From the IMG/VR virus record IMGVR_UViG_3300030106_005280, positions 1 to 34,188 of that record: a DNA stretch of 34,188 bases. The stretch is one strand, 5' to 3'. This DNA is from a virus. The position numbers were made by a program, and so were the translations under genes. Shown one piece after another: positions 1-34,188 of this stretch; within the stretch, counting starts at the first letter, position 1; each line of letters begins with the position of its first letter. Under the pieces are notes generated by a model. That model saw only the letters and a list, made by a program, of their open reading frames with translations. It did no database searches and had not been told where the DNA came from.

Positions 1-1
1 G

Positions 2-502
2 ACACTGTACTTTCAGAGGGCCGTGAGCCGCGCAAAACTTGAGGATTTTCGCACGTATGATTGTCGCTCGACATTCGCTTCTCACCTCGTTCAAAACGGG
101 GCCAGCTTGAGAGCTGTCGCTGATTTACTTGGCCACACAGATTTGAAGATGGTTATGCGCTATGCGTACCTTGCGCCGTCGCACTTGGCCGCTGCGATTG
201 ACACACTGAGCGCAGGAAGTGTGACACAAATTGGCACAAATTTGACACAGACACCCGAAGTGGTGCCGCCGGATGGAATCGAACCATCGGCCCCGTCCTT
301 ACCAAGAACGTGCTCTACCCCTGAGCTACGGCGGCTTTCCGAGGATTCTATGGACTTGCTCACAGTTCCTCATGACTTCTTTTTCGGTCCCCTTACCAAG
401 GGTGAGATGTCCCTCGGCAGGGGTGAGTCGCTCGCGACAAGGGGGAATTGCACACCCAAGGTGTTAATAGGGTGTGCCAACAAAAACAACTCCGACGATT
501 AG
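2..502 (+). CDS. int: Tyrosine integrase, C-terminal part (5' end outside window)
   Basis: Site-specific tyrosine recombinase that would insert and excise the phage at the neighbouring tRNA gene. The frame is open from base 2, so the N-terminal arm-binding and most of the catalytic domain lie off the left edge. Visible catalytic features are the conserved Arg in YDCRSTFASH, the LGHT box histidine, and the nucleophilic tyrosine region (MRYAYLAP). The position usually occupied by His in the HxxR motif is Tyr here. The conserved domain ends near base 195. The remaining codons run through the arm-type repeats and the antisense strand of the tRNA to a stop at 500-502, so the C-terminal tail is non-conserved and encoded by attachment-site DNA. 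This arrangement is typical of integrases that use a tRNA 3' end as target. Family confidence is high; whether the tail is functional is unknown. Confidence 0.9.
   Translation, partial: TLYFQRAVSRAKLEDFRTYDCRSTFASHLVQNGASLRAVADLLGHTDLKMVMRYAYLAPSHLAAAIDTLSAGSVTQIGTNLTQTPEVVPPDGIEPSAPSLPRTCSTPELRRLSEDSMDLLTVPHDFFFGPLTKGEMSLGRGESLATRGNCTPKVLIGCANKNNSDD
199..249 (+). repeat. Arm-type integrase-binding repeats, integrase side of the tRNA (putative)
   Basis: Four copies of TGRCACA start at 199, 222, 232 and 243. The last three are 10-11 bp apart, about one helical turn, and the copies at 222 and 232 are followed by AATT. They lie in the last codons of the integrase, immediately before the 3' end of the tRNA gene. 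Direct repeats beside a tRNA core are the usual form of integrase arm sites. The function is inferred from position and repetition only. Confidence 0.5.
261..335 (-). tRNA. tRNA-Thr (anticodon GGT), probable attachment-site core
   Basis: The minus strand folds into a complete cloverleaf. The 7-bp acceptor stem GCCGCCG/CGGCGGC is perfect, the D arm is GCTC/GAGC, and the anticodon stem CGTTC/GGACG encloses loop TTGGTAA with anticodon GGT. The T arm is GATGG-TTCGATT-CCATC, and CCA is encoded at the 3' end (261-263). The GGU anticodon reads ACC and ACU threonine codons. The 3' end faces the integrase, the standard geometry for tRNA-targeted integration. The gene is intact, so either the attP identity segment covers the whole tRNA, or the phage simply carries a functional tRNA copy that restores the host gene on integration. 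Confidence 0.95.
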
Positions 503-536
503 CTGACAACTTTACAAGGCTCCCTGTGTTGGGTCG

Positions 537-554
537 TGACACGATTCTGACACA
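537..554 (+). repeat. Arm-type repeats on the far side of the tRNA (putative)
   Basis: TGACACG (537) and TGACACA (548) are 11 bp apart and in the same orientation as the repeats at 199-249. A weaker TGACAAC lies at 504. They lie in the 336-616 stretch after the tRNA, which holds the integrase read-through tail to 502 and otherwise no gene. Repeats on both sides of the tRNA are what an uncut attP would show. They could instead be operator or promoter elements for the gene starting at 617. Confidence 0.4.
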
Positions 555-616
555 GAGAATGGTTGTGATTTGCCCAACCAGAAAACCAGACAACCTTTAC
601 ACAAAGGAACACGGAG

Positions 617-1372
617 ATGCAAAAAATGAACTTGATCGAGACGTTGCGTACATTGGGTGCTCAGATGGCGAAAACTCTCAAGGGGGTGAACGAACGTAAA
701 TTTGTCTACGAAAAGTATAGCGACGTAGAACAGTTTTCCGTCAACACGCATGTCTGGTTTTGGCGGAACAATGTGACCCTCCAAAATCTGCTGCTGAACG
801 CAACGCTTGCCATGATGAAACCCACTCCCAACGACGTGGGTCCGACGATGCAGGAATGGAGAAGTTCGTCTCCGACAGCAGGTTTTATCACTCGGTGTTT
901 CATGAACGCCGTGGTCGAAAATCGGAAAGCCGTCACGATCAGCGAGGTTGAAGTCGAGACCGAGCGGCTCACTGGTCTTCACGTTTCGAGAGACACGGTC
1001 TCGAAGGTCTTAGATGATGGCGTTGATTTGGGGCTGCTGGAACAAGTTGGTAACAACTCAACCTACAGGTATGTCGGCACAGATTTATTCCGTGAGGAGT
1101 GCTTAACCCGTTCGATCTATCGGTACATGCAGCCGGAGGTTCGGCGCTTCGCCGAAGCAGTGACTCTCGTTCACAAGATGCATGACATCGCAAAGGTCAC
1201 TCGCGGTCGAGAGCGTGACGGCTTGCAGTATTTCGATCCGAAGTTGTCCATCCAGGAAAATATTTCAAACGGAACATACACGAGCGCTGCCAACTTTCTG
1301 GATGAATTGGATGAATCCGATTTGTCCGAATTAATCGGACAGATGAAAGATAATCTCGACGAGACGAAATGA
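617..1372 (+). CDS. Winged-helix DNA-binding protein (putative regulator)
   Basis: 251-residue protein. Residues ~95-155 read as a winged helix-turn-helix: a helical stretch, a turn at LTGLHVSRDTVSKVL with the look of a recognition helix, then LGLLEQVGNNSTYRYVG as a beta wing. The N-terminal ~90 and C-terminal ~90 residues are helical, the C-terminus is acidic, and neither part is recognised. The place just after attP and before a small gene suggests a lysogeny or early-control regulator; that is inference from context. ATG 617 has AAAGGAA 8 nt upstream. ATG 626 (Met4) has CGGAG 9 nt upstream and is an equally possible start. It could also be a replication initiator-type protein, but no origin repeats are seen inside the gene. 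Confidence 0.65.
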   Translation: MQKMNLIETLRTLGAQMAKTLKGVNERKFVYEKYSDVEQFSVNTHVWFWRNNVTLQNLLLNATLAMMKPTPNDVGPTMQEWRSSSPTAGFITRCFMNAVVENRKAVTISEVEVETERLTGLHVSRDTVSKVLDDGVDLGLLEQVGNNSTYRYVGTDLFREECLTRSIYRYMQPEVRRFAEAVTLVHKMHDIAKVTRGRERDGLQYFDPKLSIQENISNGTYTSAANFLDELDESDLSELIGQMKDNLDETK

Positions 1373-1406
1373 TTTTTCGGAATGATACAACATAACGCTT
1401 GGGCTA

Positions 1407-1424
1407 TGTATTGAAAACAATACA
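1407..1424. promoter_or_regulatory. 18-bp palindrome, likely operator upstream of the small gene at 1442
   Basis: TGTATTG-AAAA-CAATACA is a perfect inverted repeat (7-bp arms) in the 69-nt gap between two rightward genes, just before the AGGAAGGAG ribosome-binding site. The half-site CAATACA recurs at 5137-5143, in the control region of the leftward operon, which supports a shared repressor. The 1373-1441 gap holds no other feature I can support. Confidence 0.5.
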
Positions 1425-1441
1425 GGAAGGAGAAGCAGTTG

Positions 1442-1648
1442 ATGAAGGTAGACGAAATGGCCCCCTACGGAGAGACCTCATTACGCGAGTGTCGCGACAG
1501 GTTGTCGGAGTTGCGTGACGCACTGCCAGCGATTGTGAAGGCGGCGAAGAAACCGGCGCTGTTGTCAAATGATATCGACGAAGAGACCGTACAGATGGCG
1601 GCTCTTGCTATCGACGAATGGCTATACGACGATAAGCTCTGGGAGTAA
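1442..1648 (+). CDS. Small acidic protein of unknown function (68 aa)
   Basis: Not recognised. A helical, hydrophilic protein with a central basic helix (AIVKAAKKPA) and an acidic, Trp-containing C-terminus (AIDEWLYDDKLWE). ATG 1442 is chosen over the TTG three bases earlier because GGAG at 1429-1432 sits 9 nt from the ATG. It follows the winged-helix gene and a palindromic site, and is closed off 25 nt downstream by a strong terminator, so it ends a short rightward unit. Small acidic proteins in phage control regions are sometimes anti-repressors or host-takeover proteins; nothing in the sequence proves that here. Confidence 0.65.
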   Translation: MKVDEMAPYGETSLRECRDRLSELRDALPAIVKAAKKPALLSNDIDEETVQMAALAIDEWLYDDKLWE

Positions 1649-1672
1649 TTCCGATGGGTTGTCTTGGTTTCT

Positions 1673-1695
1673 AAAACGGGGCGATGCCCCGTTTT
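1673..1695. terminator. Bidirectional Rho-independent terminator
   Basis: Perfect 10-bp stem AAAACGGGGC / GCCCCGTTTT with a GAT loop, followed by ATTTT on the plus strand and preceded by A-rich sequence that gives a T-tract on the minus strand. It separates the rightward gene ending at 1648 from the leftward operon, whose last stop codon (1694-1696) overlaps the stem. Confidence 0.93.
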
Positions 1696-1987
1696 ATTTT
1701 GTCTGCATCAGATGATCTACGTCAGCTCGCAATCGTTCAATACGTCGGGTCTGGTCAGCTAACGCGGTTGGCGAAAGGATGTCGGCCAGTGTGTCTAGCC
1801 GCTGTGAGCATTTAGACGTGGCGACATCATTCTGATCGAGGCGGCTGTCTAGCTTCGCTATCTTGTTGCCCAGCGCGTCCACGTCTTTCCTCAGACGCTC
1901 CACTTGAGAGCGGACGACCGCAAAGCTGCCGCCCACACTCGCAATAATCCCGCCCATCGTCACCAGAAAACGTAAGTCGAACTCCAT
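1694..1987 (-). CDS. Small membrane-anchored coiled-coil protein (97 aa)
   Basis: One N-terminal hydrophobic segment (residues ~7-26, FLVTMGGIIASVGGSFAVV) is followed by a long charged coiled coil (residues ~27-97, with regular Leu/Val heptads such as VERLRKDVDALGNKIAKLD). The predicted topology is a short N-terminus, one membrane span, and a helical rod outside or inside the membrane. This shape fits small phage inner-membrane proteins, including i-spanin-like or holin-accessory proteins, but no diagnostic motif is seen and it lies 9 kb from the lysis genes. It is the last gene of the leftward operon and its stop codon lies in the terminator stem. ATG 1985-1987 has AAGG about 12 nt upstream, a rather distant site. 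Confidence 0.75.
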   Translation of the reverse strand: MEFDLRFLVTMGGIIASVGGSFAVVRSQVERLRKDVDALGNKIAKLDSRLDQNDVATSKCSQRLDTLADILSPTALADQTRRIERLRADVDHLMQTK

Positions 1988-2005
1988 CTTTCATTGCCTT
2001 CTCTC

Positions 2006-2518
2006 TCAAAACCTAATTTTAACCCTTCCCATGATTGTCGGGTCTTCGAAAAACCCGCTTGTCATTGCATTGTTTTGCACGTCGACACTTCCCGCGTATT
2101 GCCCTTGCGGGAAATACGATGTCGGCGGCGACGAATACGTGCCCTGTACGCTGTCTAGTCCATAGCCAGACCACTCTGGCTTCATGGAATCGCCCGGTCT
2201 CAGGTACTCCCTTAATTCCTCCGGGTGAGACAAGCTCCCGGAATACATGTGACCTCGACCGCCAAGACCAAAGTTCCCCATGTCTGTGTTTACATTTACG
2301 CCAGCACCATATCCCATTCCGAAGTTTCTCAAGTCGCCCCTGACCGGACCGCTAGGAAGATCATACAGCGGGGATGCTCCTGTCGCAGAACCGGATGCGT
2401 ACATCTTTGGCTTCACGTCTGCGCCGAAGATGTTCGCCGACCATCCCTTTGGACCCTTGTCTTCCTCAAAAAAACGAGCGAACTCTGGATAAAGCTGCGT
2501 GAGCTTCTCTAAGTCCAT
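2006..2518 (-). CDS. Glycine-rich protein of unknown function (170 aa)
   Basis: Not recognised. The first ~30 residues are helical and acidic (LEKLTQLYPEFARFFEED). The middle is rich in Gly, Asn and Tyr with alternating hydrophobics (FGMGYGAGVNVNTDMGNFG), which suggests beta structure or a flexible repeat-like segment. The C-terminus ends in basic VKIRF. It lies in the tightly packed leftward operon, one base after the 57-residue gene. The glycine-rich beta-like look would suit a minor structural or surface protein, but the neighbours are nucleases and regulators, so its role is open. Confidence 0.7.
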   Translation of the reverse strand: MDLEKLTQLYPEFARFFEEDKGPKGWSANIFGADVKPKMYASGSATGASPLYDLPSGPVRGDLRNFGMGYGAGVNVNTDMGNFGLGGRGHMYSGSLSHPEELREYLRPGDSMKPEWSGYGLDSVQGTYSSPPTSYFPQGQYAGSVDVQNNAMTSGFFEDPTIMGRVKIRF

Positions 2519-2519
2519 G

Positions 2520-2693
2520 CTATTTGCGCTTGCGGCCTGTCGTGAGGCTGCGACCGAATTGCGTTGGAAGACTCGTGCGAATGGCGGCTTGAGTGACCCG
2601 ATTGGGTTGCATCATTGTCGGCTGTACAGCGTTAGGGCCACGGCGAAGCGGGCGTGTGCCGAAGACAGCGCCGGATTTTCCTCGTGAATACAT
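2520..2693 (-). CDS. Small basic protein (57 aa)
   Basis: A short reading frame of MYSRGKSGAVFGTRPLRRGP type that ends in GRKRK. It is strongly basic, with about 12 Arg/Lys in 57 residues and no acidic residue, which suggests nucleic-acid binding or a role beside DNA. Support for it being real: GAGG lies 8 nt before the ATG, the stop of the upstream gene is 18 nt away, and its TAG is separated by a single base from the next ATG at 2518. It therefore fills an otherwise empty gap in a packed operon. No family is recognised. Confidence 0.7.
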   Translation of the reverse strand: MYSRGKSGAVFGTRPLRRGPNAVQPTMMQPNRVTQAAIRTSLPTQFGRSLTTGRKRK

Positions 2694-2711
2694 GGCTATT
2701 TCCTCTTCTTC

Positions 2712-3266
2712 TTATTGGATTTCTTTACTTTCTTCCGAGAGCCGCGCTTCGATTTTGAGCCAATCATTAAAAGCCTCCTGTCTGTTGACGATGTCTTCGA
2801 TCTGCCAAGGCTCACTGTTCTTGTAGTAGCCCTTGGCTGCAAGCTGACCGCTTGCCGCTACCAGCTCGTCGAGATTTTGCACTAAGACAAGGACGTGGTC
2901 GTCCTCATCGTAGGCTTCCCAGACAGGTGCGTTGTCTTTTGATTCGGGATGGTAGCCCATCGTCCACCACCCGAACGTGTGTTGGTTTTGCTCGCCGATC
3001 CACAGTTGAAACTCATCGAGGCTGATGTGCTCGATAGGCACGAAGACAACGTGCGATAGGCCATCAGTTGGTTCTGTTGACTTTATGAAGTCTACCAAAC
3101 TCAGTGTGTTGCTCATGTGGACAAGTGCGGTCCCGTAAGTCCAAGCGCCCTTCGCAAACGGACAAGCGGGTATGCCGTTGGTGTGGTCGCTCGGCTGGCT
3201 GACGTGCTCGTCGATCCAGCGATGAAAGCGACGTATCACCGTAGCGGATTTGGACCGCGCACCCAT
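2712..3266 (-). CDS. Unknown protein with IPACPFAK motif, next to the 2OG oxygenase (184 aa)
   Basis: Not assigned to a family. It has a conserved-looking short motif IPACPFAKGAW (residues ~32-42) near the N-terminus, followed by an alpha/beta pattern (HVVFVPIEHISLDEFQLWI, DDHVLVLVQNLDELVAAS) and an acidic helical C-terminus. The frame is open upstream to 3386. I chose ATG 3266 because the upstream part is the antisense-like overlap with the oxygenase gene, and because this start gives a 31-nt overlap typical of coupled genes. No good ribosome-binding site precedes it. The close pairing with an Fe(II) oxygenase suggests a joint function; the single Cys in the motif is a possible metal or redox residue, which is inference. 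Confidence 0.7.
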   Translation of the reverse strand: MGARSKSATVIRRFHRWIDEHVSQPSDHTNGIPACPFAKGAWTYGTALVHMSNTLSLVDFIKSTEPTDGLSHVVFVPIEHISLDEFQLWIGEQNQHTFGWWTMGYHPESKDNAPVWEAYDEDDHVLVLVQNLDELVAASGQLAAKGYYKNSEPWQIEDIVNRQEAFNDWLKIEARLSEESKEIQ

Positions 3267-3772
3267 GTGACCAATGCGTGTCTTGTGCCGAGCCAGACAG
3301 GGTTGGCTTGGTGCAGACAAAAACTTGGGAATGCGACGGCCATGCCGCGCTTGCGCGGAGCATGGCTCATCGAGGAGGACGACCATATGCGGAGATTGCC
3401 ACCGAGATATGACCTTGGCGGGGAGAGCTGCACGACAATCGTCAACCTACGACTGGCGACTTTGTCGTGGGCGCTATCGAAATGAGCCAGGTATCGCTGG
3501 AGTGGGCGGTAGCGCAGGTACTGAGGCGTCTCAAGTTCAGAGATGTTGAACTGGTAGTCTTTGTTGACCTCGTCGACGAACCCGTAGATCGCTTCGTAGA
3601 GCCAGTTAAATTCTCCGCGCTCGTCCAGCCAGACAGCCTTGCAGTTGCGGGCGAAGTTGTTGTCGTCGATGGTCGTGGCTCGATCAGCTCCGATTTGTGT
3701 GGCCAGAGAGATGACCTCGTCACACTCCGCTTCGTCGAGGAGCTGACCACTTTTAATCCTGATCTGGTTCAT
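3236..3772 (-). CDS. 2-oxoglutarate/Fe(II)-dependent oxygenase (prolyl 4-hydroxylase-like)
   Basis: 178-residue double-stranded beta-helix enzyme that would couple oxidation of 2-oxoglutarate to hydroxylation of an unknown target. The iron ligands are visible: the HxD motif in YLAHFDS (His97, Asp99) and the distal histidine in FPSFCLHQANPV (His154). Arg164 in GTRHALVTW is placed to bind the 2-oxoglutarate carboxylate, and the characteristic RRLTIVVQLS and YLGGNLRI strands lie between. The length matches the short P4H/PiuC-type domain with no extra domain. Phages often carry such enzymes, whose substrates (protein side chain, nucleic acid base or small molecule) are mostly unknown. The gene overlaps the upstream nuclease gene by 20 nt and the downstream IPACPFAK gene by 31 nt, so the three are probably coupled. 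Confidence 0.88.
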   Translation of the reverse strand: MNQIRIKSGQLLDEAECDEVISLATQIGADRATTIDDNNFARNCKAVWLDERGEFNWLYEAIYGFVDEVNKDYQFNISELETPQYLRYRPLQRYLAHFDSAHDKVASRRLTIVVQLSPPRSYLGGNLRIWSSSSMSHAPRKRGMAVAFPSFCLHQANPVWLGTRHALVTWVRGPNPLR

Positions 3773-4091
3773 CGTCTTTATGAGCTGAGAAATGTACCGC
3801 TCCGGTTTTTGAATCGACGTAGACGAGCTGGACGCCGAGCGCCTTTTGCGCGGGTGTTCGCGTTCGGTCGATCCGCCGCATGTATCCCTTCTGCATTCGC
3901 CTGTTCTCAGCCTTCACGTCGAAGAGTCGTATTTCTGGCGGATCGCTCTTCACGGCGATGAGGTCGATTGGTCCCAGCATCGTCGTCGAGTAGACCCAGT
4001 AGCCTTTTCGTATGAGGTTTTCGGCTGCGATTACCTCACAGAGATGACCGCGTTGGTTGCGCCAGTTTAAATTTTTTTTATCGGAGTCCAT
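3753..4091 (-). CDS. PD-(D/E)XK nuclease (Holliday-junction-resolvase-like)
   Basis: 112 residues from ATG 4091; an upstream ATG at 4130 would add 13. It has the restriction-like nuclease core in order: Glu19 in RGHLCEVIAAENLIRKG, Asp43 in LGPIDLIAVK, then a strand with DVK (Asp58, Lys60) in EIRLFDVKAENR, and a final beta strand VQLVYVDSKTG. Known members cut branched or damaged DNA. Here a role in resolving replication or recombination intermediates is likely. It is the second such nuclease in this operon and sits directly before the oxygenase gene. The Met14 start is preferred because the conserved family core begins right after it, but its ribosome-binding site (GGAG, 13 nt away) is distant, so the start is uncertain. 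Confidence 0.8.
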   Translation of the reverse strand: MDSDKKNLNWRNQRGHLCEVIAAENLIRKGYWVYSTTMLGPIDLIAVKSDPPEIRLFDVKAENRRMQKGYMRRIDRTRTPAQKALGVQLVYVDSKTGAVHFSAHKDDEPDQD

Positions 4092-4176
4092 CAAGTCTGA
4101 TGCGCTCCATGATGACGGTGTATTCGGCATAGCCAGCTAGGAAGGCCAATGCGCCACCGACGAGCACCCTAGTCAC
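4078..4176 (-). CDS. Possible 32-residue membrane peptide
   Basis: A GTG-started frame overlaps the end of the upstream gene and the start of the nuclease gene. It encodes a hydrophobic helix (VLVGGALAFLAGYAEYTVI) followed by a short charged tail ending in LDGLR. The longer open frame upstream is a shadow of the 83-residue gene; only this last part looks protein-like. No strong ribosome-binding site is seen. It is either a tiny single-span membrane protein translated by coupling, or chance. Confidence 0.3.
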   Translation of the reverse strand: MTRVLVGGALAFLAGYAEYTVIMERIRLDGLR

Positions 4177-4420
4177 TGTCGAGCGCCAAATTTGCGAAGC
4201 GCATTTTGAGACACTCCAAGCTGGCGATGGCGACAAACGTGTCTTCGGCAAAGCCTCTGCTGTAGGCCGAGCCGCAGTCTCCGTCTGCGAATTTGACGAT
4301 GTGACAGAGCGATTGAATTTTACCACTGACTGCCAGCTCCATCAGGTTCTCCAACATCTCCATGACTTCTTCGGTCTCTTTCGCTTGTCTTGTCTGGAGT
4401 TCCACCACTTTCAACGTCAT
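4169..4420 (-). CDS. Small protein of unknown function (83 aa)
   Basis: Not recognised. A helical N-terminal half (VELQTRQAKETEEVMEMLENLMELA) is followed by a compact beta-type part (SLCHIVKFADGDCGSAYSRGFA) and a final helix (LECLKMRFANLAL). The pattern is that of small phage proteins in which a Glu-rich helix precedes a short beta sheet. ATG 4420 is chosen over the TTG at 4438 because GGAG lies 7 nt before it. The start lies 101 nt inside the end of the upstream nuclease gene, an unusually long overlap for this genome. Confidence 0.65.
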   Translation of the reverse strand: MTLKVVELQTRQAKETEEVMEMLENLMELAVSGKIQSLCHIVKFADGDCGSAYSRGFAEDTFVAIASLECLKMRFANLALDSD

Positions 4421-4799
4421 TTTTTTCTCCGGTTTCAAAACCTTCCGCGCTCAAAAAGTAGCGGTATAAAGTCAGGAGGTCGTCCAGTCTCATGAGGCAA
4501 AGCGACTGGCCGGTTGTCTGTCTGTTGCGACGGTTGATGACGACAGGCATGTCCGAACAGCCTGTCTTGGTGATGGACTTCTCCGCTTGGGCCAGCGCTG
4601 CATGGAAGTTCAGCCTCTCAACGCGCTTGGCCTCGATAAACAACGCTGGGGTGCCGACAAGGTCGGCTCCCCCCGAGTATTCGATTGTGCCGCCGCCAGA
4701 CAACGGTGCGCGAAATGAAGACAAGCCTGTTGCTTCGTTGATATAAGCTGCAAGCTCACGCTCGAAGCCGTCACCCTTACGCTTCGATGCAGTGGTCAA
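4320..4799 (-). CDS. PD-(D/E)XK endonuclease, Hjc/phage-type
   Basis: 159 residues. The first ~118 form the nuclease: KRKGDGFERELAAY with Glu13, the APLSGGGTI loop, Asp46 in GGADLVG, then Glu56 and Lys58 in LFIEAKRV, followed by a helix with FHAALAQAE. This matches the archaeal Hjc-like and phage PD-(D/E)XK layout, which acts on branched DNA or incoming DNA. The last ~40 residues are hydrophilic, unstructured and encoded in DNA that also encodes the next gene in another frame. The start is TTG 4799, which overlaps the stop of the regulator gene (TTGA), indicating coupled translation. Having two dissimilar nucleases in one short operon suggests separate substrates. Confidence 0.8.
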   Translation of the reverse strand: MTTASKRKGDGFERELAAYINEATGLSSFRAPLSGGGTIEYSGGADLVGTPALFIEAKRVERLNFHAALAQAEKSITKTGCSDMPVVINRRNRQTTGQSLCLMRLDDLLTLYRYFLSAEGFETGEKNDVESGGTPDKTSERDRRSHGDVGEPDGAGSQW

Positions 4800-5089
4800 T
4801 CGTCGTACCCCATCTGTCTACGACAAGACGTGCAGAAGTAATAGTTTTTGGGGCGAAGCTCGGTTGAGCCGCATGAGTTACAGGGGCGCGTCCACATCTT
4901 GACGTTCGTATCTCGACTGCACTGATATTTTGCGCCGTCGAATTCCTGCAATCCCTCACGCACTAAGATGCGCTTGAGCGTGTCGCTGCACACGCCGATC
5001 CGACGGGCCATTGAATTGTATGATTTTTTTCTGTGGTTTTCCTTGAGCCAGACCCGGTCATCGTCAGTTAAACTAACAGTTCGGGGCAT
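4796..5089 (-). CDS. Helix-turn-helix plus zinc-ribbon regulator (97 aa)
   Basis: Residues 6-46 form a helix-turn-helix (LTDDDRVWLKENHRKKSYNS, then MARRIGVCSDTLKRIL as turn and recognition helix). Residues 70-89 hold two CxxC knuckles (Cys70, 73, 86, 89; PCNSCG and FCTSCR) that would bind one zinc ion. The combination is typical of small phage transcription regulators. It is the first gene of the leftward operon, with AAGGAG 5 nt before the ATG. A perfect operator-like palindrome lies 27-41 nt upstream, so it may control its own operon. The alternative would be a non-regulatory DNA-binding protein. Confidence 0.8.
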   Translation of the reverse strand: MPRTVSLTDDDRVWLKENHRKKSYNSMARRIGVCSDTLKRILVREGLQEFDGAKYQCSRDTNVKMWTRPCNSCGSTELRPKNYYFCTSCRRQMGYDD

Positions 5090-5109
5090 ACATTCTCCTT
5101 TCGTTCATA

Positions 5110-5172
5110 TAATAAACACCGAAACGGTGTATTATACAATACAAAAGGTGTCATGAAGTTGACAAAGGTGTC
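5110..5172. promoter_or_regulatory. Promoter/operator region of the leftward operon
   Basis: A perfect 15-bp palindrome, ACACCGAAACGGTGT, lies at 5116-5130. A consensus -10 box TATAAT is read leftward at 5131-5136, so the palindrome covers the start of transcription. No clear -35 box is present, which hints at activator dependence. GGTGT recurs at 5126, 5147 and 5167, spaced 21 and 20 bp (two helical turns), the last two inside AAAGGTGTC direct repeats. CAATACA (5137-5143) matches the palindrome arms at 1407-1424. A TTGACA at 5159-5164 has no properly spaced -10 box for rightward transcription. Confidence 0.6.
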
Positions 5173-5179
5173 TAAATAT

Positions 5180-5264
5180 GATACGTCGACGACGGAAGAC
5201 GGAGGAGGGCGGTAACCACTGCGTGGTTGCCGTGAAAAACGAGTACTGAGTACGGCGACGTATC
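5180..5264 (+). promoter_or_regulatory. Structured leader with nested inverted repeats before the gene at 5270
   Basis: GATACGTCG (5180-5188) pairs perfectly with CGACGTATC (5256-5264). Inside lie a hairpin GGTAACCA/TGGTTGCC (5211-5218/5224-5231, one G-U pair) and a small one GTAC-TGA-GTAC (5243-5253). Together they would form a multi-branch fold that ends 5 nt before the ATG. No normal ribosome-binding site precedes that ATG. A purine-rich GGAGGAGGG (5201-5209) lies far upstream, between the arms. There is no T-tract, so it is not a terminator. It could be a translational switch, a small RNA or an origin structure. Confidence 0.45.
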
Positions 5265-5269
5265 ACCTT

Positions 5270-5593
5270 ATGAAAACAAAAACGGATATTAAATATGAGG
5301 CTTGGCTGGCTGCTAAATCTTTTTCGGAAGAGGACGAAAAGTCCGACGGTGATAACCAGCGTGTACCGCGTCCACCTCCCCCCAAAGGAAGACCCAATCC
5401 CAGTCCAGTGGCCGAGCCCGAGCCGGAAGAAATCGATCTTGCCATGGCGGAGATAGAAGCCCAATGGGGCGCGGATCGTGAGGTCGCGAAGTTCTACGCT
5501 ACCACGCGAATCTATTTCCCCGGCGCTAAGATCGTCGATGTCAGGAAGAAAGCCACTCGTCAATCAGACGTTGAGGACGAGACAGTCGATTAG
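5270..5593 (+). CDS. Protein of unknown function with proline-rich linker (107 aa)
   Basis: Not recognised. Residues 1-30 are helical and charged, followed by a proline-rich linker (RVPRPPPPKGRPNPSPVAEP) and a helical C-terminal part (EIDLAMAEIEAQWGADREVAKFYATTRIYFPGAKIVDV). It is the only rightward gene between two leftward units. Its 3' end overlaps the 3' end of the prim-pol/helicase gene by 53 nt, tail to tail, so the two transcripts are complementary there. Reading frame and codon use look coding, and the reverse-strand alternatives in this stretch do not. The absence of a ribosome-binding site at the ATG, together with the structured leader, suggests controlled translation. Confidence 0.6.
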   Translation: MKTKTDIKYEAWLAAKSFSEEDEKSDGDNQRVPRPPPPKGRPNPSPVAEPEPEEIDLAMAEIEAQWGADREVAKFYATTRIYFPGAKIVDVRKKATRQSDVEDETVD

Positions 5594-7424
5594 CGATGAT
5601 CTCGACGCTCTCTCCTGTGAGCGCTAGTTCCTTAGCTCTTTGCTTCGTTGACCGGCTCGATACCAGATGACGTTCGTCTGTCACTGTGCTGGCCCCGAAC
5701 CCAACCCATTGAACTCTGTCGTGTTCCTCCGTCCACTCCCTGACTTTCCCATACCGCAGCTCCATCACCATGTAGAGATTGGACATCACCGGCAATGCTG
5801 ATTGAAGCATGGGCCAGACAGGCGTTGAGTATGTCATGTCGTGGATGGCTGCGTTCTGTTTTGCAGTCTCTTCATCCTGGAAAACCTGGGCCACCCTGAT
5901 CTGTGTGTCCAAGACAGTGAGCTGGTTGGTTGAGCCAGCCTCACGGCCCATGCCGTTCTCTCCGGGTTTGTTGCTGTGATGAACGAGGATCACAGACATA
6001 CCAGCATTGCGTAAACGAACGGCGAGGCCGTTCACCTTAGCCCATTCATCCGCTGAGTTCTCGGCGAGGCCGGGGAAGGCGCTGCGGATCGTGTCGATCA
6101 CGACAACATCAGGCTTCACCTCATCGACCAGACGGGCAAGCTCCAGCCGTCCCTCGTTTGTCTTGAGATTAATTTCCCCATTATCCACAAAGGGTGCCCA
6201 TATCTGGAGGCGATCTTCAGCCTCACCGTGCATTTGTCTTAGCTCTGACAGACGGCGGGCGATGGTTCCCATGCCCATCTCGAAATCGAGATAAAGAACA
6301 CGGGCTGGTTTGGATATCTCGAACGGGCCAAAGCGTCGGCTGCCGGTAGCAAGACATCCCATGGCATGTTGGACGAACATCGACTTGCCGTGACCGCTGT
6401 ATCCGTAAACCTGACAGATTGTCGCCGGAGGCAGCCACGGCTCGATCAGGTACTCGCGTGTCTTGGAACGCTCCATCAACTCTTCGGCGTCTGACATGGT
6501 TATCAAACGACGAGGGCCGGTCGAGACGGGCTTTTCTTCTTTATATATGTATGTGCCGTCCTCTGCGAAGCGCTCCGGGTGGTTGCGGCGCTCGGCTTCT
6601 TCCATCGACCGACAGGTAGCCTCGAACTCTGCCTCCCCAAGAGGCTCCTCAAAGAACTCGTTTTGAAATGCGTGGCACCGAACGCGCAGCTCTGCTCCAA
6701 AGACACCTTCGAGCACGCACTCGCTGGCGTAGGACATAACGCGCTCGTTGCGACTGTTGCCCAGACCTGTGGGGATTTTTAACGTAGACGGGAACCGTTC
6801 TTTAACGTAGCGGGCTGTGCGCTCCCACTCGTCGAGGAAGTCGTCGGGCCTACGAACAGCAACGTCGCTTAGATCGAGATCGGCGAACTCAAAGTGATGG
6901 GGGTCATCGCAAGACACACGAGGTCGCCAGTCGCGCCACTCGGGCATGTCTTCGATGTCGTGGCCAGTGGCGATAGCCCAGTCGTAGTTGGTCGACCCAG
7001 GAAGTAGCGCATAGCTTCCGTCTCCTCGGAAGTCGAGGCCGTCGATCCTCGGCCAGTCAGCGCCCCGGCTGTTGTTTCCAGCACGAGGGCCACGCCTGAC
7101 GCCATCTCTTGGGTGTGCGAAGTAGAGATGCTTACCGCGCTTTGTCGTGGCTTCGACGGGGCTAGTCATTCCAGCAGCGGCAGCAGCCGCTGCGGCCTCC
7201 TCGTTGTCGCAGTCCACGACCACGACGCCAGACAAATCGCCAGTGATTATGGCGATGTCGTCGTCCGGGTGATCTCGCCACCAATCCTCAATCTCGTCAG
7301 ATGTGGGAAGCTCTGTCTGGAATTTTTTCCACGAAAAGCGAGGCCGCTTTGTTTCGGGCTTAATTGGTATTATTGACCAGCCTCGGTCTAGGTACTCCAT
7401 CGCTTGATTTAGTTTGTCGCTCAT
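5541..7424 (-). CDS. Bifunctional prim-pol / RecA-like helicase replication protein
   Basis: 627-residue replication protein. Residues ~8-160 form an archaeo-eukaryotic type prim-pol domain: catalytic DxD in VVVVDCD (Asp71, Asp73), His99 in RGKHLYF, and Asp131 in GLDFRGDGSYALLPGS. Residues ~310-560 are a RepA/AAA_25-type hexameric helicase ATPase: Walker A GYSGHGKS (341-348), strand LYLDFEM, Walker B VVVIDTIRSAF, and HHSNKPG followed by GREAGSTNQL. Residues ~593-625 look like a small helix-turn-helix (KELALTGESVEIIANRLSRP). It would prime and unwind the phage origin, leaving elongation to another polymerase. AGGG lies 7 nt before the ATG, and the upstream Cro-like gene overlaps it by 65 nt. 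The frame is intact and of usual length for this fusion. Confidence 0.92.
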   Translation of the reverse strand: MSDKLNQAMEYLDRGWSIIPIKPETKRPRFSWKKFQTELPTSDEIEDWWRDHPDDDIAIITGDLSGVVVVDCDNEEAAAAAAAAGMTSPVEATTKRGKHLYFAHPRDGVRRGPRAGNNSRGADWPRIDGLDFRGDGSYALLPGSTNYDWAIATGHDIEDMPEWRDWRPRVSCDDPHHFEFADLDLSDVAVRRPDDFLDEWERTARYVKERFPSTLKIPTGLGNSRNERVMSYASECVLEGVFGAELRVRCHAFQNEFFEEPLGEAEFEATCRSMEEAERRNHPERFAEDGTYIYKEEKPVSTGPRRLITMSDAEELMERSKTREYLIEPWLPPATICQVYGYSGHGKSMFVQHAMGCLATGSRRFGPFEISKPARVLYLDFEMGMGTIARRLSELRQMHGEAEDRLQIWAPFVDNGEINLKTNEGRLELARLVDEVKPDVVVIDTIRSAFPGLAENSADEWAKVNGLAVRLRNAGMSVILVHHSNKPGENGMGREAGSTNQLTVLDTQIRVAQVFQDEETAKQNAAIHDMTYSTPVWPMLQSALPVMSNLYMVMELRYGKVREWTEEHDRVQWVGFGASTVTDERHLVSSRSTKQRAKELALTGESVEIIANRLSRPQRLIDEWLSS

Positions 7425-7635
7425 CGTTCGCCCTAAAATAGTTGTCTAAGTTTATGTGTGGGTGTGCGGCCTTGATCCGACCGAGATTGGTCGACGAGAC
7501 AAAGTCCCGGCGTAGCCATCCGTATGGTGCAGTGCGGTGAACGCCGCAGATTTCTGCGACATTTCGAGCGCCTCCGCAGTCTTTAATGAGTGCGTTTATG
7601 TCGAGGCGTAAAGTTTTTCGTTTGTGATCTTGCAT
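7360..7635 (-). CDS. Cro/CI-type helix-turn-helix protein (91 aa)
   Basis: Residues ~12-60 resemble the small Cro-like repressors: INALIKDCGGARNVAEICGV gives helices 1-2, VHRTAPYGWLRRD is the recognition helix, and TNLGRIKAAHPHINLDNYF closes the domain. The C-terminal 25 residues are polar. It would bind operators in the 7.64-7.68 kb divergent region and set the balance between leftward replication and rightward recombination genes. It overlaps the prim-pol gene by 65 nt, so both are in one transcript. No ribosome-binding site precedes the ATG, and the predicted leftward -10 box lies only about 9 nt upstream, so its mRNA may be almost leaderless. Its role as repressor rather than Cro is not decidable from sequence alone. 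Confidence 0.75.
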   Translation of the reverse strand: MQDHKRKTLRLDINALIKDCGGARNVAEICGVHRTAPYGWLRRDFVSSTNLGRIKAAHPHINLDNYFRANDERQTKSSDGVPRPRLVNNTN

Positions 7636-7682
7636 AGCTGTTTTGTATAATATACAACTAAAGTATAGGCAAGGTGTATATT
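7622..7682. promoter_or_regulatory. Divergent promoter and operator region
   Basis: A perfect 15-bp palindrome TTGTATAATATACAA (7643-7657) contains a consensus rightward -10 box TATAAT (7646-7651), with TTGTGA 18 bp upstream (7622-7627). Leftward, TTGCCT, a 17-bp spacer and TATACA give a weaker promoter for the Cro-like gene. AAGGTGTATATTA (7671-7683) resembles the CGGTGTATTATA word at 5125-5136. Both operons also share an ACGAAAGGA ribosome-binding leader. A repressor on the palindrome would cover both promoters. Confidence 0.6.
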
Positions 7683-7702
7683 AAACAAACGAAAGGACTC
7701 TC

Positions 7703-8140
7703 ATGGATAAATGGGACATATTCAAAACGACGGACGACGAGGAGACCTCCCGTCCAGATGTCGACTACAACGCAGAGCGACTCAAAGCTCTGAGGACACT
7801 CGCCAGCGACTTTCACGACGCTATCGCTCAAGCCAATGAGCTACAGGAAACTGTTGATCGTTTGTCGGGTGAGATAGCCCACCTGTTTCCCGAAACCGCT
7901 GGGGAACAGATCGAACAAGTCGATGACATGCACGTTCGGGTCACACGAACAGAGCGATACAAGTGGGACAAGTCGGAGTTGGAGAGGGTCTTCGATCAAG
8001 GCGAGCTGCCACAGTACGTGTCGCGGAACCTCTCAATACACAAACGGACGTATGACAAATTGCCCGTCGAGGAACAGGCAAAGGTAGCTCATGCGCTCAA
8101 GAAAGAACTCAATTCACCAAAGGTCGAGGTAATAAAATAA
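7703..8140 (+). CDS. Coiled-coil protein at the head of the recombination operon (145 aa)
   Basis: Not assigned to a named family. Residues ~20-65 are helical with a heptad pattern (LKALRTLASDFHDAIAQANE, LQETVDRLSGEIAHLFPE). A short strand region follows (DDMHVRVTRTERYKWDKS), then a helical C-terminus (SELERVF, KVAHALKKELN). Proteins of this shape commonly precede Sak4/RecA-like ATPase genes in phages and may act as partners or regulators of that ATPase; this is inference from gene order. The ribosome-binding site is GAAAGGA, 8 nt before the ATG. Its stop overlaps the next start (TAATG), so the two are translationally coupled. Confidence 0.75.
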   Translation: MDKWDIFKTTDDEETSRPDVDYNAERLKALRTLASDFHDAIAQANELQETVDRLSGEIAHLFPETAGEQIEQVDDMHVRVTRTERYKWDKSELERVFDQGELPQYVSRNLSIHKRTYDKLPVEEQAKVAHALKKELNSPKVEVIK

Positions 8141-8898
8141 TGGGTTTCATGGACAATCTACCGTCTACGTCGTCGCTCACGACCGGGCCGACTAAGACGC
8201 TTTTCTATAGCCATCACGGTTATGGAAAGACTTATCAATGTCGCTTCTATGCAGAGCGTTACGGCAAAGGGCTCATCCTCTCGGGTGAGGCGGGGCTGAA
8301 GTCGCTTGAAGATGTCGACATTGACTTCCTGCCGTTCTCGTCTTGGGACGGAGAGCACGATCCAACCGAGGGGAAGTTCAGTTTTAAAGGCATCTGGAAG
8401 ATGATGCAGTCAGACGATTTTAAGAAAGCTGGCTACAAGTGGATCGCAATCGACAGCCTTACCGAGATGGGTGAGCGTTGCCTTGAAAAGTGTGAGAAGG
8501 AAAACGAACACAACCCCAACGGCTTTAAAATCTGGGCTGATTACAAACGCTCCATGCTCGGTGCTCTCAAGGCCATCCGCGATATGGACATGCATGTGTA
8601 TGTGACGTGTCTAGCGACGGAAGAAACAGACGCAAACGACAAAACACAGTACTGGCCAGCACTGCCGGGGAAGGGCGTCGCCAAACAGGTTCCTGCCCTA
8701 TTCGACCATGTAATGTGTGGCGTCCGAACCACCGAGACCACCGATGCAGGTATCCCTCGCGTCAAGCGCTGGATCGTCACCGACGAAGTCTCGGGTTGGC
8801 ACGGCAAGACACGTGATCCGAAGGGTGTCCTCAAGCCATTTGAGGAGTGCGACAACGTGACTGAACTTTTAAGCAAAATCTCAGGAGTAAAGAAATGA
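8140..8898 (+). CDS. Sak4-like RecA-fold recombination ATPase
   Basis: 252 residues of the phage nucleotide-binding (AAA_24/Sak4) family, single-strand annealing proteins with a RecA core. Walker A is in LFYSHHGYGKT (Gly27-Thr31), and Walker B is KWIAIDSLTEM (Asp105). A sensor-like strand MHVYVTCLATEE follows, with a C-terminal PALPGKGVAKQVPALFDHV segment typical of the family. The role would be pairing homologous DNA during replication and repair, working with the SSB encoded next. Start and stop overlap the neighbouring genes (TAATG and ATGA), and the order Sak4-SSB-nuclease is a classic recombination cassette. No key residue is missing. Confidence 0.9.
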   Translation: MGFMDNLPSTSSLTTGPTKTLFYSHHGYGKTYQCRFYAERYGKGLILSGEAGLKSLEDVDIDFLPFSSWDGEHDPTEGKFSFKGIWKMMQSDDFKKAGYKWIAIDSLTEMGERCLEKCEKENEHNPNGFKIWADYKRSMLGALKAIRDMDMHVYVTCLATEETDANDKTQYWPALPGKGVAKQVPALFDHVMCGVRTTETTDAGIPRVKRWIVTDEVSGWHGKTRDPKGVLKPFEECDNVTELLSKISGVKK

Positions 8899-9356
8899 GT
8901 GAATGGAATGGATTTGGTGACCTCGACTTATCAGATGTTGAGGTTACAGAACGCAAGGGCCGACTATCACCCGGTGAGTATACGGTTGTCAGCTCCGACG
9001 CGACGATAGAAACCCTTGAGGGCAACGCAAAGATTGTTCGCGTTGTTTTCACCGATGTGGGCAAGACGGGAGATATCCGAAACGATTTTCGGATGCACGG
9101 CTTCTCCGATGCTGCCATTCGGATCGGCAAAGAAAAACTCAAACAGTTCCTGATCGCCTCTGGTCACCCCTCACCAGACAAGCCGGGAGACATGAAGTCG
9201 CTTAACGGATTGTCTTGCCGCGTCTTTATAGGCATGGGGAAAAAATACACGGCGGGAGACGGATCAGAGAGGCAATACTCCGAGATTAAATCCTTCATGC
9301 CGGTCGGAGCTGCTGCGAAAACCGATAATGCTCTGGATGACGAGATACCCTTCTAA
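8895..9356 (+). CDS. ssb: Single-stranded DNA-binding protein (DUF669/SSB-like)
   Basis: 153 residues. The N-terminal ~110 residues have the beta-rich pattern of a phage OB-type fold (GEYTVVSSDATIETLEGNAK, then KIVRVVFTDVGK). The C-terminus ends in the diagnostic acidic SSB tail DDEIPF, which in bacteria docks partner proteins such as helicases and exonucleases. Its place between the Sak4-like ATPase and the exonuclease supports the assignment. It overlaps the previous gene by 4 nt (ATGA) and the next by 1 nt (TAATG). The fold call is by pattern, the tail is direct evidence. Confidence 0.87.
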   Translation: MSEWNGFGDLDLSDVEVTERKGRLSPGEYTVVSSDATIETLEGNAKIVRVVFTDVGKTGDIRNDFRMHGFSDAAIRIGKEKLKQFLIASGHPSPDKPGDMKSLNGLSCRVFIGMGKKYTAGDGSERQYSEIKSFMPVGAAAKTDNALDDEIPF

Positions 9357-10171
9357 TGCAAATTATGGACGCCGCCGATGTTGTCACGGCCATCGATGAA
9401 GGCTACTCGGCTTCCCCCGCCCATGAGCCGAGGGATTATATTGGTGCGTCCATCGTGGGGGAGGAGTGTCTGGCCCGTCTCTCCTACTCTCTCAGGGCTT
9501 TCCCACAAGACAAGCCTCCCCCACAACTGCAACGTATCTTTGCTTTCGGACACATGCTGGAAGACTTTGTTGTTCGCGACCTCAAAAAACGAGCGGACGT
9601 TCGCGTCTGGGAGACAGACGGACTCACTGGCAAGCAACACGCATACTCTGAACTGGGTGGTCATATCGTCTGTCACATGGACGGCCACGTCGAGATGGAC
9701 GATGGCGTTGTGCGTGTCTTGGAAATCAAATCAATGAACGACGCCAGCTTTAAAAAGTTTTTGAAGTCTGGCGTGAAGATTTCGCATCCTCGCTACTACG
9801 CACAAGTGCAGATGATGATGGCCATGGCGAATATGAATGAGACGCTCTTCATCGCCATCAACAAGAACAACTGTGCTTACCACGCTGAGATTGTTGAGAA
9901 GGACGACTTAGAGGTCGCTTTCCTAAAGCAAAAAATCTCGGCTGTGCTTAACGGCGACGCCGATAAAATCAGTGACGATCCGTTGGACTGGCGTTGCAAG
10001 GGTTGTTTCCACCGCAGCGTATGCTGGGAAGGTCTCGAACACAAAAAATGCACTGGCTGTGCCCACGCACAACCGAACGAAAAAGGTCTCTGGACGTGCG
10101 CCAAGACAGGCGATGAGGCTGTCAACATCTGCGACATGTTTGAGCCATACAGACCGAAGGACAAACAATGA
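9356..10171 (+). CDS. Cas4/RecB-like PD-(D/E)XK exonuclease with cysteine cluster
   Basis: 271 residues. The nuclease core shows Glu69 in FGHMLEDFVV, the signature CHMDGHVE with Asp109, then VLEIKS with Glu123 and Lys125, and the conserved Gln150 of the YYAQVQMMM helix, typical of RecB/Cas4 nucleases. The C-terminal region holds seven cysteines (214, 217, 223, 232, 235, 248, 259) that could bind a zinc ion or an iron-sulfur cluster, as Cas4 enzymes do. It would resect DNA ends to give single strands for the Sak4-like protein. Start and stop overlap both neighbours, so the whole cassette is one coupled transcript. No CRISPR array is present, so a Cas role is not implied. Confidence 0.9.
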   Translation: MQIMDAADVVTAIDEGYSASPAHEPRDYIGASIVGEECLARLSYSLRAFPQDKPPPQLQRIFAFGHMLEDFVVRDLKKRADVRVWETDGLTGKQHAYSELGGHIVCHMDGHVEMDDGVVRVLEIKSMNDASFKKFLKSGVKISHPRYYAQVQMMMAMANMNETLFIAINKNNCAYHAEIVEKDDLEVAFLKQKISAVLNGDADKISDDPLDWRCKGCFHRSVCWEGLEHKKCTGCAHAQPNEKGLWTCAKTGDEAVNICDMFEPYRPKDKQ

Positions 10172-10473
10172 AGTCGAGCGAATATATGACAATGATGAAG
10201 ACGCGAAGTCTTCTTCTGAAAGAAATTGATGTAAGCGCAGTCGCGGTAAATTCGATAAAGGGTCGCGTTGAATATGTCGAGATGAGCGACGGTGAGTACA
10301 ACAAAGCGATGACTAAATCGAGATATCTTGAAGAGCACATTGCCGATCTTAATCACCAAATTCGCATGATCGAGGCAGAGATTGAGGCCAAGACACACTC
10401 GGCAATTGAGTATGAAGAGCGGCCAGACGACCACCCCGATCTATTTAAAGAGGGTGATGATGACGAGGGATGA
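10168..10473 (+). CDS. Small coiled-coil protein of unknown function (101 aa)
   Basis: Not recognised. Residues ~1-40 mix helix and strand (AVAVNSIKGRVEYVEMSDGE), residues ~45-75 form a clear coiled coil (YLEEHIADLNHQIRMIEAEI), and the C-terminus is very acidic (DLFKEGDDDEG). The start overlaps the exonuclease stop by 4 nt (ATGA), so it belongs to the recombination operon. The acidic tail resembles protein-interaction tails of replication accessory proteins, but there is no motif to fix a function. Confidence 0.65.
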   Translation: MKSSEYMTMMKTRSLLLKEIDVSAVAVNSIKGRVEYVEMSDGEYNKAMTKSRYLEEHIADLNHQIRMIEAEIEAKTHSAIEYEERPDDHPDLFKEGDDDEG

Positions 10474-10780
10474 GTTTCTTGAGGCTGCGGGTGAGATAAT
10501 CAATGGGCAACGCGCCATAGATTATGGCCCAGCAGATGAGAACCACGACCGGATTGCCGAGATTTGGTCAGTTGTCTTCGGACACCCAGTTACTCGTCAG
10601 CAGGTTGTCGCGGCTATGGTCGGTGTAAAGCTGGCTCGGCTGGCTAATCCATTACAGCCAGACATGGATCACAAAGACACGTGGGTTGATATCTGTGGAT
10701 ATGGTGCTCTTGGTGGGGAGATGACTTCAGCCGCTGAACTCGAAGTGCGGCCCATCAAGAAAGGGTCTTCGGCCTTGTGA
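10460..10780 (+). CDS. DUF6378-type protein (106 aa)
   Basis: A small helical domain found in many phages and of unknown function. The recognisable pattern is FLEAAGEIINGQRAIDYG near the N-terminus, then NHDRIAEIWSVVFG, a helix VAAMVGVKLARLANP and DTWVDICGYGALGGEM. The layout of acidic and His residues in paired helices recalls the MazG/HisE-like all-alpha pyrophosphohydrolase fold, but the metal-binding ExxE motifs are not evident, so I do not call it an enzyme. The open frame extends upstream to 10382. I place the start at ATG 10460 (or 10457) because AGAGG lies just upstream and the domain begins there. It ends the rightward operon and overlaps the endolysin gene tail to tail by 54 nt. Confidence 0.75.
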   Translation: MTRDEFLEAAGEIINGQRAIDYGPADENHDRIAEIWSVVFGHPVTRQQVVAAMVGVKLARLANPLQPDMDHKDTWVDICGYGALGGEMTSAAELEVRPIKKGSSAL

Positions 10781-11182
10781 CCTGCGTAGGTCTATGTACT
10801 CGTTCATCGCGCTTTCCATGTCGCCGTCATGTTTACGGATGTCTGTGATGTGCCACGCTCCACCCCAACGAATTGGTACATCAAGCTCCATGGCCGCCTG
10901 TCGCATTGCATCCGCAATGTCGTCGTAAATGTTTAACTCCCAGCAAGCGCGATTATCTATATACCCCATAAGGTCAACAGCTCGGCCCAGAACATGTGGC
11001 CCCCACTGCTTAATCTTGGAGGCTCCTTTGTTATAAAGTTCGAGCTGCTCATCCTGCGTTCGTAAACCGCAGATAACACCAAAATCGTATTTGGTTAGTT
11101 TAATAGCCCTCTCCACGACAGAGACAAGCTGTTCATTCACACCTGATAGTCTGGCCTTACTGCGCTGCGATAAAGCGAACAT
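10727..11182 (-). CDS. Endolysin, M15-type peptidoglycan L,D-/D,D-peptidase
   Basis: 151 residues. Zinc-peptidase motifs of family M15C are present: His63 and Asp70 in WGPHVLGRAVDL, and the distal zinc histidine His146 in DGPHFEF. Between them comes IRWGGAW, where the more usual GGDW has Ala for Asp. The ~35 residues between that motif and PHFEF include YIDLRRSQGRRPF, an insert seen in phage endolysins of this type. It would cleave peptide cross-links in the cell wall at the end of infection. No signal peptide is present, so export depends on the holin. ATG 11182 overlaps the stop of the preceding gene (TGATG) and has AAAGGAGG 9 nt upstream, a very strong site. Confidence 0.9.
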   Translation of the reverse strand: MFALSQRSKARLSGVNEQLVSVVERAIKLTKYDFGVICGLRTQDEQLELYNKGASKIKQWGPHVLGRAVDLMGYIDNRACWELNIYDDIADAMRQAAMELDVPIRWGGAWHITDIRKHDGDMESAMNEYIDLRRSQGRRPFLDGPHFEFSG

Positions 11183-11409
11183 CAAACTTCCTCCTTTGGG
11201 ACAAAACAGTCGATAGTGGATATTGACCGTCCGGGGAAATGCTGGTTCGCCAAAACCTTTAACGCCGGAATGTTTTCCGAGACGTGCCTACGACAGGCTT
11301 CTTGCGTCCGAAAGTCCAAAATAGTCCCGTTGTAATGTGTGACGGTGACCGAATCGAACTCATCGCTAGATAAAAAGGGTAGGGACATGATTATGACAAT
11401 TACATACAT
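11182..11409 (-). CDS. Small protein with hydrophobic N-terminus in the lysis cassette (75 aa)
   Basis: Not recognised as a family. The first ~14 residues (YVIVIIMSLPFLSS) are hydrophobic and could serve as a short signal or membrane anchor. The rest is a small soluble domain with two cysteines (Cys39 in the helix TQEACRRHV and Cys69 in TIDCFVP), which could pair outside the cytoplasm. Its position between holin-linked genes and the endolysin makes a lysis-accessory or spanin-like role possible, but there is no lipobox or long coiled coil. GGAG lies 5 nt before ATG 11409; a later ATG at 11388 would remove the hydrophobic start. Confidence 0.65.
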   Translation of the reverse strand: MYVIVIIMSLPFLSSDEFDSVTVTHYNGTILDFRTQEACRRHVSENIPALKVLANQHFPGRSISTIDCFVPKEEV

Positions 11410-11411
11410 GG

Positions 11412-11633
11412 CTACTCCAATATCCTTACGTCATCCTCTGTTTCTATCCAGACACGAGCGCCACATGAGAGCGGCTTCTCGGGCCGATAGACCACTCGGC
11501 ACGGGCCAGCGATCTCAACGGTCGAGCCATAGTCATTTGATTTGTAGGTCTTGACCGTGAGGGGTGGGTTGGCCTCTCCTGTCTTGTGGTTCTTTCGGAT
11601 AACGTGTTGGTTGACGTGGACGAGCGTTCGCAT
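11412..11633 (-). CDS. Conserved small phage protein of unknown function (73 aa)
   Basis: The frame is open to 11858 but only the part from ATG 11633 looks coding, and that ATG is one base after the holin stop. The sequence (VHVNQHVIRKNHKTGEANPP, then LTVKTYKSNDYGS, VEIAGPCRVVYRPEKPLSCG, ARVWIETEDDV) belongs to a type I recognise as recurrent in diverse phages, with the end motif KPLSCGARVWIETE. It is predicted to be a small beta-rich basic protein. No activity is established as far as I know. It is coupled to the holin and to the next small gene (2-nt gap). Confidence 0.75.
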   Translation of the reverse strand: MRTLVHVNQHVIRKNHKTGEANPPLTVKTYKSNDYGSTVEIAGPCRVVYRPEKPLSCGARVWIETEDDVRILE

Positions 11634-11634
11634 G

Positions 11635-12039
11635 TCAGCTCCGCATATTGTTCCTGCCGGTGCCCTTGGCCTTGTCGAATGAGCGCATTCCGCCAAGCCC
11701 GAGCAAAGCCAAGACAAGACTGGTAAGCTGCTCTGTCTCGATTGCGGGCAACACGACATCGGGTGCCCAGATCGCGCAGGCCCATGAGGCAATAGGCCCG
11801 AACAGAGTTCCCCACAAAAGCCCGAGCCCTGTTCCCCAGAGGAGGAATGGCCTCGCACCAGACACGAACAAAGACGGATGCTTTGCGGATTCGACGTTTG
11901 CCTGCGCTTGAAGTGCGTCGAGAGAGATCATCTCTTTCCGCAGCTCGTGCTCTAGTTTTGTCTTGAGGTCTTTGTCGGAAACGAACTTGTCCAGAACTTT
12001 CCCAGCAACCCCAACTACCGATTCTGCTATACCCAGCAT
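11635..12039 (-). CDS. Holin, three-transmembrane type (GTA-holin-like)
   Basis: 134 residues. The N-terminal ~55 residues form an amphipathic charged helix (DKDLKTKLEHELRKEMISLD). Three hydrophobic segments follow at about 63-81, 82-100 and 105-118, the first two joined by Gly-Pro (SGARPFLLWGTGLGLLWG, TLFGPIASWACAIWAP). The motif HPSLFVSGARPFLLW is characteristic of the 3TM holin family found in gene transfer agents and alphaproteobacterial phages. It would open the inner membrane and let the endolysin reach the wall. AAGGAG lies 6 nt before the ATG. Confidence 0.88.
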   Translation of the reverse strand: MLGIAESVVGVAGKVLDKFVSDKDLKTKLEHELRKEMISLDALQAQANVESAKHPSLFVSGARPFLLWGTGLGLLWGTLFGPIASWACAIWAPDVVLPAIETEQLTSLVLALLGLGGMRSFDKAKGTGRNNMRS

Positions 12040-12195
12040 TCACTTCTCCTTCGCTTTTCTGTCGAGGAATTCTCGCGCCGTCTCACCCTCTTTTCGGTTG
12101 GCGAGGTAATCGGCTCGCATCGTCTCAAGGGCGAGCAGCCATGACTGGTAGCTGTCGATCTCCCAATCGTATTCGTCATTTCGCTTGCTCTCCAA
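12040..12195 (-). CDS. Small charged protein before the holin (51 aa, TTG start)
   Basis: Not recognised. A charged, helical protein (NDEYDWEIDSYQSWLLALET followed by MRADYLANRKEG and a Lys-rich end). The start is inferred as TTG 12195 because AGGAG sits 7 nt upstream, whereas the longer frame to 12273 would overlap the giant gene. Its TGA directly abuts the holin ATG. An ATG-started frame in another phase (12218) yields an Arg/Ser-rich sequence that looks like a shadow. It may be a holin-coupled regulator or a small virion protein; no evidence decides. Confidence 0.6.
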   Translation of the reverse strand: MESKRNDEYDWEIDSYQSWLLALETMRADYLANRKEGETAREFLDRKAKEK

Positions 12196-12208
12196 AACAT
12201 CACTCCTG

Positions 12209-15200
12209 TCAATTCCATGAGCTACCCCACGAGCCACCCCAACCAGATGAGCTACCACCTCTACTGGCCTCACCGATCAGCTTGTCTACGAGACCTTCTC
12301 GTGCGCCGCGTATGCCGCCCACGACAGGTATTCTGGTGAGTACCTCTCTGGCCGCCGATCTCTCTTTTGCATTGCTGTTGTCTCCACCCGTGATCGCGTC
12401 CTTCACTCCGGCAATCGCTGTGATCCCGGATTGTGCCAGCCCGAAGGACGGGCCAAAGATGTAACTGGCGAGACGGTTCTGGCCGTAGGTTCCGTTCTCG
12501 ACAGCCATTGATGCGGCTCCGAGACTGTCGGCCAAAATCCCCATGGCTCCCATGTGCATGGCGGATTCGATGTACCATCCAAGGAAGTCGTCTTCGTTGC
12601 CGTGAACCTTCTCGTCGTAACCCATGGTCTTGAGGAGGTTGCGTTTCCGCAGAGCGGCCTCGCGGTTCTCGTCGCCGCCACGCATCTGGATAATGTCTTT
12701 GATGCCAAGGGCACCAGCAGCAACCGCTGGGCCAAGTGTGGCCATATAAGCAAGCGGTTTGATGTTGCCTAGCCTCGCCTCCTTGAGTGTGTAGCCAGTG
12801 AGGCGAGTCATCATGAGCGGGAAGCTCTTGAGCTGGAACATCATGGCACCGAAAGGTGTCTGACCCCAAAGTGGAATGTCGTTGGGGTTGGGGGCGTAGA
12901 TGGACTCGTCGGCAAACTTAATGATGCCACGACGGAGTTCGTCGCTGGCCAGATCGCCGTCTAACAGTGCGGGATCGCCAAGTGTTTCAGAGCCACGACG
13001 CTGTCCGTGAGCAAAGTCTCCAAGGCCGTATCGTTTAAGGAAACGATATGCTGTCTTGTATTGCCGAGACTGTTGGGCGAGTGGCTTAGTCTCGTCCCAG
13101 TGCTTGAGGGATTTCTTTTGCATGGCGATGAACGCTTCGACGGCTGTCGCGCCAGCAATCTGGCGCATCATATCCGTCCATGGCGTAAGCATGGTTGCGT
13201 TGAAAAATGCGTGTGTTGTCTTGCCGTCGGCTGCGCCGTACATATAAGTCATGCGGTCGTGAATAATGTTTTCCATCGCCACACCGACATTCTTCATCAT
13301 CTGACGGTATTCGGGATCGGATGCGTATCGCGCCAATCCCTTGCGATATGCTGTGAAGCTGCCGGAGCGGATAATTGGCAAGACGAGATCGGGCAGAGAC
13401 GTGAGTGTCGTGAAAGACAGCAGAGTGACACTGTTAATGTTCCGCAATGCGCGGCTTGTCTTGTAAGCCATTTGCCCACCACCCGTTGTGAGTGGCTGCC
13501 GCCTGGACACTCGCATCGCATTGTCCATGAAATTGTAGTTGGCTGTCGTGAGCGGGGCGGGTTGGCCTTTGAAGTCATCGAGTGCAGCAATAATCGCATC
13601 AGCACGTCTGGAGTACGTCGGTGCGATTTCTCCATTCGCGCCCAGCGTCGCAACCTCATCCAACTTTTGTCGAGCTGCGCCAGAACCTTGTCTTGCATGT
13701 ACGTCAATAAGGTCTTTGACGAACATCGCTGCTTCCGCCTCTCGACCATTGAATGGCATCGCAGTCGTGTCGATAATCCGACCGTCTTCTGGATAACCAT
13801 CGAGACCTTTGTATCGAACGTCCTTTCGATACTCGCGATTGGTGGAAAGCAGTCGGACAATCCCGTCTGCACCCTGATCCATCGCCATCATGTAGTCGTA
13901 GACGCCGTGGCTATTCAGTCCGAATTTCTCGGTGTGGACGAGGCGTCGAGTTGAGCCCTCGAAATACTTCGTGAGGAGGAACTCTAGGTCTGACTCCAGA
14001 TACTTTTCTAGTTTCTTTAGTGCGGCTGGATGTTTATCCAGCTCAATCATCCGACTAAAGTCGCCCTCTTCAAAACGCGGGTTTCGCGTTGATCCATGAA
14101 CAGGTGACATCACGCCGTCGGCATCATCCCCGGCTAGGGTGTCGTAAATCCGCTCGGCGAAAGTAAGCGCGTCCGCATCGTTGGCCAGCTCGCCGTGCGA
14201 TGTGCGTTCGATCTTGTAATAGTCACCCATGTCTTGCAGGAATTCGTCTCGGTTTTTTTGGATTACCTCTTTGCTCCAAACCTGCTGGAGGTAGTCCTTT
14301 CGATAGCCAATAGACATTCCTGTCTTAATCATCTTGTCGCGCTCGGCATCCATTGCCTTGCGGATGTCTTGCCAAATCTCCCTCTCTTGGACAGAGAGAG
14401 CTTCAAACTGTCGCGATCCATGCCCATGGCGAAGTGCGCGAACAATTCTTTCATAGGACTTCGGTTGCTTCTGCCCGACACTTGCGGTCGATGCCCGAGC
14501 CCAAGCGCGAATACGACCGTCCGCATCAGGTAGGTTACGCAGCTTGTTGCGGATCGGCATGTAGGTGCCAGCAAAACGCTGGGAGATTTCCGGGAAGTGG
14601 TCTTTGTACCAATCGCCAATCCAATGCATCCCCAGATTTTTCATCCGAGTGGATTGCTCTTGTAAGAAGAACCACGGCGAATTTTTCCGCATTGCTTGCT
14701 CTTCTTGTGCATTCAGCGGTCGACCTGTTGCGACCGAGTGCATGGCGCTTGCCTCGGCTTGTGAGGCTCCCGCGATTTCCAAGTTCTCAGTAATCGCGTC
14801 CCAGTTTGTGTCTTTGCTTGACGCACCGGCAGACCAGCCGTCTACAACCTCGGCGTTGATTGCGCTGCCGCCACCTTCTACCTCTCGATAGAACATCCGC
14901 GTGTCGTGCTCGTCGAAGTAATCTGCATCGATGTGCTTACTCTGCGTCTCGTCGAACAAAACAACCGTCTCGTGCCCCTGTACTTCAGAGCCATACGGAC
15001 GGCCATCTGGCATTAGGTCGGGAATGTCTGCGTTATCTACAGAGTTGTAGTGCGTGGTCCGAAGGCTGTCGTAGCCTTTGTCTTGTAAGCTGACCGAGGC
15101 CATTTCCTTTGCGGCGGCGTCGCTGTGTGCGCCATTTGCTTTGTGAGCGCGGACATACGCTTGATAAAGCTGTCGACCGTCAACTCCTCTTGCCACCTCC

Positions 15201-18200
15201 TCACCAAATGCAGTCATCTCGCGAGTCCCGATTGTCGGGTTTTCGTCGAGATTGTTCATAAGCAATCGAACGAAGTCATCGGTCGGCTCGTAAAATGCGC
15301 TCGTTCGGAAATCGGCGGGCTTCACCGCCCGTACATAGAAAGGGATAACGCCGGGATCGCTTGCGATGTTGTGTTTACGGAAAAGCGCTTTTATGGCTGC
15401 TTCTTCGTTCACCATCTCGTCGAGCTGCATCTTGATCTCGTTCAAACGCTGCTCATTGAGAAAACTGGAAACCTCATCATCGGATGGATTGTTCGTGAGG
15501 TCGCTATACTCCCGCCGCAGTTGAGACATCTCCTTTCGCAATCCGCTCACGTACAGAGCGTCTACCGTAAGGTCGTTCTTTACTTCGAGGGGTAGGTCTG
15601 CCTCATCTATGGATCGCAGCAAGGACGTTGCTGTCGGAGATTCGCCATAGCTGCGCGTATAACTGGGGTTGATGCTCAGATACTGGCCGGGTCCATAGTT
15701 GCCGTTTTCGCTCTTGGCAAAGACTTCATTGGGGCTCGACGTTTTATCAAATTTAGAAGCGTTAGGTGTCGCGTGATACCACGTAACGGGCATGTCGGAA
15801 GCAGCATTATAGCCCACACCATTCTCAACATACCGTGCGATCTTGGATTGCTTCGTCGTCGGCGCGGCCATGTATCTGTCCCGCGCATATGAGGCGGCGT
15901 TGACGGGATCAACGACGAGACGACGGCCAGCCATGGGTGGGCGGGCTGTGTTCTCCATCATGTCACCGAACAGTGTAATCCGTCGGAAAGTTTGCTTGAT
16001 GTCGTTGCGGCCAATTAGGCCGTTCAAGACATAAGACACATACTCGACAAGACGGTCGATAGCGCGGTTTATCGTGCCTCGAAGTGCGACGCCGTTGACG
16101 TTTCCAGTCAGTGCGGCTTGAGCAATGTCACCCTTTGCAACGCGCTCGGCGAGGTACTGGGTGAAGTTTTCCGCGAACCACTCTTCCGACAAGACATCTT
16201 CCATCTCGCCGTCGGTGTAATCTCTACCTTCGTATTTCTTTCGGTAGGTATCGTTGATGCGTTTTTTGAGAGGATCGGCAGCGTCCAGTCCGCGATAGGC
16301 TTCTTTAATTGCGTCGAGTTCCCGCTGCGGCAGAACGCCAGACCTGACCAGCATATGGCTGACCTCGTGCATGGCGTCGAACGGAGTAGACTTTCCTTTG
16401 TTAAGGGCCACAGACATCCGGCGTAGGTCGCGGCGTAAATGACTGAACGTCGGACTGCGAAAATCCATGAACGCTCCGGTCTCGGCACCAGCGAGGTCTT
16501 GGCCAGACAAGCGGGCCATGTCGCCCATATTCATAAAGTTGGCGTCTTCTACTGTGCCGCGCTGCGCCTTACCGAGAAGGTTGACCATGCGGTAAGTCAT
16601 TGTCCGCATAGCGACCTCTACCTCTGGATCGCGGTGCGTGAGGTAGCCCAGCATTGTGCGGACTTGACCGCGAGCACTTGCCGGTATGCCGTTCGCTGTC
16701 TGGACGCCGACGTGGTCGTCCAGCTCTTGAGCAATAGCGCCATGCACTTCGCGGAAGAGCGGCTTAACTTGAACGCTCTTGATGCCTTTGTTTGCTCGGT
16801 TGTGTGCCCGACGCTGAACCTCATAAAGGACTTGGTCGATTGTCTTGCTGTCTGCGTTATCAAACGCCTCGGCGAGCATCGTCTTCATTCGCCCGAGATC
16901 GGCCTTCATAATATCGCGTGTGATTTTCACACGCTTTGCCGGAAGCGGTTCAGCCTTGGCTTTGGCCAGAATGATTTCGGCGATTTGATCGCCGCGTTCT
17001 GTCCCGGCTTCGCGGCGGTAGATATCGATCAACTCAGCTCGGCTGGCGGAGCGCACTTCACCAGCAAATGCACTGTCGGCTGTCTCTCCTTTTGCGCTGC
17101 GCTTGCGCTTCTGTTTTGGTGTCTTAGCTTCTTCAACAGCTCGTTCGGCAGTTGCTTCGGTAGAAGTCTTCTCTCTCTTGACGGCTGTCTTGCCAGACGC
17201 GGAAGGTGTACCTGCCTTTTCTTTCTTGAGCGATGCGGGAACCACGTTCATGGAAGCACCTTCACTCGCAAAGGCTGCTTCGAGATCGCGCTCCATCATT
17301 TCAAAAAGTTTGCTGATAGAGGTGTTGCCGCTGAAGACAGACTCGTCTGTCGGAGTGACTGTCCTCACCAGTGGTGTAAAACCTCCAGCGTGCCCGTCTT
17401 CCCACAGCTCGGCCAAGGTGTCTGCTACGGCTTCCGGGTTGTAATCGGAAACGCCAGACATCTCAGCGTAGGACTTATTTATTCGTGCCTCTGGCAACAT
17501 ATCGCCAAGCGAGACATTGGTGTCTTGAAGAGCGCCCGGTGAGTTTTCGTATGGGTTTGCCTTGCCAGACAAGACTTGGTTGATGTCGCCGAACCTGTCG
17601 CGGATCAGCTTTTCGAGAGGGCGATAAACACTGAATGTTGCGCCAGCGTTTGTAGCCTGTCCTGGTATTGCTCTTCCCGGTGCTGCTCGTGCCAGAGTTG
17701 TCTGCACGTTCGCAAAGGCTGCAATAATACCGTCCGGGTTTCCGCGCTTGAGCGCTTCCTCAACGCTCTCTTTGGCCAGTTGCAGTTCAGTGTGATGCTT
17801 AACAACCGCGTGCTGAAGTGGTGTCGTTGGCTCCTCAACACCAAGGCGGAATACTGCCCGCTCTTCTTCCGGCAAAATCTTACTGAACAAGGGCATGAGG
17901 TCCGGGTTGATGACCTCTTTTTTTACAACCCAGTTGTAGACAGCCTCTATGTACCGACTAATACGCTGCCAAAAACCGGGGTCTTCCCATATGCCATCCG
18001 ATTGATTTCGCATAACCCAAGTTGCGAATTGGTTTGCGAAGTATTCTTGGGGGCTATGCTGATTTACAACGCCGGGTGGCGCTTCGGGCAACCTACGCAC
18101 TCCTTGTGCTTTGTAGGCGTATGATTGACCTATCGCCGTCCAGAACTCAGCTCTGTCTTCGGGCGTTAGAATGTTCCTGTAAGCCCAGTGGCCAAGCTCA

Positions 18201-21200
18201 TGCATCAACGGAAAGCTGTCGGGGTATTTATCGTTACCGCCGACCTCTATTGTGTTGTCTAAAGCGGCACGTCTTCCGTCGCTTGCCACAATAGATTGAT
18301 AGCTCCAGCCTTGGCCTTCTCTCAGTACTGGACCGCGCTCTGGGTCTCCGCCCAAGTTTCGGAAAATTTTTGTTAGGGTGGAAACCTCGTCGGCTGCGCG
18401 GTTTGAGAAAATATCCTCAAGACTTTTGATCGACTCGGCCCGCGACGCATTGTTGCGGACAATGCCTCCGGGCGACAGCTCACGTTCAATCCGATAGATG
18501 CCAGCGAGTAGGTCGCCGATTTCTTCATGGTGGACCCGGTATAACTGGAAGGGGGTGCTTTCGAGGCTGGCCGCTAATGCGCGTATTCCCGCTCCGCCGC
18601 TTCGGACGGTATCGTCTACATCAAAATCTCGGCCCGCTTGTCTTGTGGCAAGCGAAAGAAAATCATCCAGGTTGAGTTGGCTGCCTCGGACAGAAAACAT
18701 CATGTCCTTTGGAAGCAAGTCCAGCGGAAGGGCATCAAAATCAGTAACCGAAAGCGGTGCTCCGACGCCCGTCTCATCACCGACATAGCGCAGAATACCC
18801 GGCTGCACGTCGCCACGGGTGAATGCGCCCAATTCTGTAAAACTAGGATCAAAATCAGGATCGACAGTATTCGCGCTATTCCAAAGGGCTCGCTTGTCTA
18901 TCGCGTTCCTTACGCCCTCGGCTTCTTCGGCCAGTGCATATCGGACAATCCAATTCTGAGGCTTTTGGTTTTTTCCGATTATCGACTGGACGGTTGGATC
19001 GCTCGTGCGCTGTGTCTTGCCAGCGAGGCGCACATCGGTTGGGTCGTCCGCTTTTTGTAATATCAAGACACGGTCGCCCAATTTGATTGGGGTGTCCGGG
19101 TCGGCACGTGATACGGTGGGCTGTTCCGGCGTTTCTGCCTCGGGAACCTTGAGGGGCTTGGCTTCCGGTGTGCTGGTTTGTCTTAGGATACGTTTGATTG
19201 TGCCAAGATCGTTGTCGTCAATAGCTGCGCGGACAAGCATTTGGATGTCTGAGGTGGCGCTTGGGACATCACGCGGGGCAGGGCTTTCCGCCTCTCGTGT
19301 CGCAGCGGCTGCCGCTGTCGTGTCTGGTAACTTGTTCGACGGCTTGAGGTCGCCACGAACGATAAGCGCAGTCTCACGGCTGTCGTATATACGTTTAGTT
19401 TTTGGATCGGCGTAAAGCTCGACGCCAGCGGCAAAGTCTTTCTTACCCTCCAGTGTCATAACGCCGCGAACAGGTCGTGACGGAATAAACGGCTGGATAG
19501 TGTGAGTTTCTATAGCTCTGGCTAACGCGGCGTCGGCTTCAAAGTTTTTTTCGTTTATAAATTTTTGCTCGCCCCGCTGAAGACCGGACGTGTTAATAGT
19601 CCTTCCTTCGCTTGTCGGGATACCTGCCCGAAGAATTCCTTGTATGCGTCCTGTCTGGGCGTTGCGGCCAGCACCCTCGATGAGTTTCGTTTGTTCTGCT
19701 CGTCGACCTGATGACGCAAGATCGCCAGAGCCTATCTCGGCCTTACCCTGCATTCGCCGGTTTAAGACCATGATCTGTGCGTGAGCTTCAGCGTCTACTT
19801 TGCTTTCGCCATCCTTGACGCGCTCCTTGGCAATTTTGCGGATCAGTTTCTTTTCTGTCTGCGTAAAATCGATCTCGATCCGCTCTTCGACTGAGGGCTC
19901 TATTTTTTCAAGACGTGCCTTCGCCTCATCTTTCTGAATGCGGACGCCATTTGCATCGACAGGTTGGCGACCAGACATCGCGATTTCAGAGACCGCATCA
20001 TCTTTTGAGAGAATGCCAGCCCTTACATCTGCGGCGATGTCGTCGAATGAACGTGGATATGTGTAGTCGTACATCGCAACGATGTCGTCGACATCGGATG
20101 GGATTTCTTTATCTTCGCCAAGCATACGGATAAGGCGACGATAGTAGTCATGCGGTAGTCCATTTGCCTGTGCAGCGATGTGGTCTGCGTCTTTCTTTAC
20201 TCGGTCAACGTCCATCATGACGTTGCCTCTGTAGAACGGCGCATTCGGGATCGCTTCCTTAATATCCCTTCTCAAAATTTTACCGTCTTTGCCTGAGCCG
20301 GTAATTTCTCTCCAGTCAACTCCGGCTTCGATTGCGATCTGGCGAATTCGTTGGCTAACGACTGGTGCCGGGGGCGCGGGGGTCTCGGTAGCTTCTGGAG
20401 ATACCGATGTGTCGCCTACATTCTCGTTGGCCGGTGACATCTCTGCCACAAAAGCCTTCGAGTCTCGATCCACCTTTATTACAGTTTCGAGCTGTCTTTT
20501 GCTCTGAACGGTAAACTTTCCTCTTGCTCCAAGCTGAATGCGGCCATTCGCGATGTGACCTTGAAGGTCGTCCATCGTCATGCCGTTAGCGTTGAGAATA
20601 CGTTTGGTGTCTTCCTCAACCTTGCTGCGAGAGAATGTTACACTTGCCGGATCACTGGTCGGAGAAGCGGCAGCCTCTGGTTCACCCACGTCAGTATCGG
20701 CTGTGGGCTCCTCTACCGCATCTTGTCTTGGCGCAGGCTCGCCTGCGACTTCGGCCTCGGCTTCACCTTCTTGTCTTGGGGCGGGCTCCGCTTCGGCTTC
20801 TTGTCTTGGAGCTTCCGCTTCTCCCTCTGCGGCACGAGCTGCTGGGGGCTCGGGCACAATGACGCCGCCAGATGCATCTTGCACCTGTTGGTTCAGTCGA
20901 GCGAGGTCGATGTCACCGCCTCTTGCGGCGGCACGTAGATCGGTGAGTGCTTCGTGCAAAGCGGCGCTGCGCTTTTGGCCTTCTGCTTGATCGGCGGGTT
21001 TGTTGCTGGCGAGTAAATCATCGACTTCGGCTTCTGCATTTTGCAGTCGAGCGGCGAGCTTTCTGAATGTTGAAATACGTTCGAGATTTGCTGCCGCTTC
21101 AGCGATGTCTTCCGCAGACGCGCCGTCTGCCTTGAGGTTGGCCAGCGATCCAAACTCCGCCTCATAGGCTTCGTCTAATCTGCCGGATAGACCATCGATC

Positions 21201-22102
21201 TCTCTTTGCAAGACAGTGCGAAAATCGGGAGCAGCCTCTTCGGCTGCGGTTTCTACTGCTTCATCCGCCTGTGGGAGAAGCCCCGCTGTGTCCTGTGTAT
21301 TCCTCGTGAACTCGGCAATCTCACGAGCACTCATTGCCGAAACTTGCTCGGGTGTCAGGCCAAGGCGAAGGGCGTTTTCTGCTTGTGCAACACCTCGACG
21401 CGCTCCAAGCGCACCAGCGCCAGCGCCAATCAATCCTCCCACAGTGGAACCGGCAACCGTCCCTACGGCTGTCGTGGTGAGAAGTCGACCCGTATCGATT
21501 TCGTCTTGAAGTCCAAGCTGGACATCTCGTGCTTGCAGAGCTGTGTCGTGGACGGCGGCTTGACCGCCAGAGATTGCAGCTTCGGATGCGCCGCCAACAG
21601 CAGCACCTCGACCGGCACCTCGAAGCATCGGTCGTGATTTCCCAGCTAGGTAGGCCGCACGTCCTGCGGTCACGCCAGCCTTACCGGCTGCGGCTCCCGG
21701 AATGATATTTACGGCTGGGAGCACGTCGCCAAGCGCTTCCGAAACGCCGCGACCACCTTCTTGCCACGCCATTGGAAGGTTGCGCCACACGTTCTCAATT
21801 CGCTTTGCTCTAGCCCGCCTCTCTTCGGACATGCCATACGCTGCCCCAGCGTCTTTGATGGCCGACACGGTGTTCCAGTCTGCCCATGTCTTGTCGGTGT
21901 AGAATTTATCAATGAGGGCTTCGTCAGTGAGCCCAAGGCTTCCGGTCTCACCGTAGTACTCACGCAGGTCTTGAAGGAAGCGCGGGTCTTTAAGCGCTTT
22001 GTGTGAGGTTATGCTTGTCGTGTAGTCAGATGTTGCCGGTGCGTCGGGCGTAAAATCGAAATACCCTGTCGACAGGCCATCGCGCACATATTTGTCACTC
22101 AT
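12209..22102 (-). CDS. Giant polyvalent virion/ejection protein with two metallopeptidase motifs, ART-like and E3-binding domains
   Basis: 3297 residues, one intact frame. Order: N-terminal helical domain (~35-120), with the pattern seen at the start of giant podovirus proteins; Gly/Ala-rich hydrophobic stretch (~130-235); coiled coil and Pro/Glu linker (~280-480) with three PRQ repeats; peripheral subunit-binding motif of E2 enzymes (582-618, VSQRIRQIAIEAGVDWREIT); first zinc peptidase motif HELGHW (His1301, Glu1302, His1305, probable third ligand Glu1353); basic linker (~1620-1680); second motif HEVSH (His1912, Glu1913, His1916; Glu1974 in EEWFAENF); ADP-ribosyltransferase-like region (~2100-2400, WYHATPNASKF, GPGQYLSINP, HETVVLFDETQ); long helical part; hydrophobic C-terminal region (~2885-3220). 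These domains match polyvalent proteins, thought to be packaged and injected to act early. In T7-like order it sits where the large internal core/ejection protein is expected. Substrates are unknown. GGAG lies 8 nt before the ATG. Confidence 0.88.
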   Translation of the reverse strand: MSDKYVRDGLSTGYFDFTPDAPATSDYTTSITSHKALKDPRFLQDLREYYGETGSLGLTDEALIDKFYTDKTWADWNTVSAIKDAGAAYGMSEERRARAKRIENVWRNLPMAWQEGGRGVSEALGDVLPAVNIIPGAAAGKAGVTAGRAAYLAGKSRPMLRGAGRGAAVGGASEAAISGGQAAVHDTALQARDVQLGLQDEIDTGRLLTTTAVGTVAGSTVGGLIGAGAGALGARRGVAQAENALRLGLTPEQVSAMSAREIAEFTRNTQDTAGLLPQADEAVETAAEEAAPDFRTVLQREIDGLSGRLDEAYEAEFGSLANLKADGASAEDIAEAAANLERISTFRKLAARLQNAEAEVDDLLASNKPADQAEGQKRSAALHEALTDLRAAARGGDIDLARLNQQVQDASGGVIVPEPPAARAAEGEAEAPRQEAEAEPAPRQEGEAEAEVAGEPAPRQDAVEEPTADTDVGEPEAAASPTSDPASVTFSRSKVEEDTKRILNANGMTMDDLQGHIANGRIQLGARGKFTVQSKRQLETVIKVDRDSKAFVAEMSPANENVGDTSVSPEATETPAPPAPVVSQRIRQIAIEAGVDWREITGSGKDGKILRRDIKEAIPNAPFYRGNVMMDVDRVKKDADHIAAQANGLPHDYYRRLIRMLGEDKEIPSDVDDIVAMYDYTYPRSFDDIAADVRAGILSKDDAVSEIAMSGRQPVDANGVRIQKDEAKARLEKIEPSVEERIEIDFTQTEKKLIRKIAKERVKDGESKVDAEAHAQIMVLNRRMQGKAEIGSGDLASSGRRAEQTKLIEGAGRNAQTGRIQGILRAGIPTSEGRTINTSGLQRGEQKFINEKNFEADAALARAIETHTIQPFIPSRPVRGVMTLEGKKDFAAGVELYADPKTKRIYDSRETALIVRGDLKPSNKLPDTTAAAAATREAESPAPRDVPSATSDIQMLVRAAIDDNDLGTIKRILRQTSTPEAKPLKVPEAETPEQPTVSRADPDTPIKLGDRVLILQKADDPTDVRLAGKTQRTSDPTVQSIIGKNQKPQNWIVRYALAEEAEGVRNAIDKRALWNSANTVDPDFDPSFTELGAFTRGDVQPGILRYVGDETGVGAPLSVTDFDALPLDLLPKDMMFSVRGSQLNLDDFLSLATRQAGRDFDVDDTVRSGGAGIRALAASLESTPFQLYRVHHEEIGDLLAGIYRIERELSPGGIVRNNASRAESIKSLEDIFSNRAADEVSTLTKIFRNLGGDPERGPVLREGQGWSYQSIVASDGRRAALDNTIEVGGNDKYPDSFPLMHELGHWAYRNILTPEDRAEFWTAIGQSYAYKAQGVRRLPEAPPGVVNQHSPQEYFANQFATWVMRNQSDGIWEDPGFWQRISRYIEAVYNWVVKKEVINPDLMPLFSKILPEEERAVFRLGVEEPTTPLQHAVVKHHTELQLAKESVEEALKRGNPDGIIAAFANVQTTLARAAPGRAIPGQATNAGATFSVYRPLEKLIRDRFGDINQVLSGKANPYENSPGALQDTNVSLGDMLPEARINKSYAEMSGVSDYNPEAVADTLAELWEDGHAGGFTPLVRTVTPTDESVFSGNTSISKLFEMMERDLEAAFASEGASMNVVPASLKKEKAGTPSASGKTAVKREKTSTEATAERAVEEAKTPKQKRKRSAKGETADSAFAGEVRSASRAELIDIYRREAGTERGDQIAEIILAKAKAEPLPAKRVKITRDIMKADLGRMKTMLAEAFDNADSKTIDQVLYEVQRRAHNRANKGIKSVQVKPLFREVHGAIAQELDDHVGVQTANGIPASARGQVRTMLGYLTHRDPEVEVAMRTMTYRMVNLLGKAQRGTVEDANFMNMGDMARLSGQDLAGAETGAFMDFRSPTFSHLRRDLRRMSVALNKGKSTPFDAMHEVSHMLVRSGVLPQRELDAIKEAYRGLDAADPLKKRINDTYRKKYEGRDYTDGEMEDVLSEEWFAENFTQYLAERVAKGDIAQAALTGNVNGVALRGTINRAIDRLVEYVSYVLNGLIGRNDIKQTFRRITLFGDMMENTARPPMAGRRLVVDPVNAASYARDRYMAAPTTKQSKIARYVENGVGYNAASDMPVTWYHATPNASKFDKTSSPNEVFAKSENGNYGPGQYLSINPSYTRSYGESPTATSLLRSIDEADLPLEVKNDLTVDALYVSGLRKEMSQLRREYSDLTNNPSDDEVSSFLNEQRLNEIKMQLDEMVNEEAAIKALFRKHNIASDPGVIPFYVRAVKPADFRTSAFYEPTDDFVRLLMNNLDENPTIGTREMTAFGEEVARGVDGRQLYQAYVRAHKANGAHSDAAAKEMASVSLQDKGYDSLRTTHYNSVDNADIPDLMPDGRPYGSEVQGHETVVLFDETQSKHIDADYFDEHDTRMFYREVEGGGSAINAEVVDGWSAGASSKDTNWDAITENLEIAGASQAEASAMHSVATGRPLNAQEEQAMRKNSPWFFLQEQSTRMKNLGMHWIGDWYKDHFPEISQRFAGTYMPIRNKLRNLPDADGRIRAWARASTASVGQKQPKSYERIVRALRHGHGSRQFEALSVQEREIWQDIRKAMDAERDKMIKTGMSIGYRKDYLQQVWSKEVIQKNRDEFLQDMGDYYKIERTSHGELANDADALTFAERIYDTLAGDDADGVMSPVHGSTRNPRFEEGDFSRMIELDKHPAALKKLEKYLESDLEFLLTKYFEGSTRRLVHTEKFGLNSHGVYDYMMAMDQGADGIVRLLSTNREYRKDVRYKGLDGYPEDGRIIDTTAMPFNGREAEAAMFVKDLIDVHARQGSGAARQKLDEVATLGANGEIAPTYSRRADAIIAALDDFKGQPAPLTTANYNFMDNAMRVSRRQPLTTGGGQMAYKTSRALRNINSVTLLSFTTLTSLPDLVLPIIRSGSFTAYRKGLARYASDPEYRQMMKNVGVAMENIIHDRMTYMYGAADGKTTHAFFNATMLTPWTDMMRQIAGATAVEAFIAMQKKSLKHWDETKPLAQQSRQYKTAYRFLKRYGLGDFAHGQRRGSETLGDPALLDGDLASDELRRGIIKFADESIYAPNPNDIPLWGQTPFGAMMFQLKSFPLMMTRLTGYTLKEARLGNIKPLAYMATLGPAVAAGALGIKDIIQMRGGDENREAALRKRNLLKTMGYDEKVHGNEDDFLGWYIESAMHMGAMGILADSLGAASMAVENGTYGQNRLASYIFGPSFGLAQSGITAIAGVKDAITGGDNSNAKERSAAREVLTRIPVVGGIRGAREGLVDKLIGEASRGGSSSGWGGSWGSSWN

Positions 22103-22113
22103 CTACGGAACTC

Positions 22114-22135
22114 CAGTTCACCGTTCGATGAACTG
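22114..22135 (-). promoter_or_regulatory. Hairpin just before the giant gene
   Basis: Inverted repeat CAGTTCA/TGAACTG (7 bp, 8-nt loop) in the 64-nt gap between the preceding gene and the giant gene. It ends right beside the GGAG ribosome-binding site. There is no T-tract, so it is not a terminator. This is one of the few gaps in a late operon otherwise packed with overlapping starts, so it may tune translation or mRNA processing. Confidence 0.4.
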
Positions 22136-22166
22136 AAATTACCGTGATGGCGGGTGGGCGGTCGTC

Positions 22167-24395
22167 CTACTTGTCCTCAAGCCACGCCTGATTTTCTCGC
22201 ATGAACTTGGTCGGATCGGCTATAAACTCTTGCACTTTTGCATTGGCCTTTTGAGTAGAGCCGTTTTGTGCTTTTGGGCCAAAATTCGCAAAGATTCGGT
22301 TGGCTATCGATTGATGGCCGCCAGCATTTTCCACAAACTTCAGGAGTTTTTGCTTGGCCGCAAGTTCAGCGTCTGTTTGATCGTAGACCATTTGTCCGAG
22401 CCAAGCAGACTGTCTTCTGATTGGGTCCAGAGCACTATTGATCGCTTGCCCTGCCGATTGGGCGTCAAAGAAATTACTGACTGCGCGGCCAACCGGAGAG
22501 GTGCTGCCGGTCGTGGATTGGATATCGCCTTTTTGAGGTACTGTCTTCGGAGCTTGCCTCTTTAATTTCTCTATCTCTCGCTTGTATAGATCGATGCTGA
22601 AATCTATGTCGTCTCTAAAGAATTTCTCTTTGGCGTTATTTTCATCGTTCTCAAGGGCACGCATTTCTGCACTGTCCCAACCTTTGCTATCGCGACTTAT
22701 TTTCTCCCATCTCATCCGGTATCGTTCGAGATAGTCATTAGACTCTCTCCACGCCTGACTTTCTCTGTTGATTTTGTCTTTTAATTGTTCCATGTGCGAG
22801 ATTGCCCGCTCGTAATCTTCAACGGTCCTATCCGCATAATCTATTTTGTCGAGGGCGAAACCAATTTGATCCGCGTAGTTCGAGGCGAGGTCTATCCGAG
22901 TGGTTGCGGCGTCCATTTGCTGATCGCGAACTTCTTCGTATGTGCGTGGGCGATTGAAAGCTAGGCCAGAGCGAAGCTCGGTTTGGAAGTCGATAGAGCT
23001 GGTTTGGTTAGCTCTCGTTCCAACACCCATCCTTTGAAGCGCGGGAAGCGCGGCGTGCACAAGGTCTTGCACTTGTGAAGTTCCGTCGAGATTTGGAGCG
23101 GCTTGCCAAGCCCGAGTAATGGCGTCGAGGTTATATGGGTTGAGGTCGTATTGCTGCGCCAATTGCGACGCGGCAATAGCTGTGTTTCCGTTGATCTGTC
23201 TGTCGGGTCCGACTTGGGCATTTGGCGTGAAATTTTTGCCCTTGCCGTAGTATCTCTCGATAAGTTTTGTGTCTGCCGAAATGTCGGCCTTTCGTGCGGC
23301 ACCGGCTGTTTCTTTGTTCTTTTCCCGCAACTGCATCATTTGGTCTTCGCGGACCTGAGAAAGCTCTGTGCCGACGTAGTCGAGTATTTCATCGATTTCC
23401 GCTCTCTCGAACGAATCCTGCAAGTCTGTCGGCACTCGCCTTTTGATAAGGTTTTCAAGTGCGGCTCTTGCTTGATCGAAATCATTGTATTGAATGGCTC
23501 TGCGTATTTGGGAGCTTTTGAGCGCAAACTCTTGGAGGTCCGTAAACTCTCTACTTGCCCGGTCGTTTATGTCACGTGTCCGTTTATCTTGAACTTGCTT
23601 CGCCTTCTGCTGGACGATGGACACGTACTTGCTAATTATGTCCTTGCTTTCGTCCAGTTTTTTACTGGGGTCGATCTCAGCAATTGATTGCTCAAGCGAT
23701 TTGGATATGTCCATTCCGTCTTTAGCCAGGTCGACGGCTCTATCTATGATCCGGTCATTGTGTCTGGCGTACCAGTCATAGTTCTTTTGCCGAAGTGCTT
23801 CTTGCGCCTGCGTCATCGCTCCCTTGGCTATACCTTTCGGCAAGTTCGTTGCGGCAGCAAGTTCGTCTGCGGTCATATTTGGATTGGAGGCGATAAGCCG
23901 GGTGACCGTCGGCATACTTTCTTCAATCGACTTTACCTTGAGCGCGTTGAAGCGGCCCTCACTGAATTGACCGACAATGCGTTTTGCAATGTCTGGAGTG
24001 CTTTGAAGCTCGGGGTATCGCGCCAAGAAATCTTGTGCAGCACCCGCTAAGTTAGTGCCGCCTGATTGCATGATTGCGTTGTCGATATCGGCTTGCATCG
24101 TGCCCATCACTTTTGCACGAGCTTCCATGTTGCCGTAGGTCCGTTCCAACATGGCTTGGTCATAATTGGACCGATTACGGTCGGCCAAGGTTTGGAGAAC
24201 TGTGCTCGTGGGTAAGACTTTGCCAAGGTAGTTCGAGCCGCCCGCCAATGAATCGCGGTAGGCTTGCAGCTCTTCAAGACTGGCGTAGGGGTTGGCTTTT
24301 TTGTATTCACTCCAGAGCTTCAAGTTGTCGAGGCGGCTCTGCCGATTCTTATCGCCCTTTTCCTCCCATCCTTGTGCAAATGCTGAATAGTCCAT
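22167..24395 (-). CDS. Putative internal virion protein, coiled coil (742 aa)
   Basis: Nearly all helical and rich in Gln, Asp, Arg and Ala, with many heptad segments (for example RTVEDYERAISHMEQLKDK and YKREIEKLKRQAP), and no enzyme motif I recognise. The N-terminus (MDYSAFAQGWEEKGDKNRQS) looks like the start of podovirus internal core proteins. It lies just upstream of the giant protein gene, in the place of the middle internal core protein of T7-like phages, so it is probably packaged inside the capsid and ejected with the DNA; this is from position and shape. The frame extends to 24464, but ATG 24395 follows the previous stop by one base and starts the plausible sequence. Confidence 0.75.
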   Translation of the reverse strand: MDYSAFAQGWEEKGDKNRQSRLDNLKLWSEYKKANPYASLEELQAYRDSLAGGSNYLGKVLPTSTVLQTLADRNRSNYDQAMLERTYGNMEARAKVMGTMQADIDNAIMQSGGTNLAGAAQDFLARYPELQSTPDIAKRIVGQFSEGRFNALKVKSIEESMPTVTRLIASNPNMTADELAAATNLPKGIAKGAMTQAQEALRQKNYDWYARHNDRIIDRAVDLAKDGMDISKSLEQSIAEIDPSKKLDESKDIISKYVSIVQQKAKQVQDKRTRDINDRASREFTDLQEFALKSSQIRRAIQYNDFDQARAALENLIKRRVPTDLQDSFERAEIDEILDYVGTELSQVREDQMMQLREKNKETAGAARKADISADTKLIERYYGKGKNFTPNAQVGPDRQINGNTAIAASQLAQQYDLNPYNLDAITRAWQAAPNLDGTSQVQDLVHAALPALQRMGVGTRANQTSSIDFQTELRSGLAFNRPRTYEEVRDQQMDAATTRIDLASNYADQIGFALDKIDYADRTVEDYERAISHMEQLKDKINRESQAWRESNDYLERYRMRWEKISRDSKGWDSAEMRALENDENNAKEKFFRDDIDFSIDLYKREIEKLKRQAPKTVPQKGDIQSTTGSTSPVGRAVSNFFDAQSAGQAINSALDPIRRQSAWLGQMVYDQTDAELAAKQKLLKFVENAGGHQSIANRIFANFGPKAQNGSTQKANAKVQEFIADPTKFMRENQAWLEDK

Positions 24396-24396
24396 G

Positions 24397-26040
24397 TTAA
24401 GCGCTTCCGTACCACATTGGTTGCGAACTCGACGACGCCCCTGATCCACCAAGATTAAAGGCATCGAAGTTATCTATATCACCCATTGAACCGCCGTAAG
24501 TGGGATCACCCTCCCAAACATAACCCTTCATAAAGTCGGGCTGGCTGTCACCACCTCCAAAGAGGTCACCCCAGTCCGTTGCGAACAGCTCGTCTGACAA
24601 ACCTCTCATGCTGGAGCCAAACCCCTTAGATGCTCCGGCAAGCTGTCCAGCCGTTTGCCCAGCCATCAGATCGGCGCTCCGCATTACACCCGCCTGACTA
24701 GACAGGATGGAGCCGCCCATACCGGCGGCGATACCCATGTAGCGGGACGGGTCATCGATAGACATGCTGTACGGATCGAATACTTGACTTGACGGCATCA
24801 TCCCAACAGCGGCGCTCGGTATGTTAGCCGTTGGGCTAATGCCGGAGCCAACCATGTTCGTTCTGTCGTAGATAGCCGAACCGATACCTATCGGGGCTCG
24901 ATAGCCAGACGCAGTGGATAGGCGTCTGTCGTAAACGCCTGTTGGCAATTGGTTGAGGTAAGCCGCAGGAGCAGTCAACGCGGATCGTGCATCAGTCATT
25001 CGCAGCATTGGATCAAGACCAATGCCCTGTATGCCCGCGACTTCAGCGAGTTGCTGTTGGCGCATGTCTTGGATCGCTCCAGCGTCCGCTTGCGATACGC
25101 CTTGCTGATTCTTGATGAAATTCATGCTGTCGTCATAGGCGCGGTTACGAGCATTCTGATAATCCTGCGCCAGACGTGCAGCGATGGCGGCGCGGCGGTT
25201 TTCGCCTGTTGTGGACAAGTCCATGCCGGTGCGGATGAGGTCCGCTTCCCCAGCAGACGCAACGGCTGATGCCGCTCTGTCTACATCTGCTTGGTACTGC
25301 GATGTACGTCTGTCTATTTCGGACTGAATGTCTGCGGGCGAAAATGTCTGGATGTCTGGCGTTACTTGCAGACCTTGGACAGCCTCATTTAAGCCCGCCT
25401 CCATTCGGCCAATCTGGGCCATGATTGCTTGGTTGCGGGCGAGTGATTCCGCTCGCTCTAACTCTGCCTGTCCTTTGGCGTCGATGTATTCTTGGGCCGC
25501 AAATTCTCGCTCCAGTTCCTTCTGTGCGCGAGCGCGAAGGAATTGGACTTTATCTTCATCTCGTTCACCGCTGACAATCCCCTTAACTTCTTCGAGTTCG
25601 TCGAGAGCTGTCTGTCTTTCTTGTGCCGAGATTGCTTGGTTACGAAGGAACTCTGTTAGCTCGAACTGTCGCTCGCGGGCCGCCGCCTTATCCATTTGAA
25701 TTTGACGTTGGATCGCGATCTCCTGATCGCGCATCTTCTCGGCTTTAAATTCTTCGATGAGTCGCTCTTCTTCGTAACGCTCTCGTCGGCGAATGCCTCT
25801 GTTGATGATTTCTTGTTGTCGTCGATATTCGTTTTCTGCCCGCCGCTCGTTGTCGGCTGCATGGGCCATGTTGAGTTGTTCGCGCTGGATGTTGAGCTGC
25901 TGCTCTTGTATCTCAAACTGCCGCTGTGCTGCCCATTGCTGATATGCGATGGACTGAGCATGTCGTCGGTTGGCCGCCGCCTGTCCCATCATCGACGTAG
26001 CTGCGCCGATGCCAGCGCCGATTATTTGGCCCCAAGCCAT
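24397..26040 (-). CDS. Putative internal virion protein with hydrophobic N-terminus (547 aa)
   Basis: Residues 1-22 are hydrophobic and Gly/Ala-rich (WGQIIGAGIGAATSMMGQAA), then a long Gln/Glu/Arg-rich coiled coil (~25-260, for example IQEQQLNIQREQLN). The C-terminal half is low-complexity and Ser/Gly/Met-rich (SIDDPSRYMGIAAGMGGSIL), ending near DWGDLFGGGDSQPDF. This architecture matches the smaller internal or ejection proteins of podoviruses, in which a membrane-active end and a helical rod help build the conduit for DNA entry. The function is inferred from architecture and gene order. It starts one base after the stop of the preceding gene. Confidence 0.72.
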   Translation of the reverse strand: MAWGQIIGAGIGAATSMMGQAAANRRHAQSIAYQQWAAQRQFEIQEQQLNIQREQLNMAHAADNERRAENEYRRQQEIINRGIRRRERYEEERLIEEFKAEKMRDQEIAIQRQIQMDKAAARERQFELTEFLRNQAISAQERQTALDELEEVKGIVSGERDEDKVQFLRARAQKELEREFAAQEYIDAKGQAELERAESLARNQAIMAQIGRMEAGLNEAVQGLQVTPDIQTFSPADIQSEIDRRTSQYQADVDRAASAVASAGEADLIRTGMDLSTTGENRRAAIAARLAQDYQNARNRAYDDSMNFIKNQQGVSQADAGAIQDMRQQQLAEVAGIQGIGLDPMLRMTDARSALTAPAAYLNQLPTGVYDRRLSTASGYRAPIGIGSAIYDRTNMVGSGISPTANIPSAAVGMMPSSQVFDPYSMSIDDPSRYMGIAAGMGGSILSSQAGVMRSADLMAGQTAGQLAGASKGFGSSMRGLSDELFATDWGDLFGGGDSQPDFMKGYVWEGDPTYGGSMGDIDNFDAFNLGGSGASSSSQPMWYGSA

Positions 26041-26041
26041 T

Positions 26042-27979
26042 TTAGATCGCTCCGATGTTCAGCGCGAATGGGTTCGCTGCCGTACTTAATTCTTCCTCTT
26101 CCTCATCTTGAGATTGCAGGAGTAATAAATACTGCTCTGGCGTCAACGGAGACTGAAGGCCCAAGTCTTCGAACTGGGCAATACCGCCGACCAGAGTATC
26201 GGCGATAGCTTCTCGCGAGAGTTGCTCACGGCGAGCTGCCGCTGCTTCGTCACTGAGGATTTGCGAGCGACGGCTGCCGAGCATCTCCATCATTTCTCTC
26301 AACTCGTCAGTCGCTCGCTCGGCGTTGAAGAGTTCGATCTGCGTCTGAAGCGTATCGATACGGGACTGAGGATCGTCGAGATCGCTCGACGTTCTGAGGG
26401 TGGCATTTCGCAATTCGTCTCGTAGCGCTTGGGCCTGTGTCTCTAGTTCAGATCGCCGTTGGTCGAGTTCTTGAAGTCGAGTGTCAACAGCGCGGACGTT
26501 CTGGTCGATGACGTTCTGGATGTTTCCAACACGACCGCCAGTGTACGCTGATAAATCGCCAGCAACACCACGGTTCGCCGCGATCACAGCGCGTAATGCG
26601 TCCTCATCGGACAATGGGATGTCCTCAAGGCCGACGTTTGCCGCAGTGGCTCTGGCCAACAGATCATCAATCGACGTTGCTCTCTCGCCGAGGACTTCGT
26701 CGAGACGAGATTGAGCTGTGTCTAGCTGACCAAGAGCACCGCTGAAGTCTGTGTCTAGCAGACTTTCATAGCCGCCTATGTCTCCGCGCAAGCCTCCGAT
26801 TCTGTCAGAGATCGCGTTAAGCGCCTCCATCGAGAATGGAGTGCCGCCACGTGCAGCGTCGCTGATGCCCTTCGCTTGTGTCAGGTAGTTGCGGACATCA
26901 CCTGCTATTCGAGACTCTTCGCGAGACCTGTCTGTGAGTAGGGACTGAATGTCTATTCCAAGATCGCCAAGTTCTCTGCGTTCGTCGAGGAAGTCTGTCG
27001 GGAGCAGTGAGCTAAAGCGTCCTATCTCGCGCTCTCGACCTTCGATGCCCTTTTGTAGCTCTTGAAGTTCCGCGAGGTTGCGAATGTCGAGACCTTCTAG
27101 TTGGCCAAGACCTGTGTCTACGAAATCAAGAACACCTGTTTCAAAGTCACTAATGCGACCTTCTTCGGCGGCCCTTTGATCTCGCAGTGCTCCCAATCTT
27201 GCCGCAATGTCTTCGCGGCTGGAGCTAACCTCCGTGAACCCTTCGGGATACATCTGGTCAAAGATGGTCGAAGAAAAATTGCTCATTCGGTTTTGACCAC
27301 GAGCAAGCTCGCGATCAATACGATCCATGTCTTGGATGTCTGCGATAGACATCTGGCCAAGACCAACATCTGCCTCAGACAGCTCCTCCAACAAGCCAGA
27401 CCGAAATGCGTTTATGCGATCTTCTTCTGCGGTACGTTGACCCTGTACGTTGGTGAGTTGAGTTAGCGCGTCGCGGTATTTCTTTCGGTAGTCCTCAATA
27501 AGTGAAAAGTCGGGTCTGTCTAGCGTTGGCGTATCATACACGGAAGCGGACCAGCCGCTGCCGCTGTCGTGGGTGCGGAATTCCGGGACGCGCTCGTCGA
27601 AATCAAGCGTTTCCAAAAAGTCCATGTTGGAGCGAGCGCCTTGTATTTGACGCTGCAATGCGTCTTTTGCTGACTGGTCTCGAAGGTCTTCCATTTGGAA
27701 ACCGTCGCTACCGCCCAGAAAGTCGTTTACAATCCCCGACTGAAAAACGCCTTGGGTGCCAAACGCTGCTGCGTAGGGGTTTATTGTGGAGGTGCCCCCA
27801 TCATTCATGACAGGGTTGTACTGACCTAACGTCCGGTTAAAGTCATCAACCGACTGATTGTATTCCGCCGCCAACCTCTTGTTGTAATCCCGCATTTCCT
27901 GCTTCGCCGCATTGATCTGCGGTGTGTAGTCAGGTGGGGGAGGAGGGGGAGGAGGAGCTGAACCGCCGCCACCGCACAT
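26042..27979 (-). CDS. Repeat-containing coiled-coil virion protein (645 aa)
   Basis: The N-terminus is unusual: MCGGGGSAP followed by eight prolines, then a helical rod. From about residue 160 to 460 there are three to four degenerate tandem units of ~75-85 residues. The clearest two contain QRTAEEDRINAFRSGLLEEL with VGLGQMSIADIQDM, and QRAAEEGRISDFETGVLDFV with TGLGQLEGLDIRNL, each followed by an FSS motif. The rest is Glu/Arg/Leu-rich coiled coil. No catalytic motif is seen. It is probably an internal or tail-associated structural protein. The frame reaches 28084, but ATG 27979 has AAGGAG 7 nt upstream and lies one base after the preceding stop. Confidence 0.7.
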   Translation of the reverse strand: MCGGGGSAPPPPPPPPDYTPQINAAKQEMRDYNKRLAAEYNQSVDDFNRTLGQYNPVMNDGGTSTINPYAAAFGTQGVFQSGIVNDFLGGSDGFQMEDLRDQSAKDALQRQIQGARSNMDFLETLDFDERVPEFRTHDSGSGWSASVYDTPTLDRPDFSLIEDYRKKYRDALTQLTNVQGQRTAEEDRINAFRSGLLEELSEADVGLGQMSIADIQDMDRIDRELARGQNRMSNFSSTIFDQMYPEGFTEVSSSREDIAARLGALRDQRAAEEGRISDFETGVLDFVDTGLGQLEGLDIRNLAELQELQKGIEGREREIGRFSSLLPTDFLDERRELGDLGIDIQSLLTDRSREESRIAGDVRNYLTQAKGISDAARGGTPFSMEALNAISDRIGGLRGDIGGYESLLDTDFSGALGQLDTAQSRLDEVLGERATSIDDLLARATAANVGLEDIPLSDEDALRAVIAANRGVAGDLSAYTGGRVGNIQNVIDQNVRAVDTRLQELDQRRSELETQAQALRDELRNATLRTSSDLDDPQSRIDTLQTQIELFNAERATDELREMMEMLGSRRSQILSDEAAAARREQLSREAIADTLVGGIAQFEDLGLQSPLTPEQYLLLLQSQDEEEEELSTAANPFALNIGAI

Positions 27980-27980
27980 A

Positions 27981-28439
27981 TTACATCTCCTTCTTGAATA
28001 CTGCGGCGCTCTGATCGTACCCAAGGCCGCGATAAAACTTTTCCGCTTTGTCGTTATTGATACCGGCGGAAACACCAAAAACAATTTCGCTTGCGCCCGC
28101 TCTCTTCGCCCACTCTTCGTACTTTTTCAGAAGGCGAACGGCGGCAATGCCGCCGCGCTTTGATGGGTGGACGTAGACTATGAAGTCGTAAGCAACTTTA
28201 ACTTTAGGTGCGAAATAGTGGCTACCGATGTAGCCGCAAACGGCTCCGTTAATTTCACCGTCGTTGTCTTCATTCACGAACATGCCGAACTCTTTCGGGC
28301 TTCTGATCGCATGGAATGTGTAGTTTATCAGATGGTCTTTATCGAAATCGTAGTCTGCAAATACACTTTCCTTGTGCATCACATGCCCAAGCTCAACGAT
28401 CTTCTCGGCATCTTTATCTTCTGCTGGTCTTACCGTCAT
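27981..28439 (-). CDS. GNAT-family N-acetyltransferase (152 aa)
   Basis: A single GNAT domain. The beta-4 strand and acetyl-CoA loop are clear: VYVHPSKRGGIAAVRLLKKY (about 89-107), preceded by VAYDFIV and followed by the C-terminal signature INNDKAEKFYRGLGYDQSA. It would transfer an acetyl group from acetyl-CoA to an amine; the target (host protein, wall precursor, antibiotic-like molecule or virion protein) cannot be told. It sits inside the structural operon, between the tail fibre and a virion protein, so it is expressed late. Its start overlaps the fibre stop (TAATG). Length and domain are normal and complete. Confidence 0.88.
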   Translation of the reverse strand: MTVRPAEDKDAEKIVELGHVMHKESVFADYDFDKDHLINYTFHAIRSPKEFGMFVNEDNDGEINGAVCGYIGSHYFAPKVKVAYDFIVYVHPSKRGGIAAVRLLKKYEEWAKRAGASEIVFGVSAGINNDKAEKFYRGLGYDQSAAVFKKEM

Positions 28440-30001
28440 TAGCTTACAACCTGTACCGCCAAGACAACTTCGAGGTTGGCAGCGCTTGCGTTGTTTGTCG
28501 TGCGGAAGCCTACCCGGACAGTCGATGTCGTGGCGTCTGCTTCTATGGGTGTCGAAAAGGTTGAGGTGATGCCTGACGACGAGACGTTAAGGGTTGAGCC
28601 AGTGGCTACACCGTTGAGCAAGACCTGCACATCGATGGTTCCGGCTGATGTGAAACCAGCGGCTCCTACGATTTGGATCTTTTGCTTGAAGATACGTTTG
28701 ATGTAGGTGTCACCATTGGTTGGTGAGGCGGTTAGATTGTAAAAACTCTCGGTTGAAACGACCGTCGGCAATTGAGAGGACGGTAGTCTGCCGCTGCTGT
28801 CTAGGCTGGCAACGCCGTTTGCTGCTCCTCTTTGTGTCGTGGCGAGCAAGCCACTCTGGAAAGTTGAAGGCGCAACGTATTCGAGCGCGGTTCCTGTGCC
28901 ATTGACCCGGACGACTTTAGCGCTGTCCGATGTTGTAAATGTCGGGAGCGATGACTCTGGGCTTGTGCGAAGGAACTGGCTGCCATCATAAAACTTGAGC
29001 TGGTTCGGGCTGATACTTGTATCCACCCAAAGATCGCCGGATGCGGGGCTTCCCGGTGTTGACGAGGCAACACTAAGTTTGGCCTTTTCGCCGAGGCCAG
29101 TAACAAGGTTGGCCACTTTGGCTTGGGTTATTGCTCCGTCCGCTATTCCGATCTTGGCAAACTGTATAAGTCCTGTAGCCGTGTCGACGTAATCGGACTC
29201 GAACATCATTCCGGTGACGGCTGTCGTAGAGGTGTTCTCTACAGTGACAATCGTAACAAGGTTTCCAGACGGAACGGCTGAGTTGAACGTGACAGTGTTT
29301 GTTTGCGCCTGTGATGTGTAGTCATTGCTGCCACCCTCTCGCTGGAGGAGGCCGTTCTTATACACTTGCAGCTTTGTAGACTCATCGTGAACGAAGCTGA
29401 AAACAGTCTGGCTTGCAGTGGTCAGCGTGTCTGAGCGCGTAAAGCCAGTGATGGCCGTTGCTCTTATCTTATAAATAGAGACGATATGACCTGCCGTTTG
29501 GCCACTGGTAAATGTGACAGCTCCAGCGCTCGACGATCCGGCTGTTGGGCTTGTCGTGTAGTCGTGGGAAGCGCCGGGTCGTTTCAAGACGCCGTTCACA
29601 TAAACGAGAAGCTCGTCCGTGCTGTCGTGTGCGTAGTCGAAAACAGTTTGGGCTGATGTAGCAACCGTGTCTTGGCGACTGTGGATGATCGGTGCGCCGA
29701 TGGTTCCGACATCTTGACCCTTTTCGCCGCGAAGCTCTGCGAGCGTGGCAAGGGTAATCCATCCCTTTTCTGGATCGGTATATTCACCAACGCGATACTG
29801 AAGACCAGCAGAAGAATCTTTGCGTAGTTCGACTGGCCCATCAAAAACTCCGTCGGCGTCGAAAATTTTTGCGAGCAGTTCGGCTAACGTATTTCCGCCA
29901 TACTCCGCTGCGTTGATATAACGCACGAGCTGCTCAAACTCGGTATTTATATTCCCGGAGGAGCCGTAATTCTGGGGAAACTGCTGCCTCAATCGTGCCA
30001 T
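28439..30001 (-). CDS. Tail fibre / receptor-binding protein
   Basis: 520 residues. The N-terminal ~110 residues look like a tail-attachment domain. Then come two copies of a small beta domain resembling the T7 tail-fibre N-terminal repeat (about 115-178 and 195-255: TSAQTVFDYAHDSTDELLVY with NGVLKRPGASHDYTT, and TASQTVFSFVHDESTKLQVY with NGLLQREGGSNDYTS). A Ser/Thr/Gly-rich shaft follows (LWVDTSISPNQLKFYDGSQF), and the C-terminal ~100 residues form an all-beta domain (TIDVQVLLNGVATGSTLNVS). It is likely a homotrimer that recognises the host surface. It starts at ATG 30001, overlapping the previous stop (TAATG). No depolymerase or chaperone motif is visible. Confidence 0.83.
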   Translation of the reverse strand: MARLRQQFPQNYGSSGNINTEFEQLVRYINAAEYGGNTLAELLAKIFDADGVFDGPVELRKDSSAGLQYRVGEYTDPEKGWITLATLAELRGEKGQDVGTIGAPIIHSRQDTVATSAQTVFDYAHDSTDELLVYVNGVLKRPGASHDYTTSPTAGSSSAGAVTFTSGQTAGHIVSIYKIRATAITGFTRSDTLTTASQTVFSFVHDESTKLQVYKNGLLQREGGSNDYTSQAQTNTVTFNSAVPSGNLVTIVTVENTSTTAVTGMMFESDYVDTATGLIQFAKIGIADGAITQAKVANLVTGLGEKAKLSVASSTPGSPASGDLWVDTSISPNQLKFYDGSQFLRTSPESSLPTFTTSDSAKVVRVNGTGTALEYVAPSTFQSGLLATTQRGAANGVASLDSSGRLPSSQLPTVVSTESFYNLTASPTNGDTYIKRIFKQKIQIVGAAGFTSAGTIDVQVLLNGVATGSTLNVSSSGITSTFSTPIEADATTSTVRVGFRTTNNASAANLEVVLAVQVVS

Positions 30002-31512
30002 TATTGCCTCACATTGACCGCGAACCCGATGATCCTCAAGATGCCTCCGCCGCCTTCGGTCGTGAATTCATAACGGGCAGCGCGGTATCTATGAGACCAC
30101 TTGCGTTCATATTGGTTTGAAAGTGGCACATCAGAGAAGTTGTTGTCGTCCGTATCGTCGACTTCAAATACAAGAGTTCCGAGCACGTTATCGTTCTCGT
30201 CGATGCCCCGCATGGTGACGTTACCAACACCAGCGGCTTGGATGACGATGCTGTGCGTTTCTTTCGTGTCAGTTAGGCTGCCGTGCCAGAGGAGTGGTGT
30301 GCGGATTGTCACATTGGGAGCAATGCCGTCGGTTGATTCGATGTTGTTGATGTTGTGTATTCCGCCGCTCGTTCCGAAGATGAGCTGGCCAGCAAGAAAG
30401 TCGCCGGATCGGGCGTTGAGAAAATCCCCGGTTGAAAACTTGGGCGCGGCCTCTCCGCTCTCTGGGTTCATGGCCAGCGTGAGGCGTCTGCAATTTCCAC
30501 CACCCGGTTGCGGGAAAAAGATATGGTAATGAGCCTGGTCTTGGTCGAAGACAGCGCTGATGGATTCCTTGTCGTCTACGCTATCGAACAACTCTCGGTA
30601 TAGAAGATCGATCTTGTCTGACAGGCTGTAACTGTAGACAAGAATGCCATTGTCTTCGGATCGCTTGATGGAGTGGATGCCTGATCGGCTGCAAAACAGA
30701 AGATCGGTTCCGGCATTGACGATACTATTGTGGCTGGCGCATCCGATGTTAATGAATGAATTGTCGTCGAGTATCCAGTTGTTGATGTCAGGATCGATGC
30801 GAAAGATGATTGCCCTGTCTGCGGTAAACACGACAAGGCGGTTCTGTTCGAAAACGCCAAGGCCAGTGATCTCATCGGCAGTGCCGAGAAGGTTGGCCAC
30901 ATCGACAAAGCCCGCCCGCAAGACATTTGTCGAGCTTGGGTCTTCGTCGTCGGAGAAAACATCCTCATTGTCTACACGAGACAGGTGGATTTGCGTTTCT
31001 TTACCCGGTATCCCAGACACGACAAGCCGACGCTGAACAGAAGTTAAGTAAGCTGGGCGCAGTTGATCGAGCGCCCGTGAACTGGTTATGCCAAAATTTA
31101 CGCCGTCGTATTTGTGGACCGGCAATGCTCGGGCCGCGACGAAAACGGTGCGGTTGAATACTGTCGAGGACAGATTTGCGTTGGCAGGGTATGTGAAGGC
31201 AAATGCACTGGCCGATAACTTATGACCACGCTCGGAAATGAGATCGATTTTGCTGCCATCGTTCTCTGCGTAGACAGCTTCTGTTCGCGAAAAGTAACGA
31301 ACATGGTCTACCCGGTTAAGCCCGTCTCTGTGTGTGGCAGTTGCATCGCGAACGATTTGTCCGCGCCAGTCGCATGTAGCGTTGGAAAGGGCGGCCAGAT
31401 GTTGTTGGCTTCCGGTGTCTAGGCTTGTGACATCGCGGCTTGTGTCGAGCCCTTGAAAGTCTTCATAGACAAAGCTCTTTAGCTTGATGCCAGCATTGGA
31501 CTGGGTGGACAT
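30001..31512 (-). CDS. Tail protein, T7 gp12-like nozzle/hub candidate (503 aa)
   Basis: The sequence is dominated by regular beta-strand repeats (RAIIFRIDPDINNWILDD, then DLLFCSRSGIHSIKRSEDNG), as in beta-propeller tail-hub proteins of podoviruses. The N-terminal segment LKSFVYEDFQGLDTSRDVTS and the later VHKYDGVNFGITSSRALDQL resemble the lead-in of such proteins. It follows the adaptor and precedes the fibre, the same order as T7 gp11-gp12-gp17. I infer a role as the nozzle or tail-tube hub to which fibres attach. ATG 31512 overlaps the adaptor stop (TGATG). Confidence 0.75.
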   Translation of the reverse strand: MSTQSNAGIKLKSFVYEDFQGLDTSRDVTSLDTGSQQHLAALSNATCDWRGQIVRDATATHRDGLNRVDHVRYFSRTEAVYAENDGSKIDLISERGHKLSASAFAFTYPANANLSSTVFNRTVFVAARALPVHKYDGVNFGITSSRALDQLRPAYLTSVQRRLVVSGIPGKETQIHLSRVDNEDVFSDDEDPSSTNVLRAGFVDVANLLGTADEITGLGVFEQNRLVVFTADRAIIFRIDPDINNWILDDNSFINIGCASHNSIVNAGTDLLFCSRSGIHSIKRSEDNGILVYSYSLSDKIDLLYRELFDSVDDKESISAVFDQDQAHYHIFFPQPGGGNCRRLTLAMNPESGEAAPKFSTGDFLNARSGDFLAGQLIFGTSGGIHNINNIESTDGIAPNVTIRTPLLWHGSLTDTKETHSIVIQAAGVGNVTMRGIDENDNVLGTLVFEVDDTDDNNFSDVPLSNQYERKWSHRYRAARYEFTTEGGGGILRIIGFAVNVRQ

Positions 31513-31979
31513 CAGTAAGTGACCAGTCCGTTCTTAACGCTGGTTTTACCGTCGTTTTTGTTTGCTGGGTTTGTGCCATCGTCAACAACCCGGAGCTTGA
31601 TTTGTGTGTTGCCGTTAAAGCTCCGCCAAAGCTGGCGATTTAATATTTGCAGATACTGAGGCATCAACAAGGCAAGTTTATCGCTGCCCTGTTGTGCTGC
31701 GTAATGGGCCAGTAGACCGGCCACAATTATCGTGTCGTCGACCGGACGGCTTTCGTCGAGTGCTTGGTAGTAGTCGATCTCTGTCGCCGGATCGTGATAC
31801 GGATGCATCCGTATGTCGTCGATGACGAGGTTGGCGAACTCCAAGAACATCAGCAAGACATCACCATCTACTGTGCCGGGGCTAAACTCCCCGAAACGGC
31901 GAAGAGCTTGCATCGCAAGGATACGAAGCGGCGAATTGCCGTCGGTAATATGTGGGTTTGTCTTGCTGACTTCTGCCAT
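31512..31979 (-). CDS. Head-tail adaptor (T7 gp11-like, 155 aa)
   Basis: A helical, four-helix-bundle type sequence with the pattern seen in podovirus adaptors: LRILAMQALRRFGEF near the start, LMFLEFANLVIDDIRMHPYH, then YYQALDESRPVDDTIIVAGL, HYAAQQGSDKLALLMPQYLQ and a terminal ILNRQLWRSF. It would join the portal ring to the tail. It lies two genes after the capsid gene and directly before the tail protein. The C-terminal 30 residues are polar and flexible (DDGTNPANKNDGKTS). Start ATG 31979 abuts the preceding TAA. Confidence 0.78.
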   Translation of the reverse strand: MAEVSKTNPHITDGNSPLRILAMQALRRFGEFSPGTVDGDVLLMFLEFANLVIDDIRMHPYHDPATEIDYYQALDESRPVDDTIIVAGLLAHYAAQQGSDKLALLMPQYLQILNRQLWRSFNGNTQIKLRVVDDGTNPANKNDGKTSVKNGLVTY

Positions 31980-32198
31980 TTATTTGGCCTTCACAATGCG
32001 CCCAGTAACGACGAAATGATGCTGGACGAAACGCTTCTCGTCGTTGGCATCTACGATCCACTGAAGTCGATTGTCTGAATCAGATCGGACAGACGAGTAG
32101 CCAGCGCAATCGAACATCGCGGGCTCCGGTTCGCGGCTTTCGTAAACGACGTGTGTAGGTGCTTTCTTCTTTGATTTTGACGCTGTTGCTTCTGCCAT
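31980..32198 (-). CDS. Small protein after the capsid gene (72 aa)
   Basis: Not recognised. A Lys-rich N-terminus (EATASKSKKKAPTHVVYESR) precedes a compact beta-type region (MFDCAGYSSVRSDSDNRLQW, then VDANDEKRFVQHHFVVTGR). ATG 32198 is preferred to 32210 because GGAG lies 8 nt before it. It sits between the capsid terminator and the adaptor, in the place where many podoviruses encode a small head-completion or decoration protein; that is positional inference only. Confidence 0.65.
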   Translation of the reverse strand: MAEATASKSKKKAPTHVVYESREPEPAMFDCAGYSSVRSDSDNRLQWIVDANDEKRFVQHHFVVTGRIVKAK

Positions 32199-32213
32199 TA
32201 TGGTCTCCATACG

Positions 32214-32239
32214 AAAAAGGGGGTGCCGTAAGCACCCCC
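32214..32239 (-). terminator. Rho-independent terminator after the capsid gene
   Basis: Read leftward: GGGGGTGC, loop TTACG, GCACCCCC, then TTTTT. The 8-bp stem is perfect and the T-run follows directly. It lies 33 nt past the capsid stop and 16 nt before the next start. Such a terminator usually makes capsid message more abundant than downstream late message, with partial read-through. Confidence 0.88.
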
Positions 32240-32271
32240 TAATATCGTCGCTACGTTGGGAACTGTCGTCC

Positions 32272-33459
32272 CTACTTGGTTTCCCAATTCTTGACGTAGC
32301 TATGGACTTTGTCCTGCAAGAGTTCGAGACCGCATTCGGTCAGGTACTCGTGCTTCTGGCTGTCCGCATCCGGGCTTTGCCGGTTTTCGAGCAGCGCAGT
32401 ATCGCGACCTTCGAGGTAGCGATAATTCAGATACGGGAAGTCCACGATGACCATGGCCGACTTCATGCCCGGAACCTGACGGAACTGGGGATGGAGATGA
32501 ACCATGAGGTCGCCAGCGAAGGTGGAGTACTTGACGACGTTTACGCCGTAAGTTCCATCGATGGCTTCCGGCTGCCAACGGGCTTTACCGATCTGTTGGA
32601 GGTTGTTGGCGACTGTTTCGCCGACGAAAGCAATCTTTTGCTTGCTGCCGTATTTGAAAACAGTGCTCATCAACAAGCTGTCAAAACCAGCTTCGGTCAT
32701 CTGCTTGGCAGACGAACCGCCGTAGCTGGCGTAGTCAGTGTTGATGTCGATCACGTTGGTGACGCTGGTGGTGAAACCGCCAGTGTACCGCGTGGGTGCG
32801 GACGAAGAAGCGTTTGCTTCGTGCTTTTTGCCGAAGAACATTGCTCGCTCAATGTCGCTCATGTGCAACTTGAGGGCTTTGGTCATCGACTCGTCCATCT
32901 TGTCGCCCGTCCGCAAGTAGGTGCTTTGCAGGGTGTTGGATACCTGGAAAGCCGTGCGGAAAATTTGACAGAAGTTCGATGCCACCGTGGCGTCGAATGA
33001 TAATGCCGTCGGGCTGGACGCGCCTTCAGCCGCCGCAAAGCCAGCTACGAACAGCTCGGCATCATCGGCAATCTGGTGAGACGTTCCACCAATGTTACGG
33101 GTTGCCGTAACTGTGGTCGCGGTCGTGTCAGCAGTAACATGCATGACTTCGCCGGTTTCACTGTTAATCAGTATGCTTCCGTTGATCGCATATTTGTTGT
33201 CGTCGGAGGCATCGACAGTGATGGAGGTCGTCGAGGTCGAGGCAACAGCGCCATTGACCTTCAACTTACGATCCGGGAGTTCATCCCGGAAGTTCTTGAA
33301 CTCCGGGTCGTCCGTGCTGTCGGAACTTCCCATGGCGAGCATCGCGTTCAGCGGTGCGTTACCATTCGGCTCCAAGAGCGTGAACAATTCCCGGTAATTC
33401 TTCGGGCGGAAATCGGACGAGAACTCGCCCGTGCCCCGCATACCTTGAATCGCAGCCAT
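32272..33459 (-). CDS. Major capsid protein (SU10 / DUF5309-type)
   Basis: 395 residues. The N-terminus (GMRGTGEFSSDFRPKNYREL, then FTLLEPNGNAPLNAMLAMGS) and the order of blocks match the HK97-fold capsid family known from podovirus phiSU10. A beta-rich insert (TSTTSITVDASDDNKYAING) is followed by the helix-rich P domain (HMSDIERAMFFGKKHEANAS, then RYTGGFTTSVTN), and the A-domain-like part with IAFVGETVANNLQQIGKARW and VIVDFPYLNYRYLEGRDTAL. It forms the icosahedral shell. AAGGAG lies 6 nt before the ATG, and a strong terminator follows, in keeping with high expression. I see no protease or delta domain fused to it. Confidence 0.88.
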   Translation of the reverse strand: MAAIQGMRGTGEFSSDFRPKNYRELFTLLEPNGNAPLNAMLAMGSSDSTDDPEFKNFRDELPDRKLKVNGAVASTSTTSITVDASDDNKYAINGSILINSETGEVMHVTADTTATTVTATRNIGGTSHQIADDAELFVAGFAAAEGASSPTALSFDATVASNFCQIFRTAFQVSNTLQSTYLRTGDKMDESMTKALKLHMSDIERAMFFGKKHEANASSSAPTRYTGGFTTSVTNVIDINTDYASYGGSSAKQMTEAGFDSLLMSTVFKYGSKQKIAFVGETVANNLQQIGKARWQPEAIDGTYGVNVVKYSTFAGDLMVHLHPQFRQVPGMKSAMVIVDFPYLNYRYLEGRDTALLENRQSPDADSQKHEYLTECGLELLQDKVHSYVKNWETK

Positions 33460-33474
33460 TTTAATCTCCTTATG

Positions 33475-33597
33475 GCTCGGGGTTACACAAAAGGCTCAGT
33501 CGAGTTGCGGGATTTAACCGTCGCGTACTCATAGGTGGTCGGCGGCGTTAGCGGCTAACCTAAGACAAGAATAGCGAGTGTCTTTAGAGCTATCGTC
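33475..33597 (-). other. Gap before the capsid gene with small inverted repeat
   Basis: About 125 bases without a plausible gene; the only minus-strand ATG frame gives 20 residues. It holds a short inverted repeat GTTAGC-G-GCTAAC (33547-33559) and one AGACAAG word (33563 onward), but no convincing -35/-10 pair. A capsid-specific promoter or processing site would be expected here; the sequence does not prove one. Confidence 0.4.
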
Positions 33598-33891
33598 CTA
33601 CGTTTTATCTTTTTTGTCTGGCGGTGATATGTTCCGCCAATGTCGGCCATGTGAAGCAATGCAAGACAGCCCGTCGGGGCGGGTTATCAAAACCGTCCAT
33701 GAGCCTTTATCCGAAACAAAGACTTCGATCATTACGCCCGTAGAAGACAGACCTCCGCCTGTCTTGTTTTCCTGATAATGCTTATCGAGGTCGGCGACGA
33801 CCTCAGTGCGCTCCTTGCAAAAAATGTTATTTGCCTTCGCCACTGGAATAGCGACGAAGACAAAAACAACTGCAAGTATGAGCGCTTTCAT
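33598..33891 (-). CDS. Secreted small protein (97 aa, signal peptide)
   Basis: A clear signal peptide (KALILAVVFVFVAIPVAKA, probable cleavage after residue ~20) is followed by a small domain with two cysteines (ANNIFCKERTEVVADLDKHY, then IEVFVSDKGSWTVLITRPDG and LSCIASHGRHW). The pattern GLSSTGVMIEVFVSDKGSWT followed by PDGLSCIASHGRHW recurs in small periplasmic proteins of phage and plasmid origin in alphaproteobacteria, as I recall; function is unknown. A secreted protein in the head operon is odd and may modify the envelope or exclude other phages. The start overlaps the preceding stop (TAATG). Confidence 0.72.
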   Translation of the reverse strand: MKALILAVVFVFVAIPVAKANNIFCKERTEVVADLDKHYQENKTGGGLSSTGVMIEVFVSDKGSWTVLITRPDGLSCIASHGRHWRNISPPDKKDKT

Positions 33892-34188
33892 TAAGCCAGA
33901 TTTCGTTGACTCATTGCCATGTCACGGAAACGGTCAAACGTGGCGTCGGCAGGGGCTGGTTCCGTACCCGCTGCGGTCGGCGTCGATTGGCCAATGCTGC
34001 CAGTGTAGGCTTGGCGGCGTTCGGCAATCCCACGTAACCGATCCATTTCTGGGCTGTTCCGGGTGTTGGAATAATCGGCGACGAGCTTGTCTGTCAGTCC
34101 CGGATCGGCAAGGTCTTCCATCATGTAACCGCGCTCGGCGATAAACATCATGAACTCCTGTGCGTTTTCGTCCGGTAGGTTGTGTCGG
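33891..34188 (-). CDS. C-terminal part of an unknown late protein (5' end outside window)
   Basis: The frame stays open to the right edge (RHNLPDENAQEFMMFIAERG and so on), so the apparent start at 34151 is probably internal. The visible ~98 residues are polar and flexible, with Pro/Ala/Thr-rich segments (STPTAAGTEPAPADATFDRF). In podoviruses this place, just upstream of the capsid genes, is often held by a scaffolding protein with an acidic, flexible body, which makes that the first candidate; the sequence here is too short to say. Confidence 0.55.
   Translation of the reverse strand, partial: RHNLPDENAQEFMMFIAERGYMMEDLADPGLTDKLVADYSNTRNSPEMDRLRGIAERRQAYTGSIGQSTPTAAGTEPAPADATFDRFRDMAMSQRNLA

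Follow-up and report, generated by a model that had tools for sequence, protein, structure and literature searches.

A giant marine phage protein with a T7 gp16-type ejectosome module, two HExxH regions and an ART-like domain

Introduction

Proteins of the gp16 type, such as those of phages T7 and phiM1, sit next to the portal within the head, exit by way of the tail and contribute to a channel that spans the host envelope, and they can carry cell-wall enzymes. Polyvalent proteins of phages and conjugative elements, as treated by Iyer et al. (2017, PMC5512222), may unite an MPTase with an ART in a single giant polypeptide that is presumably injected. According to the same source, multiple MPTase copies are known, the active site of the polyvalent ARTs is H-Y-D, and either autoprocessing or host targeting has been suggested for such proteins. 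A giant ejected protein with an HExxH domain is also known from phage N4, whose virion RNA polymerase (vRNAP) has 3,500 aa (PMC12633501). In the pre-ejectosome of cyanophage A-4(L), chain B (9k3a) is a virion core protein with an ART-like fold and YHGT and GxGxY motifs. Chain numbering and motifs point to ORF27 as this chain, and we take it as such; ORF27 carries YHGT...GSGTYF near its C-terminus.

Roseobacter phage CRP-810 (OR671924) represents a marine family proposed in 2024 with 251 uncultured members, which integrates at tRNA-Thr and in which an 'internal virion protein D' is common to all subgroups (PMC11288001). In this work, we compare a 3297-aa protein encoded by a related virus with each of these systems.

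Materials and Methods

The window analysed here is the whole virus record IMGVR_UViG_3300030106_005280, 34188 bases long. Relatives of its giant gene were gathered through alignment with CRP-810 followed by two rounds of viral-contig searches, which yielded over a hundred loci. Scanning viral contigs with a single sequence recovered no relatives, and neither did scanning bacterial genomes twice. The family sample consists of 138 homologous frames with both metal-site regions, representing 52 lineages. The tree used to place site losses was built from the C-terminal module, and one change per site was needed. Two structures were predicted, both of middling quality, one for the C-terminal module (AlphaFold2, mean pLDDT 60) and one for residues 1240-2430 (mean pLDDT 65, with low confidence around site 1). 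Foldseek found nothing significant in the PDB for either model, and it was only a second-look aligner that set the core proteins apart from the background. Sequence searches of solved structures with the profiles of all regions gave nothing relevant.

Results

A single frame of 9894 nt on the minus strand, 12209-22102, is free of stops and translates into 3297 aa, with GGAG nine bases 5' of its ATG as a plausible ribosome-binding site (table 1). All the motifs listed by the first-pass annotation lie in this frame, each where it had been placed: HELGHW at residue 1301, EYFANQFA at 1353, HEVSH at 1912, EEWFAENF at 1973, WYHAT at 2108, GPGQYLS at 2137 and HETVVLFDETQ at 2377. They are kept in dozens of relatives at about 35-40% identity. 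The HExxH pattern, observed twice, is expected 0.053 times per shuffled copy of the protein, and at least two occurrences were found in 0.12% of the shuffles. The same annotation had described hydrophobic ends; hydropathy shows mildly hydrophobic stretches at residues 207-234, 2893-2911 and 3116-3138, but no strong transmembrane segment. A Gly/Ala-rich part near the N-terminus (residues 105-245) is a candidate for the membrane-active portion.

Table 1. Features of the giant gene and its upstream neighbours in the window
Feature	Position	Strand	Basis
Gene of the 3297-aa gp16-like, putative ejection protein	12209..22102	-	Stop-free frame; homologous single frames in 52 lineages
Gly/Ala-rich, mildly hydrophobic N-terminal segment, aa 105-245	21368..21790	-	Hydropathy; aligned with CRP-810 gp36 'internal virion protein D'
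E3_binding (PSBD-like) motif, aa 586-614	20261..20347	-	Pfam PF02817, 29 bits, cut-off 23.7
Metal-site region 1, aa 1200-1420; HELGHW 1301-1306 and likely third ligand E1353	17843..18505	-	Motif conservation; concerted ligand loss
HExxH of site 1, aa 1301-1305	18188..18202	-	Motif position; conservation
Metal-site region 2, aa 1800-2050; HEVSH 1912-1916 and EEWFAE 1973-1978	15953..16705	-	Motif conservation; joint decay
HExxH of site 2, aa 1912-1916	16355..16369	-	Motif position; conservation
ART-like domain, aa 2100-2400; H2110, Y2141, GYD 2343-2345, last strand near 2379-2384	14903..15805	-	Model match; Pfam in relatives
T7 gp16-type ejectosome module, aa 2440-3297	12212..14785	-	phrog_342 matches; relatives' families; structure match to T7 gp16
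765-aa upstream gene, candidate second core protein	22167..24464	-	gp15-like by position/size only; conserved beside the giant gene
547-aa upstream gene, candidate third core protein	24397..26040	-	By position only

Among Pfam families, only E3_binding exceeded its cut-off in the giant protein (PF02817, 29.0 bits), which bears out the E3-binding motif proposed earlier; ART-PolyVal fell below. The E3_binding match is patchy among relatives, with 43 bits in L013 and 22.7 bits, just below the cut-off, in L111, and by Pfam it is absent from L005, L032, L028 and CRP-810. LPD38 (PF18857) was unmatched, in a search in which the control also gave no match.

CRP-810 was the only relative found among 50,697 phage records. 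The two share an integrase end, tRNA-Thr, a 2OG oxygenase, a primase-polymerase, a YqaJ nuclease, a holin, a GNAT protein and an SU10-type capsid protein; judged from its sequence, the window belongs to a CRP-810-type marine phage. The giant gene sits after the capsid and tail genes and two further conserved genes, ahead of the holin. Because neither of those two upstream genes, of 765 and 547 aa, had a match in Pfam or in family searches, gp14 and gp15 are labels by position only. At the left edge of the window, the C-terminus of an integrase (2-502) overlaps a tRNA-Thr gene (261-335, minus strand), in agreement with the integration at tRNA-Thr described for CRP-810. The holin (11635-12039) matches the gene-transfer-agent holin family GTA_holin_3TM (E 1e-10). 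Beside it, a lysis gene (10727-11185) encodes an M15-type peptidase-like product (Pfam E 5e-4, below cut-off) where CRP-810 has a GH108 protein, suggesting a swap of lysis enzymes between relatives.

The direct orthologue in CRP-810, with 38% identity over 91% of the query and the same motifs, is annotated as three CDS in different frames, gp36, gp35 and gp34 (L001, OR671924, 21570-31210), of which only the N-terminal piece, gp36, bears a name, 'internal virion protein D'. In the window, as in nearly all relatives, the corresponding gene is one uninterrupted frame. The junction between gp35 and gp34 falls at a roughly 31-bp tandem duplication. The three pieces may reflect errors in sequencing or a gene that is truly split in this isolate; unless the breaks are such errors, this phage could tolerate a broken copy.

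The ART region was present in all 138 frames of the sample and the C-terminal module in 137, always in the same order, so that the single arrangement anticipated for related phages (zincin 1, zincin 2, ART, gp16 module) is constant in the collected frames. Frames uncut at the N-terminus range from 2897 to 4014 aa. In L067 (around 7829) the giant frame is broken upstream of the second metal-site region and in L023 it has a late start; an assembly error or a real truncation is possible in both.

Residues 2440-3297 are the best conserved part of the protein. When the whole 3297-aa sequence was compared with PHROGs the gp16 match was missed, whereas the cut-out C-terminus shows it. The T7 gp16 profile phrog_342, which T7 gp16 itself matches with 1354 bits, is hit collinearly by the window at 12326-13009 (E 2.7e-7) and 14216-14491 (E 4.4e-4), and the pieces in the window and its relatives are collinear and cover profile positions 534-1208. 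Ten of the 19 aligned members match the T7 gp16 family, with E down to 1.9e-20, and two virion structural protein families, phrog_6958 (19/19 relatives) and phrog_684 (17/19), also fall in this module. The four best solved matches of its model are the phiM1 ejectosome, the T7 core (two entries) and the E1004 core, with Z of 10.0-12.2; the next-best has a Z of 5.8. The stretch matched in T7 gp16 is 508-859, and an independent profile comparison points to gp16 601-691 in the same register. A comparison of the module with seven gp16 homologues by hhalign was weak (probability 35, E 4e-4), with the register right. Matches in BFVD include entries named 'large polyvalent protein', 'protein inside capsid D' and 'internal virion protein'.

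A Z of 10-12 would not by itself settle homology for mostly helical models; we regard the matter as settled because structure, sequence families and gene order agree. The C-terminal 860 or so residues are thus established as homologous to T7 gp16, and the core-protein position proposed earlier is supported. Pfam found no SLT match, that is, no N-terminal lytic transglycosylase, in the giant protein. In many gp16 homologues the match to T7 gp16 starts only at about residue 150, so the transglycosylase does not define the family.

Both metal-site regions contain an HExxH followed downstream by a Glu ligand. The two motifs are intact in 30 of the 52 lineages; the first alone is kept in 13 and the second alone in eight, and one lineage has no call at site 1. 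In this sample, none of the lineages had lost both sites. Site 1 was lost once, in a clade of eight lineages (support 99), and site 2 once, in a clade of 13 (support 100). In the clade lacking site 1, E1302 is replaced in 7/8 lineages, H1305 and E1353 in 8/8, and H1301 in part, while W1306, F1320, F1359, F1406 and neighbouring Gly and Pro residues are kept. In the clade lacking site 2, H1912, E1913 and H1916 decay together with E1978. Because the ligands vanish together while the scaffold stays, both motifs look like real metal sites in retained folds, and E1353, replaced along with the HExxH ligands, is likely the third ligand of site 1. The lack of a double loss is consistent with a requirement for one site or the other, but a single loss at each is no statistical proof of it and too little to establish that the sites can substitute for each other; an independence test for the reciprocal losses is powerless for the same reason.

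Two zincin domains had been proposed. We found two separate metal-site domains, but the model of residues 1240-2430 has only helices and no zincin beta-sheet at either HExxH, with fold matches that barely cover these regions; nor did either region have a significant Pfam or PHROG peptidase match. Compared with each other as profiles, the two regions align in register at both motifs, although weakly (probability 20, E 0.001). For the regions in which the first-pass annotation had asked for structure prediction, then, the ART-like fold was recovered and the zincin sheet was not, with low model confidence around site 1.

The proposed ART domain has an ART-like fold in the predicted model. Residues 2050-2392 of the model match best the cyanophage A4 pre-ejectosome chain 9k3a_B (Z 10.4), followed by many PARP catalytic domains (Z about 7). 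Pfam ART-PolyVal is found in 15 of 19 relatives and exceeds its curated cut-off of 31.2 bits in the genome of L013 (38.4 bits); since the window scores 15-19 bits, below that cut-off, we file the region as ART-like and not as a member of ART-PolyVal. The His of strand 1 is conserved in 51 of 53 sequences, the other two being gapped, and the Tyr of strand 2 in 53/53. The candidate acidic residue of strand 5, D2384, is present in the window; its position is Asp in 20/53 and Asn in 15/53. Because this candidate third acidic residue, like the other acidic candidates of the last strand, is not conserved, ADP-ribosyltransferase activity appears doubtful, and in many members the domain probably has a structural or binding role. 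In L178 and L176 an otherwise intact protein has a missing or unalignable YHGT strand, and this branch may be able to do without the ART active site. L148 and L149 have an 11-residue insertion in the last conserved strand.

Discussion

Against T7 gp16 (phrog_342; PDB 9jyy/7eyb), to which its C-terminal 700-860 or so residues are alike by profile, predicted structure and gene order, the protein described here is 2.5 times longer and has HExxH and ART-like regions in place of an N-terminal transglycosylase. We consider it probable that it is a T7 gp16-type ejectosome (internal core) subunit of a podovirus-like CRP-810-type phage, with metal sites and an ART-like domain aboard. The gp16 homology, the constant order, the concerted loss of ligands and the retention of one of two sites in the sample are computed results; packaging, ejection, chemistry and substrate we infer. 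The C-terminal module would join the products of the upstream genes on the portal within the head, exit first and take part in forming the channel through the host envelope. The N-terminal part, 2400 residues long, would ride along, with the two HExxH sites and the ART-like domain taking the place of the T7 gp16 transglycosylase. At least one metalloprotease-type site would be needed for infection, and either could serve. Its task would most likely be to cut the ejected protein itself or its partners, that is, processing, and next most likely to cut something in the host envelope. Between autoprocessing and host targeting the present data do not decide.

More tentatively, and as a proposal that may well fail, CRP-810-type phages would depend on a metalloprotease step encoded twice in a T7-type ejectosome protein. 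Either copy would suffice, one having decayed to a scaffold-only pseudoenzyme in two branches while the other is strictly selected, and the ART-like domain would be a widespread structural module of ejectosomes and no toxin.

The first-pass annotation had read the protein as a polyvalent, multi-effector one, and this interpretation is partly supported. One polypeptide does combine an E3_binding motif with two HExxH regions and an ART-like fold, and we conclude that it is a polyvalent and probable ejection protein; the domains of a multi-effector are present, but with the candidate third acidic ART residue unconserved "active effector" is premature. On the multi-effector view, the zincins and the ART would enter with the DNA as toxins that cut and ADP-ribosylate host proteins in the cytoplasm, with the gp16 module as mere vehicle; this is unlikely, though of the alternatives it survives best. 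Just such combinations of domains are described for polyvalent proteins (Iyer et al. 2017, PMC5512222). Phage T4 Alt is an injected ART, and the ART His and Tyr are nearly invariant here. However, Asp occupies the candidate strand-5 position in a minority of sequences, the set and order of domains are retained in 52 lineages whereas effectors usually turn over, and the matching cyanophage A4 domain sits in a resolved pre-ejectosome chain.

Somewhat more doubtful is that the HExxH sites open the envelope, cutting wall peptides or periplasmic proteins for the channel as a replacement for the T7 gp16 transglycosylase. Neither a transglycosylase nor a lysozyme family turned up in the giant protein, and none was significant in its relatives; T7 gp16 and phiM1 core proteins bear such cell-wall domains, and at least one HExxH site is always kept in the sample. 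On the other hand, HExxH zincins are not the usual peptidoglycan enzymes, CRP-810 has separate lysozyme-like proteins, and many T7-like gp16 homologues do without the N-terminal domain.

Less probable again is a different chemistry at the HExxH metal sites, such as that of a 2-oxoglutarate/iron HExxH enzyme, or a purely structural role of Zn there, in either case with no protease. The zincin sheet was not predicted, and according to the N4 vRNAP structure paper (PMC12633501) the HExxH motif of that enzyme is shared by zincins and by radical-SAM-associated HExxH enzymes. The invariant catalytic-type Glu within HExxH and the E..FA helix of the third ligand are nevertheless typical of zincins, and in polyvalent proteins the HExxH domains are usually MPTases (PMC5512222). 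An N4-type virion RNA polymerase, suggested by similar size (about 3,500 aa), the HExxH domain and a weak vRNAP family match of CRP-810 gp36 (E 5.8e-5), is very improbable and is disfavoured, since Pfam finds no RNA polymerase domain and the profiles of regions 1 and 2, the ART-like region and the C-terminal module fail to align with N4 vRNAP, to which there is no detectable sequence similarity.

Cyanophage A-4(L) ORF27 differs from this protein in lacking HExxH sites; three A-4(L) ORFs showed no similarity to the gp16 module by profile. Giants with MPTase and ART (2017), an HExxH domain in N4 vRNAP and an ART-like fold in a cyanophage pre-ejectosome were already known. We found no description of a fixed architecture of this kind attached to a T7 gp16 module throughout a marine family of global distribution, nor of the reciprocal decay of the metal sites; the gp16-fused domain order and reciprocal loss are likewise not mentioned in the accessible part of the account of polyvalent proteins (PMC5512222).

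The giant protein joins two literatures that rarely meet, that of the structurally studied podovirus ejectosomes and that of the computationally defined polyvalent proteins. It suggests that ART-like domains of ejection proteins can be virion parts, and they should therefore not be labelled effectors on motif grounds alone. Whether giant injected proteins need a zincin, and for what purpose, becomes cleanly testable in this family, since each copy has already been lost on its own in nature.
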